A DNA stretch of 64,000 bases, taken from contig ML977023.1 of assembly GCA_010015675.1 (NCBI GenBank), positions 68,749-132,748 on the forward strand. Direction: 5' to 3'. How positions within the stretch are numbered: position 1 is the stretch's first letter; every line of letters starts with the position of its first letter. The stretch is from Byssothecium circinans (Eukaryota > Ascomycota > Dothideomycetes > Pleosporales > Massarinaceae). Below are positions 1 through 64,000 of the stretch, one piece after another. The notes beneath the pieces were generated by a model. That model was not told the DNA's origin. It did no database searches and saw nothing but the letters and a program-made list of their open reading frames with translations. The translations under genes and the position numbers were made by a program.

Positions 1-780
1 AAAAGAAAATATTAAGGTTTAGCTTTGTTATTAAGATATCCTGTTTTGATTTTCCAATGCCAAGCTTTTGGGCGGTTCGGTGGTGTGGGCGGTTCGGTAG
101 TGGAATACGTTATAGTCTTTATGTAGAATACCTAATTATTTATTACCCTTTTTAGTAGTAGAGCTATATAGCTTATCTAATTAATTACTAGTATCTACTT
201 TATTAGCTACTTCTTACTTAGCTTCTAGCCTACGTATATAGTTAATATTACTCTTTATAATACTTTGCTTAGGTGCTTTATAAGGCCTTAAAAGCCTTAG
301 AGTAAGTAAATTTTAGTAGTACTATAGTATTAATAGACTCTCTACTAGCTTCTAGTTAATAGCTATAAACGCCTTAGAGCCTTAGCTTAGTAGTAGCTAG
401 TAATTAGTCCTATATTATATATACTATAGCACTTAAAGGGGCCCTAAGGAACTATTGCTTACATTTTATAAGTAAGGATTTAGCTATATAGAGTATAGAC
501 TAAGGTTTACATTACTACCTAAGGTAGTACTAAGTAGTTATTATATGCTTATAAGTTGCTTATTTTAAGGCTCCTAGGTAGCCTCTACTTAGCTCTCTTA
601 GGTAGCAGAGTATACTAGGTTAAAAGCTATTTAGGTAAAGATTAATAACTAATAAGCGTTATAGTACTAAGAGCTATACAAAAATTATATTAGGTAGGTA
701 AAGTTAGGAGAGTTCTAATATAAAAAACTATTAATATAGGGTTTTAGCTGCTAAGCTAGTAGTATGATATAAACTTTTGC
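1..780. repeat. AT-rich, probably RIP-mutated repeat relic
   Basis: The sequence is very AT-rich, dominated by TAG, CTA, TTA and TAT words, with many stops in all frames. The composition changes within a few tens of bases near 780 to the roughly balanced sequence of the flanking gene. High TpA with few CpA is what repeat-induced point mutation leaves in old transposon copies of Pezizomycotina. No terminal repeats or transposase motif can be read, so the parent element is unknown. It is probably the right-hand edge of a larger block that continues outside the window. Confidence 0.75.
70..103. repeat. Two-copy GC-rich tandem repeat inside the AT-rich block
   Basis: The 12-mer GGGCGGTTCGGT occurs at 70-81 and again at 87-98, a 17-bp period. 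It is strikingly GC-rich compared with the surrounding AT-rich DNA. It could be a surviving piece of a transposon end or a later insertion. Function unknown. Confidence 0.6.
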
Positions 781-958
781 TAACCATCTCAAGTTAGGCC
801 TAACGTCAAAGCAAGCCACCTAACGGAAAAGATCGGACCAGAAAGATCATATCGACCCAGGAAACCCCCCTAATGCTTTTCTGTCCTTAATCTGCGCTCT
901 GTCGGCTGCCAGCACCCTTGCTTCCTTGACACATTACACCAACTGCTCCGAGCTCAGT

Positions 959-3483
959 ATGGATGCAGCGGAATCGACAACGCCGTCGGCGCCACCTGCG
1001 CGCAACGACGGCCCCGAGCCTGACTCCAGAAACAGCCTGCGACATATTCTCGCTGCAGAACCTGCTGCCATGGACGATACGAAACTCTCCACGGCTTCGC
1101 AAGCCACCACACCTGGTCCTGGTGAGAGCGAAGGTACGCCGCGCGATCCAGAGGAAGGGATGAAGAGGGCATCAGCCATATACACGGCGAACCCAACGAC
1201 GATGCGGCGCAATGCGAACGGCAGCGTATCTTCGGTATATTCGGGGAACAAGATCAGGCACCTAAAGAAGGATGATGGCATCCCGCTCTGGCGCAAGGAC
1301 ATACAGTATGACTTTCTCAAGTACGTCTTTGAGGACGAGCAGAAGGTGTTCACCAAGTCCGACGGGCTGAAGGGCACCTTTGCGGACATATATTTGGATG
1401 CGATGGCAAAGAGTAGCAAGTGCAGCAAGATCCTGAAGGACAAGCTCTTGACTGAGCGTCCAGCGGCAATCAACATGGCCATGGTGTGCCTACTCGTGAA
1501 TGTGGGAAGGATGAACACCACGCTGAACTGTACGAACATATCGTCCCTTGGACCTCACATAGTCTAATTATAGACAGTCTTCCCCGAGATGCGGGCACAG
1601 CTGCGGACCTACCACTCGATCCCCTCGCTTCAAGCCCACCAAGACCCGAACGCCTACAAACAGCTTCAAGATGCCCCACGCCTGAAATCCATCCTCAAGG
1701 GAGCTACGGAAGACGATGAGCAGCCGAGCACAATCGAAGACATTAGAGAAAAGGCTGTGCCTCGAACAAACCCCGTGAACCTCATCTTCGTCCTCTCACA
1801 ATATGCGCCGAAGATCTCCGAGCTGCACTTCTTCCCACCGCGAGACTTCTTCGATCTCGTTATGCGCCCGAACTTGAGCAGCCGAAGCAGAGCTACAGCG
1901 TTTCTGTGGCTCATGTGGTGGTACCTTGAGAGCGACTTCTCGAAAGAGGCCGCATTGAATAATCCTTTCGGTGCAGGGCAATACAGTCCACAAGAAGAGG
2001 CGATAACAGGAGGCCTGCCAATCAAATGCCCCCCGTTCGAATTCTTGACGGCTGAGCTGGAGGCTCTCGAGAACGTCGATACTGTGGATGAGAAGAATTT
2101 TGGGGAGATCAAGCGCAAAGAGCGAGCAGGTACGGTGTCGGATCAGAAACGAGGCAGGACGTTCGCTGACCACGCACAGCCATTTTGCAGAGTGATATGG
2201 CACCTGTCGTCACCGGCCCGAAGCGTACGAACAAGAAAGGTGAGTGCTTTACTTTTTCCTGCCGTACTTTTACCACAGTCGAGCATCTCGATGTTCCCCA
2301 CATTTTTCGAATCTGCCCTATGGCCAGTTCGTGTCCGTTGATGAATCACGACTGTACAAATCTAACACGGTACAAGCTTTCAACCAGAACCCTGTATTCT
2401 CGGTGCTGGCGGACGATGGCGCTTCAACGCCTGGTAAAGAGCGACAGTCGCCCTCACATGGTAAGAATGCATACTCTCTTATATGGACGAGAAGAATGCT
2501 AACGCTAATAAGGCTCTGCGAGGGGTCGAGGCAAGCTGGCAAAGACGATGGTCGAGAGAGACTATCCTTCAGACACAGACCGGACTCGGTCAGCATCACC
2601 CCCAGGTAGTGTATACAACATGGCAAAGAAGGCCACACCGAATATGCGCATCAACACCCTGCTCAATGACGACGCTCCCGTGACCACATCGGCACCTAAA
2701 GGGCCTGGCCGAGGAAACTGGACACGTAATCGACCATCAGCTATACGAGGGTTCAAATCCAGATTCGACCAAACAAATTCACAAGACGGACAATCACCGT
2801 CTGGCAATGCAGCAACATTCTCAGGGCCCCATGGCTTCTACCTGCCCTTGAACGGTGCGGACCCATCCCATAAGCGCACCCGTCCTTTGACCCAACATCA
2901 GCTCGCAGTGGAGCAATACCGACGTCGGCGCGTAGAAGTCATTCTCGACCGCGGGGTCCGTATAGAATACAAGAAAGCTGCTCAACGCCGGCGTGCTCAG
3001 TCACCCTTCTTGCGAGCTTGGATTCGTTGCAAAGGCATGCAAGACGGCTATGACACCGACGAAGAATCCAACGCACAAGCCCTTCACCAACAAGACATCG
3101 AAGTCGGAACCAAGACACCGCCACCCATTCCAGCGGGTCTCGTTCCTATAGACTTCGGTGGCGAAGTAGACGATCGTGGCGAGGAGGCTTACCACCGTGC
3201 TAAGATGCTGAACCGAGCACTGCGGCGTATGGAGCGCTGGGATGAGAATCGAAGCATTACACGTTTGCGACCCAAAGGAGCACGCCGTCAGCCCGAGGAC
3301 GCAACAAATGGCCATAGTTTTGCGGATGACAGGGACGAAGATACCGCAGATGATGACGAAGAAATGGCTGACGCAGACGATGTGTTGGACAGGAGGGACG
3401 ATGATGACATGGAGAGTGACGAAGAGGACGAGGGGGTATACGACCCTCATATCCTACCGCCACTGCCGTCTCTTATAGGATGA
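959..3483 (+). CDS. IES1: INO80 chromatin-remodelling complex subunit Ies1
   Basis: Ies1 is a nuclear subunit of the INO80 ATP-dependent nucleosome remodeller. Proposed exons are 959-1529, 1578-2134, 2191-2239, 2284-2460 and 2513-3483, which join in frame to about 774 residues. The conserved core shows DGIPLWRKDIQYDFLKYVF, then NVGRMNTTLNFFPEMR across intron 1, then NPVNLIFVLSQYAPKISE and FLWLMWWYLESDF. The C-terminal part is basic (QYRRRRVEVILDRG) followed by a long acidic tail rich in Asp and Glu. The start is the first ATG after the AT-rich block. Introns 2 and 3 need weak splice sites (donor GTGTCG; acceptor TCGAG) to keep frame, so exon 3 and the start of exon 4 are the least certain part. 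The family call rests on recognised conserved blocks. Confidence 0.88.
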
Positions 3484-4046
3484 CGAGCATCTTAGGCCGG
3501 CTACGTGAATTTTGAAACGTGTACTATACAGATATATAGATACGGGCTCATCAGGCTAAACGGCATTGCTATGGGGGGTATCGGGGCTCGTGCTTATCTG
3601 GTGGATTCTTCCGGCTATTGTTTGGCGATATGTGACCCTCTAGAGAGTTTGATGCAACCCGGTGGACATTACTTTTTACTAGTTTGCTGTTCAATATAGT
3701 GCATGAACAATTGGACTTTGTAGCTCCAGCATAAGATAACAGGGTTACACAAATGGATATGGATCAGTGTTTAAAACTTTCTGTACCGATTTGTTGTATG
3801 ATAGCTCTTACACCTAAAATCGGATGTAAGCAGGAAGCCGTGATTACCAATTAATGCGAAGACCAATGGGATATGTGAATTAGGGCGTATATCTCTAAGA
3901 TTTCCTCTCCTGGTAAGCGCGACGCGAACGCGACTTCTGCGAACCCTCAAACCAGATTTGCGAGTGAACAACACCACTCCCCGAAGTCCCACCACTGGCT
4001 TTCCCATGTGCCTCTTTCCTTTGCAATGCTTCCTAAAGACGGGAAC
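3484..4046. other. Intergenic region between IES1 and the POLD2 homologue
   Basis: This holds the 3' end of the Ies1 unit and the promoter of the next gene. I see no gene, RNA or repeat in it. Confidence 0.6.
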
Positions 4047-5698
4047 ATGCTCAGCGACGAACCCTTGTGAGTCCTGCGCATAATTTACGGGAGAAGCTTT
4101 GCTGAGATGTTTGTAGGGAAGGCCCCACCGACCAAGCAACGCGCAATGCCTCCTCCTACCGTCCCTTACACACGTTTGAGCTAGCAAAGGGAGCGGAGAA
4201 ACATTATCAGCAGCAGTATGCGGATATGTACTTTTTACGGTTGGCACAACTGAAGAATGCGGTCAAGCAGAAGGCAGCGGAGGCTTGGGACGATTTCGAG
4301 GTATGGCAGCCTGAGTCCGGGATGAGTTAGACGAGGGAGTATGGAAAGAATAAATGTGGCTGACGATGAACAAGCTGGGTGGTGAACGGGCGAAGTATGT
4401 CGAGCGTGTGCTTGACGTGCGACAAGGCGAGCTGTGCTGGGTAGTGGGAACCGTGTACATGGAGATGGGACTCAAGCCCAATGTTTTGGATGACATAACG
4501 AAAGAGGTATTACATTCCACTCTACTTGTTAATACGGAACTGTACTGACATGCTATAGCACTGGATAGCTGCCCCTCCACCCCGCGACACCTACGTCAAC
4601 CCCTCTGGCCAGGACGATATGATGCTTGAAGACGAATCTGGACGTCTCCAAGTAACCGGCGAAACGCTGAGCACACACTACGTTACAGGCTGTATTCTAG
4701 CAGCACTAGGGACCGAACAAGCAGACGGTGTATTTCAAGTCGTCGCCACACAATACGCAGATCTACCTCGACAACCGCAACGGTGGGAACGCGAAGACGT
4801 CGAGCACACAAAGGCGAAGAAGACGAAGCCAAAACGGGAGAGAGCGGGGAAAATAGCACTAGTCTCAGGGCTAGAAATCTCGGGTACAGAGGACGGCGAC
4901 ATGACATTAGATCTGCTGCTAGAGTATCTTACAGGCGAAGCTTCAGGACCGCCAGACCAGTTGAAAGCAGCAACCATCTCCCGCCTCATGATCGCCGGTA
5001 ACTCCCTCTCACGCGCCTCACCCATATTATCCCGCGAAGACTTCGTCGCAAAGAAAAGCCAAAAGATACACTACGGCTATGACGCTTCTTCGTACAACGC
5101 TACGCCCGCCGAGAAATTCGACTCCTTCCTCGCCCAAATCCTCCCCACGCTCCCAGTAACGGTATTGCCAGGCGACTCCGACCCCGCCAACGTCGCACTT
5201 CCGCAGCAACCACTCCACCCAGCACTCTTCCCACAAAGCCGAGCATTCGCGAACCTGCCCACTCAATCAAACGAAACACTCCACGGTCTGGACTCCGTAA
5301 CGAACCCTTGGGACGGCGACGTGGAAGGATGGAGACTGCTAGGAACAGGTGGGCAGACGGTCGAAGATCTACTCAAATACGTAGAAGTTGTCGAGCCGCT
5401 AGACGCCATGGAGATGATGCTCCGATGGCGGTGTATAGCACCCACGGCGCCAGACACCTTATGGTGCTATCCGTTCCAGGACGATGATCCGTTGCTGTTG
5501 AGGGAATGTCCGCATGTATATTTCGCGGGTAATATGAAGAAGTTTGAACGGAGGGTAGTGGAGGGGCCGAAGGGGGAGAAGGTGTTGCTAGTTGCGGTGC
5601 CGAAGTTCAGAGAGTCGGGGCAGCTTGTGCTGGTGGATATGGAGAGCTTGGAGGTTGAGGTTTTGGAGTTTGGGGTTGTGTCTCCTAGGGAGGGATAA
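4047..5698 (+). CDS. POL31: DNA polymerase delta small (B) subunit, Pol31/Cdc1/POLD2
   Basis: This is the regulatory B-subunit of the replicative polymerase delta, which holds the catalytic subunit and works at the fork with PCNA. Exons 4047-4066, 4117-4300, 4375-4506 and 4559-5698 join in frame to 491 residues. The first exon is only 20 nt; its ATG lies in a frame that joins perfectly across a GTGAGT...GTAG intron. Family blocks seen are GAEKHYQQQYADMYFLRLAQ near the N terminus (OB region), then VERVLDVRQGELCWVVGTVY, PNVLDDITKE|HWIAAPPPR and MLEDESGRLQ. The C-terminal inactive phosphoesterase half follows, with TNPWDGDVEGWRLLGTGGQ and CPHVYFAGN. Length fits the family. The call is firm; only the tiny first exon is a prediction. 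Confidence 0.93.
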
Positions 5699-7262
5699 GG
5701 GGCGGAGAGGTGAGGAAGACTGAGAGATTGAGTGTGGGGTGCGTAGGCGTGGTGGTGTATGATACCCGAGCTTGTCTTACGTTTTGTATCGAGAAGGATA
5801 TATATGACATAGTAGATGTAAAACTAACTCTCCGCCTTGTAAGTGGACGCAATTATAACGAGCTCACAGGGCCGCTCAAATCAAGTTGCACCATCCATGA
5901 ACAAAATACGATTGTTGAAAGTGAGCGACTTCAATCATAAAGTTGTTGGGTTTCCCTAAACAGTAGATCTGATAACACAGCTTATCAGAGGATCGATCAC
6001 TGAGGCTCTTTGCTCTTCGCTCAAGTTCAAGCTCAACTTGATCCTGCACGCGCATACCACATGATAGCATCGAGTTTAGAGGATAGGCATGCAACATTTC
6101 CTTTGATTTGATGTGTTATCTGGTTATTAACTAGTGAAAAAGCCAAAAGTGTAGATCACGGGAGCCTAACTTCAACCTTCTTCTCTATTAATTGAGCTTT
6201 CAAGTCCTAAAAGTAAAGTAAGTAGAGACGCTCACTTGCCCTTCACAAATCGGCGTTCCCTCATCTACACCACAGTACCTAACCACTCAACTAAGAAGCC
6301 TGACGAACCAATTAACCAACTAATCTTGCAAGCTTTGTTAAAGCCTCATTAACTCCGCCTAAAAGATCTCCCCTTTTCTTTTTGCGTCTTTCCCCTCCGG
6401 CGTTCTGGTGTTTTTGCATGTGGTTTTGGTGTTGAGGGTCGCTTGCACATCCGCGCTTACATAAGCTAACCTACCGCATTCGGTAAATCTGATAAGATAA
6501 CCTCGAAAACTGTAGATCTTCGAGGTGAAATTGCACGTTCAGGTTCATTCTCGGGCTGTCCTGATCCTGATCCTGATCCTGATCTTGAGCCACCCAGCCG
6601 CACCGCACCGGGGCGAGCGCCAGCCTGCTCAACTGATCAAGCATCTCGCTCAAAGGGTCTCCCACCACATCAACGTGATTTCTTGCCACCTTTTGTTTAT
6701 GCAGTATTCTTTTTTGCGTTTGGGAAAGTTCGCTCTGCAGCTCGATTTATATGAGAATTATATTGTTTTTCTTCTTGGGTACATGGTTTCTCGTCGTGAG
6801 GGTCGCGCAAGTGTTTCGAAAGCGTCGAGGAAATGTTGCTCTCTCAGTCAGTTGGTCTTTCGTTTCCCTGGTAGGTGCGCTGTGTAATGAGAAAGGAGCA
6901 TTGATATAGAATAGAAGATTGAGAGGTTATAACAGTCACTATCCTGATGTTCATGTAATGTGTACCTACGGACGAGAAACAAAGTGTTTCTCTGTGAATC
7001 TTGTTGAATGTGGTTGCGTTCACGACTACGGAAAGGTTGATACAGAGGTAGAATTCAAACATGCATGCTTTCGCCTTTTGTTCCCTTTGCCAGCAAAATA
7101 CATCTGTATGAAGGGCGCTCCTCTTTTAAGAGAGGACAGCTATCATACCTTCGCACTTTGTGCACTATCCGAACATGACGGAGTAGTTCAGAAGCCTATA
7201 TCTTTCCGCACTGGATCCAAGATAAATCAGTGCATATACTCGGCCGTCAAGCATCCTCCGAC
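5699..7262. other. Intergenic region, converging POL31 and CAR2 ends
   Basis: About 1.6 kb between two convergent genes. Apart from a short hexanucleotide repeat at 6559-6584 I see no gene. Short open frames occur on both strands but lack start context, splice sites or family motifs. Confidence 0.5.
6559..6584. repeat. Hexanucleotide microsatellite (TCCTGA)n
   Basis: Just over four consecutive copies of TCCTGA. It lies in non-coding DNA and is probably length-variable. Confidence 0.85.
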
Positions 7263-8865
7263 TCAGTTATCCACACCAATATGCACATTCTTCTCACCGG
7301 GCGGCAGTACCTCCTCCTCCCTCTTCCCTTTCAAATTCGGCAACTCCTCCATCGCCTCCTTCAAAATCGCGATCGCACGATCGATTTCCTCTTCGGTGAT
7401 GACCAACGGCGGCGCTAGCCTGATGATATTCTGGTGAGTGGGTTTCGCCTGTTCGCCAGCATTAGTCTCTCTATTCTCTTTCACATGCGCGATCTTAAGG
7501 GCTCTACCCACCAATAGCCCCTTTTCCTTGCAGAGCATACACAAATCCCATGCACCGTGGCCATTTGTCTTGCTCTCGTCGATGACGATGGCGTTGAGCA
7601 GGCCTTTGCCCCGGATAATGCTGACCATGGGGTGGTTGAGGGAGTGGAGACCGGCGCGGAAGCGTTGGCCTAGGATTTCGGCGCGGGAGACCATGTCTTC
7701 TTCTTGGACGAGTTCGAGGGCACGGATTGCGACGGCGGAACCGAGGGGGTTGCCCCCGTATGTGGAACCGTGGGTGCCGGGCTCGATGGTGAGCATGATT
7801 TCTTTAGAGCCTAGCACGGCGGATACGGGGTACATGCCGCCTGAGATGGCCTTGCCCAGGAGAACGATGTCAGGCTTGATGCCGCTCCATTCGTAGCAGA
7901 GAAGCTTGCCGGTTCGCGCGATGCCGGTTTGGATCTCGTCGCAGATGAGGAGGACGTTGTGCTTTGCACACAGATCTTTGACTTCCCGTAGGTAGCTGTC
8001 ATCAGGGACTACGATGCCGGCTTCACCCTGGATGGGTTCGACGAGGAAGGCGGCGGTCGACTTGCCGTAGGTCTCGAAGAGTTCCCGGACGTCGTCGACG
8101 TTGTTGTACCTTATTGGCTTGTTGGTCTTGGGGTTGATGCTGCCGATGTTGGGGAGGTAGGGACCGTAGTTGTCTCGTGATTCGGGATCACTTGACATGG
8201 TGATTGCAGCAAACTATAAGCACGATTAGCATAGATCCAACATCATCCAAAAGGGCTCCTCACCGTCCGTCCATGGAAGTTCTCCTGCACGGCAAACACC
8301 AGCGCCTGATCCTGCGGTATGCCCTTGACCTTGTATCCCCACTTCCTCGCAATCTTGACCGCCGTCTCCACAGCCTCAGCGCCCGTGTTCATGGGCAGGA
8401 TCATATCGAAGCCAAACAGCTTGGTCGCGTACTCGGCGAAACGGGGGAAGACATCGTTGTAGAAAGCGCGACTGCTGAGCGTCAATCTCGAGGCCTGCTC
8501 GGTCAACGCCTTTACCAGCTCGGGATGGCAATGGCCCTGGTTCACGGCGCTGTACGCGGAGAGGAAATCGAGATAGTGCTTGCCTTCGGGGTCCCACACA
8601 GAGCAGCCGCTTGCTCGCGAGAAGACTGTGCGAGGTTACTATCGTGCTTGTGAGTGGACTGGAGGGGTGTGGTCGTACCAATTGGTAGCGGATGGTAGTT
8701 GTGAGCTGCGAACTGGGCCTCCGTTGTCATGGCTTCATTAGAAGACGCCGCATGATATTTCGTGGGATCAGGTGTGCCCGTAGGATGGAATGCACGAGCC
8801 GTAGGCTTCAAAGCCGTGCTATTGCCCCCATTCGAACTATCGTTTTGGATTGTGCCCGGAGCCAT
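7263..8865 (-). CDS. CAR2: Ornithine aminotransferase (class-III PLP aminotransferase)
   Basis: It transfers the delta-amino group of ornithine to 2-oxoglutarate, giving glutamate semialdehyde in arginine catabolism; in fungi the enzyme is usually cytosolic. Exons read on the minus strand are 8679-8865, 8264-8625 and 7263-8213, joining to 499 residues. Seen are [40 protein letters not shown] (PLP phosphate region), the PLP-ring Asp in [10 protein letters not shown], the Schiff-base lysine in [13 protein letters not shown], and [13 protein letters not shown]. The start is the first ATG (MAPGTIQ); the open frame runs further upstream but only from a GTG. The N-terminal 60 residues are low-complexity and longer than in most orthologues. 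There is no obvious mitochondrial presequence. Confidence 0.95.
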
Positions 8866-9918
8866 ATTTGCTTGTTGGTGTTGCAGTCCGGTTTGGATGC
8901 TCAGAGCGAGGGGTATGGTGGGGCGAGGTCGAGATAACGTCTTTGTTCGAAATGGGAGAAACAAAGATGTTGACTTCACCGCTTTTCTTGAGCAGAGTTG
9001 GCGTTATTAAGAGTTTTCTCGTGAGGGCCGCTGGAAGCCTATACTTGTGCTTAGCGGAAGTGTTCGTGAAGACCTGCCTTTAGTGATCAAACACGACGGC
9101 TCCCAGCGGTCGCGTGTGACGAGCGTAATTAGCGACATTCTTATTGGTCGCCCTGACCGTAGCTGGGCTTGTTTCATGGCTCGTGAGCGAATGCGCCTTG
9201 GAGGAACAAACGCTGGATCAATTGTTACAATTTCGACGTGTATGAGTTGGCATGGAGATGTGGGAGGTGGGAGTGATGAATGATCTCGGGGCTATAAATT
9301 TAAGGTTCGTGGATCCGGCAAAAGTTGTACGCGGAGTTGACATCGTGTCCTGCTCTTGCACCCCAGCTTGCACCAGTTAAATTCCGCATACATAGGTCTC
9401 GCAAATGGATTCGCAGCCTATCAGAAAAGGCGCCATAGACGGTGCTACAACCTTGGAAGTCGCAGGAACTACTCACTGGCTGCCTAGGTGGAAGTACTAA
9501 ACCAAATGACTTGAAAATCATGAATCACTGCGGCATAGCCATATAAACGAAGCTGTACAATATGTGTCAATTGCTATGTGGACAACGCTAGATACTACAG
9601 TATTGAGGCATAAGTTTGGGGACACTTGCAGCCTCGAAAACTGTAAAAAGCGTACCCAGACTTTGACGCCACTGTATGCGGAAACCACCGGTACCGCTGT
9701 CCCCAACTTTTCAGGTCGCTGTTGGAGAAGCTCGCTTTGTAGGTCCATCCGCCGTTATCTATCCGTGAAAATCGAGCCTTTGCTCCGATGAGATACCTTA
9801 GCATGCTAGCATAAGATCGTGATGCGCGTTCCCCATTCCAATCGAGCGTTGTCGTGTTCATGCATATTGCTGTCACTCATTGGGCTCTTTGAATGTCATG
9901 GCGTGCCCCAACTGACTC
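8866..9918. other. Intergenic region upstream of CAR2 and downstream of GCD11
   Basis: This contains the CAR2 promoter. I see a reverse CCAAT-type motif (ATTGG) near 9143 and a CTATAAAT at about 9291, far from any annotated start. No gene is supported. Confidence 0.5.
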
Positions 9919-11777
9919 CTAGTCTGAAAGGGGCTCTAGGACATTGCCTCTGTTAATCGTTAGCATGTTGCTCGATCAGCAGTAGAGTACAGTCAGGGGC
10001 AAAAGGCTTGATACGCTTTCCACAGTTCTTGAGGCTCAGCGTAGGTATTACTTACGCGACGATGTTTGCCCAACCAATCAACCGCCAGTGCTTCTCGATA
10101 CGCCGAGACAGAGCCACCTTCTCGCCAATCTCTGTGCATGCAGGTGATGTGAGGGAAAGCCGGGCAGCATCAGCCTTTACGGCGATGACCTTGGCGCCAG
10201 TGGCAGTGGAACCGATGTTGACCATCTACGTTTCTGTCAGTATGTCCTTGTTCATTTGCATCTTCCGTTTAACATACCAGCACTTCGTTCTTGGTCAGCT
10301 TAGCAACCTTAGCCTGTTTTCCGTCGGCGGTCTTGACCCCCAGCAATCGCCGGAGTAGGAAGTAGTTGACTTCAAGCTCAGTGTAGATGTTGGGGAGATG
10401 TCCACGTAGACCGAGCACGAATCCGACTAGACGATCGGCACGGCAGAGCGTAGGGTCGACCCGAGTACCGACACCGATGAGACCGCCAGGAACGGCGAAC
10501 TTCAGGTCGTTGTGCTCTGCAAACAGAGACACGACCCGAGAGTAGATAGGCTTGCACTGGATCTTTCCTGAGCTGTCCTTTGACACGATACCAGGTCGAA
10601 TCTCGATCTCATCACCGAGCTTGAGCACACCGGTCAAGATACTGCCACCAGCGACACCTCCCTTCAGCTCCTCGATCTCAGCACCTGGCTTGTTGACGTC
10701 AAATGATCGAATGACAATCATATGGGGCTTTGCGGTGAAGTCTCGTACGGGGACTGGGATCTTGGTCATGAGGTGTTCGTTGACGGCGTCGATGTTGAAC
10801 TTCAACTGGGCGGAAATGGGAATGATCGGCGAGCCCTCGGCGACTGTACCACGGATGAACTTGAGGATAGACTCGTAGTGAGCGGCAGCGTCGTCTTCCC
10901 GCATCAGATCGACCTTGTTCTGGAGGATGATGATGTGGTTGAGCTTCATGATCTCGATAGCTGCAAGATGTTCACTGGTCTGGGGTTGGGGACACGTCTC
11001 GTTTCCAGCAATCAGTAGCAGCGCAGCGTCCATGACTGCGGCTCCCGACAACATCGTGCTCATGAGAATGTCGTGGCCAGGGCAATCCACGAACGAGACA
11101 TGACGCTTTAACCGGTACGTGCCTTCGCATCCGTCGCGCTCGCAGGGCGGGTCCACCTCCTTCTCGCTCTTGTACGACCTATAGCATGTCGGCCGGGGGC
11201 ACTCTGGGTTGTCACACTGGTAGATCTTCGCGTTCGCATAGCCAAGCTTGATGGTGATGTTGCGCTCTTGTTCGGTCTTGAAACGCACAGTGTGTACACC
11301 TGAGATGGCTTTCACCACCGTACTCTTGCCGTGGGCGACATGTCCGATCGTGCCGATGTTTATTGTAGCTTGGCGGGAGATGATCTCGGGCGACAATGGG
11401 CTCAGCTTTGTGAAGTCTACCGTGTTCGGTTCTGGTTGTTCACTAGCGAGTGTCAGTCCACGTTCGGGTGTTGTTAAAAAAGCCGACAGTAGAAATTGTG
11501 AGTGGGCTTGCTTCCCACACTCTGGTAATGCTCTCACGATATTTTAGTGCAAATAGCTGCCGCTCTCAATATCGACTTCTCGGTCTATCCGAGAGCCGCG
11601 CGGAGCAATTGTAGGAAATAAAACTTACGGCAGGTTTGGGCGCGCGGCCGGCGGCAGGACTTCCCTCGTCTTCTTGAGTGCGGACTTGGGTTTGGTCTCT
11701 TCCACCTCCGCCTCCTCTGCCTCAGACGCGCTCTCCTCCTCGCGGTAGTCGTTTTCGGACTCTGAATCAGTCGCCAT
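9919..11777 (-). CDS. GCD11: Translation initiation factor eIF2 gamma subunit
   Basis: This is the GTPase subunit of eIF2, which carries initiator Met-tRNA to the 40S ribosome. Minus-strand exons 11629-11777, 10278-11442, 10056-10225 and 9919-9949 join in frame to 504 residues. The acidic N terminus ([11 protein letters not shown]) is followed by the G1 loop GHVAHGKS, the zinc knuckle CDNPEC...CERDGC, G3 VDCPGHD, G4 NKVDL, and the EF-Tu-like domains 2 and 3. The last intron is 106 nt and splits WANIVA from GNVLEPLSD, restoring the usual C terminus; the final exon is 31 nt. The 186-nt first intron is the longest in the gene. Identity is certain. Confidence 0.96.
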
Positions 11778-12523
11778 GATGGGTGGTTGTGTAGACGTTG
11801 GGTTTCGGTGTTGCTATAGATCGATCGTAAGGGAGAATTCGATATGGTATCGAGGAAGCGGGCGAGTGTGTTGTGGAGCAGGCAGACAGCGGGCGCCTTG
11901 GATAGAAATACTCACAGGAAGCAAAAAGGCTGACTCAATCGAGGCATGGCGGGGCTGCAAACCGGCGATACGTTCTGCCGCCTTCCGAGCCGAGCCTCCT
12001 CAAAAACTTTCCTCAACGCGCGCCAGCCTTCTCTTCTTCATTGAACAACGCAAATTTATCACACTCACTAAAAGCATTTTCGATTTTGAGATGCCCGCTG
12101 TCCTCGTGGCAGTGCGCGGTATCCATGAGAACGAAGACCGTCATGTGAAGTGGAGAACGAGACGCGGCTGATCTTGGGTGCGGTTTCTCCCTGCTTTCGA
12201 GCCGTGGGAGAGAGCGCAATGATTGGTCGCACATCCACCGTGAGCAATCACTTTTGGTTGCAAGAACCTAGTGATTGATCCTGACTGTAAGTGAAGAGTT
12301 GCAGTCCTCGCGTACGAAGCGAGATGTGTCTGTTCGTTTGCAATGGCGTATCCAACCCTGAACCATGGAGGCTGCCACAACGGTAAGATATCTATAGTGA
12401 CGACCCCATTCTGCTTTTGACTATCTAGTGACCCCGTAACAAACAAAGTTATGGAGCCTCCTTTCGTACCAACGAGTTCCGTGCCTCGCTTCGCCAGCGG
12501 TGTGGAGGTTGGAGATGGAAGAG

Positions 12524-12531
12524 TATAAATA
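12524..12531 (+). promoter_or_regulatory. Orphan TATA box, module A
   Basis: TATAAATA in the context GAGTATAAATA, followed by a pyrimidine-rich stretch and CACACACACA. An ATG at 12625 opens a 68-codon frame beginning MSAFRVECW and ending at 12831; two earlier ATGs (12572, 12606) open shorter frames. A GTATAAG donor-like site follows the VEC codons. It looks like the promoter of a small unannotated transcript. Confidence 0.45.
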
Positions 12532-13023
12532 AGTGCTCAGACTTCCTCCCCCTCTCTCCTCACACACACACATGCTTCCAAGGTTTCAACCACCTGGTTT
12601 CAAAAATGCACCTAGCTCAGCAGCATGTCTGCGTTTCGTGTTGAGTGTTGGTATAAGCGGAAGTTGGGGACTTCGGCCTGGATCCCATTAATCGTCCGAG
12701 GTGAGGTTGGATTTATCCATGAGTCTCGAATGACCAGTGACACTAAAATCTCCTCAAATGACCGTCCTCATCCCCAGGAGTATAATTATCGTCTGTTACA
12801 CTTAACTCCGAGTATCTGCCATCAAATTTGACCCTTCTACCTCAAGGTATAGCCGTTTGAGGATGGCCTATGCTCACTGCTTTCACATGAATCATGACTC
12901 TGCTCTGCCCTTTTAACCTATATAACGCAAAGCTACTTCCGGATCTAGATGGTGGTGACCAAGAAATCTCTCATATGCTCACATACAAACGCTGTCATTT
13001 CGCGTCGAAGCCGCCATTTGGAG

Positions 13024-13031
13024 TATAAATA
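13024..13031 (+). promoter_or_regulatory. Orphan TATA box, module B
   Basis: TATAAATA in the same 11-base context GAGTATAAATA, exactly 500 bp after module A, again followed by CT-rich DNA and CACACA. The ATG at 13119 opens a 41-codon frame starting MFVLGVECF and then hits a stop; a GTTAGT donor-like site follows the VEC codons. The parallel with module A suggests a diverged tandem duplication. Confidence 0.45.
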
Positions 13032-13423
13032 GAGCCTCCCTCCTCCTCCTTTCTTCTTCCACACACAGAGAGTCTCTCGGGACTCTAGCGCCACTAAAAG
13101 ATCGAGTTCAGAAGCGCGATGTTTGTCCTGGGAGTGGAGTGTTTTCAGGTTAGTTGGGACCATAATCTGGACCTTGTTGTTCGATTTGATATGATGATGA
13201 TCGTCGTCATTAATTCCGGTCAAGTGGACTGGATTAGACAGTGAGAGGAAGCTGACTTATCTTCCAGTGATGTGTCGAACGTTGGACTGGGTTTCACCGA
13301 TAAATTTGTGTACTTCTTCAATCAACTGAGCGTGCTTCATACGCCCAGCAATGCAGTTACATTTTCCAGGTGTCTAAATGTCGAAGGGAGTGGTCTACAT
13401 ATCTGATACAATCTTCCCATTAC

Positions 13424-14443
13424 TTACACAATCTTCTCCGCCTCTTCAAGTAATCTTTCAACCTTAAACCCTCCGTCTCCCCTTGTGAACATCTCCAAAA
13501 GCTCGCCTCTCGCCCGTCCCTCATCACCGACAACATAGAACTTTTGCATGCACATGACTAGCCATCTCGCTTCATCAACACTGACACCCCTATTCTCTAC
13601 AACAGTTCCTTGCCCTAGCACCAAGCCATGACTCTCGGCAAGCTCTGAGTGGAATGTTATAGTCGTGTGTGGTGATGCAAACTCGCCACGCAGCTTGAAC
13701 TCTGCTAGCGTGGTGAAGAGTAGTGTCGTAGTGTTCGGGTGTGGGTTTGTGAATTGGAGGTAGTGCAGTTCGGCGGCTTGATGTGTGGCGGGCGATTGCG
13801 AGACTTCGGTTTCGACGGCGACTTCACGGGGAAGAGGAAGCACGAACGAGGGGTGCCTTTTGGCGGCGAAAAGTAGGGAGGTGAATGTAGACGCGGGTAG
13901 GTCGAAATGAAGAGATTGGGGGTTTGCGACGTGACGAAGACGCCATAGTGCTGTGACTTCCTTGTTGGGCAGGGTGCGGATCTTGTCAAGGTTGAGGAAG
14001 GAGTTTAACGTCTTGACGCCTGGAGGCGGTTTCGATGCGTTTGCACTAGATTGTGGGCTCGGTGGAGGCGGCGGTGATGGCCATGGTGACTTTGGTGAAG
14101 ATGGCGACTGTGTTTGTGATGCACTCGACGTGGGAGATGGCGAGGGAGAGGGCGTTGGTGGAGGCGTTAGTGGTGCAGTTGCGCCAGGGACAGCAGCCTC
14201 TTTCCTCATACGTTCTATGTTCTCCTTGTACGCCTCCTTGAGCTCCGAGATACCCTTCAAGCCCTTCTCTTTCGCTTTTAACTCTAATTGCTCCTTGTAC
14301 TTTGCAAGTATGCGCTCGTCGGAGTTGTGGGTTGCAAGGTAGCGGACGTCCAGCACTCGCGCCCAGCGGCGTTGGTAGGTTCGGGGGTTGGAGAGAGGCT
14401 GTCGGAGAAGACTCCGTATTGTGGGTGCACGATAAGCGGCCAT
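13424..14443 (-). CDS. ATP11: Mitochondrial F1-ATPase assembly chaperone Atp11
   Basis: Atp11 binds free F1 beta subunits in the mitochondrial matrix so that they can assemble with alpha. This is a single exon of 339 residues. The N terminus MAAYRAPTIRSLLRQPLSNP is Arg-rich without acidic residues, as in a matrix presequence. A coiled, charged segment follows (EQLELKAKEKGLKGISELKE), then a long Pro/Ser-rich linker (residues about 95-145) that is low-complexity. The conserved C-terminal domain begins LNSFLNLDKIRTLPNKEVTALWRLRH. The frame extends upstream only from a GTG, so the ATG at 14443 was chosen. The linker is probably species-specific. Confidence 0.9.
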   Translation of the reverse strand: MAAYRAPTIRSLLRQPLSNPRTYQRRWARVLDVRYLATHNSDERILAKYKEQLELKAKEKGLKGISELKEAYKENIERMRKEAAVPGATAPLTPPPTPSPSPSPTSSASQTQSPSSPKSPWPSPPPPPSPQSSANASKPPPGVKTLNSFLNLDKIRTLPNKEVTALWRLRHVANPQSLHFDLPASTFTSLLFAAKRHPSFVLPLPREVAVETEVSQSPATHQAAELHYLQFTNPHPNTTTLLFTTLAEFKLRGEFASPHTTITFHSELAESHGLVLGQGTVVENRGVSVDEARWLVMCMQKFYVVGDEGRARGELLEMFTRGDGGFKVERLLEEAEKIV

Positions 14444-14978
14444 TGTGATGCGTGATGAGGCAGGACAGGCGACTGGATGGCGCACAGGAGGTGTGGATGC
14501 GACTGTTCGGCATGGAGAAAACGGTGGCCGAGATGTTTCCGGATGATCACCGATCGATTAGATTAGATATCCAGCAGCGTGAATTGCGCCTTGCGAGGGC
14601 CAAGCCTTGCTCCCGTCTGACGATTGTCATATCAGAAGCCTCAGAACAAGCCTTTCAGAGACTGGACGATTCGACACATGCATTTGAACATTAAGGTTTG
14701 AAACTGAGAGACAGCGGCCACGTGACATGGACGCTGCACGTCTACATGTACTGTATATGCAAGGACAAACGTCGACTGCGGGTTGGAGATGGGCCAGATC
14801 GCACTTGAGTGTGTTCCTGCGTCTGGTGCTCGCGCCTCGTGCCTGGTAACGGAATGCATCATGGAAACTTGCATGCAGGCTTCCAGAAGCTACAGCACAT
14901 GAGGACAGCATCTCGCACAACCCATGATCAATACATGTGCCGGTCGTGTTCTCTTCTTATGTTTTAAAATAGCAATGC

Positions 14979-15009
<31 letters not shown>

Positions 15010-15695
15010 AGAGGTCAATAGTGCTGCCTACGCGCTGCCACAGATGACGATGAAGGCGGCGCAGATGCAGACGACGCCAATACGATCCGCCACGCCGCAC
15101 TTGTTCGCAACTTGATCCTGACAGCAACGGTGAACCGTGTCTCACTTCTCACTCCGGCCGTGCGTAGCCGCTCGACGTTCACGATCCTCCAGGCTGCGAG
15201 TGTTTGTACCGTGAAGTGTCGATCAGACAGGGAGCAACAGCCACCAAGCAACTGTTGCCGCTGCCGCCACCCAAGCTCTCCCGCCCACCAAACCCCCTCT
15301 CCGCATGTACAGTACAAAGCCGTCATCCTGCCCACCCTTCAGTCGCCTCACACGTCCAGTGTTATCGCCCCAAGCTTTATTCCACTACCAGCACAGTATA
15401 GCCCTGGTCTCGGCCTCGAACAAGCGCGCGCTCGCATTGCCATTAACAGACGCCTGTCTCGCCGACGCCCCGCCATAGCCTTTCCGCGTCCCAGGCATTC
15501 CATATTAATTGCACTCCCCGAACCTGGAGACCGACCGACCGAACACCGCGCCGTCTTGCCAAAGCGACTCGCCCTTTTTACGGTCAGGCATGCTCCTGCG
15601 CCTGTTCGCTCTGCCATCTTCCACTTGACCTGAGCCACGTCGCGAGCGCTCCGCATATTGCATATCCAAGCTGGCGACAGACCCTATTTGCGGGC
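14444..15695. other. Divergent promoter region of ATP11 and the ArfGAP gene
   Basis: About 1.25 kb between divergent genes, including a GTGGTC repeat at 14980-15009. The part just upstream of 15696 is pyrimidine-rich leader-like DNA. No gene is supported. Confidence 0.5.
14980..15009. repeat. Hexanucleotide microsatellite (GTGGTC)5
   Basis: Five exact consecutive copies of GTGGTC in an intergenic region between divergent genes. It is likely to vary in copy number between strains. Confidence 0.9.
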
Positions 15696-18600
15696 ATGGG
15701 TGCCGTCAACAGCATACAGGAGGAGGACCTTCTGTTCCTCCGCGACCAAAATCGCTGTATGCGCCCCAACTACCTCCTCGCCATCCAGTATTGACAGAAA
15801 CAGTCTTCATTGCTGCCCTCAATATCACGAACAACCGCAACCGCACGCTTCTCAACATAACTCCAAATGCCTTCCCCGCGACGAGATACAGCGCAAAAAG
15901 AGAGCTGGGCGACGACAGTGTAATCGAATATGTGCAGGTACGGTCATCGGGACGAGCCGCATTGTCGCACGTCTAATCGTGGTGCAGGATCCTGAATCTG
16001 CGTCTACTAGCGGACCGCCACCCTTCCTCATACGCTTATCCAACGACGAGGAGCTGACCTTCAACTTCACATTCATACTTCGGCAGGCACAAGCACTGCC
16101 TAGTATATATAACGTCAATAGTGTTTCTCCCATAGCTCCAACCGGGCTGGTCGATACGGTTATCAATGGCTTGACCTTTGTATTCGCCTCGAATTCGAGA
16201 GAACTGGACAACCTCGTCACAAGAGAATTCCACGCAAATCCAAATCTCCACAAAGATCCGCATGTCGAGCTGGTGGGAGACTACTCCACAACGGGTAGTC
16301 CCTCGGTGCAGTTCCACTGGACTTGGAAATGGAAGCCCCCGAAGGCGAACGAAGACCGAGGAGGAGGATGGCGCACAAGTTGCAGTGTAAGTCTATTGTG
16401 CCTGTGGATTTCTTCGCTGACAAACCCAAGTTTGTCGAGTACGACCAGCGTGCACACAAGTTGGAGGCACTAGCAACGTTTGCCTTTTGGGTCCAGAACA
16501 GCAGCAGCCCAAAAAATGTCCAGAGTCCGACATCTCCCTCCCCACGCATGGAGCTTGGTGTGCCACCGCGGCTTCGTGTCCCTTCAGCGCAGTCGATCGA
16601 ATCGCGCGTTAGTGACTCAGATGATGCAAGAGAACCGCTTGACAACATACCGCCGAAGTCTCCGACATTCGACCCAATCCCAGAGTATGGTCTCGGACTC
16701 GTTCCCACTCAGGGTACAACTCTGACGAATAACAGCGTCAAGCTTGACGTGAACTGTTCAAGGCCAGGTGAAGATTTGAGTCTGACCGAGGATGGTCCGC
16801 TTTTCCGAGCAACAATGAAATCCTTAGAGCAAAAGACGAGCAACATGCAGGCCATGTGGAAGAAGGTTCTGAAGCGGGCCAAAGCATCACTCGATGCCCA
16901 AGTTGCAAGCAATAACGCTATGGCTGAATTGATGGAGGCTCTACGAGAGGCGTCTGCATCGAACGCGAATGCTGTGCAACCAGCTATGGACCATTATTTC
17001 GACAAGATTGCAAGGGAAATCCTCGTTTACGAACGGTCGAATGCGGCCAATGTCCAAAAGCTCATTATTGATCCCATCCAGAAGCTTTACAACATCGACA
17101 TCAAACAGGCCGAAACCAAACGTAAGGACTTTGAAGAAGAGAGTAAGGAGTACTACCAATATCTCAGCCGATATTTAGGGCAACGACAGGATACTCTGAA
17201 AGAGAAGAAACGAGTAGAGTCCGACTCAAAATATCAATCGAAGCGGCGGACATTCGAGCTGAGACGCTTTGATTACTCCTCTTTTATGCAGGATCTCCAC
17301 GGAGGGCGAAAAGACCAAGAAGTACTCTCGCATCTCACTAGATATGCCGACACACAAGCCAAGTCCTACCTCGAGACGGCGAAGAAGATCGAAACAATGC
17401 TGCCACAACTCGAAGCACTGAGTTTTGAAGTCAAACAGGCGGACAAAGAGTTTCAGATCCAAAGAACGGAGCGAGAAGAGAAGAGACGAGTCCTCGAAAA
17501 GAACAAGAAGCCTTTTGATGAGCCCCCGACATCGCAAGTTCCGCCAAAGACACTGGGCAACGGAAGCGCTTCGAGGGCTGTTCCATCATCGTCAGATTCG
17601 ACACTAGCAGGACGAAAAGCGAGTCTCACACCGGCTTTCCATAGCACAATCAGTCCACCACCAGCCGCCGCGTCGATGTCGAACATTCAATCAGTCGTAT
17701 CTCCGCAAAGTCCCGAAGTTGCGCAAACAGCCTTCACTGCTGGTAGCCCTCATCAATCCAACAAGTTCAAAGGGATCCGAGACCTCGAGGACCAAAATCA
17801 GAATGCGGCCAATATTCTGGAGCCCGATTCAGGTGCGCACCGCAAAGAGGGCCTTTTGTGGGCACTTAGCAGACCTGGCAGCCATGTTGATCCCAAGGGG
17901 CTCAACAAGCAGGCCTGGCACAAGTAAGTTTATCTCATTGCCCGGGAAATGCTTTTCTAATAACTTGCACCTAGATTCTGGATCGTTCTCGACCAAGGCA
18001 AACTTTCAGAGTATGCCAACTGGAAGCAGAGTTTGGAGCTGCACATGGAACCTATTGACCTTCGTATGGCTTCGGTTAGAGAAGCCCGCAATGCAGATCG
18101 TCGTTTCTGCTTCGAAGTCATCACCCCGCAGTTCACACGTGTCTATCAGGCCACAAATGAGGACGACATGAAGAATTGGATCGCCGCAGTGAATAACGCA
18201 CTTCAATCGGCTGTTGAGTCGGCCGGTAAGAAGCCCGATCGACCGTCAACAGACTCTCTTCCAGGCCACACAAGGCGAGACATCGCTTCCGTTTTGACGG
18301 GCAAGAGCCCTTCACTGTCAAGTCATAAGAACAACTATAGTTCCAAGACCCCCGCCCGCCATGCCACAGTCGGCGAACGCCCAGGCTACAGAAGAGAAGA
18401 AAGCATAGGGGATGATGGCAAACTACTCCAGCAGGTGCGAGACGCAGATAATGATAACAGACTGTGTGCCGACTGCGGGTCTGAGAGCAAGGTTGATTGG
18501 GTGTCGATTAATTTGGGTATTGTTATTTGCATCGAATGCAGTGGCATCCATCGATCGCTAGGGACTCATATCTCTAAAGTGCGTTCATTGACCTTGGATA

Positions 18601-19370
18601 CGCATTCATTCACCCCGGACATCGTCGAGATACTGCTCAAAGTCGGAAACCGCGTCAGCAACACGATATGGGAAGCCAGGCTTGACAGGGCGCTGAAGCC
18701 TAGCGCAACATCGACTCGTGAGCAGAGATTACACTTCATTACATCGAAGTACTCTGAGCGTGCTTACGTTGCACCAATCTCATCTACGCTATCACATTTT
18801 ACAACCCCAGAGGAAACGCTTCTTGCTTCGATTAAGAAGAACGACATCCAGAATGTACTGTACGCTTTAGCTTTGAAAGCAGATCCGAACTCAAAAGACC
18901 GATCTCGCGGCACACATTCGGTCTTCCTCGCTCTAGCAGCAGCTGACCCTGCTTCACCCTCGGCATCCGCGTCGCCGGCGAGCTCACCACTTCCTGGAGC
19001 GCGACCAACAACATCCTCTGGCGGGCCCACACGGAAGGCATTCCCGGTCGCTGAACTACTTCTACAGAACGGCGCGGAACTTCCTGCACAGCCCGCCCCG
19101 ATCCCGCTCAGCGCTTCAGCGCGCGCATATCTCGAACACAAAGCGGACCAACGAGCTGGCAAGAGGATAACAGCTATGGTGGGAGCTCAGACCAAATCTA
19201 CTGGCGGCGACACTCTGACTGCTCTTCCTCAAATTGTTGCAGGAAATGGCAGTAGTCCAAGTGAGCGATCGCGCGAAAGGGACGCAAAACTGCAAAAGCG
19301 CGTCAGTGCGAGCGGAAGGTTGGTGAAGAACCTGACATCAGACTCTTCTGCAGAGAGACGAGGCCTGTAG
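15696..19370 (+). CDS. BAR-PH-ArfGAP protein (ACAP/centaurin-like, Cnt6-like)
   Basis: It is predicted to stimulate GTP hydrolysis by Arf on curved membranes. Exons 15696-15756, 15804-15937, 15988-16386, 16431-17923 and 17975-19370 give 1160 residues. The N-terminal 200 residues (MGAVNSIQEEDLLFLRDQN) are a conserved fungal extension. A BAR-type helical region follows (MKSLEQKTSNMQAMWKKV to EEKRRVLEKNKK), then a PH domain ending NEDDMKNWIAAVNNAL. Next is the ArfGAP zinc finger CADC-x17-CIEC with the arginine finger in GIHRSLGTHISKVRSL. The C terminus has ankyrin-like segments (ALALKADPNSKD, VAELLLQNGAEL). The exon 1/2 junction was set by frame: splicing at the first possible AG would create a stop, and the next AG gives NRFFIAALN. 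Confidence 0.9.
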
Positions 19371-19935
19371 TGCTTTCTTCGCTTACCTTATTGTTTTCAT
19401 AGTGCATATTTTCCGTGGACGACTTGTGTGGTCCTCTGGTCATCGGAAGGTGGTTAGCGGTGGATGAGGACATGGCGATATTATTGGTTTTGGTTCGTAT
19501 ACTGTTTTGGATATTTGCGGCCTCGGAAGGCATGGCTGCTGTTGTGTTACGATGGCATTGGCATGGGTCCAGCGTGGTTCTCTGCATTATTGATATCTGA
19601 ACGATTCATGTTCAGAGTTTTTTACTGGTCCTCAACAGGCCTTCGCAAGAGTCATACTGCTTGTGAGTCGACGTGGGACTGGTCATTCGCCTTTTGGGCT
19701 GGCAATCATGTTAATTGCAATGAGTAATAAGACTGAGATCTTCCTACGATGTGAATGAATGGTGCGGTTTCACGATTCATTCCGATCGTTCTGCGTACAT
19801 TTTGCAGGTCAACAGAACGAGGGGGTGCACCGCCACAAGTCACGTGCTAGCGCCGCTGCGGCACACTGCGAATTTCGTTCGATAAAAGCAGTGCGACCCC
19901 ACCACTCTCTACCGAAATAACAAAACACAACCACA
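19371..19935. other. Intergenic region upstream of PRT1
   Basis: The 3' flank of the ArfGAP gene and the promoter of the eIF3b gene. A short CA-rich leader precedes the ATG at 19936. Nothing else is seen. Confidence 0.55.
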
Positions 19936-22254
19936 ATGGCGACTTCCTACGAGAACCTCCCCATGGAAGATGACGAATTTGACGAATCCCAAGTCGACTT
20001 TTCCGATCTCGTAGACCAGTATCAAGTGCGCCTGGACGAAGGGCTGGACTCTTTTGTGGTGGTTGATGGTCTGCCCGTGGTGCCCGAGGAGAGCAAATCC
20101 AAGCTGGTGAAGTTCATTCTGCGGAAGCTAAACACGGTCGGCAAGGTCAAGGAGGATGGCGTGCACATGCCTGTCGGCGATGACGGAAAGACCGAGGGGT
20201 ACGTTCAATGAGGATAGATGGCGGAGAGCTACTAACAATAATTAGTTATGCTTTCGTCGAGTACAATGCGCCGAGTGAGGCCATCGCGGCCACGAAGCAG
20301 CTCAACCTCACTGCCCTGGACAAGAAGCACACTATGCTCGTCAACAAGCTTACCGACATCGACCGCTATGGACGCGAGGGCCGCATCGAGGAAGAATACA
20401 CCCCGCCCACTATCGAACCGTTTCAACAGACCGAGCATCTGCGATCATGGCTGGGAGACCCCGAGGGTCGTGACCAGATGGTCATGTTCCGTGGTGACAA
20501 GGTCGGTGTGTTCTGGAACAACAAGGAAGATCCACCAGAGCCCGTCGTCGACCGTGACAACTGGACCGAGTCGTTCGTGCAGTGGTCGCCGCAGGGAACA
20601 TTCCTTACCTCAATACATGCTCAAGGTGTGCAGTTGTGGGGTGGCAAGCAGTGGACGAGACAGAAACGCTTCGCACATCCCGGTGTTAATCTGGTAGATT
20701 TCTCACCCGGCGAGAAATACTTCACCACCTGGTCGCACCGCCCTCTGCAGGTTGACGAGAACAACCCCGTTCCTTCGCTCTCGGTCGATGAGGATGGCAA
20801 AAACTACATTATCTGGGACCTTGCGACTGGCAAGCCTATCCGTTCATTTGCCACCCTGGATGTTCCAACATCGACTGATGCGGAAGGCAACCCGATCAAG
20901 AAGAAGATGCAATGGCCGACATTCAAGTGGTCTTCAGACGACAAGTACGTCGCTCGTTTGACGCAAGGCCAGTCGATCTCTATCTACGAACTCCCCAGCA
21001 TGAAACTTCTGGATAAGAGCACCGTCAAGATTGAGGGCGTCATGGATTTCGAGTGGGCACCTGCGACGCCCAAGCGGGATGGCATCAAGACGTACGAGCA
21101 ACTTTTCTGCTACTGGACTCCTGAGCTTGGTAGCAACCCTGCCAAAGTCGGTCTCATGTCTATCCCCTCAAAGGAAATTGTCCGCACACGAAACCTCTTC
21201 AACGTCTCTGATGCAAAGCTCCACTGGCAATCGGAAGCTGCGTACGTCTGCGTCAAGGTCGATCGTCACTCCAAGTCAAAGAAGTCTCTGGCAACCAATC
21301 TCGAAATCTTCCGAGTGAGGGAGAAGGGTGTTCCAGTCGAAGTTGTCGATTCTATTAAGGACACTGTCATCAACTTTGCTTGGGAACCCAAAGGAAACCG
21401 CTTCGTCTTGATCACCGCTGGCGAGATTCCCGCCGGAGGAGCTGCTGTCCCACCTAAGACTGCGGTGTCTTTCTTTGCGCCTGAGAAACTCAAGGGTGGA
21501 GCTGTAGGCAACTTCCGACACATCCGCACCGCCGACAAGAAGAACAGCAACGCCATCTACTGGTCTCCCAAGGGCCGCTTCGTCGTGGTAGCAACTCTGC
21601 AATCCCAACAGTCATTTGACCTGGACTTCTGGGATCTCAGCTTTGAGAAGCCCAAGGATGAAGCTGAGAAGGGCGACAAGGAACTGAATGCCAACCTCCA
21701 GCACATGGCCACTACCGACCACTACGGCGTTACCGACATTGAGTGGGACCCCTCAGGCCGATATGTGGCTACCGTTGCCTCCTCGTTTAGGCATCACGTA
21801 AGTTTCACAGACTCTTGACGCACCTCCTTCCTTATACTGACAATTTCTATAGATGGAAAACGGCTACCATATCTACGACTTCAAAGGCACCCTCCTCCGC
21901 GAAGAAGCCATCGAGCGCTTCAAGCAACTCATCTGGCGCCCACGCCCTGCTACCCTCCTCTCCAAAGAAGAACAAGCCGAGATCCGCAAGAACCTCCGCA
22001 ACTACTCCAAGGTCTTTGACGAGCAAGATTTGGCCAAGAAGAACACGGCGAACAAGGCGGTTATTGAAGCCCGTCAGCGTCTGCTTGCAGAATGGCTCGA
22101 GTGGCGCGAGAACATGCGCCTTATGCTCGAGGAAGAGGGTGCGGAGATTGAGCTGAACGGCGGTAAGGTATTGAGGGATGTGGATGGCGAGGTCGAGGAG
22201 GTGGAGGAAATTGTCGAGGAGATTATTGAGGAGAGTGAGGAGGTGATTTCGTAG
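19936..22254 (+). CDS. PRT1: Translation initiation factor eIF3 subunit b
   Basis: eIF3b is the scaffold subunit of eIF3, binding the 40S ribosome and recruiting initiation factors. Exons 19936-20198, 20246-21797 and 21853-22254 give 738 residues. An acidic N terminus ([25 protein letters not shown]) precedes the RRM ([22 protein letters not shown] to [12 protein letters not shown]), where intron 1 falls. The WD-type beta-propeller follows ([40 protein letters not shown]). The C-terminal helix region has [22 protein letters not shown] and ends in an acidic [13 protein letters not shown] tail. Intron 1 has a perfect ACTAACA branch site. Identity is certain. Confidence 0.96.
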
Positions 22255-22654
22255 ATTGCATAGTGGATGGGGGTATGAAATGTGAAAAGGTCTTCGTCAA
22301 AAGGTCTGGTTGGCGCGTGCGAGCGTATAATGGACCTTGCTTCGTCATTCATCTAGGCTTTGCTGTGCAGACTTGGAATACTTTCACTCAAAAATATGAT
22401 TGTAACAGATGAATTGCTGGCTTCCTTAGGCTTTTTTCCATTGCCTTTTACCTTTACCCTTGATCCATTCCTTCGAGCCGTATTACTGTTAGACTTTCCA
22501 CTATTCAGGATCGAGACATCCTCCATTCGAGTACCCAAAACGCCACGCTAAAAACAGACCCCTACTCTAATCCTCCCCCATAGCAGCTGATCAAAACCAC
22601 CCGACACCGCCCCACCTGCATTCCCCCTCTATCTCTCTCTCTACACCACTAACT
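22255..22654. other. Short convergent intergenic region
   Basis: The shared 3' flanks of eIF3b (+) and the SAC/5-phosphatase gene (-). No gene or clear terminator hairpin is seen. Confidence 0.55.
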
Positions 22655-25600
22655 CTACCTCACAGGCCTAAGCACCTCCCACCCCTTCAAACCCTCCATC
22701 TCATCGGGCTCGTCATCCATAAGGCTCCTTGCCCTTCCACCACCTGCACCGGCACTCCCCGCACTCAACCCCGTGCCCGTCCTGGGCGGCAGCCTCGGCG
22801 GCTTCTCCTCACTCATATCAATGAGATTCGGCGGAGGAGCCATTGCTCTTTTCTGCCTTTCGCCACTTCCACCTTGCTGCGGTGTTTGCGTATCCTGCCG
22901 TTCGATATACATGAGCGGTGCGGCCATGCTGCGTCGTGGGGGCGGGGGCTGGGGACGCGACGTCTGCTCGGGGGAAGGCGAGTCGTCGTGGTAACGTTGT
23001 GGTGGTGGTGTAGGTGTAGGGGATTGGGACGGCGTGGAGGAGGGGAGGAGGTTTGGTTTTTTGTTGGGGATGGGAGGGGCGGGTTTGCGGGAGAGATTTT
23101 TTGTGAGGTTTGAAGGGTTCTGTTGTTGGTGGTGGTGGTGGCTTGGTGCTGGACGGTGTGAAAGGTTCGGTAGGGATGCCGTTGATGCATTTGAAGATGA
23201 GCGTTTTAGATCGTTCGAACCGTCTATGCTCGATATCGCGGCCGTTGGGCCGTTGGTGGATGGGATGAATGGCGGAGCAGCGAGTTTGCGGGCCATTGGT
23301 TTGTGCTGCTGCTGTTGGGGCCTGTTTTGGTCTAGACTTGTGGAGGAAGAGTTTGATAATGAGGTCGGTGTTCCTATGCCGTTAAAGTCGATAGTTCGTG
23401 CTCGTGCTGCGCCTCGAGCGGGTGGAGGTTCGGGTTTCTGCCCTCCTATCCTCTTGACTTCAACCCAGTCTGGCTCAGGCGATGGCGTGAAGGGATTGCT
23501 GGGTTTCCTTGGGTTGGGGAAGTGGTCGTTTGAAGGGGCTTGGACGCGTGAACGGGCGGGCAGTCCATTGTCTAGCCACCATTTCCTTCGATCGGAACTT
23601 GCGGGCGGTAGTCCAGGTTCTACACTCTCATACCCTAGTAGATCTTCGTCGTCACTTTCCTCGTTTCCTTCGCCGGGTCTTATCTCACCGGTAGCTTCTT
23701 TTCGCTTGCCGTAGATTTCCTGGCTGAGTGCTTCTTTCTTCTTCTCGTCGACTTTGCTGATCAAGCATTGGAAGGTGGCATATACGGGACGGTGGTCCGA
23801 GAAACGGAGGGGCGCGCAGTCGTAGTTGATTTGCCGGATGTTGTCGCCTTTTCGGAGGATGCGGTCGCACCATGCGGGTATACGTGCTTTTTCCGAGGTG
23901 TCGTAGGTGTCGGTTCCGATGTCGTACTTGTAGGTAGGAAGGAAGGTTATGCGGGCTTCCGAGTAGAAGGGGAAGGTCAATCCGGCTACCATTTGAAGGT
24001 TGAGCTGGGCAAAAGTCAGTGTATTGGCTCAAGACTATCTAGGTGAAAGAGAACACACCTGGTCATTTTCGTACAGCGTCTCAAGGTCGCCGACCTGACA
24101 CAGCTTCTGCACCTTGTCATTGCTCAGGCCAATGCGATAATTGAAATCGCCAAGCCAGACCACAGTATCGTGATCTTCAATCGACCGGTTTCTTTGAAAC
24201 CGTAGGCCGTGGCTAATCGTCCTATAGTCGCGATTGCGTTCCTCGTAGTTTGCGAATCCTGCAGCAAGATGTGCTGTGACAAAGCAAATCGAAGTGTTGG
24301 CATACTCCATGCGAATGGCCACAGCTCCCTTGTTGCCTGCCATGCCAGACATACCTGTCTAACATCTCATTAGCCTCTTCCGCACTGATGTCAGGAGGAA
24401 ATTGCTTACCTTCTTCAGGCTCCCCTCCACATTCTTGATAACCTTCAACGCCCCAGCCCTGACAAAAACTGACAAACTCGCACCTACCAACTGCCCACCT
24501 CTGAGCAGGACATATTCTTCCTTCCCATGCTTCGCCGCATTCTCATTCAGGCAGTTCCGGACCGCGGACTCCCAAGCCTGGCGTCTCGCTGGATCGGTAG
24601 ACATGATCTGCTGTGGACTCAACTCAACAATCTCCTGGAAGCCGACGGCTACAATCTCAGGACATTGTTGCGAGTCATCGATGTTGGGACAGAGCCATGG
24701 TGAGAGATCTTCATGTAGGCCAATGGTCTTGCCATTGAGATTAAAGGTGGCAGCAAGCATATGGATGACTTCTGTTTGCGAATATTCAGATGCGCGTCTG
24801 GTCAGCTCTGCGATGACGTGATCGTTGATGGGATCGTAGAGGTGAACGGGGACTTGGCCCATCAGTCTGCCGAGGAGCATATCAATGGTGTTCTGGCGCC
24901 CCTTATCCGCAAAATTGTTGATGTACATCCTCGTTGCACTTTTCCTGGCATCTGCGAGAGCGCCAGCCAGAGACATCTTGCCGTGTCTAGTAAACGAAGA
25001 CTTCAACGCCCCTGTTCCGGCGTAGATGCGGGAAAGTGCATCGCCATTGTCTGCCCACATGGTAGAATGCCGCATCCAGAAGTCCTGGTTCGCTCTTAAG
25101 CTCTTGTGGTTGAGGAATAGTTCTAAAGCCAACTTGCTGATGATAGTTTGCACCAGGTTCGTACGATCCAGGCAGTCGAGACAGTTCGTTCTAAACACGC
25201 CTTCTTGTTGCAATATCGTACTCGGTCGTCTGACAATGTAGTCTTGACCATTCGATCGCACTCTTTCTTCCACCTCTTCTAGAAGCGTGTATGCAAAGCT
25301 GTCCGCCGAATCTTGTATCCACTGGGAAATCATGCTTGCCATCTCGTAGCCTCCAGGCCCTCTCGTCTCAGCATGAAAGTCGTACTCGGTGAGTTTGATC
25401 AGCTCATGCTCCTTTGAGCCCTTCTCGCCCCCTTGATTGAGCGGACTGTATCGAATGTGCTGCCGATACCGGTGCGTAAGTTCAATCTCGTTCTGTTTCT
25501 CGTTGCTGAGCAGATTGACTACATGAAGCGCCCCATAGCTCAGCTCTAGATTCTCAAAATGCTTGTCGAAGGCCGGCTGTGTCGCTTCCGGTGATCTTGT

Positions 25601-26638
25601 AATAGTGATTTTTTGCTGTCCTGGCAGGAGACCCGTCGCCTGTTCCCAAAACACCGGCACACTTCCTCGAACCTGGGTATACGAAAAGCAAAGTCCGGTA
25701 GGCGCCCAAAAGATAGTCTCCGTTTCGACGAAGTTGGCAACATTCCCGTCATCATCGATACCTCTCGCATTGAATCTTGTCCCGGCTCTCCTGCACGATA
25801 ACCTCGAAATAAGTGTCATAGAACTCGGTAACCCAGACCGCGGCAACGGCACCGGACTACTAGAACCTGGCACCGTAACCGTGAGCGCAAACCCCCTTAT
25901 AGCGCTCGTAAGAATACCCGACTGGTCCAAGGCCTGTTTCTCCCGGGGATGTAATCTCGACCGAAAGTCCACCAGCGGCTGTATCATATAAGAATTCCAC
26001 AAGAATCCCGCATCCAGACTATCAATCGACACGGTCGCCGCATCCGAATTCCTCTCTTGCAACCGCCTCGTAAGATCAAAGTCGTTGCTGTAGTAAAAAC
26101 TCCCTCCACTCAGCAGCTTCTTCAATGCCAGACACGGATGTTCCAGCACACCTCCCGCGCCCTCGCTCTTGCCCTTGCCAAACCCCATTTCGAAGCCTTC
26201 TTCATCCAGGGTGTCTGTGGGATACGGATTCACCTCATCGTTCAATAGGCTGTCGTAGCTCGAGCTGTTCAAGCAATAGAAGCCCACACTGTGTATCCTC
26301 TGTATGGTCTCTCCGGGCCTGACATCAGCGACCTTTCGCGACCCGTTGACCACCACCAGGAAAACGTCATTGTTCACAGTGATAAGACCCAGTGTGCCAT
26401 GTGCAGTAACGCTCGAGAGTGCGCGGTAGCTCGATAGGTCGGCCGAATCGAGCGAGGAAAAGTTCACAATGCAGCGGGCTGCGCCGGAGCCGTTACTTCC
26501 TAGACTCGTGGTCGATGTATTGTATCCATTAGTACCATCTGTACTGGACGGAGAGTGTCGGAGCACGAGCGCATGTGTGGGTGTCGTGAGCGCGATCGCA
26601 CGGTGCGGGTAGTCTTTGATCAGGACGCGGATAGACAT
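22655..26638 (-). CDS. Synaptojanin-like polyphosphoinositide phosphatase (SAC1 + 5-phosphatase)
   Basis: This matches the Inp51/52/53 type: the SAC domain removes 3-, 4- or 5-phosphates from phosphoinositides and the second domain is a PI(4,5)P2 5-phosphatase, acting in endocytosis and actin control. Minus-strand exons 24410-26638, 24059-24358 and 22655-24004 join to 1292 residues. The SAC active site is FRTNCLDCLDRTN, an intact CX5R(T) motif near residue 490. The 5-phosphatase motifs are WLGDFNYRIGL, PAWCDRILRKGD and SDHRPVYATF. The last 350 residues are Pro-rich with His/Gln runs and many PxxP motifs, as in the tails that recruit SH3 proteins. Which Inp paralogue it matches cannot be told by eye. 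Confidence 0.93.
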
Positions 26639-27307
26639 TGTCTACGGCCGGCATTCCGCATAGGAAAAGGTAGCTTTTGTGGCAGATGCGCGCAAGCGGC
26701 CGCGAAGTCGTTCGTAGTAGTATATCCTCGTTCGTGGTAAGTAATAAAAAAAGAAAAGAAGAAAGAGGTTGCAGGCTCAGCTTTGGGCGCCGTTGCTTGC
26801 TGAGTTCGGGCTGATCTGATCGGCGTGGCAGCTTGCAAGAAGTTTCACGTCACACAATAAATGCACATGGCGCACGTTCTTGCTTAAATATAAGAGAGTC
26901 GCTGACGCACGCTGGATTCGAAGGCTCTGCATTGGCTATCCTGAAGTTTTGGGGGCCATTATTAGTGTGTACAAGTTCAAGTGTTGAGCTTAATTCGAGA
27001 GTGAGTGAATGAGAAGCTCCGCATTTGAATTTCGGAAGTGCCCCTCGCTTCCCATTTGCACATGCCCGCGGAATGAGAGAAGGCGATCCAGGAACCAGCC
27101 GAATTGACATCATAGTGTAGAATTAGTCTGTTTGATTGAAAGTAAACAGTGGTTGTGTGTGATTGAGAATGCCATCGTCAGTTCATCAAGCCATTACTTC
27201 CACACGTAATTCAATGCTCTTACAGGTACGCTTCACCACCCTACAACAAAAAAGGTATCCAATAAGAAAGAACAACGTCCATCAAACAGCCCACACCCAC
27301 GCCCATC
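26639..27307. other. Intergenic region upstream of the SAC/5-phosphatase gene
   Basis: About 670 bp between tandem minus-strand genes. It contains the phosphatase promoter and the 3' flank of the hypothetical gene. Nothing else is seen. Confidence 0.5.
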
Positions 27308-27955
27308 CTACACGACACGATAATCCCTACTCCTCCTCCCATCCCCGACATGCACACTGACCCTCTCCCGCGTAAACCTCTCGGCAGGTTCATCATACCT
27401 CCCGCGACTCACACTGCGTTCCCTCACTCTTGACCTACTCCTCCGCTCATACCTCTCCCTACCACCATAGTCGCTCTCATTCCCCGGGCCTTCCACATAC
27501 CGAAAGTGTTCATATCTCGGACTCCTCTCTTCCGGACTATAATCCCGTTCGCGCCTCTGTCGCCTATACTCGCGCTCGTGTACCACGTATTCGCTCGCCC
27601 GACTCGGAGAATGGCTCGTCACACTACTAGCGGGCGAGACTTCGACATAGTGCGCGCGCTCGCCTCCGTGGTGTGAATGGTGTGAGTGGTGCGAGACGGA
27701 GGGAGGGGGAATAGGCGCAGGTGGAGGCTCGTAGAAGACGGGGACGGGTTGAGGCGGAGGGATTGCGAGGGGCGCTGGGCCTGGAGATGGAACGGCGACG
27801 TATGAGGCAGAGTGTCGGGGAGATTCGTGGACTACTTCGGTGCGGGAGACGCGGCGGATGGACTGGTGGGAACGGCGGCGTGGAGAGTGGTCGCGGTGCA
27901 CGACCCGGTACGGGACTACGACATCCTCTTCTTGTCGCACTTTGACGAGGCACAT
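27308..27955 (-). CDS. Hypothetical Arg/Ser/Pro-rich protein
   Basis: A single exon of 215 residues. The N terminus MCLVKVRQEEDVVVPYRVVH looks ordered and is the sort of short conserved start seen in filamentous-fungal hypothetical proteins, though I cannot name a family. The rest is low-complexity: Pro-rich (PPPQPVPVFYEPPPAPIPPP), a short His run (HHSHHSHHGG), then Arg/Glu/Tyr/Ser-rich repeats (RRQRRERDYSPEERSPRYEH). There is no signal peptide or membrane segment. The open frame extends upstream without an ATG in good context, so the ATG at 27955 was taken. It may be a nuclear or RNA-associated disordered protein, but that is only a guess from composition. Confidence 0.65.
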   Translation of the reverse strand: MCLVKVRQEEDVVVPYRVVHRDHSPRRRSHQSIRRVSRTEVVHESPRHSASYVAVPSPGPAPLAIPPPQPVPVFYEPPPAPIPPPSVSHHSHHSHHGGERAHYVEVSPASSVTSHSPSRASEYVVHEREYRRQRRERDYSPEERSPRYEHFRYVEGPGNESDYGGRERYERRSRSRVRERSVSRGRYDEPAERFTRERVSVHVGDGRRSRDYRVV

Positions 27956-28621
27956 AGCGCTGGGGCTGGCTCTGGGAGCGATGTGGATGTGGGCGTAGAC
28001 GTTGGTTCGCGATCGGCTGCCGATCTGTTGTGGTGGGGTTCGGGGACGCTTGAGATGGGCTGATGAGTAGTGACAGCTGCTGAACAAGAAAGAAAAGGCG
28101 ATTCTGGATCCAGTGAGGAGCGGCTCCTTCGCTAGATAGCAGCGCAAGAGGCGAGCGACAGCTGAGGTATTGAAGAGGACCGAGATGTAGACGCAGAGGT
28201 CAAACACCAGCCACCCAGCCGCATCAGGGCAGCCCCCAAAGCGTCCCGTCTAGGGTGTCCACCTTGGAACCTGGCCCTTGTGACGGCATGGCTTCGGCGC
28301 ACCCTGGTCCTGTCAGGGCCTTAGCTCAAGGTACCGAAGCGGCGAAGCCTTAGCTATGGAGTGGCACAATGTACTCATGATCGCATTTCAGCTAATAAAG
28401 ACAAAAAGGAACCCATATCCCAAACCCTACACTAGGTATGTTACAGAAATCAGTCACCTTCTATATCAATGCCCAAAGTCGGTATTCCACGAATCGAACT
28501 ATTTAACCCCGGCACATAATGACTCCCCGAGAACAACCAATTTGCTCGCAAATGAGCATCCACGCATTATTTCGTGTGCTTCATGATTTGCCATGAGCTG
28601 AAGGAAAGCCATGTCTCACCA
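27956..28621. other. Intergenic region between two minus-strand genes
   Basis: It contains a GC-rich stretch at about 28220-28350 with short inverted words such as GGCTTCGGCG and CGAAGCC. A tRNA T-loop-like word on the minus strand near 28492 has no matching arms. No gene is supported. Confidence 0.45.
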
Positions 28622-31324
28622 CTAGTCATCCATTGGCTTGTCTTCCAGTTGCACGCCCCTTGGTGCACCGTCCTCTGCTACTCCCCTCAAGCTTCCAGTC
28701 GAATCTCTGTTGCTCCTAGTGAGACTGCCGGCGTGCTTCCGAGGCAAGGGAACGCGGGTGCTCGACGGAGCGGGATGCTCGACAGGCGCCACCGGTGTCT
28801 CAGTAGCGGTGCCATTGGTACTGTTGCCTTCGACCACGGGGCTGTCAAGGCTGCCGGGTACCTCAAGCGAGTTGCGCGTATTCCGGCGGGTCTCCGTCGG
28901 CGATGCGGTGTTGACGGGGAACCTGGTCTGACTACGATCACGACGGTGAGACCCAGATCCACGAGGGCCAGGTCCCGGAGATACAGCACGAGGAGAACGC
29001 TGAGCAGCAATCGCACGGTTGCGCTCTTCGTAGTTCGCACGCCGGTTGCTCTCATCGGTTGAGATGGCACGCGGACGCTGGGCACCGGAGGAAGAATGAG
29101 TCAGGGAACTTGCACGCTTCAGCTCACCGAAGATGGCCTCTTTGTGGTTGAAGAGATCGCGTATCAACCGGTAGCTGTAGCGCTCATTCATCGTCAAGCT
29201 CGACTCCTGTCTAGGACGAAGGATGCACGGAGCGAGAGCGGTCGCCAGGGCGGTAATATAAGTTTCATCAGCCGAGGTGAGTTCGATGAGACGTGTGAAG
29301 TGAGTGCAGATTGCATCAAGAGAGGCAATGTTGGCTAGACGGAGCTGGCCGAGGGTAGACTGGATGACAGATACGCGAGTCTCCTCCGAGGTTTCGGCTG
29401 CGGTCGTGCTATAGATTGTCTTGATGATTTCGTAGACGTGGGAGGAGACGAGGGAGTCTGCACTCGTCAGTACACAGCTCAGAAATCGTACAAATTAGAC
29501 TTACCGGGCAGTTCGAGTAAGTAAAGTTTCAAAACGCTAGCAACAATGGGTATATCGTATTTCTCCAGAATCTCATGAGGGAACGTCTTGCCCGTGTTGA
29601 TGGCCGCGCGCAAATTGTGTGTTTGTGCGAGGGGAACATCGACGAGCCAGATGCCACGGCGCGCTTCGTCACCCTCGAGGTCAGGGTAGTGGTTGTCCAG
29701 GAACATGAGGATAGTGGTGATTATAATAGGGACACGCTTCCGGTCAGAACGGGCGCGCGCCTCCAGGTCCACACCAAATGTCTGCTCTACTTCATGTTAG
29801 CCGTAGTGTTGGTCACGCTGTGGGGATACTCACCATCGACTGAGTTGTAGTAGTTCTCGTACGTGGTGACCCTGGGGATGAACTGGCCAGTTCTGTAGTT
29901 CTCGAGCAGATAACGGAGATCACCAAGCGGTTGGACAGTCTCCTGGAAAAGCATCATCTTGTCGACAGTGCTCTGCAAGCTCGGAATGACGTTGCTGATG
30001 GCGCCAGAGAAGTCCAAAATAACGGCCTTGATCGCCTTCAGCCTGTCGAGCTCGCACCGCTCCATGAATTTCAGGTGGTCAATCATGGCCTCCTCGAGAT
30101 TGCAGCGCAGCGAGTCAAGCTTCTTCACAGACTGCTTGTATCGCTCATCAGACTCGCGGGCCTCTCGACGAAGTTTCTCCGATGGTGTCTCATTGGGGTA
30201 TTGGTTGTTCAGTGGGTTCCATCCTGAAAGATACTCCTGGACAGTTCCTACAGGCGAGTCTACACTGAAGCTATCAGTGGACATGGCAGTGGACGACCGA
30301 CCCAAAGGCTGCTTCTTCTCCGGAATCTCTGTGATTTGGAATACCTTGGTCTTCCACTGGTAGTTCATCCTGGAGCTATTCGCAAAAGTGTTGCCTACGT
30401 TTCCAACCAAGCGGAGAAACCCATGGGAAATCAAGTCCTGACCAATGCGCTCGGCATAGCTGACGCTGGATGCCGACATGTGCTTCTGGATATAGTCGGT
30501 GATATCCGCGCCGTTGGAGCAGTTTTGGTACACGCCCAGGATAGGAACCTTGACCTCGCCGAGCTTGATGGTGTTCAACATGTGTGTCAAGATCTTTTTC
30601 ACCTGCTCTGGCGAATAGGTCTCGTCGCCAAGATCGATGGGCTCGTCCTCACTATCTTCGGGCTCGGACATCTTGATAGTGGGCACTTTCACCTTCGGGC
30701 TCTTCGCAACCTCGCTCTCAGGGTCCTGGAACGCAAGTTTATCCTCCTCGTCGAGGTCTTCCACTAGCCTGCACTTGTTGTAGTACTGCGACCGGAACTT
30801 CTGTACGGCGTCCGCTTGACGGTCGTGAAGCTTGATGCGCGACTGCAGGTCGTCTTGTGAGTTCTGGACGCGTGCGGCGTGCGCTTCGCACCAGCGACCG
30901 AAGGGGTTTACGACGAGCTCGCGGATGTTGGATGCGATCTTGTGGTGGCTCGCGGCGGCCGACTCCATTTCTGTGCGCACACCCTCATAGGCCTAAGACG
31001 TGAGCTGGGCAGTCCAACATAGTCTGCGAATGGGCCTTACCTTGCGCACGCTTGCGCCATCATCTCTGCTAAATCCACCCGATATGCGCTCGGTCGCTGG
31101 CGTGATGGCAGCGAGACTGTTCCCGTACATCTCCTCGGCGTCAGCGCGCATGCGAGCCACGGTCAGTATCTGCTGGTTTTCCTGAACGCCCTGCTGGAGT
31201 TTCCCAAATAGAACGCCCAGGCCTGTCGGGTTCAGTCAGTATGTGCCTGTCCGTAGGCCATGGTCGAGTACGCACCGCCCGCATAGTCGCTGGACCAGAA
31301 GGATGCAGCGAATCCTGACGCCAT
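28622..31324 (-). CDS. RGD2: Rgd2-like F-BAR/DEP/RhoGAP protein
   Basis: In yeast Rgd2 is a GAP for Rho-family GTPases (Cdc42, Rho5) at sites of growth. Minus-strand exons 31276-31324, 31041-31222, 29834-30992, 29505-29786 and 28622-29457 join in frame to 835 residues. The FCH/F-BAR part begins MASGFAASFWSSDYAGGLGVLF and includes LTVARMRADAEEMYGNSLAAI. A DEP domain interrupts it (DLGDETYSPEQVKKILTHML to SHGFLRLVGNVGNTF), which is the Rgd2 arrangement. The RhoGAP domain starts QTFGVDLEARARSDRKRVP and contains LKLYLLELPDSLVSS. At the arginine-finger position the sequence is GIWLVDVPL instead of the usual GI[FY]RxSG. A Ser/Thr/Arg-rich disordered tail ends the protein. Confidence 0.88.
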
Positions 31325-32090
31325 AATGAAAGTAGATGGGTATCAAAACCGGCAGAACTCCAGGCTAATCGTGCAGTAAGAAGTAGGGAATGGGGATGGA
31401 TTCGTGGGCCTCGTAGCGAACGTGAGAAGGGAAAGTCTGGGGCCGGCGGATGCGCAGCCTTGGTGTTGTGGTTGCAGGGCGTATTCGAGACACGTCTGCT
31501 TGTGGGTTCGGCGTCACGCGGGCTGGGAGGACGGGTAATGTTCAAACACGCTCGTGGCCGTTGTCGCTGCCAAAGTTCTGGGGAGATGGGAGAGTGGAGA
31601 GTCGCTGGCCTCAGGGGAGAATCTTTTGCGGTGTCGAAAGCTTCCCAGCTGAGAACTTGACGACGGCAGGCACGACCCCTGCTCCAGCGTGCCACATGCG
31701 GCTAGCCTTGTTCATGTCACCAGGCGCGCCGCAATGCTTCGACCGTCACTCGATCAGCGCTCTCAACGCCTTGTCTGCTTTAAGTACATGTATGATCTCT
31801 CGGCCCCTTCACCACTGTCCCGGTCTTCGTAACCGCTCTCCATAGCCCGGCGGCCGTACTCTACGCTCTATACGTCCGCTGTAGATTGGGAACTTTCCGC
31901 TGGAGTGATTCCGGCTGCGGTGCTCTCGACGCTGAAACAGCGAGCGGATTAACCAGAAGCATAAAATCCTCTTGTCGACCCCGTCAGCCTAAACACCCGC
32001 TTGGACTACGAGAGGCCATAGCTGTCACAGCCACCAAATATAAATATCAGCTCCAAACAGCAAGCCATCCGAGTCACGGGAGATCCCACA
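31325..32090. other. Divergent promoter region of RGD2 and CDC43
   Basis: About 770 bp between divergent genes, with a TATA box at 32039 serving the plus-strand gene. No other feature is seen. Confidence 0.6.
32039..32046 (+). promoter_or_regulatory. TATA box of CDC43
   Basis: TATAAATA lies 52 nt upstream of the ATG at 32091. This implies a leader of about 20 nt. Confidence 0.55.
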
Positions 32091-33389
32091 ATGGCCTCTG
32101 GCGATGAGAGCAAACTCAACTATGCTGCACATATCAGATTTTGGAGACGGAACCTGAAGACCTTTCTACCACATCATTACACTGGCAATGATGCAAACCG
32201 CATGTTGCTTGCGTGCTTCATTCTCTCCGCTCTGGACATACTAGGAGACTTGCCCACAGCTTTTTCTGCAGAAGAACGGAAAGCGTACATAGACTGGGTA
32301 TACAAATGCCAGCTGCCAGAGGGAGGCTTCAGGCCAGCGCCAGCTACCGACTTTGGAGCGGCGAGGAATGATGATAACAAGATATGGGACCCGGCTCATC
32401 TTCCCGGGACCTTTTTCGCACTTGTCACTTTGGTCATTCTAGGAGATGATCTAGAAAAAGTAAAGAGGAGGGACTTGCTGTTATGGTTAACCAAGATCCA
32501 AAGACCTGATGGTAGTTTTGGAGAAACGTTGGGCGAGAACGGCCAAGTTGAAGGAGGCAATGACTCCAGATTTGGCTTCATGGCCACTGCAATTAGATGG
32601 GTTCTTCGCGGAAAGCTTGAAGGTCCAGTCGATGGGGTACCCGACATCAAGGTCGACTCATTCGTCGAATGTGTCCGTCAGGCTGAATGTTACGATGGTG
32701 CCCTGTCGGAATCACCGTTCCACGAAGCTCATGCTGGATTTACATGTACCGCAATCTTCGCTCTGTCTCTTGTCGACCGCCTTCCGGTGTCGAAAGCAGA
32801 TGGTCGGGTGCGAGGCATTGTCAATCTACCCAAGACTTTACACTGGCTCGTTTCCAGGCAAACTCTGACTATAGACGAAGAGGACGCCATGGACACCTAT
32901 AAGGACGAGACAGACTCATCAGCAACATGCCACGACGCACACTCTTTCCTCAAGCTCCAGGATTATCCTTCTCTGCGGGGAAAGAAGTCTTTCGAGGATA
33001 AGACTCCCTCCCTCGCCGAATTCCAATGGGTAGGCGTGAATGGCAGACCCAACAAGATTGGTGATACCTGCTACGCCTATTGGGTACTTGCATCCATCTA
33101 TGTTCTCGGCTATCAACACGTCGTCGACACACGACCGATCCGGAGGTGGCTCGTTGAAAAAACACAGCACATGGTCGGCGGCTTTGGGAAAGCGCCTGGA
33201 GATCATCCAGATATTTACCACTCCTTCCTCGGACTATTGGTGGTGTCTATGATGGGAGAAGCAGGTCTCCAGGACATTGATGTGGCGTTGTGCATCACAA
33301 ATAAAGCAAAGCGACATCTGGAGGCTTTGCCGTGGAGAAGGAAACTGTTGGGACTAGACGATGTTCGAACCAAAGAGACGAGTGAATGA
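32091..33389 (+). CDS. CDC43: Geranylgeranyltransferase type I beta subunit
   Basis: It adds geranylgeranyl to CaaX proteins such as Rho GTPases, together with the alpha subunit shared with farnesyltransferase. Intronless, 432 residues. Prenyltransferase repeats are visible (YIDWVYKCQLPEGGFRPAP, LLLWLTKIQRPDGSFGET, FVECVRQAECYDGALSESP). The zinc ligands are present: Asp and Cys in KIGDTCYAYW and His in DIYHSFLGL. The N terminus ...HIRFWRRNLKTFLPHHYTGNDANRM fits the GGTase-I rather than the farnesyltransferase beta subunit. The product modifies Cdc42/Rho proteins, the class of substrate expected for the neighbouring divergent RhoGAP gene, but such linkage of conserved genes may be chance. Confidence 0.93.
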   Translation: MASGDESKLNYAAHIRFWRRNLKTFLPHHYTGNDANRMLLACFILSALDILGDLPTAFSAEERKAYIDWVYKCQLPEGGFRPAPATDFGAARNDDNKIWDPAHLPGTFFALVTLVILGDDLEKVKRRDLLLWLTKIQRPDGSFGETLGENGQVEGGNDSRFGFMATAIRWVLRGKLEGPVDGVPDIKVDSFVECVRQAECYDGALSESPFHEAHAGFTCTAIFALSLVDRLPVSKADGRVRGIVNLPKTLHWLVSRQTLTIDEEDAMDTYKDETDSSATCHDAHSFLKLQDYPSLRGKKSFEDKTPSLAEFQWVGVNGRPNKIGDTCYAYWVLASIYVLGYQHVVDTRPIRRWLVEKTQHMVGGFGKAPGDHPDIYHSFLGLLVVSMMGEAGLQDIDVALCITNKAKRHLEALPWRRKLLGLDDVRTKETSE

Positions 33390-33728
33390 TGGCCGCCTGA
33401 GATGTTGTGTCCATTAGCAGGCAGAGATAAATGTTGTATATACATAGACGCTACATATTATCCTCACGAAACACCTATACTTATACCCAAAGATTTTAGT
33501 TCGCCAGAAGCACCATCACTCAATATAGATTTGACCGGGTATCTTCCCCACACCGCGCCACATATACCCAGCCACGCCTCGGTTAAACCTACCCCAAACT
33601 CTTCTCCACCAAAAAAAGTTCAGCACGAGATCTACAACCATACCCACCCACTACTACACCTCTCCAAACCCGAACACACCAACCGCCCACTCTCCACCCA
33701 CGCTCCCCAACCCAAAGAAGCACGCACA
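33390..33728. other. Short intergenic region between CDC43 and RRP17
   Basis: The CDC43 3' flank and a CA/CCA-rich leader for RRP17. An in-frame extension upstream of 33729 exists in another frame only. No further feature. Confidence 0.5.
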
Positions 33729-34527
33729 ATGCCACCACCCAGCAAAAAGCGCAAAACGGCCCCCGCCCCCGAACAAATCACCTTCGACCCCACAGCGCGC
33801 GAAGAATACCTCACCGGCTTCCACAAGCGCAAAGTGGCGCGGATAAAGCACGCACAGGAGGAAAACGCGAAGAAGGAGCGCGAAGAGAGGATTAGGCTGA
33901 GGGCTGAGGTATGGAGATTTCATTTGTTATCCTCCCCGCTATTCTCCAATTTGGATCAGAGACAGAGAGACAGAGAGGCAGAGTAATGAGGGAGAAGGGG
34001 CGCTGTTAGAGGTGGAAAGGGAGAGGTTGGTGCGATGATTGCTAATGAGGGCAATGTAGATGCGCAAGCAACGAAAAGAAGACTTGGTAAAGCACGTTGA
34101 GGAAGTGAATCGACTTGTCAGGCAAGCGAATGGCGACCTCTTCTCCTCTTCCTCCTCCTCTTCCTCCTCCGACGCTGAAGACAACGACAACAACGATGAG
34201 TGGAACGGCATACCCCACGTAGAGCCCGAAGTCATCGACCAAGAGGACGAATACATAGACGAGGACAAGTACACTACCGTCACTATCGAGACGGTTGGCA
34301 TATCGAAGCATGGGTTCGAGACAAAGGGGGATAGAGAAGGAGATGGTGGTGATGCGGATGGAGAGAAGAAGGAGAAGAAGGTGTGGACGAAGGAGAAGCC
34401 GAAGACTAGCAGGCCGAAGAAGAAGAAGATCAAGTTTCGATACGAGACCAAGGCGGAGCGGAAGGCGGAGAGGGTTAAGCAGGGGGTCAAGAAGAAGAAG
34501 CAAAAGGAGGCGAGGATGGTGGGCTAG
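33729..34527 (+). CDS. RRP17: Ribosomal RNA-processing protein Rrp17 (Nop25 family)
   Basis: Rrp17/Nop25 is a nucleolar factor for 60S pre-rRNA maturation, described in yeast as a 5'-3' exonuclease. Exons 33729-33908 and 34060-34527 give 215 residues; the 151-nt intron is long for this locus. The N-terminal family signature is [20 protein letters not shown] followed by a charged helix [42 protein letters not shown] Ser run then an acidic stretch follow ([19 protein letters not shown]), and the C terminus is Lys-rich ([20 protein letters not shown]), as expected for a nucleolar protein. Confidence 0.9.
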
Positions 34528-34986
34528 ATGTGTATTTGAGGGGCTGGTGTATATTCGCTGTGATTGCAGAGGTGGGACACTTGGGCTTTCAGAAAATTGA
34601 AGATACCCATATGCCACAGTATCGTGCGCATGGCCCTGATCATGAAGTCTTTGTACAATCTGGGAGCCCCATTTTCACATGTTCATGCACAATTGATATT
34701 GGGGAGGGAAAATGCAAACTCCTCCAGGAACGATTGTATTGCCACGCTCAGAAATTACCTAAAGCGCACAACACCCTAACTCAAACGAAGGGAGGGGAAG
34801 AACCAAAATATGCAGGTAGTGGGTGGTGTAGTGAAGTCGACTTCCACTCCTCCCCAGTTGTACATCCATCGCATCCGCGTCACACATCCCACTATAGCTC
34901 GAGCCGCCGCCAAAAAATGACACGCTCAGTATAGCACTTCCAAGCCCACGTCAACAACCTCAAAAGGCAGACAGAGTATAGGGAGA
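34528..34986. other. Convergent 3' region of RRP17 and the tropomyosin gene
   Basis: About 460 bp between convergent genes. Nothing beyond 3' flanks is seen. Confidence 0.55.
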
Positions 34987-35708
34987 TCAGATGTTACCAA
35001 GCTCCTTGGCGAAGTCGTCGAGCTCCTTCTTGGTCTCCTCGTACTTCTTGGCCATCTCTTCGTATTTGGTTTCCCATTGGTCGCGGGACTGCTCGAGAGC
35101 CTGCACTTTGCGTTCGTAGTGGCCAGACTTGACGTCGGTTTGGCGGAGCCTAGAGCGGTATCATGTCAGCACGAGAGGGATCTCGCAATCCGGGAAAGCT
35201 GCTGCCTGAGAACCTCCTGGATTCGGGGGGGAAAGGGGACACGCACTTCTCATTCAGCTCGCGGATCGTCCTGTCAGACTCCTCAGCCTCTTCCTCGAGC
35301 ACCTGGATCTTGCGCTGCATTGACTCGGCCTGGCTGCCGGCCGCCGCACCGCCAGCGGCCTCGTCCTTGTATGTCTTTACTGACCCTTCGAGCTTCTCAA
35401 CCTCGGCCTCTAGGACTTGGTTCTTGTGTGTGAGCGACGTGATCTCCTGCTCCTTCTGTGTGTTTTCGGCTTCCAGCGCCTTGACCCTGGCTTTGTACTC
35501 TTCGGCTTTGGAGGCACTCTCGTCCGCCTCGATGCGGAGGGCGTTCATGCGCTGGTTGGCGTACTCATGTTAGCTGGAGTCGTACTGCAGATGTGTGGCC
35601 ACCGCTACCGCCGTTGACAGGTGTTGACTCCTCCACTGGAACAGCACGCCCGCAACGGGGATATATGGCGGGGTAGGTTGGAGCACTCACCTGCTTGATC
35701 TGATCCAT
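34987..35708 (-). CDS. TPM1: Tropomyosin
   Basis: Tropomyosin is a coiled-coil protein that lines formin-made actin cables and rings. Minus-strand exons 35691-35708, 35247-35551 and 34987-35149 join in frame to 161 residues, the typical length of short fungal tropomyosins. The first exon codes for just MDQIKQ and is followed by a 139-nt intron, then RMNALRIEADESASKAEEYK. Heptad repeats continue throughout (VKALEAENTQKEQEITSL, IQVLEEEAEESDRTIRELNE). The protein ends LDDFAKELGNI. An 11-residue Ala/Gly-rich interruption (AAGGAAAGSQA) lies near residue 75. Identity is firm; the small first exon is supported by the conserved N terminus it restores. Confidence 0.93.
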
Positions 35709-36051
35709 GGTTGTGGGTTGTAGAGTGTTGCAGTGTGTAAAAGGATTCTGTGCGGTACAGGGAATGCGGAGGAGGGAGCGTAGAAGGTGGTTTGGCGGTG
35801 TGCTGGAGGTGAAATGGTGAAGTGTAAGAGCAGTGTCTCCGCTATGGGTTGCTAAATGCAAAGCGAGACGCGCCTGTAAGAGGCGTTTGTTCGTGCTTTC
35901 CAAGACAGGGGACAGCGCCAAGCTAAGCCGCAAATGCTCCGCCTTGCCGCTGCCCGCATAGCAACCAGTGTAAACAAAGGACCATAGCTTCCCTCCATCG
36001 CATTGGAAAACTGCACCTCAACCCCACAACTCGCTCAATGTGACTACGGCC
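35709..36051. other. Divergent promoter of tropomyosin and the securin-like gene
   Basis: About 340 bp shared by two divergent genes; it carries a start-stop upstream ORF (36038-36043) for the plus-strand gene. Confidence 0.55.
36038..36043 (+). promoter_or_regulatory. Start-stop upstream ORF (ATGTGA)
   Basis: An ATG followed at once by TGA lies 14 nt before the ATG of the securin-like gene, in a different frame. Minimal uORFs stall ribosomes in other eukaryotes; here an effect would require the transcript to start upstream of it. Confidence 0.4.
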
Positions 36052-37510
36052 ATGGACGTATTAGCTGCACGCGATCAGGAAAACCAGGTGCACCACCTGC
36101 AGGCTAGCACCGCTGGAAAGAATGGGTTGAAGGGACTGGGAGCCAAAACACCAGGCCACAAAGCTCCGAAGACGCCGTTCAAGGTCTCACTCAACGACGA
36201 AAATGCGGTAGGAAAAGCAGGCAAGTCGGTCTTGAAGACCAACGGGAAGGGCAACATCCCCATGACCGTCAAGAAGGATGGCAAGGGTGATATGGGTGCT
36301 TTTGTGACGCCTGCCGGTAGGTTGTTCAGCTTCTATGAGACGAAAGCTATGTCTGACAGGCACTCTAGGACCACGTTCCCGTGCTCCGCTGGGCATGAAA
36401 ACGACCAATGCTAAAGCGGCCGCCTTCCAAACTCCCGCGCCGCTCTCGTCCGCAAAGACCCAGAAAGTGAGCCCCCGTCTGCGCCGTCCCAAAGTCAAAG
36501 TCCACCAGCCCGGACCCGCCGAAGAGGAGGAGGATGTCCCGGAGATTGAATACATGCCGCCGAAGGAGGTCCCTCTGCCCGATGATATGGACGACTACCT
36601 CCCGCGTGACTGGAAGTTCCCCATGTTCGAGGGCAAGAACGCGAACCGCGGCATATGGGATGCATACCACAACCCTGTGGAAGACGACGGACGTACGAAG
36701 GGTGAACGCGAGCTGGATGAGCAAATAGAAGCGGACCGGAAGAAGAGGGATGAGGAGTTCGACAAGCTGTTCAACGCGCAGTGGGAGAAGGATCAAGCCG
36801 AAGTGAGCCGGCACTTTGGCATTGAACCGCTGAGAAAGGCTGCCCCAGCATCTCCAACCAAGCCTGGCGATCCAAAGAAGAAGACTCACGCCGCACCGTC
36901 GACGATCAAGGCCAAATCCGCCGTTGCTGCTCTGTCCGACACACGCAAGCCAAACTTCGCAGCTTCTACAGCGGCCACCAAGTCACGCATCCCCGCTGGC
37001 CTCATGCCGTCCAAGAAAGACCCCAAGCCCGTGGTAGCACCCTCTTCCACCCGCCACGCCGTAGCTACAGCCGCATCCAAGAGCACAATTGGCTACGCCA
37101 AAGGCCGCGCAACGACCACAAACACCACAGCCCGCAAACCCCTCTCCAACGTCACCAAGCCCGCTCCTTTCTCAGCCACCACCCGTCGAGCTCCCCTTTC
37201 TACTACCCAAACAACACATACCCGCAACACGAGCAACACGTCGACGATCCCCAAGCGCCGCGGCGACTTCTCGCGCTCCAGCTCCACATCCACGCAAGCT
37301 ACCCTCGTCCCGCCCGCTGAAGAAGAAGAGGAGCATCCACAACGCACGGCCGAAGAAGTAGAACGTGAAATGGAACGTCTTTTCCTCCAGGACTCGGACG
37401 ATGAGGATGCGGATGCGTGGGCGGATAACTTTGCTGGTCAGTTGGACGGCGGTGATGCATTCGATGGAGATCTAGAGGGATTCCAGATGCAGCTACCAGA
37501 GGGCCTGTAA
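36052..37510 (+). CDS. Securin-like anaphase inhibitor (putative)
   Basis: Securins inhibit separase until APC/C destroys them. Exons 36052-36316 and 36369-37510 join in frame to 468 residues. The N terminus is basic with AKTPGHKAPKTPFKVSLNDEN, a KTP-rich segment typical of fungal securins. A destruction-box-like RAPL follows at the exon junction (RSRAPLGMKTTN). The acidic segment VPEIEYMPPKEVPLPDDMDD contains an ExE-type motif resembling the separase pseudosubstrate site of securins, with no Arg after it. A charged helix follows (EQIEADRKKRDEEFDKLFNA), then a long Thr/Ser/Ala/Lys-rich stretch and an acidic C terminus. I infer securin from motif order; the family is poorly conserved, so another chromatin or cell-cycle protein is possible. 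Confidence 0.6.
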
Positions 37511-38483
37511 GAGTAAATAGACAGATGTTGAGGGAGTGATCGTGCCACTGCTCTCCCCTGAGGAACTGGGTGTTTGAATTCGACAACGTGTTTGAGGCGG
37601 CGTGTTTTGGATATACCATTGTGCCCCCTTTTTTTTGGTACTATAGGGCGGGCGTTTTTTTCCTTGTCGTGGGCACTCATTGAATCCTAGTCTATCGTTA
37701 AGAGTAGACAACTTGATAACTTTGGCATAAGCAAATGTAATAGTAGTAATATGCGGACAGTTTCCGAGTCGCGCTGAGAGTGGTATTCCTTCCCAAGGGA
37801 GGTTATTTGATGTCAGAAGTGTAATCCATTCAAAACCATCCGCACGCTATGCTCCACCAACTCTCTCGCTTTTTAAAGCCCCCCGGCCTGAACGGGTGGA
37901 GTCCGCACGTCCAGCCGCAGAACCCCGTCATTACGCCCAATTTGTCCTTGTTCTTTTCCAAAAGCGCTCGAGCTGTCATCACCCCCCATACGCCCAGTAA
38001 CAGAGGGGGGAAGATAGAATGCAGGCCCCGATTAAGAGCCGTTTTTGTCCACATCTCGTTCGTTATAGATGGGATTATTCGATGGTTGATTGCACCGCAC
38101 CATGAGTAAAGCAGAAGAAGAGTAAACAAAGACGAGGAAAAGAGGAAAGAAGGAAAGAGACAAGACCTGTCGTAGGTTGCTTGTGTGTTTATGTCTGTCT
38201 GGATTATAGACTACCGAGAGGACAGGTCGAGTATGCATGTGAGAGCGATGATACCCGTACGCCGTTGGTCGCCATGCTGCTAAGTATGAAGCAAGGAAAG
38301 TAAAAAGTCGAGAAAAATCGAGAAATGAAGAATAGAGGGAAGTGCAAATAAAAGACGGCTCCGGGAGTTGCTGTCGCTTTTGAAGTGCCGTGGCGCGTGT
38401 GGTGTAGATGGGAAGATCCAATGTCCGATGCATAGATGCCACCACCGTCTGCTAGTGCCGCGGAATAGATGCTTTGAGGTCTT
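37511..38483. other. Convergent intergenic region
   Basis: About 970 bp between convergent genes with homopolymer runs (T8 and T6 near 37629-37660) and no supported gene. Confidence 0.5.
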
Positions 38484-39613
38484 TTACTGCTCGATAATCT
38501 CATCCACGGCGTAAAGATTCTGGTTAAGGATCTTGTTCATGGTGAACATGTGGACACGGTCCTGCTTGAACACGGCACGCATCGCGTCGTCGCAGCGGAT
38601 CTGGCGCTTGTCGCTTGGGTCTTGCAGGTCGCGAGCTTTGACGTACTCCCAGATTTTCTTGACGGTTTGGGGGCGGGACAGCTGGGAACAACAATCAGTA
38701 AAATGTTCCCATCTCGTGCGGTTCTTGTCGTTGGACAAGATAACGTACCTGCGTCTCTCCAAGGAGCTCTGAGAGCGGTGCGGAAAGCGCCATTGGCTTC
38801 TGTAGATTTGGTTAGCTCTGTTCACCTTCTCTTTCCTCCCCTTCCCAAAGGATGGCAAGCGTATACGCACATGAAACCCTCCCTTCCTACTACTACTCTT
38901 CTTCTCAGCTCCGCTCCCACTAGCAATGTCCGAATCATCCTCATCCTTGACGCGATTGCTGCTCTTCTTCTTCGCCTTGGTCTTGCCCTTCTTGACCAAC
39001 GGAGCCTTCTTCCTCGTGTTGCCACCCCTCGTCGACCGCGCCCGCCCACTCCTCATATTCTCCTCCGCTTGAAGCTTAGCCGCATACGCTGCATCCTCAT
39101 CCTCGGCGGACCGAACTTTCTTAGGCTTTTTCTTGGGCGGCGAGTCGTCGAGTTCAGAGAGTGCCGACTCTTCTTCCTCGTCATCCGAGGACGGGGAGCG
39201 CTTTTTCGAGGCATGACCGTTGGTCGTAGGGGCTTCGACGCTGGGGATTGCAGGCTCCGAGGGGGTGTCTGGCGCGTCGGCGCCGTTTTGGGCGGCGTTG
39301 AATCTGTCAAAGCGCGTGAGGATGAGTCTCGTTACTGCGTCCTGTTCTCAGATGTTTAGTGTTGCTCCTGTCTGCCTGCATCTTGATCTGCGATGTTGTG
39401 ACTGTACCTTCTCATCCGCACCAATAGGGCGGTCCAGCGCTCCCTCGAGACCTTTGCGTATACGCTTGGCGGAGATGGTATTCAGGTCGCTGTTAGCGAG
39501 GATGCCGTCGATGATGTCCGAGTACCGTTCTTCGACATCTGCTGAAAGGGCTGTCTCCAATTGTATTAGTACGGCTCTTCCAAATGCAGTGGCTGGGTGT
39601 ACTTGCCGGCCAT
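38484..39613 (-). CDS. DEK_C/SWIB-domain protein (Uaf30/Tri1-like)
   Basis: Proteins of this layout include Uaf30 of the RNA polymerase I upstream activation factor and its relative Tri1. Minus-strand exons 39607-39613, 39408-39550, 38871-39341, 38749-38799 and 38484-38681 join in frame to 289 residues. The first exon has only 7 nt; intron 1 starts GCAAGT and ends ACAG with a perfect TACTAATAC branch site, so it is a GC-AG intron. The DEK_C domain reads ALSADVEERYSDIIDGILAN. A Lys/Asp/Glu/Ser-rich linker follows. The SWIB domain is PMALSAPLSELLGETQLSRP to VHMFTMNKILNQNL. Which of the two yeast relatives it corresponds to cannot be decided by eye. Confidence 0.88.
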
Positions 39614-40435
39614 GATGGCTAGGACAGCTACAGCTCGTCACAAGAGCAAATGAGAGCAGACCTCTGCGAAAGATATATTGTCGTGACCACAGGCCGCCAA
39701 ACAGATGCGAGCCTTCCCTTGTGAGTGCGTGAGTGCTGGCGACGCGTCGGGGGAGCTTCAGAAGCAGACCGCGTCTTTGGGGCGCTATAGCTCGTGGTCG
39801 CTGCGTCTGTCTGGCGGGCGGGAAACGAGCGAGACCCTGAAGCCAATCTAGGGCCTTCAAGGAGAAGAAGTAAGTTGGAGCGACAGGGCAGCAAGCGATG
39901 GTAGCGTTGGGACCTCCTAGTCTGGATAAGACAAGTGAGAGACGTCGGCTTTGTGTGATCTGGTGATGGTCTCAGATCGCGGCTATCGTGTGTTTTAGTG
40001 GGGTCCCGCCAGCTAACCCTAGCAAATATATGTAGGGTTTGCGGGGAGATTCAAGAGGCAAGGAAGAAAGGACAATGTGTGCATTTCCGAGCTGCACAAA
40101 AGGCTCTACGCGAAACGGGCGAGGTGACGTGGAGGACAAGCTGCATTCATAAGGGATTTCTAGTCAAGCGGCCTGTTTGAGAGGTGAAGTCTGAAATGGT
40201 TGGAAACGGCACCTGGGCGTCTGTGCGCAACCAGCCACCACCTATATCAAAGTCCACACTCGCGCAAAGACGGAAGCTTCCCTCGAAGGATAGGCTGCTG
40301 TAAAATCAGTACATAGTGCTCGGTCAAAAGTCCTGAAGCATTCGTTGAGGCTGGGGACTGAGCAAAGGATAGTCGGACTTTTGACCACGCATGACTGTAG
40401 CGCTCGCCTTGCGCTAGAGGTATCATTTGATATGA
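39614..40435. other. Intergenic region between two minus-strand genes
   Basis: The promoter of the SWIB gene and the 3' flank of RCY1. A small inverted motif (CTAACCCTAGC...GTAGGGTTTG) lies near 40013-40043. No gene is supported. Confidence 0.5.
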
Positions 40436-43276
40436 CTACATAACCATGCAGCCAACACCGTACATTTGCTTCTCCACTGCACTGCGTATGTGGTACCAGT
40501 CAGCCCTGCGTTCTGCATACTCGTAAACCTCTTCCGCCCTGAAGATGCCGTGATACCGATCCGAATCGGCGATAATCGTGGCGATCTCTTTTGCATGGTT
40601 TGGATCGATGAGGAAGATTTGCGACAGCTCACGTAGTGCAGCGAAGTACTGCGTTAACGACTTGTTGCGGAGCGAGACGATGTACGTGTTGTACGCGTTC
40701 ATGTCGCTAGCCGCCTGTCAGTACAGGAACCCAAATAGTCGACGTTTCGTGTTGCTTTGCAACTTACCTGATAAGCTTGATTGCGCCGTCCACGCTGATC
40801 CGCTGTCGCTTCAGATGCTTGCAGAGTGTAGTGAACAGACGCAACCCGACCTCCTGGTTGAACACATCCAGCACCATCTTGTCTGTACTACCAACCAGCA
40901 TATTAGTGTGCGACGACACCATGTCAATAACCTTCTTGGCGGTCTGGCTAGGCCCAACGTCGTACACTTGCACTATGCCATTGGGCCCTACAGTAGGATT
41001 GAAGTCGCTTGGTAGCTGCAATGTGCCGCAAATGTACTCCACTTCATCCATGAGTACATCGATACCTTTGTTGAGTCCAGCTGCAACACTCTCGTCCAGC
41101 ATTTGTTCGAAGCGCTTCTTTTCTTTTGCGGCGGGACTGAGGAAGTCGTCTTGATCGGTCAATTTGGCGGCGACAAGCTCTTGCAGGTAGAACATATCCA
41201 CCATCTGTTGGATCAAGTCTCCAACATTGACGAGCTCGAGAAAGGCTACGAGAGGTGCAACACCCTCCTTGCTATGATCGGTGACCTCTCTAGGTCTGTA
41301 CGCAGCCATGTGGCCGACAGCTTTGTCAAAACCAGGCTTCACGTGACGCCCTCCGAGAGTCTGCAGTAAGCTAATGAACATGTTCTCACACTGTTCCTTG
41401 GCCTCCTCGCCGGACTGTCCTCCTAGCTTTACAAATCGAGCAGCCCGTTCCAAGCTTGCTTTGCATGTGTGGGTGAGATTAAGGGCAACCTCAATGCTGA
41501 ACAGACTGCGAATGCCTTCCAGACGAGAGTTCATGATAGCGGCTTTTGCGGCGAGTTCAGAGGTAGGCGCTTCGGGCGGCTGCGGCGACCCCGAACGTTC
41601 TCCCGGAATAGGTGTGGCAGACCGCGAGATAGGTTCTAGAGAACTACCATTCGCTGCCGGGGTGGATTTGGAGGTACTTGATGCCCCAAAGGACGGAAGT
41701 ACATTGACTGGTGCCATGACCACCTTCTTGAATGATGACAAAAAGTCACGCTTCGCAGCCTGACGGCTGACATTAGACATGAAGAAAGTTTCCGCGCTCT
41801 GCTCCTCATCTGTAAGTCGCTTCTCCCAAGTTTCCACTTCTGCGAGCGAGCGGCGCTTGAAATAGTCCGTCTCTTCCTGCAGATACAAGTCGACGTGCGG
41901 CTCGAAGCAGTGACACATAGTTCTGATAGCCTCTTCTTTAAAATCGGGTTTTGAACTCTTCGGTGGTTGAAGAGAAATAGCAAGCTGAATGGCTTGATCA
42001 AACACACCTGAGACAGCTTTCAGGTACACTTCTATGCCCACCTCGTGCGCTTCGTCAAGCAGAGATGTGACGTATTCCGAGATGACATCTTCAGCAACTC
42101 GCTCGAGGAATGATTGCATGATATCAATGGTGGGTGGAAAGACGCGGTCGATGAGCGCCGCCTCTTCGTTCAGAGTAACCGCCAGGCCTTTGAAGAAATC
42201 AAGTGACGGTTGGAGAGAGATGTGGCCGACGCCTGCTACTCGCAGACAGTCCGCGGGATTACCCAATTTCTCCTTCTCCAGCATTAGCGGGTGATTATGA
42301 ATGAAAGAATCGATAGCAGCCGCGCCTCCATTCAGAGCAACTAGGACGTGTGCGTATCTCTTCATCTTCCCGTCGAAGTCCTTCGTTTCATAACCCTGCT
42401 CAAATTCTCGTAGCGCGGCATTCTCGAAGATACCCGTCATTGTATCCAACCGTTGCTCACGCTGACTCCACCCTTGAGAGAAGTCGCTCTTCGCGAAGAT
42501 CTTCAGTTGTGCGAGCATGATAGCTTGCTGTTCGGGGTCGCGGTACGTGCGGAATAATATAGGATCGGTATGGCTCTGTGAGCGGGCAAGATCAAAGTAA
42601 TACGGCGCCACTGCCCCGTAGATCTTCCCATACTCTTGTCGTGCCATTCCACGTACAGACTTTGCCCGCGATATCGCTGTCAACGCTAGGTTGCGATCCA
42701 TGGTGTATGCTTGGGCAGTGGGAGACTTCACAGCCGGCGAAAGCGTCATGACATCGAACCCTTGATCCAATGTCGACGTTCTCGGCCTGGTTCTTTGATC
42801 GCTGCTGCTCCGCTGTTTTTCTTCTTCGAGGCCAGCGTCGAATAGCGTCGTGCTCATTCGCCCTGAGGCTTCCCCTCCTGGCGCAAATCCATTCGCTGTG
42901 CCGTTCAAGCCTGCCGCCGCCACTCTGCGCGCCTCCTCTCCCCGCTGTGCTTCTTGCTTCCTCCGCATAGTCTCTTCAAATCTTTGTCTTGCCTCTGCGT
43001 CGTTCCAGCAGCCCATGCTCTTGAGCCTTTGTATCCATCGTGTGTCATCGTAGACCATCTCTTGCATGCGTTTCGAGGTTCGGGCGAATCTGAACATGTC
43101 TGCAATGGGGAGGTAGTCCAGGATGGTGTTGATGAGCTCTGCATACATTAGCATTGTGTGACCTCGCTCTGGAGCAACATACCTGCTGGCAGGACCGCCT
43201 TCGAGTCTTCCACAAGCGACGCTGCCCGCAGCGAGGCCACGGGGAGCGCCCGCTTGAAATTCGATGTGGTTGCCAT
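40436..43276 (-). CDS. RCY1: Recyclin-1, F-box/Sec10 exocyst-like protein
   Basis: Rcy1 (Pof6 in fission yeast) acts in endosome-to-Golgi recycling of plasma-membrane proteins with Skp1. Minus-strand exons 43183-43276, 40768-43138 and 40436-40706 join in frame to 911 residues. The F-box lies across intron 1 (AVLPA|ELINTILDYLPIADMF, then RTSKRMQEMVYDDTRWIQRL). The large remainder is the Sec10-type helical region (GHISLQPSLDFFKGLAVTLN, VGDLIQQMVDMFYLQELVAA). The last four residues are CMVM, a CaaX box whose Met suggests farnesylation; yeast Rcy1 also ends in a CaaX box. Identity is firm. Confidence 0.94.
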
Positions 43277-43765
43277 TTTGAAGACAAGTTGTATCGAGCC
43301 GGTAAGCGGGAAGTTCAGTCGCAAGGATTCATCCTCGAAACTGACTGGAGGTGTGGGCGATGCTTAGCGTGCCAGGCTCGCGTGCTGTGTTGCGGAGGCG
43401 GGATGACGGTCCCGTACGAAACGAGAGCTGCGAAGTGGGTCAAGCTTCCGCGTCCAAACTTCAACCTCGCGACAACTTGTTTACTCCACACATTATCACC
43501 TCTTATCGCTATCACGTGTGCGAAGATGGGATATCACATGCAATTTCCAATGATCTCGAGATGCCTGCAGCTCACCGGAACAACGAGCGATTGCCGGCTC
43601 GCCACCCACAGACACGGATTGCATTAGCTATAAACACTATATACTCCTCCATTATAGACCATGCGCCCAGGAGACCATTCCCAACACATACATTTCCACA
43701 TCCTCTCCACCTCTTCTACATCAGCCCATTAGTCCACAACTCCACCACACTTCTCGCCTCATCGT
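43277..43765. other. Intergenic region between RCY1 promoter and CFEM gene end
   Basis: About 490 bp. The RCY1 promoter and the 3' flank of the CFEM gene. Nothing else is seen. Confidence 0.5.
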
Positions 43766-44385
43766 TTACAGTGCAAAGACCATCCCGGCGATGCCCATCG
43801 CCAGACCCACAGCACCCGCAGTAGCCATAGGCACACCTGCAGCGGGGCTACTGCTGCCCACACCAGCAGCACTGCCTGTTGGTGTCGCGCCTCCGCTGGC
43901 CGCCGAAGTAGATGCTGTCGCATTGGTGGCATTCCCGGCGCCGCTTGAAGATGAAGGCGCAGGCGTGGATGCGGGTGTAGAGGAAGCGCATGACGCGCTG
44001 GTCGGGACATTGACGCCAACTTGCTTGCAAAGACTGACAGCAAGCTGGATGGTGCCTGTCAAGCTCGCATTAGCAAACTTTGTCTGGTCCATTGAAAGAT
44101 GGTTTGGGATGGTACTGACTGTCCTGTTCTTCTCTAGTACACGTCTGGGCGACACAGCATGAAAGACTGCTAATCAAGGTCGAATTGCCGCAAACACATT
44201 TGAAATCGAGCTGACTGCAGCTGCCCAGGCTGCTGCCAAAGCAATCTTGCTGGTAGGCGTTAGCGTATCCATGCTTCTATCCAGTGTCTTCCTGCACTTA
44301 CGGCGCACTTTGGCAGGTTACCCAACTGTGCCACGGCCAAAGAGCCTAGAGTGGTGGCGAGGGTAGCGACAACGGTGAAGCGCAT
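43766..44385 (-). CDS. CFEM-domain GPI-anchored cell-surface protein
   Basis: CFEM proteins are fungal-specific secreted or wall proteins; some bind haem, others are effectors. Minus-strand exons 44302-44385, 44120-44249 and 43766-44055 give 167 residues. The signal peptide is MRFTVVATLATTLGSLAVA. The CFEM domain runs LPKCAQDCFGSS...LDFKCVCGNS...CCVAQTC-x15-C, with the Asp of the haem-ligand position in LDFKC. Intron 2 was set by frame, by a TTGCTAATG branch site, and by the x15 spacing to the last Cys. One Cys more than the usual eight is present (CC). A Ser/Thr/Ala-rich stalk and the hydrophobic tail GAVGLAMGIAGMVFAL predict a GPI anchor. A TTTTAAAAGG element lies about 105 nt upstream. Confidence 0.9.
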
Positions 44386-46593
44386 CTTGGACCGAATGGA
44401 CAGCGATGGAGGAGCTGGAAGTAATTGAAAGTCGACTAAGTGACTGAGAGAATGTTACGACGCGCTCCTGACAGCTGGGAACCCAGGCCTTTTAAAAGGC
44501 GACCCAGGGAGCTGGAAGGAGACCCAATCAGGGATAGGGTAAAGATTGTGCCTGGAACTTGCCTTCAAGGTTTCGGAATGGTCGAATGAACGCTCTTCCC
44601 TACCGGCCGGATCACGATTGATTGACTGAATAGGCCGTGGCAGTTATTAGTCCTTTCCACGGCTTCCGGGGCCCCAATTCACGATAGCGCGTGAAGGTTG
44701 AAGGGAGAGCTTCATCAAGAAGCGAGGCTGAAGCGATCAAACAAGTGCTGCTTCATCGTGATCGTAAAGGTGTGCGCCTGTTGTTGAACTTGTTGCGATA
44801 GAGCTACTTCCCCGCATTTGCTCCCCTTGCATCCTGCGGATCATGAGAAATAGGGTTTAGCGTTGTCCGGGGCATGTTTTCTAATTTCGTGACATCGGCT
44901 TTGGGCACAATATGTTTTAAGCTTTCTCCCTCCCATTATTGAAACACCAATAACCGTCTGAAGTAGCCGGAGTTGCTTATGGCGAGGCTTCGCGGGTGTG
45001 GTTGATACAGGTACTTTGTAAGCCCTCAGTGACTATGTGATCGTCCAGCTTACTTCTCCAGGCGACCGTCATGCGGGTCACCACACACTCAGACCAACCT
45101 TAAAACAACGTGCATCAGTGACACGAACTCGAACCTCAACAGATCTCGATGAAAGAACGAAACATAGATATGTTTTTAAAAAACAACAGCAGTCTAAGTT
45201 TAGCTGAAGGCGTCGCTGATGGACAGCCTGTCTCTGAGCCAGGACGAAGTGAAGGTGGAGCCTCCCGGCTCACCCCTTAGCTGGGGCTGTGATATAGTAC
45301 ATAGTCATAGCACTTTGTATCAAACTCGCGACGCGATCGTTCCAGAAGTAACTAAGGAATGGCACAGGACTAAATCCCTCAAAACGTCCTCCAAATGCGC
45401 GCCGTTACGTGCCAATGCAGCCCTTTCAAATCCGCCATCAGGACAATGTTTCCGCAGCCGTACGGAGAGGGACTTCTACACCGCCGACTTCCGCTTCACA
45501 CTTGCCTGCGCGAAAAAGAAATATGATGCATCACGATCGTCTGCTAGGCGGTGCGCGAGGCTCTCTGTGCATACGAGACAGGGCACCTCGGCTCGGCTGG
45601 AGGTCATCGAGACAATAGGAAGACGAAGAAGGGCGTCAGACCACAACAGGACGGAATCGGATGCTGATGGCGAGAGGGCAACATTCTGAGCCCTCCAGTA
45701 TCCACACACAGCGAAGTGCTTGCTTGTCGAAAAGGGGTTGAAACATGGCAGCTGGTCGACAGCAGTGCAGCGGGAGGCCAAAAGCTGTTCGACATTATTA
45801 GAGGGCAGCCACGTTCCTGCATTTCCCGCAGGACGCAGGTCCATGTGGTCGACCGCACGTCTTGCGTGTCTCCCACTAACAAATACGCGTCTCTAATCGG
45901 TGCAATTTGAGCCGTGCATAGGGCTGGCTGTACAGCTGGCGCGTGGTGGGTGCAAGGCCCCATAAGCGCCATTTCCTTGTCAACCATGCGCGCGGAAGGC
46001 TTCCAGAAGGCCCTCACAATAATCGATGTCAGGAGAAGTGGGCATGGCACTGAGTGCCGTCTTCCGCGCCCTATGAAATGGTGAGGCGGCGGATCTGCTT
46101 TACCCGTTTCGGCTACTAGTATTCCAGGTATTCCCTACTCCAAGGCACAACACGCCCATGTGTGAGCACGGATAATCGTCATTAACGCGGTCTTTTTTGA
46201 GACGCCGAAAATGAAGCAGAAACACAGCCAGGCATGATTGGGCTCGATTTCAGAATTACTGGACTGGGCTGGGCCGTTCCTATTGCAGTCACCGTGGGTA
46301 CTTGGGATGCTTCACTTGGTGCTCTGTGCGTGCGGCCCACGTACCTTTGATTGCCCTCTTGCCTTTGCGTTGCCCCGTGAAGGATAGGACCATGTGACTG
46401 CATTTGTGTACATAGGTAGAGACGTAATGTCCCGAAGAGCCTCCTGCGTTCATATAAGTACTTTGCCATACCGTCTCCGAAGTATCTTCACATCACATAC
46501 AACGTGCCACTGCCACAAACATCTTTTGAAACACATTCACAACAATTGTATACACAAGTCTAAGACACCGTCTCAACCAACACGATATTAAAT
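44386..46593. other. Gene-poor region upstream of the CFEM gene
   Basis: About 2.2 kb. Near 44490 a palindromic GGCCTTTTAAAAGGC sits where the CFEM TATA element should be. Overlapping open frames of 120-156 codons at 45219-46050 on both strands show no family motif, signal peptide or splice pattern, so no gene is called. The last 150 bp look like the promoter and leader of the short candidate at 46594. Confidence 0.45.
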
Positions 46594-46864
46594 ATGTCAA
46601 TCATGAACCGATCCTGTCAACAAATCGCCCCGGACACCACCAATATGATGGAACTCACCATGAGCAACCGCCCGAGAGACCCCCCTAAGGGTGAGATCGA
46701 TCCACGTGACGGATACTGTAAGCTACCTTCAAACACGAGACTGATCCAGAGCTAACGCTGTCAAAGAAGAACGTACCTCCCCCACCATCAATCACAACTT
46801 CCTTCTTGACCCCGGTGCGCCATACGTTTTGTCTCGGAGTCCGGATTCCTTTCTTTCAACATGA
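46594..46864 (+). CDS. Candidate short spliced protein gene (unknown)
   Basis: An ATG at 46594 follows a CA-rich leader (CACAAACATC, CAACACGATATTAA) and a CATATAAG element near 46450. A GTGAGA donor at 46691, a GCTAACGC branch site and an AAAG acceptor at 46766 remove a 76-nt intron and join in frame to a 64-residue product starting MSIMNRSCQQ and ending at 46864. Without splicing the frame ends at 46755 as a 53-residue product containing DPRDGYCK. There is no signal peptide and no family I recognise. The leader and splice signals are the evidence; coding is not proven. Confidence 0.3.
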
Positions 46865-47619
46865 CGTTTTCCCACCAAATTGCGAACCCAAACGCCAACA
46901 GTCCCACGGACGAGATACTTTATTGTGCTGTCGAGACGAGGCTCCAGAATACAGTTCGCTAGCCTCCTTTCAGCAATCCAATCGATAACGAAATACGAGC
47001 CGAGGCGCAGCGAAAGCCACATTCAGTCCGCAACAACTACCACCGCATCACTGCCCTTGGCCGACTCGAAAATCTGCTCGCCCGTTGTCCTTCCACCGGC
47101 ACAAAAGGCTCATCCTGGTGACTTGCGACACGGATTAGCATCAACGCAGACTCACCTGCCGTGAACATGGCGGGGCGGAGGGCATCGGCGAGAGCGGCTG
47201 TGCTTTCCGGTCAACACAGGTCTGCAGCGAAATCGAACCAGGAGAAACGAAATGAGTCTGAGGGACCTCCTGCGGCTTCTTATCAACAATAATCGACGAT
47301 CACGCCGGCCCTGGCCGCAGCCTGAGGAGACCGCAAAAGCAGCCTTGAAGAGTGCCCGGGGTTAACAAGCCACAGCGCTGCGGCTGTGCTAGCCCTTTCC
47401 ATCTCAGCCTGATAGGCAGCAAACGGTAGTTCGCCAGTCATAGGCCCCCAGCCTGGTGTTCTGACCCTATGGCAGGCCCAATTGCGGCCTTGTTCGTGTT
47501 TTGGCTAGCGGCTGGTGGCTATGATAGCGCCCAAGTGACCACCGGGCTTTCTCCAAGGCCTTTTGGGCGGTATACGAAAAGAGTCACCACTCGTCTTACT
47601 GCGGTCCTCCTTGCCATTC

Positions 47620-47648
47620 AGGCTTCTAGAAAATGCGCTAGAAGGCCT
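47620..47648. repeat. Inverted repeat (hairpin)
   Basis: AGGCTTCTAG and CTAGAAGGCCT, separated by 8 nt, are inverted copies with one extra base. Confidence 0.6.
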
Positions 47649-47728
47649 GCCGCCTATCCTATGGCCCCATTTCGAAGACTCAGGCCAATTATCCCGCCTC
47701 ATTCACCGTGGCGCAGTTATCCCTCACA

Positions 47729-47752
47729 GTCAAGCTTCTTGTTAAGCTTGAC
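47729..47752. repeat. Perfect 9-bp inverted repeat (hairpin)
   Basis: GTCAAGCTT and AAGCTTGAC flank a 6-nt loop. It could act as a transcript end or be a remnant of a small mobile element. Confidence 0.7.
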
Positions 47753-47882
47753 CGACGGGTCAGTCTCTTTGTACTTCTGCGTCATAGCCTGAAAGAAGGC
47801 AAGTCTTGACCGTGAGGGACTGGAAGCTGAATGCCATCGAAAAAGGCATTCTCGAAAGTGGCGCCTAGTGCAGGCCTCAGGA

Positions 47883-47902
47883 TATGGATACTTATATCCA
47901 TA
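47883..47902. repeat. Perfect 8-bp inverted repeat (hairpin)
   Basis: TATGGATA and TATCCATA flank a 4-nt loop, about 140 nt upstream of the short ORF at 48045. Confidence 0.7.
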
Positions 47903-48044
47903 CCTCCCTTCGACTGCGGCAGGTTTTCATTCACACAAGACAACCTTGAGATCTGCCTACATCAACCACACGCATAAAGCACACGGCCGCAACCAGCCAT
48001 CCACGCCATCAATTCACGCTCTTAAGACCGGCCACCCTTCCGCA

Positions 48045-48191
48045 ATGAGGCTTCTTGTTCCCACCATCCACCTCAACTACTCAGACCCTCAACCGCGCGA
48101 CGGTGGAGCACCAAACCCAAGTTCACGAGCACGATCAACCTGCATGCAAGCCATGAGGACTGACGACCCCCAACCTCGAGATGGTGGCTAA
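48045..48191 (+). CDS. Candidate 48-residue ORF with repeated DPQPRDGG
   Basis: The first ATG after a CA-rich leader-like stretch opens 48 codons starting MRLLVPTIHLNYSDPQPRDG. The octapeptide DPQPRDGG occurs twice, the second time at the extreme C terminus, encoded by different codons. A donor-like GTATGT (48209) and a GCTAAC branch with ACGAAG acceptor (48258) lie just downstream, so the locus may be transcribed and spliced, perhaps in another frame. No clear signal peptide. Speculative. Confidence 0.25.
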   Translation: MRLLVPTIHLNYSDPQPRDGGAPNPSSRARSTCMQAMRTDDPQPRDGG

Positions 48192-49052
48192 TACGCCTCA
48201 ACGCTTTGGGTATGTCGACCAATGCCAACTCAACTTGACCTGAAGCTAACTTACGAAGTCATATCGCTACCCTCCATTGCAACTCATCACGGGTAGATTC
48301 CAACTGGTGTCCGGCGAATCGATCTTCTTTTCGACGCAGCGACAACTGGGACGTGTAGAGGGAATCCAACTACGGCGCTCTACTGGCAACTCCAACGACT
48401 TTTGTCTTTCTATTTTCGGTCCACGACTTTCGACTTTTCTCCCGCATTTTCAGCGCGTTCCTGTTTTCGACATTGGTCTTATTTAGAGCGTTCTACAAGC
48501 ATCTCGGGTGCTCTTTGGGCTTCGGGCTGCAGATTTCCTTACAATGGACGATACCACGGGACGGATTGGTGTACTATAGAGGGACCTGGGTTTTCTAATG
48601 GGTCAGATCATTGGGTTTGATTTCGCATAGACGGCGTTTTACAAGAGGGACAGGTTCGCGACCACAGGCGACGGGGGTGCCGGCCTTGCCTGAGCATCAG
48701 GCAGCAACAGACGGGGCAGGATTTGTTTCGAACTTCATGGCAGGATTGTAATATATGATATTTGGACTCGCACCACTTGTATGATAGTAGAAGCAACGAT
48801 GATATAGAAGGGATATGATGATGGATATCAATACAAACAATGTTGGGAGGAACGAACAACAACTGCCCCACCATGATCGCCTTTCGCTTGTGCCTTGCAT
48901 TTTCCTTGGCACCGCCGCTGGGTTATGATTCGCTCGACGTTGTGCTTGCTTTTTCGAGAGAACGACCGTCTTTGAACTCCAAATTTTGCTTTCCTCTTCT
49001 AACCATCCTTCATGCGATGTGAGCCTTTGCGATTCACACGCCATCTTTCACC

Positions 49053-49280
49053 ATGCATACCTCGCAGCAGTCAGAGCAGAGCATGAACGATTCACATTCG
49101 CAATTCCACCACGTGCCGGCGCGCAGTCGACCCCGCCATTCAGTCCAACCATTAGCTAATGGATATTCCGCAAACGTCCACCAACGCTTTCCGTCCGTCG
49201 ATTCTGCCAGAAGACCTTTGGAGTCCGGCGGGCGCAGCGTAGTCCTTTTGCCCAGAAGCTCGAGACTCTTTGACGGATGA
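49053..49280 (+). CDS. Candidate 75-residue ORF (unknown)
   Basis: The ATG is in good context (TTTCACCATGC) after CT-rich DNA. The product starts MHTSQQSEQSMNDSHSQFHH and is Ser/Arg/His-rich with no signal peptide, membrane segment or recognisable domain. It may be spurious. Confidence 0.22.
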   Translation: MHTSQQSEQSMNDSHSQFHHVPARSRPRHSVQPLANGYSANVHQRFPSVDSARRPLESGGRSVVLLPRSSRLFDG

Positions 49281-49642
49281 ATTGGCGCGGAAGTGAAGTG
49301 TGCGTGGTCACGCAACACTGAAGAACGGGAAACAGATTAGCTCGAAGAATTTGCGCGGACCAAGGAACCAACGCGGTCGATGGCAGCCGCATGCACAGCG
49401 TGAGGGGCGTATTTGAAGCACGAGGCCAAGGTGTTAATATAAAGCTGCGTTGCCTGCTTTACGCTGCTCTGCTCGCGTCATCGTAAGGTGTCTTTGTCAA
49501 TTTCTTGTCTTACCTTCCCCTCCAAGGCTTCAACACGGACATAAAGTGCCTGCGACTTCTCTCCCCTCCAGCATCCCCTCGCTTTTCGCTCATCCAGCCC
49601 TCTACTAGCGACCCATACCAAATCTACGGTCAACGAGAAACA

Positions 49643-50172
49643 TGGACGACATGACTGCAGAGCGCATCGCTTCCCACGGCCGTGGCGGTGCTGGTGAGTC
49701 TGCCTTCTGCTATGCTCCAGCCCAAACAATCAAGTTCTGAGCTGAAGTCCACCACATCTCCCATGTAACTCTAATGACACAACCTAACACACATTCAGGC
49801 AACATCACCAAGGAGCAAAAATCTCCCCAGCTCACACCCGCCGACCTCGCTACCCCGACTCTAAAGTCCGAGCATTTCACAACTGGCCGCGGCGGTACAG
49901 GCAACATGGCGCGTAACGACCCCAAATTCCCCGAAATCGCTCGCGCATCCCAAGATGTCGAAGCTCCTCTTCACCGTGAGCCGGAAGGCCCACACCACTA
50001 CGGTCGCGGAGGAGCTGCGAATGTGGCAAAGCCCACTGAAGAGGAGAAACGGGCCGCGCAGGAGCACAACCAGCGGAGGAGTGAGGAAGCAAAGAGGGAG
50101 GAAGGTGCTGCGGGGAAAGGCCTCGTGGATAAGGTCAAAGAGGGCTTGTTGAGCAAGCTGGGGAAGAAGTAA
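49643..50172 (+). CDS. DUF3602/Par32-like protein with GRGGxGN repeats
   Basis: Proteins of this family carry repeated Gly-Arg-Gly-Gly motifs; the yeast member Par32 (Amu1) controls ammonium transport downstream of TORC1. Exons 49643-49694 and 49799-50172 give 141 residues; the 104-nt intron ends in CCTAAC...TTCAG and splits the first repeat. Repeats seen are HGRGGAGNI, TGRGGTGNM and YGRGGAANV. A charged helical tail follows (EEEKRAAQEHNQRRSEEAKR) and the protein ends GLLSKLGKK. A TATAAA lies about 200 nt upstream of the start, with a CT-rich leader. Small, probably disordered and soluble. The link to nitrogen signalling is by family only. Confidence 0.85.
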
Positions 50173-51812
50173 ATGCACAGGTAAATGCACAGCAGCTACA
50201 CCTTTTGTCACTTTGGATCCGGAATGGGTCTGTGTGATGACATTTACATGGGTTGATTTTCCTTTGGAAGGTTTATTTGGGTCACTACTTTCCTCTCTCC
50301 TTTTCAACTCAATACTACAGTCGCGATATTCCCATTAGCCTAGCTGTCTTGGTAGGCCGGGTCATGAATCTGGACTCTGGAGTTTGGGAGCATTGGTCAA
50401 GAGTTGCTTATTCCCGTTCCAGCAAAGGGTCGGGTACCTAGCTCGACGTGTTACGGTCCGAATTCAAATCTCCATGACTCACATCATATCCCTTGGTCTC
50501 TGCCGACGTCATGGCTGACTTGAAAAGTGAAGCTGTCGAGCATCTGTCAGATTGCGCGACCGAGCTTGAATGAACAGTAATGATGTACATCACAGTGCAG
50601 ACTGCAGAAGAATTTATTTGTGCACGGGAGTGCTGGTGGTGGGTGTGCGACTCAGGGCTTCAATCATCGCATACATTTGCCTCAGCTCCGCCAATCGACG
50701 CTGTTCTACTCCGTATTCCGTCGAATTACTGAGACACCCGAGAAGTGTGAATGCCTAGGTATTTCGGTAATGCTTTTTTAAACAATAAGACTCTTCTGTT
50801 GTTGCCTTTGTAATTCACCGTGGTCAATTGGACAGGCGGCATGCATCTGCTCAATAATGATGGCGGGGTAATAATGGGGCACCCATCGTGTGTTCTTCGG
50901 AACCCCACCTGCTTCCAAGCATCCAAGATACTCGGAAGGATATGCAATTGTTGTATTTCTCCTTCCAAATCAAATTACACATCCGTGATTGAGCAAGGTT
51001 GTGGGCTATCTTATCTCGAACCAGAATACATTGCTGCAGACGTCCTGAACTTCGCGCTATCCTTCACGCCTCTAGCCCGGTTAATCCACTACTCCGAAAT
51101 CAAGCCAATTCTAACCTTCGTACAGATTTCATAAGGTCTTCATTAAATGCCTATACAGACACGACAGAGAGTATCTATATGGCAATATCATCGACTAGCG
51201 GGGGAACAGCCTCACTCTCATATCCGTCGATCTCAACGGTCTCGCCTCACCACTCCAGAGAAGTCAGCAAGGTTTAACAACGGCCTCGACGTTGATTACA
51301 AAACGGAGCGTCATGTCCCTCCCAAGAAAAAAGCTAGCCAGGTAGCTGGGCAGCCCCACGTTCGTGCGGTGAGATGCGGCAACGCGCGCTCAAATCCGCC
51401 CATACAATCACCTAGTAGGGGTAGCATCTTTGCTTTTCAGGGACTAGGTGCCTGAGATGCGGGCATTGAACCCCCTAGAAGATGCTCCTGCAGCTTGATT
51501 TTTGAGGTTTGAGGGGAACGTGGTCCTTGCCGATTGGATTCAAATCCGGCGTTTTTTGAGACAGAGAGCTGCATATACGCGGGTGAAGCGAATTGCTGCG
51601 AACGCTGCGGGTGGGTGGCGTTAGGTTGTAGCTTATAAAGTGCGCAAGAGGTCGAGGTTTTCGCAAAGGTGATTTTTGATCCGTCAAGGTAGTTGGGATA
51701 TCTAATACTTTATCGACATAGTGGCACTACTCTTACCATACACGAAGTGCATTGAAGAGAAGAATATCAACGACGCCTATCCGTACCTCCTTCTGACCTC
51801 ACCACTACAACT
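50173..51812. other. Intergenic region between the DUF3602 and oxygenase genes
   Basis: About 1.6 kb without a supported gene. Open frames are short and lack start context. The last 100 bp are the leader of the oxygenase gene. Confidence 0.5.
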
Positions 51813-53048
51813 ATGGCAACAGAAACAGAAACAACCGCCGAATACGTACACTATCACGATGGCGGTATCCCCGGTAAACGACGCATCCTCACCGGCACTG
51901 ACGCGCACCCCACGTTCAACGCCGTTCCAAAAATCGACATGCAGCGCATGTATTCTTCAAACCTTTCAGACCGTCTACAGCTCTCTAATGAAGTCGGAGC
52001 CGCATGCAGAGACGTAGGCTTCTTCTACGCCGTCAATCATGGCGTGGATGAAACCTTACTTGACGAGACATTCGGTGCAGTGAAGAAGTACTTTGATTTG
52101 CCCATGGATGTCAAGATGGAATGCCACAATCAAAAGACGGAGAAGTTTAGGGGGTATGAGAAATTCCTAGAAGGGAAACTTGATCCCAGTACCAGAGGAG
52201 GTGATTCATTCTCTTCACTCCACTCATCCATCTATGTGACAACCTGAAGCTAACTACCAGCAGATCTCAAAGAAGGTTTCTTAATGGGCGAAGACTTCAC
52301 TGATCCAGAGCAGAACCTCACTCCCATCCCCTCACTCCCAGCTACCTCGAAGCCCCGAAACCAATGGCCCACAGACCCAAGAGCCCTCTTCTTCCGCCCT
52401 GCAATCTACAAATACTACAACGCCATGCTCTCTTTCTCCCGCCGCCTCCTCCGCATCTTCGCCCTCGCGCTCTCCCTCCCAGAAGACCACTTCGACGCCA
52501 TGACCACCCATCGTACGCACCCCGCCTCCCTTCAAACCACACGCATACTAACGCGCCAAACCCCAGCAATGACAAACGTCCGCGCCGTCCACTACCCCCC
52601 TCAAACCTCCCCCACCGACGTCGGGATCGGCGCGCACACAGATTTCTGCTGGTTCACGCTAGTCTGTCAATCCCACACCACGACCCCAGCCCTCGAAGTC
52701 CTCAACGCCAACGGCATCTGGATCCCGGTGCACCACGAACCGCACAGCTTCGTCGTGAACATCGCAGACTTTCTCAAACTCGTCACCGGCGGCACGTGGG
52801 CGACTACCGTGCATCGTGTGCGGAATATACCTGGGGATGGTGGGGTGCCTGAGGAGCGGTATAGTATGCCGTTTTTCTTCTCGCCGAATGAGGATGCGAG
52901 GGTGAGTGTGCTGGAGCGGTTTAGGGAGGAGGGGAAGGTGTATGAGGAGTTTGTTGTGGGGGAGTATTTTCGGAAGAGATTGGATATTGATCGTACGACG
53001 CATTTGGATGGGGAGGGGGAAGGTGAGAGAAGGAGGGGGTATCTTTAG
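51813..53048 (+). CDS. 2-oxoglutarate/Fe(II)-dependent dioxygenase (IPNS-like)
   Basis: A non-haem iron oxygenase of the isopenicillin-N-synthase/gibberellin-oxidase type, substrate unknown. Exons 51813-52200, 52264-52512 and 52567-53048 give 372 residues. The N-terminal DIOX_N part is VPKIDMQRMYSS to RDVGFFYAVNHGVDE. The iron ligands are in GAHTDFCWFTLV (HxD) and the distal His in TVHRV; the 2-oxoglutarate Arg is in RYSMPFFFSP (RxS). Intron 2 is 54 nt, a multiple of three, so retaining it leaves an open frame with 18 extra residues; removing it restores THPMTNVRAVHYPPQ. The gene stands alone, without a synthase, P450 or transporter next to it. Confidence 0.9.
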
Positions 53049-53452
53049 GGTGGGGTGGAGGTGCGGCTGCATGTTTATGGTGTAATACGTTTCGTGGGAA
53101 TTTCTGGTGGGTGAAAAAGGTAAAGATGCTTGTGGAAGATATATCAAAGCATGAAGTTGGATTTGAGAAGGGTATGCAACCTGATTTTCTCGGGTAGATT
53201 GAGGATTGGTGGCATGAGCTGCGGGAAAGATTATTCCTTTGTTTAGCGGCATTTTGTTTACGTGTGTATTTTTAGCTTTTAGGCGTCTTTACTCTTACCC
53301 TGTGCTGTTGGATCTTACGGAAAGAGAGGGGTTTAGTATTACATGTCTAATTTTATAGGAAGCGCTGGAAACACCTTTTAGATCGCATGTGGAAATAAGG
53401 TAGGGAATATACGGTTTTATATTACCTCTCGCCAGTGCTCTATAACCGTGAA

Positions 53453-53960
53453 TTATATATCTAGATCTACGCTCAATATAAACACAAGTTTGTCGTCGTC
53501 TACGTCTGACCCATCGGGCATCAGGATCATTTCACCCTCAGATGAATCATCTCCATCCCCACTACTAACAATCCCCTCGTGCTCTACCGTAATGTAATCA
53601 TCATTACCACCCTCTTTTTTTCAACTCCTTCAACTTCTTCTCCAGTCCGGGCTTTCCTTCATGTACCTCTTTCACCCTGCCGTTCTTGTTGGTTCATCGC
53701 CTCGGAGAAAGTTGGCCGGATACCACATTGAATTTCGTGTAACTGTACTCCTTGCTTTCGCTCTTATCGCAGTTGATCCACCCAATCCTATTTCCTCCGA
53801 AACCTCTGCCTCTTTTCGTCATCCATGACCCTTTTCCTCGAACTTCCCAAAATTCTCATCCCTTTTCAGGTCCTTCTCTCGGACCCTCCAGATGTCAACG
53901 CCCCGACGAATCCCATGATACCAAGACTCTCATCAACCGATTCCTCAACCACAGATCGAG
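53453..53960 (-). pseudogene. Decayed or frame-broken ORF
   Basis: Read on the minus strand, coding-like segments occur in successive frames just after the NatB gene. They include GVDIWRVREKDLKRDENFGK, then GFGGNRIGWINCDKSESKEY, a TGA, then RVKEVHEGKPGLEKKLKELK, a shift at a 7-A run, and an acidic C terminus ending LVFILSVDLDI before TAA. Removing one A from the run would keep the last two segments in one frame. I cannot name the family. It may be a pseudogene, a gene with unseen introns, or a region of sequence errors. Confidence 0.4.
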
Positions 53961-53966
53961 CTGCCA

Positions 53967-56900
53967 CTAGTCTAGCTTGACCTGAAGTACGCACTTCAGA
54001 GTTGCCCGGGCCGACTCGACGTATTCTGTCGCATGGTGAACGAGGTCTTCCTCCGGGATGATGTCCATGAGGATCTGACCAGTGGCACCAAGGGCTGCAC
54101 GATCACAGAGGGAATCCACACCGACCGTCTCCAGGCGGACCAGATCTAGGTTAACCAGCGAACGGATGGCGGTATATATTTCCTTCGCCATGCTTGTCGA
54201 ATCTTTCACTAACGAAGAGAGGTTAGGGGTATTCTTGGCGGCTTTGGTCTTTGCGTATCCATTCAGTTTAGCGTTCAATCGTTGGAACATGCGCAGGAAT
54301 TCGAGGACCCCGTAGAGCCAGCTGACGGCCACCTCGCTACAGAATGGCCAATTGGGTTCACCCGCATTCATCGAATGCTCGTGGTGGGAGATCTTATCGC
54401 GGAAAGCGTCGAGTATGACTTTTAGATCCCCAAGAAGTGTGGTGAGAGTCAGTATCACGTCCTTGGATTGCGGTCCCAGTGGATCGCCCGAGATGCAGTT
54501 TGCAATTTGGGAGGCAGAAACCCAGAACTTGGAAACAACGGACTCATTTTTACTGAGGTATAACTTGTTGTCATACTTGTCTAGGTCCATTGCCTGGCAC
54601 TTCTCGCCCATGAGAGTTAGACCATTACGGTAACGTTTGGACAGAGGCTCCTCGTAAACGGTCCGACATGTCGTTTCTATGCGAAAGTTTTGGTGGTGAA
54701 TCCAGGAATCGGTTACAGGCGGTTCTGAGGTCAACAAGTAGAGATCCAAGCCACGCGATCTCGCGCACCCAAAGTTCGGAATCGCGTCGAAGTCTTGATT
54801 ATCAGAAATGTGGGAGTAATCTAATTTGATGTCAACATGGTTCTAAATAGTAACGGGATTGTGCGTAAAGCTCTTCGTCAATACTCTCGACAGCTTCACA
54901 GAACTTTGCATTGCGACATACCTTTGACTTGGACTTCTAGATCAGGGTTAGGTGTTTTGCCTTGCAGTCGGGCGATGCGTCGAGACTCGATTATGCACAT
55001 GTGTTTCGTTAAGCTTGAGCGCAATTTCTGCTTGAGCTCGAGCATTTCGAATGCGGCATCGTAGAAGAAGTTTTGCATCCCATTATACAGATGGTCGTCA
55101 ATCTTCGCTTCCATCCTTCCGATGGTGTTGATGACTTTAGATAACTCTTCATCAGTTGAGAATCCCCCCGGACCACCTATATCGAAAGGATGAGTTTGCG
55201 ATATGCGTGTCAAGAAAGCCCAGGACAAGGTGTCTTGGAGCATCTCTTTTACTTTGCAGTGCTGGTAATGTTCGAAAGCAATGGTGCCTAGACCACATTC
55301 TAGATGTAATCGCGTGGCGATTAGATGAAGATCGCGAGCATCTTTGAAGGCTTTGTCTGCAAGCACGTGTCGGAGAAATAGCGCAGCCTGCCACTGCAAG
55401 TGAGTGAGGTCTTGTTGTTCGGTAGCGAGGGCCTTTTCAAGATAGAGGAACCCCCACACGACAAGTTGAATGATGAATCCACGCAGTTTGTCATCCATTG
55501 ATGCCGAGACTTGATAGAGGCTCAATGAGTTAGTTACGAACGCTTCGACAGCGCCACGTTCCGATGTTTTGAGTGTCGATATTATCATCGAGAACTCAAA
55601 TGCCAATATGGAGGCCTCAGTATGCAACCAGCGCTTCGCTTCTTCCTACAGTTTGTCAGCCTGTAATACTCAGTTCGTTAGCGATTTTACCTCTCGAGGA
55701 TCCTCAGCGTCCGGCTTCAACGAAGCGGCGGCGCTTCGAATGGAAGCGTGAAAATCCTTCTGTTCACCTATCTCTAGCTGTGCTACCACACGCTGGAGAT
55801 CCCTGAAGGCTGCTAAGCTCCCCTGCGTATTCTCCCAGTAATCCTTGAGAAGGGAAACTAAATTTGGGGCTTTGCTATGAGCTGCGATAGAAAGCATCGT
55901 GAGCGCTATTGACCGATCCGCTGGCCCCTGGTTGTTATATCGTACGATTAGAGAAGTCAGCCGTGTTCCTATCTCTCTGATTTGCTCTTCCGCCCTACAT
56001 CGTTTAGAAACAGCCAAAATCCTTCGACAAGATTGTACTCACTCTGAGAGCTCGCACAGCTCATGAACTGCGTCCAAAAAGCCCGTCCATACAACCCACT
56101 CGGTTGCACACAATCGCTTCAACGACTCGAGTGATTCCTGAGTAACGGCCTGCTCGATGACACGGTTGATCTCGGCCGAACATAGTTTCCTGAGAGTAGT
56201 CCAATCCCGGCAATCCTTCATGGCTCGAACGAGATGAACTCGCATATCCGATTCGTATTTGGACCGAAGCTGAGCCATGACAGGGTGTTCTGAGTTCCAG
56301 AGAGCCTCGAGCTCTGCACATTTCTTTTGACGCTGGTAGATGCTCACCATGAATCTAAAATCCCCCATGTTGCTCACACGTATAGTGACAACCTGTTATA
56401 CGTCAGTAAGCTTATGCGGTCAAAGTGGGCGCTACTCACTTTGCCGTCAAATGCGTCTTTCAATTGCTTGTAGGCGATGTTATGTTGAAGTTCAATGCTC
56501 CGGTCGTCCTCGGGTGCATGTCCGGCTTGAATCTTTTGTTCTGCCGATAATTGGTTTGCAAGTATCGAAGCGTAATACACGTTCTTCGTGTTTTTTGGGC
56601 TCTCCTTCTTCGCAAAGAGTAGCGCCCAGCGAACGTCTTCCCAACAGCCCAAATTCATCGCAATGGTGAAAAACTCGGACCACAAATCCAGCCTCTGCTT
56701 CTGGTTGGGAAGAGCCTTCGCCGCGTTTTGCCATGCGTCGAGACCAACTTTGCCCACCTAAAGCACCAGGTTAGTAAGTGTATTCTGGAGAAGTTCCGAA
56801 GCAATGCGGCTCGCAACATGGCGTCAGGTGGCTGACTAGCAGTATGAAATTGGGAGTCACGTACCGAAGGTGGATATGGAATCCTGGGATTAAGCCGACG

Positions 56901-57214
56901 GTTTGCTTCTAGCGTATCACCGTATATGGTAGCGAGTAGATGACTGTCAGTGATGGGAGGTCTTCGCTGGTACAGCGTTTCCAATACAGCGATGGCTTGC
57001 TCTTCGTGGCCCTCCATCTGCAAAAAGACCTTCGCTTTCCAAGCCTAATGAGCATATTAGTATTGAAACCTCGATTCTTTAGGTATAAAAAGCCTACCAG
57101 TACAAACACATCGCCCGGTCGTTTTTTGAGATGTCTGTTGATTTGATCGAGGGCAAATTTTGGTTTCGGAAAGTCGCGCTGGGCTTTGACGAGCCTGTCC
57201 CAATTGAAAGCCAT
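53967..57214 (-). CDS. MDM20: NatB N-terminal acetyltransferase auxiliary subunit Mdm20/Naa25
   Basis: Mdm20 anchors the NatB catalytic subunit Nat3 to ribosomes; acetylation of actin and tropomyosin by NatB is needed for actin cables. Proposed minus-strand exons are 57098-57214, 56865-57044, 56440-56757, 56043-56392, 55691-55994, 54922-55645 and 53967-54842. The N terminus has TPR-type helices (MAFNWDRLVKAQRDFPKPKF, ALDQINRHLKKRPGDVFVL|AW). Family blocks include GKVGLDAWQNAAKALPNQKQ, FLRHVLADKAFKDARDLHLI and the C-terminal YNGLTLMGEKCQAMDLDKYD-like block (here RNGLTLMGEKCQAMDLD). Six junctions keep frame, but exon 6/7 is off by one nucleotide with the best GTATGT donor. About 956 residues. 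Notably the NatB substrate tropomyosin is encoded in this window. Confidence 0.85.
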
Positions 57215-57628
57215 GGCGACAGTCTGGGAGGCGGACTATCCAGGCATGCAGCGAGCGTTTGAATGGGAGCTGGTAGTAAAGGTGGTAACACGATCGTAGT
57301 GCGGTTGACGAAATGGGTGTGTAGTGTGGTGCGTTGAGGCGAAGGTCGAGAGGAAGTTTGTCGCGGGGTATCGGCTGCGCTTTCCTATTTTGTGTAGCTA
57401 TAACAAACAGTACGATTCCCTAGGTTAACCTCAGCGTTGAATTTTGGCAGAGCTTTACATACGCTTGCCTGATAAATGGCTTCTTTCGTCGCATCCCTCG
57501 GGCCGACTTTTCATTCTACACAAGAGCTCCACGTTCCGCTTGCACCTCTTCCACAAACATGGAATATTGCATTGATATCTACACATACTCAAGTCTTACA
57601 ATATACTACATATCATACACTTCTACGT
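57215..57628. other. Intergenic region upstream of MDM20
   Basis: About 410 bp between tandem minus-strand genes, holding the MDM20 promoter. No other feature is seen. Confidence 0.55.
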
Positions 57629-59632
57629 TTATTCCTCACTCGGCAAGGGTGGGAATAAAGCTCCTTGATACTTGGCTCCAACGTCGATCATAGGCTTCCC
57701 ATAGTCCAAGTCACAGCTAGGCTTGCAGTTCTCAAATGTCCGTCGTGATTCGTGTACACCAAGCAGATCGAGTAGCATCTTCGCCTTGTTCGGCATGTAT
57801 GGCGACAAAAGGATGCCCTGCATGCGAAGGGCTTCAGCAGCCAAGAATACTATCTTGTCCACCTCCTCGCCAGGCTCTCCGGGACCGAAATTGAGGATCT
57901 TGTCCCATGGAGCAGACATCTGGAAGAATTGGTTCGACTATGCGTGATCAGTAATGCCCTCAACAAGATGCCAGTTTCTGACTTACGCCTCGGACAAACT
58001 CGGCGATTAGCAATAGTGCCTTTCTCGGATCGTAAGTATCAAAAGCTTGTGCAACCTGCTCAGGTACTTTGAACAGCGTGTTCTGGTAGAAGCGGGCACC
58101 CGAGCCTTCCTGGGACCACTGGCCAGCTGTCCATGGACCTATTCGCTCTACCGCGCCGCGCACACTCCACTTCTTGCCTCTAGTCACTCGTGAAGCCAGG
58201 TTTCCTAAAGCTTGGTTAAGGAACTTGTTGTACAGGGTGATAATACGGATGTTGTCATAGTTGGAGTCATCTTGGATACCACCATCATGGGCTAGGTAAC
58301 AGCGCATGACATCCGGCCCGAAGCGGTCAAGGGCTAGGAATGGATCAACGACCCGTCCTGTTGATTTTGACATCTTGGAGCCGCCAAGTGTCCAATGGCC
58401 GTGTGTAAGAATCTTCTTGGGCAAAGGTAGGCCGAGTGCCATGAGGAATGCCGGCCAGTAGATACAGTGAAATCGCACGATATCCTTGCCTATTACATGG
58501 CAGTCTGCAGGCCATCCACCTGCGTGTTCTCGGTCAGGCGCCCAAGGATATCCCGCCTTCGTCGCATAGTTCATAAGGGCGTCTAGCCAAACATAGATGG
58601 TCTGCGTAGGGTCCTCGGGTACTCGAATGCCCCAAGACAGTCGATCCGACGGACGCGATATCGACAGGTCTTCAAGGCCTGCCTCAACCGCATGTACAAC
58701 CTCTTTCATGCGGTGTTCTGGTGTGATCCATTCGGGGTTGGCCTTGTAGAAGTCAAGCAGGCGGTCACGGAAGGAGGACAAGCGGAAGTGGTAGTTCGTT
58801 TCAGACGACCATTCGACCTCGCCTCCCGTCTCTATCGATGCCTGCAGATTGTCAGCGAGCTGATCAGTTCCCCCAATGGTGCTACATGCCATGATTTTGC
58901 GACCCGTAGGCGGGTCGATGAACGGTTGCACACCCGACTGGGGATAGAAGGCCTCGTCCGTCACGGAGTACCAGCCCTCATGTTTCTCAGTGTAGATGTA
59001 GCCCTTCTCTTTCAGCAAGAACTACCAACCATCAGCCTCTACCGCAGTTCCTTTGCGATGGATGCTCATACCCATGCATATTCCACCGCATCCTTGTGCT
59101 CCCTGTCCGTCGTCCGCACGAAGTGATCGTGGGTAATGAGTGCTTTCTGTGCGAGGTCCTTGAAGATGGCGGCACCCTTATCGCAGAAGAGTTTCGGTTC
59201 AATGCCAGCTTTGGCAGATGCTCGCTGGACCTTCAAGCCGTGCTCATCGGTGCCCGTGCAAAGTATCGCCTTTTCTCCTTTCAGCACCTTCCATCGCTTG
59301 AGAATGTCGGTGAGGACCATAGTATAGAGGTGGCCGACATGAGGGGCGGCATTGACGTAGAATATCGGCGTGGTGATGTAGAACGGCTTCTGCTCGGGGG
59401 AGGACTGCGTTGCTACATGTCGAACACCGGTGCCGCGCGCCTGGCATGCTCCGCAAATCCAAGCAGATTTCCGAATTGGCGGTGAATGTAACCGCCTCGC
59501 AGCCGGCGCTGTCAGATTGTAGAGGCGTGAGTGCATCGTTGCAACAATATGCATCTCATCGCGAGCAGCTTCGGTAATCCGCAACTTTTGGCTGACTAAG
59601 ACGCCAGACATCAACCACATCTTGTTCCACAT
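57629..59632 (-). CDS. MSM1: Mitochondrial methionyl-tRNA synthetase
   Basis: A class-I synthetase charging mitochondrial tRNA-Met. Minus-strand exons 59072-59632, 57987-59021 and 57629-57937 join in frame to 634 residues. Seen are the HIGH-type signature in NAAPHVGHLYTMVLTDILKR, TGTDEHGLKVQRAS, TIYVWLDALMNYATKAGYPW, GKDIVRFHCIYWPAFLMALG, and the KMSKS loop in LGGSKMSKSTGRVVDP. The frame opens with ATG at 59632, but Met27 (59554) or Met33 (59536) may be the true start: MHSRLYNLTAPAARRLHSPP has the Arg-rich, acid-free look of a matrix presequence. The C-terminal anticodon-binding part is complete. Confidence 0.95.
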
Positions 59633-60702
59633 GTACTATTTCCGCTACTCGTTACCAGCACCCGTTCATCGACGCATCAACGGCTTCATAATAGATTTAA
59701 TTAGGAACGGATACTCCGATTCAAGACTCGTATCTGTACCTAATCGCATTACTGCGTCGCTTCTTAGTCGATCTCCCCATCCGCCTGCGCCGGTGTCCTC
59801 CTGCTTCCACGACACTGCACGCTACCCTCATCTAGTAACTGTACGTCACAAGTGAGCGTTCAAGGTAAAAAGAAAGAGATAGAAAAGGTGGACAGGAAGT
59901 TCTGAATTCGATGGATTGCGGATGCGCACAGTATTGAACCGCTGGTGGAAGGCGCTTGACAGTATGAGAGCCCACCACTTACCCTTTCCTGAAGCTCCAA
60001 TGCGAGGCCGGACATTCAGCGACCCCATGCACTTCTTCTCATTACTTCGAAAACTTACCCTTACTACTGTTCATCCGCAATGTTAGATACGGGTAAGACG
60101 GGGTTCGCTCGCTGCCAAGGCTTTCTCCCTATTAATCCTATTCAGACCTCCAAACGGCAATCCATCACGACTTGCCTCATGCACTCCCTTGTCTACGCCA
60201 GCACACATCTCGAACCTATTCAAATTCAGCAATACATCCTTTGTATGGATATCAACCTCGTGGCCCTACGCCTTCATCCAAACATTCTGGAACCCCATGT
60301 GTTCTTTGTCCTTACCCCTTCCGCGACGCACTCCATCCTAACCTCTCGCTTGCCTCCATCGATTTGGAGCAGTTCATTGTGTCGCCTTCACCATGATCCC
60401 TCAATAGGCCTCAATAGGCTTTTCTATTGGACGTTGCGTGTCCCCCGGTACCAATCAGGACTCTATTCAGACTATTCAGACTGTTCATGTGAGTTCCCTT
60501 TATTGCTTCTATTGAGCCCCCCGACGCCAATCGGTCTACATCTCTCTTTATCTTCTACTTTCCTTCGTGGGCTATAAATCTTCCCTCCTTGCTCGCACAT
60601 TTCAATCGATATCGACCTCCACTCCAGTCTATCTTTCAGATCCGAGTCGACACTCCCAACTATCGTACCACTCTTTCGAAACTTACCATCCACACCTTCG
60701 GC
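59633..60702. other. Intergenic region with the promoter of the repeat-peptide gene
   Basis: About 1.07 kb between divergent genes. Beyond the TATA box at 60573, the stretch 60460-60490 repeats ATTCAGACT twice (60464, 60473). A 110-nt pyrimidine-rich leader precedes the ATG at 60703. Confidence 0.55.
60573..60578 (+). promoter_or_regulatory. TATA box of the repeat-peptide precursor
   Basis: TATAAA in GCTATAAATC, 130 nt upstream of the ATG at 60703. A strong consensus TATA box suggests an inducible, high-level promoter, as is common for pheromone and secreted-peptide genes. Confidence 0.6.
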
Positions 60703-61092
60703 ATGAAGATCAACGCCGCCATCGCCATCGCTATCCTCAGCGCCACCACCTGGGCTGCTGCCGTCCCCAACGCCGACGCCCGCAAGTTCGTTGGTCAGCC
60801 CAACTCCAAGCGCGACGCTGAAGCCGATGCCCGCAAGTTTGTTGGCCAGCCTAACTCCAAGCGTGATGCCTTCAGGTCTCGCCAGAGGAAATTTGTCGGC
60901 CAGCCCAACTCCAAGCGCGATGCCGAAGCCGATGCCCGCAAGTTCGTCGGCCAGCCCAACTCCAAGCGCGACGCTGAGGCTGATGCCCGCAAGTTCGTCG
61001 GCCAGCCCAACTCCAAGCGCGACGCTGAGGCTGATGCCCGCAAGTTCGTCGGCCAGCCCAACTCAAAGCGTGATGCTGAGGACGATGAATAA
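60703..61092 (+). CDS. Kex2-processed secreted repeat-peptide precursor, alpha-pheromone-like
   Basis: A 129-residue single-exon precursor. Residues 1-20 (MKINAAIAIAILSATTWAAA) form a signal peptide. Six copies of KFVGQPNS follow, starting at residues 28, 45, 63, 80, 97 and 114, each followed by Lys-Arg for Kex2. The spacers are VPNADA, DAEADA, DAFRSRQ, then DAEADA three times; all but the third consist of X-Ala or X-Pro dipeptides as used by Ste13. Trimming would release RKFVGQPNS or a shorter form. The acidic tail is DAEDDE. Alpha-pheromone precursors of ascomycetes have this layout and many carry GQP in the core (for example WCTWxGQPCW in Fusarium, from memory), but Trp and Cys are missing here. 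A RiPP precursor is less likely: the core has no Tyr, and no DUF3328 or tyrosinase gene is in the window. Confidence 0.8.
   Translation: MKINAAIAIAILSATTWAAAVPNADARKFVGQPNSKRDAEADARKFVGQPNSKRDAFRSRQRKFVGQPNSKRDAEADARKFVGQPNSKRDAEADARKFVGQPNSKRDAEADARKFVGQPNSKRDAEDDE
60784..61071 (+). repeat. In-frame tandem repeat, six units of the peptide precursor
   Basis: Units after the first start at 60814, 60865, 60919, 60970 and 61021; they are 51 nt long except the third (54 nt). The last three are nearly identical at the DNA level, with units 5 and 6 differing at two synonymous sites. Such arrays gain and lose copies by slippage or unequal crossing-over. Confidence 0.9.
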
Positions 61093-62151
61093 ACGCCTCA
61101 CCTCCGAGACCTTGGCTCTGGCTTGACTTTTGGCGTGTTGCAAACTGTTTTTCTTCTCTTCGGACTTCTACATTATCCACTTCTCAACATCTGGCTTCTT
61201 TCCTCAAGGACTTCGATAAAGGGCGCTTTCCGAATGTCGTTCACACCACTACCGACAAGACCATCACCACAACGATTTTTAGACTACGCTGCATCCGATG
61301 CTCCGAGGACCCGTGTATATTTCCACACCATTCTGGTCTATTATCTATTAAACTCTGGCTCGAATTGTTACGTGCCTCCACCGGGAGGGCATTTGTATCT
61401 ATGAGCCGGCCGGTTCTTACATCAGCCTTTGGCATCTCGCGAAAAGTTTTCGTTACTCATTGCAGTACCGCGGGAACGCACGCTTTAGGCTGGGATATCT
61501 GCTATCATATGATTGATGGAGTTATTTGCTGGCCTTTTGAATATCTTTACCTTTTATCATATCAATAGACGATCCTACCTTGGACTTCTTACGTGTGCCT
61601 TGATTGCTGTGGGGTTTTCGTGATGAATGACCGGTATCTGGCAGTGAGGCTGGGATATTCGCTGCCTGACACTACTAACTCGATGCCTTGCTCTACTGAC
61701 CTGGTGTACCGTCCCATCAATCTTGTATCCTCACACGATGTGATATGCACACTTACCCCTGCAGTAGCTTCCAAAATACCACACTATACTGGACACTTCC
61801 TGCCTTCCGTTATATCCCCATCTCCCAGCGTGTACTCCAAGTCCCACTTGAACCCGCATTCTCTCGTCCCACGACTCCCGTCACAATCCATATCTTTCGC
61901 ATGCTCAGACTCAGGTCCAAGGCCAAAAAACGTACGCAGCACCTGACTTACACCACCCAAACCAAGATCTGGGAACCCCTTGCTACCCAAGCTCCCCAAC
62001 ATACGATCATAATCATCATATTGGGAGGGTTCTTTTTTCTATTTATTTATTTACCTGTGCTATCAAACTCGCCTCCGCGGCGGCGTATCAACGTCCGTGC
62101 AACTGAGGGGGGACCTTTTATTTAACGCATGAACTTGTTATGTGATCGCCA

Positions 62152-62174
62152 TGCCTGCCTGCCTGTCTGTCTGT
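62152..62174. repeat. Tetranucleotide microsatellite (TGCC/TGTC)
   Basis: Three TGCC followed by three TGTC-type units in non-coding DNA. Confidence 0.8.
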
Positions 62175-63380
62175 GCGATCCCGTGCGCGCTTGGACTGCT
62201 AACTTGACAAGGCACACCTTTCGGTTCATCACGTTCCTGGTTGCTGTGTTGTGCTTGGACCTAGTGTTTCCGCGGGGATGTGCTCGGACGACGGCGGAGA
62301 CAACGGCCGGGGGTTGGAGGGAAGTGGAGTGAAGAGAGCTACCTTAGCAAACACGCCAACGACATTCGAAACCCAAAAAGCGAAGGATGGAATTACGACT
62401 TCATGCATTGCATTGAAAGAACGAAAACAGCCTTACGACCAAGCCAAGCACCGAAAGAGACGCCTTTCAAACGTCCAAACTCAAAAACGGGCATGTCACA
62501 CACACGTTCAATGTCGAAATAAGCTCACCTCACCTCACCGTACTATCGATACCAAAAATGCTGCAGGGTCCCGCTGTCAACAACGTTTTCACGTTGATCC
62601 CCTTCTCCATACAGTATCACACTCTCACAGCTGCTTGCAACTTGCACGCCCAATGTAATGTACCTCAAGATACCTGAGTAGTACAACCGGCGACGCGAAC
62701 TCTTCAGTGCGACAGAACGCTGAGAGAAGGGACGTTGTTTCTACCCGGTCTAATCAAGCGTCGTGGTTTGTCCGAGCAGTAGTTATCGATTATCGCGGAT
62801 GTTTATTAGGCATTAATTGTCTTTCGTGATTTATCGTGATCGGTCTCGGGGAAATTGCAGTCAATGGGTCATATCGAAATCGGACTCGGTATCGAAACGA
62901 GGGACACACACAACCGACGCGCAACGCCGACGCCGGCATAATCTCCCTTTCTTTCCGTTCATGGTGTCGTTTCTGCCCACCGACAGCCGACCAGTTGCGC
63001 CACCCGAACTGCTCGCGTGAGCAACATTAAACATGAACATGAACGCGCCGAGAAGGCGGAAAGCCGTATTTCGTTAGAGTTTTGTTGGGAGCCAGGAGTC
63101 GGGGAGAACATGCAGCCACGAACCATTTTGGATTGAGTTCAAAGGCAATTTCCTCTGCTCTCTTGTATTTGATATCGTAATCAGGTTGCGGGGGGAGGTC
63201 TCCTCCCGAAACTGTGGATCCGTTAAAATGAGCTGAGCTGAGCTGGGCCATTGGTTTTATTCTTTTCGGTTGTGGTTGTGTGACGTTATGCGCATTATTG
63301 CGGAAACCAGACTCGTCACTCGTTTCGTCACGTTCGGTAGGCTTAAGCGGATGCGAGGATTTATGCTATTCAATATTGCT

Positions 63381-63392
63381 GGGGGGGGGGGG
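63381..63392. repeat. 12-base G homopolymer
   Basis: Twelve consecutive G. The length may be uncertain in the assembly. Confidence 0.85.
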
Positions 63393-64000
63393 AAATGAGA
63401 TGTTCATCTTTGACGGGTTTGGAGGTTGCGGGGATCAGTGGAAGGAATGGGGGTTAATTAGGGGGCATTTCGGGGGTATTTCTCTTCCGCGGGATGGGTT
63501 GTTTTTTTGGGAGATTTTTGGGTGGTTTAGGTGGTTAGCGCGATAGTTGGGGTTGAATAAGTTAGGACCTATAAACGCAGCGAAGAATCCCCATTGCTTG
63601 AAGTTGCCCAGCCATTCTGGATGCTAGAAAGTCCAGGTATAGATCATCACTACTGTGCCTGTGAAGAAGCGTGTTTTAGGTCATTTCAATTTCATTGCCA
63701 CTACCTAGATAAAAAACGACCTCTCCCCTCCAACTTTTTCTTCGAAAACGTCAGCCGTTAGAAAGAAAAGTCCGAAGACTCAAGGCACCAATGCCAACAC
63801 CACAAAGAAAGATGCATCCATGATCCATCCACCACGGTGATCCCCATGTGTATCCTTCCAATGCCATGCCGACCTTGCGGTCGCTTGAATCCAAGTCTTA
63901 GCTATAATAGAACGTATATGTATGTACGAATGGTCATCAGTGCGAAGAGAGGAGATAGATAGAATGCAAGCGCTTACAAAAAACTCAGCGACGTAATGAC

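Follow-up and report, generated by a model that had tools for sequence, protein, structure and literature searches.

Within a 64,000-nucleotide stretch of Byssothecium circinans DNA (the window), a short gene encodes six copies of one small peptide behind a leader, and the question it raises is whether a peptide that has neither cysteine nor tryptophan is an alpha-type mating pheromone. NCBI taxonomy places B. circinans in the Pleosporales, suborder Massarineae, family Massarinaceae. A sequence-only reading of the window had left two choices, a divergent alpha-pheromone or a secreted signal belonging to a new class. The first is upheld by a homologue from Periconia that bridges to known pheromones, by a leader like those of two proteins named as alpha-factors (P0030 and P0032), and by the presence of STE2 and MAT1-1 in the genome; the second is not, as no sign of a new class was seen. 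Positions 60703-61092 very probably encode the precursor of the B. circinans alpha-type mating pheromone. Its fully Cys-free FVGQP form is, judged by motif, most likely intermediate between the Cys type and the Cys-free type of pheromone.

The gene runs from ATG to TAA on the plus strand as an open reading frame of 129 amino acids plus stop, with no need of an intron. Copies of KFVGQPNS start at residues 28, 45, 63, 80, 97, and 114, and Lys-Arg follows directly in 6/6, as the sequence-only reading had described. The predicted signal peptide that it placed ahead of the repeats is likewise supported, both by hydrophobicity on inspection and by the 17 of the first 22 residues shared with the leader of the homologue P0002. 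The features of the gene and its immediate surroundings are as follows.

57960..59635, minus strand: methionyl-tRNA synthetase exons (two ORFs match Pfam PF09334), with transcription directed away from the precursor
60573..60578, plus strand: candidate TATA-like box, an exact TATAAA 130 bases 5' of the ATG and the sole TATAAA in 60403-60702
60703..61092, plus strand: predicted alpha-type pheromone precursor, intronless ORF (homology to P0002, BLASTP 51/109 identical)
60703..60762, plus strand: signal-peptide-like N-terminus, residues 1-20, MKINAAIAIAILSATTWAAA
60763..60780, plus strand: VP-NA-DA, X-P/X-A dipeptides before repeat 1, provided that signal peptide cleavage follows Ala20 (processing predicted)
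60781..60807, plus strand: repeat 1, RKFVGQPNS, then KR
60832..60858, plus strand: repeat 2, RKFVGQPNS after KR-DA-EA-DA, then KR
60886..60912, plus strand: repeat 3, RKFVGQPNS after KR-DAFRSRQ (resembling the lead-in of the Periconia Cys-free repeat), then KR
60937..60963, plus strand: repeat 4, RKFVGQPNS after KR-DA-EA-DA, then KR
60988..61014, plus strand: repeat 5, RKFVGQPNS after KR-DA-EA-DA, then KR
61039..61065, plus strand: repeat 6, RKFVGQPNS after KR-DA-EA-DA, then KR and an acidic tail, DAEDDE

The repeats, also detected as a direct repeat, are spaced 51, 54, 51, 51, and 51 bases from start to start. The uniformity ascribed to them applies to the six identical cores and not to the lead-ins, which are DAFRSRQ in repeat 3 and DAEADA or VP-NA-DA in the others. 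Searching the whole 48.4-Mb genome with a degenerate DNA motif encoding Gly-Gln-Pro-Asn-(Ser-like)-Lys-Arg gives matches at these six sites alone. Cysteine is absent from the entire precursor. Two long repetitive open frames lie antisense to or overlap the precursor (60472-61062, minus strand, and 60827-61126, plus strand); both are, to judge from the sequence, mirror effects of the repeat, and the antisense frame has no Pfam match.

We infer the processing of the precursor from its sites and from knowledge of the family; secretion, receptor binding, and control by mating type are predicted likewise. The precursor would enter the secretory pathway, a Kex2-type protease would cut after every Lys-Arg, a carboxypeptidase would remove the C-terminal Lys-Arg, and a Ste13-type dipeptidyl aminopeptidase would trim the DA-EA-DA (or VP-NA-DA) leaders. 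The X-A/X-P spacers are in Ste13 register in five of the six repeats (repeat 1 being counted on condition that signal peptide cleavage follows Ala20), so that trimming would halt exactly before Arg and give the nonapeptide RKFVGQPNS as the main product. Repeat 3 is out of register, with DA followed by FRSRQ, and because its lead-in differs, the N-terminus of its product probably differs too; a longer form, perhaps FRSRQRKFVGQPNS, would be expected. The calculated [M+H]+ values are 1032.5585 for RKFVGQPNS, 876.4574 for KFVGQPNS, and 1706.92 for this possible longer form. RKFVGQPNS would be recognized by the Ste2 receptor of the opposite mating type, attracting growth and fusion, and recognition would use the Gly-Gln turn retained from Cys-containing relatives.

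Two protein searches provide the comparative evidence. With the precursor as query, 10 matches at E <=1 were obtained among 6009 candidates, and with a two-sequence alignment as query, 32 matches at E <=10 were obtained among 7996 scored candidates; together the searches yielded 34 proteins. The kinship with pheromones suspected from the peptide gained support here, in the nearest, bridging homologue, P0002. This 95-residue protein of Periconia macrospinosa (Massarineae, Periconiaceae), DM02DRAFT_614486, is annotated only as a hypothetical protein and matches the precursor with an E value of 8.2e-9 in the protein search and 2e-19 in BLASTP. Its leader, MKLNAAIAVAILSATTYAVALP, precedes three repeats, CRFVGQPC, RKFVGQPV, and a C-terminal WCRFVGQPC, the last of which fits the Cys-type alpha-pheromone pattern. 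Another protein, P0011, has three copies of WCRYVGQPC, one residue from the WCRFVGQPC of P0002, and is assigned to the pheromones by motif. Both are thus recognized as pheromone precursors by their WCR[FY]VGQPC repeats and not by annotation. The peptides form a graded series, from WCRYVGQPC (P0011) through WCRFVGQPC, CRFVGQPC, and RKFVGQPV (P0002) to RKFVGQPNS, and by this sequence measure P0002 is a bridge between the Cys-type pheromones and the B. circinans gene. The two precursors share FVGQP cores, Lys-Arg sites, and much of the leader, and the Cys-free repeat of Periconia, which follows GFSSGQ, resembles repeat 3. They differ in composition: Periconia has three FVGQP repeats, two of them Cys-type, whereas all six of B. 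circinans are uniformly Cys-free.

Since Kex2/Ste13 spacers can themselves generate matches, they were masked and each of the 34 proteins was scored against 200 shuffles. The masked z was 31.5 for P0002, 13.4 for P0015, 10.3 for P0011, and 5.8 for P0022, and ranged from 8.6 to 10.8 in the Cys-free proteins with similar leaders (P0024, P0027, and P0029-P0032; 8.7 for P0030). The remaining 24 proteins, including all 21 with an MF_alpha_N domain, scored 4.0 or less. Leader identity divides the 34 proteins into much the same groups: after P0002, it is 14/22 in P0030 and 11-12/22 in P0024, P0027, P0029, P0031, and P0032, and at most 9/22 in the other 27. P0030 and P0032 are named "mating pheromone alpha-factor" by a source. 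That P0002, P0011, and the similar-leader proteins stay high after masking supports the pheromone reading. P0001, an MF_alpha_N-type protein with the best E value (1.8e-19), was rejected as nearest relative: its match rests on KR-DAEA spacers and its z falls to 0.4 once they are masked, and the yeast-type matches were therefore given no weight. Yeast MF-alpha precursors (PF05436, PF04648) thus resemble the precursor in the type of spacer, KR-DAEADA, which is the source of the database matches, but show little or no similarity beyond it. The precursor has no match to the Pfam pheromone models, these two included. Because it is absent among the protein-search matches, the B. circinans gene itself has apparently not been annotated publicly.

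Two further sets of matches call for separate mention. P0015 (162 residues, from a 7.5-kb metagenome contig) has three (S)GQRK[FS]VGQP repeats, lacks Lys-Arg sites, and has the ten residues SGQRKFVGQP in common with the Periconia protein. It was set aside as a relative; by rough reasoning the resemblance is probably due to chance, since a shared ten-residue word is unsurprising among the 5.8 billion proteins searched. Its high score in the absence of Lys-Arg sites means that the FVGQP core alone is weak evidence. P0024 and P0027 have leaders like that of the precursor (12/22) and a Cys-free peptide, GLRYTRWRPAGTIFS, on sequence seemingly one more variant of Cys-free pheromone, with neither published Dothideomycete motif.

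Alpha-pheromones of the Dothideomycetes have been divided into two subgroups, which the main text and the Fig. 6 legend of the source number (I and II) oppositely (PMC6339444). Cys-free peptides of the form PYG[L/M]P[I/V]G are reported there for three plus ten species of Pleosporales, among them Alternaria brassicicola, Phaeosphaeria nodorum, and Pyrenophora tritici-repentis, and Cys-type peptides for 13 other Dothideomycetes (PMC6339444). A Cys-free pheromone would therefore not be a first for filamentous ascomycetes, and Cys-freeness itself is not new. The novelty, at the level of motif, lies in FVGQPNS: this form retains the GQP turn, has lost Cys and Trp, and fits neither known class. RKFVGQPNS shares with the PYG[L/M]P[I/V]G class the order of fungi, the lack of Cys, and a G-x-P core, but it keeps GQP, has no P-Y before the G and no terminal G, and ends in FVGQPNS where that motif would lie. 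Of the two classes, the Cys type is the nearer. P0029-P0032, with leaders of similar make-up, are placed near the PYG[L/M]P[I/V]G class by motif. The Cys type (e.g., WCTWRGQPCW of Fusarium and WCGRPGQPC of the Sclerotiniaceae) has the same precursor anatomy and the same GQP turn, and ARKFVGQPNS does align without gaps to WCTWxGQPCW with all Trp and Cys positions replaced, as had been claimed. In contrast to that type, however, RKFVGQPNS has no Trp and an Asn-Ser C-terminus, and the hallmark pair of cysteines, with six residues between them around GQP, is not found.

Work on the Fusarium oxysporum alpha-pheromone bears on whether such a peptide could function. According to that study (PMC7289986), activity requires the Gly6-Gln7 turn and is absent from the disulphide form, and a D-Ala1,2 analogue retained Ste2-dependent chemotropism and failed in a quorum assay. 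Loss of the cysteines thus need not abolish function, and some functions depend on the N-terminal residues. By analogy, it is plausible that a Cys-free peptide retaining the GQP turn is a working ligand. Neither KFVGQPNS, FVGQPC, nor a B. circinans pheromone was found mentioned in the literature searched, mostly non-subscription full texts, and nothing on Pleosporales was found in the available parts of two receptor-peptide screens (PMC6265332, PMC12582325).

The genome holds the machinery that a pheromone would need. STE2 is represented by PF02116 matches (E 9.4e-74 and 1.2e-5) in an intact frame of 382 amino acids with one GT-AG intron; the spliced product matches B. circinans CC80DRAFT_158812 with 100% identity across 382 residues and is 71% identical to the Ste2 of Periconia. 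A Ste2 is thus present as cognate receptor, and binding of RKFVGQPNS to it is putative. STE3 is matched by PF02076 (E 3.5e-53), the matches being interrupted by stops, presumably introns. A MAT1-1 alpha box (PF04769, E 4.0e-36) lies on contig C10; among 10 ORFs picked in the MAT region, one near the alpha box belongs to the endonuclease/exonuclease family, and we infer that it is APN2, a gene that often flanks MAT in Pezizomycotina (PMC10569646). As regards homothallism, the HMG-box search, which gives a lower bound, had seven matches in the genome and none on C10, where only MAT1-1 was seen. The Kex2-type P domain has one match, with a model that also matches 1/14 control genomes. The Ste13-type DPPIV_N domain has two full-length matches and one partial match, and is not specific, as it occurs in 5/14 control genomes, all bacterial or archaeal. 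The intact STE2, the STE3 match, the alpha box, and the Kex2- and Ste13-type domains support the pheromone reading.

A separate canonical Trp/Cys pheromone gene would have spoken against that reading; it was sought with three patterns and with P0002 as query, and none was found. The pattern WCxxxGQxC had 5 matches in the genome (1 in the reversed control), CxxxGQPC had 12 (4), and GxPxG-KR had 2 (1), so that each forward pattern outnumbers its control. All 19 matches were translated in frame and searched for a signal-like start and repeated Lys-Arg peptides, and none was pheromone-like; such patterns miss pheromones of other shapes and any whose motif is split by an intron or falls in a sequence gap. 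The match that was hardest to dismiss, L008 (G000:C9:182018-182044, minus strand), reads LWCFQFGQSCKKRR, with LWCFQFGQSC followed at once by KKRR; it lies, in single copy, in a 75-residue open stretch lacking an upstream Met, and might conceivably be an exon. The P0002 query, at E values up to 10, found only the gene at 60703-61092, which adds support to the pheromone reading.

These searches bear on the alternative that survives best, in which the gene encodes a Kex2-processed repeat protein that has kept or borrowed a pheromone leader and now acts outside mating, at the hyphal surface or in quorum or host signaling, the true pheromone being encoded elsewhere. Many non-mating repeat precursors are described in two reports (PMC6339444, PMC7329392), and the peptide has lost both Cys and Trp. 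This alternative is nevertheless unlikely: no other pheromone candidate emerged from the three patterns and one protein query, though the STE2 frame is intact, and the nearest homologue holds Cys-type pheromone repeats within the same precursor. Points against a mating pheromone include the missing Pfam match, the joint absence of Cys, Trp, and PYGxPxG, and the annotation of P0002 as only hypothetical.

The loss of conserved Cys and Trp could also mean that mating has ceased in this fungus and that its pheromone gene is decaying. The DNA of the repeats argues otherwise. The six 30-base units (KFVGQPNSKR) vary at seven columns, and all seven are synonymous, against a synonymous fraction expected under random change of 0.22, rising to 0.28 when transitions receive a weight of 4 (P about 3e-5 to 1e-4, columns treated as independent). 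This silent divergence means that the repeats are old enough to have diverged while the peptide was kept, and the peptide appears to have been maintained by selection and not to be simply the outcome of recent DNA copying. Six identical peptides despite seven synonymous changes, along with the intact STE2 frame, make decay very unlikely. The mating pheromone reading, by contrast, draws support from the same synonymous pattern and from the Ste13 register of 5/6 repeats.

The surroundings of the gene were scanned through 19 distinct ORFs chosen from window position 40767 to about 9.6 kb beyond the window end, a scan that small exons may escape. About 8 kb upstream of the precursor is a gene for a 2OG-Fe(II) oxygenase, and an ORF at 40767-43328 (minus strand) combines an F-box with a Sec10-like exocyst domain. 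In Ceratocystidaceae, alpha-pheromone loci have no consistent synteny (PMC13037118). A dikaritin-type RiPP precursor (as for ustiloxin or phomopsin), whose repeats would be cyclized by UstYa-like enzymes, shares the gross anatomy of leader and Kex2 repeats but was rejected as barely credible, because DUF3328/UstYa, tyrosinase, and other pathway tailoring domains are absent from the ORFs scanned, the core has no Tyr, and the spacers keep Ste13 register, a feature that according to PMC6339444 is not predicted in the precursors of ustiloxin and phomopsin. Mating precursors, for their part, are reported not to be accompanied by DUF3328 genes (PMC7329392).

For the mating pheromone reading, repeat 3 gives a clue to how the peptide arose. 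Its lead-in, AFRSRQR, is identical at 4/7 positions to the GFSSGQR of Periconia (BLOSUM62 sum 17), and the other 17 of the 18 B. circinans-Periconia repeat pairs have sums from -15 to 3; both MAFFT and BLASTP paired repeat 3 with the Periconia Cys-free repeat unprompted. This match suggests that the Cys-free repeat is older than the split between Periconia and Byssothecium.

A quick Ste2 tree was built from 39 named proteins out of 120 listed of 426 found, taking one per species for spread and leaving out unnamed proteins and some other named species. Byssothecium groups with Massarina (SH-aLRT 96), these with two Periconia (100), and all of them within a nine-member clade (99), which we take to be the Massarineae. 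Parastagonospora, Alternaria, and Pyrenophora fall in a separate 12-member clade (100), presumably the Pleosporineae. Forcing Byssothecium into the latter clade was rejected (AU p 3e-6, or 3e-4 with Massarina added), the tested groupings having been named after the tree was seen. Because Periconia keeps Cys-type repeats and Byssothecium lies outside the Parastagonospora-Alternaria-Pyrenophora clade, the tree suggests that Cys was lost in the Byssothecium line separately from its loss in the PYGxPxG group; a single loss with regain of Cys-type repeats in Periconia is possible instead.

A tentative scenario, drawn from two precursors only and in our judgment possible but somewhat short of probable, is one of takeover. 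The common ancestor of Periconia and Byssothecium would have carried one F-x-S-x-Q-RKFVGQP repeat among Cys-type repeats, and in the Byssothecium line the Cys-free repeat would have replaced all others, with the receptor following and with a loss of Cys separate from that of PYGxPxG. The resulting Cys-free ligand would escape the disulphide-based inactivation described for the Fusarium alpha-pheromone. If this is true, simultaneous production of two ligands from one precursor would offer a route by which a mating signal can change without being lost.

A peptide pheromone and its receptor have to evolve in step, which raises the question of how a ligand can lose key residues without sterility. 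The gene provides a pheromone candidate for the suborder Massarineae that is apparently absent from annotation. Periconia, with its mixed repeats, and B. circinans, with repeats that are all Cys-free, look like consecutive stages in related families, and the intermediate would therefore be directly testable with synthetic peptides and the two receptors.
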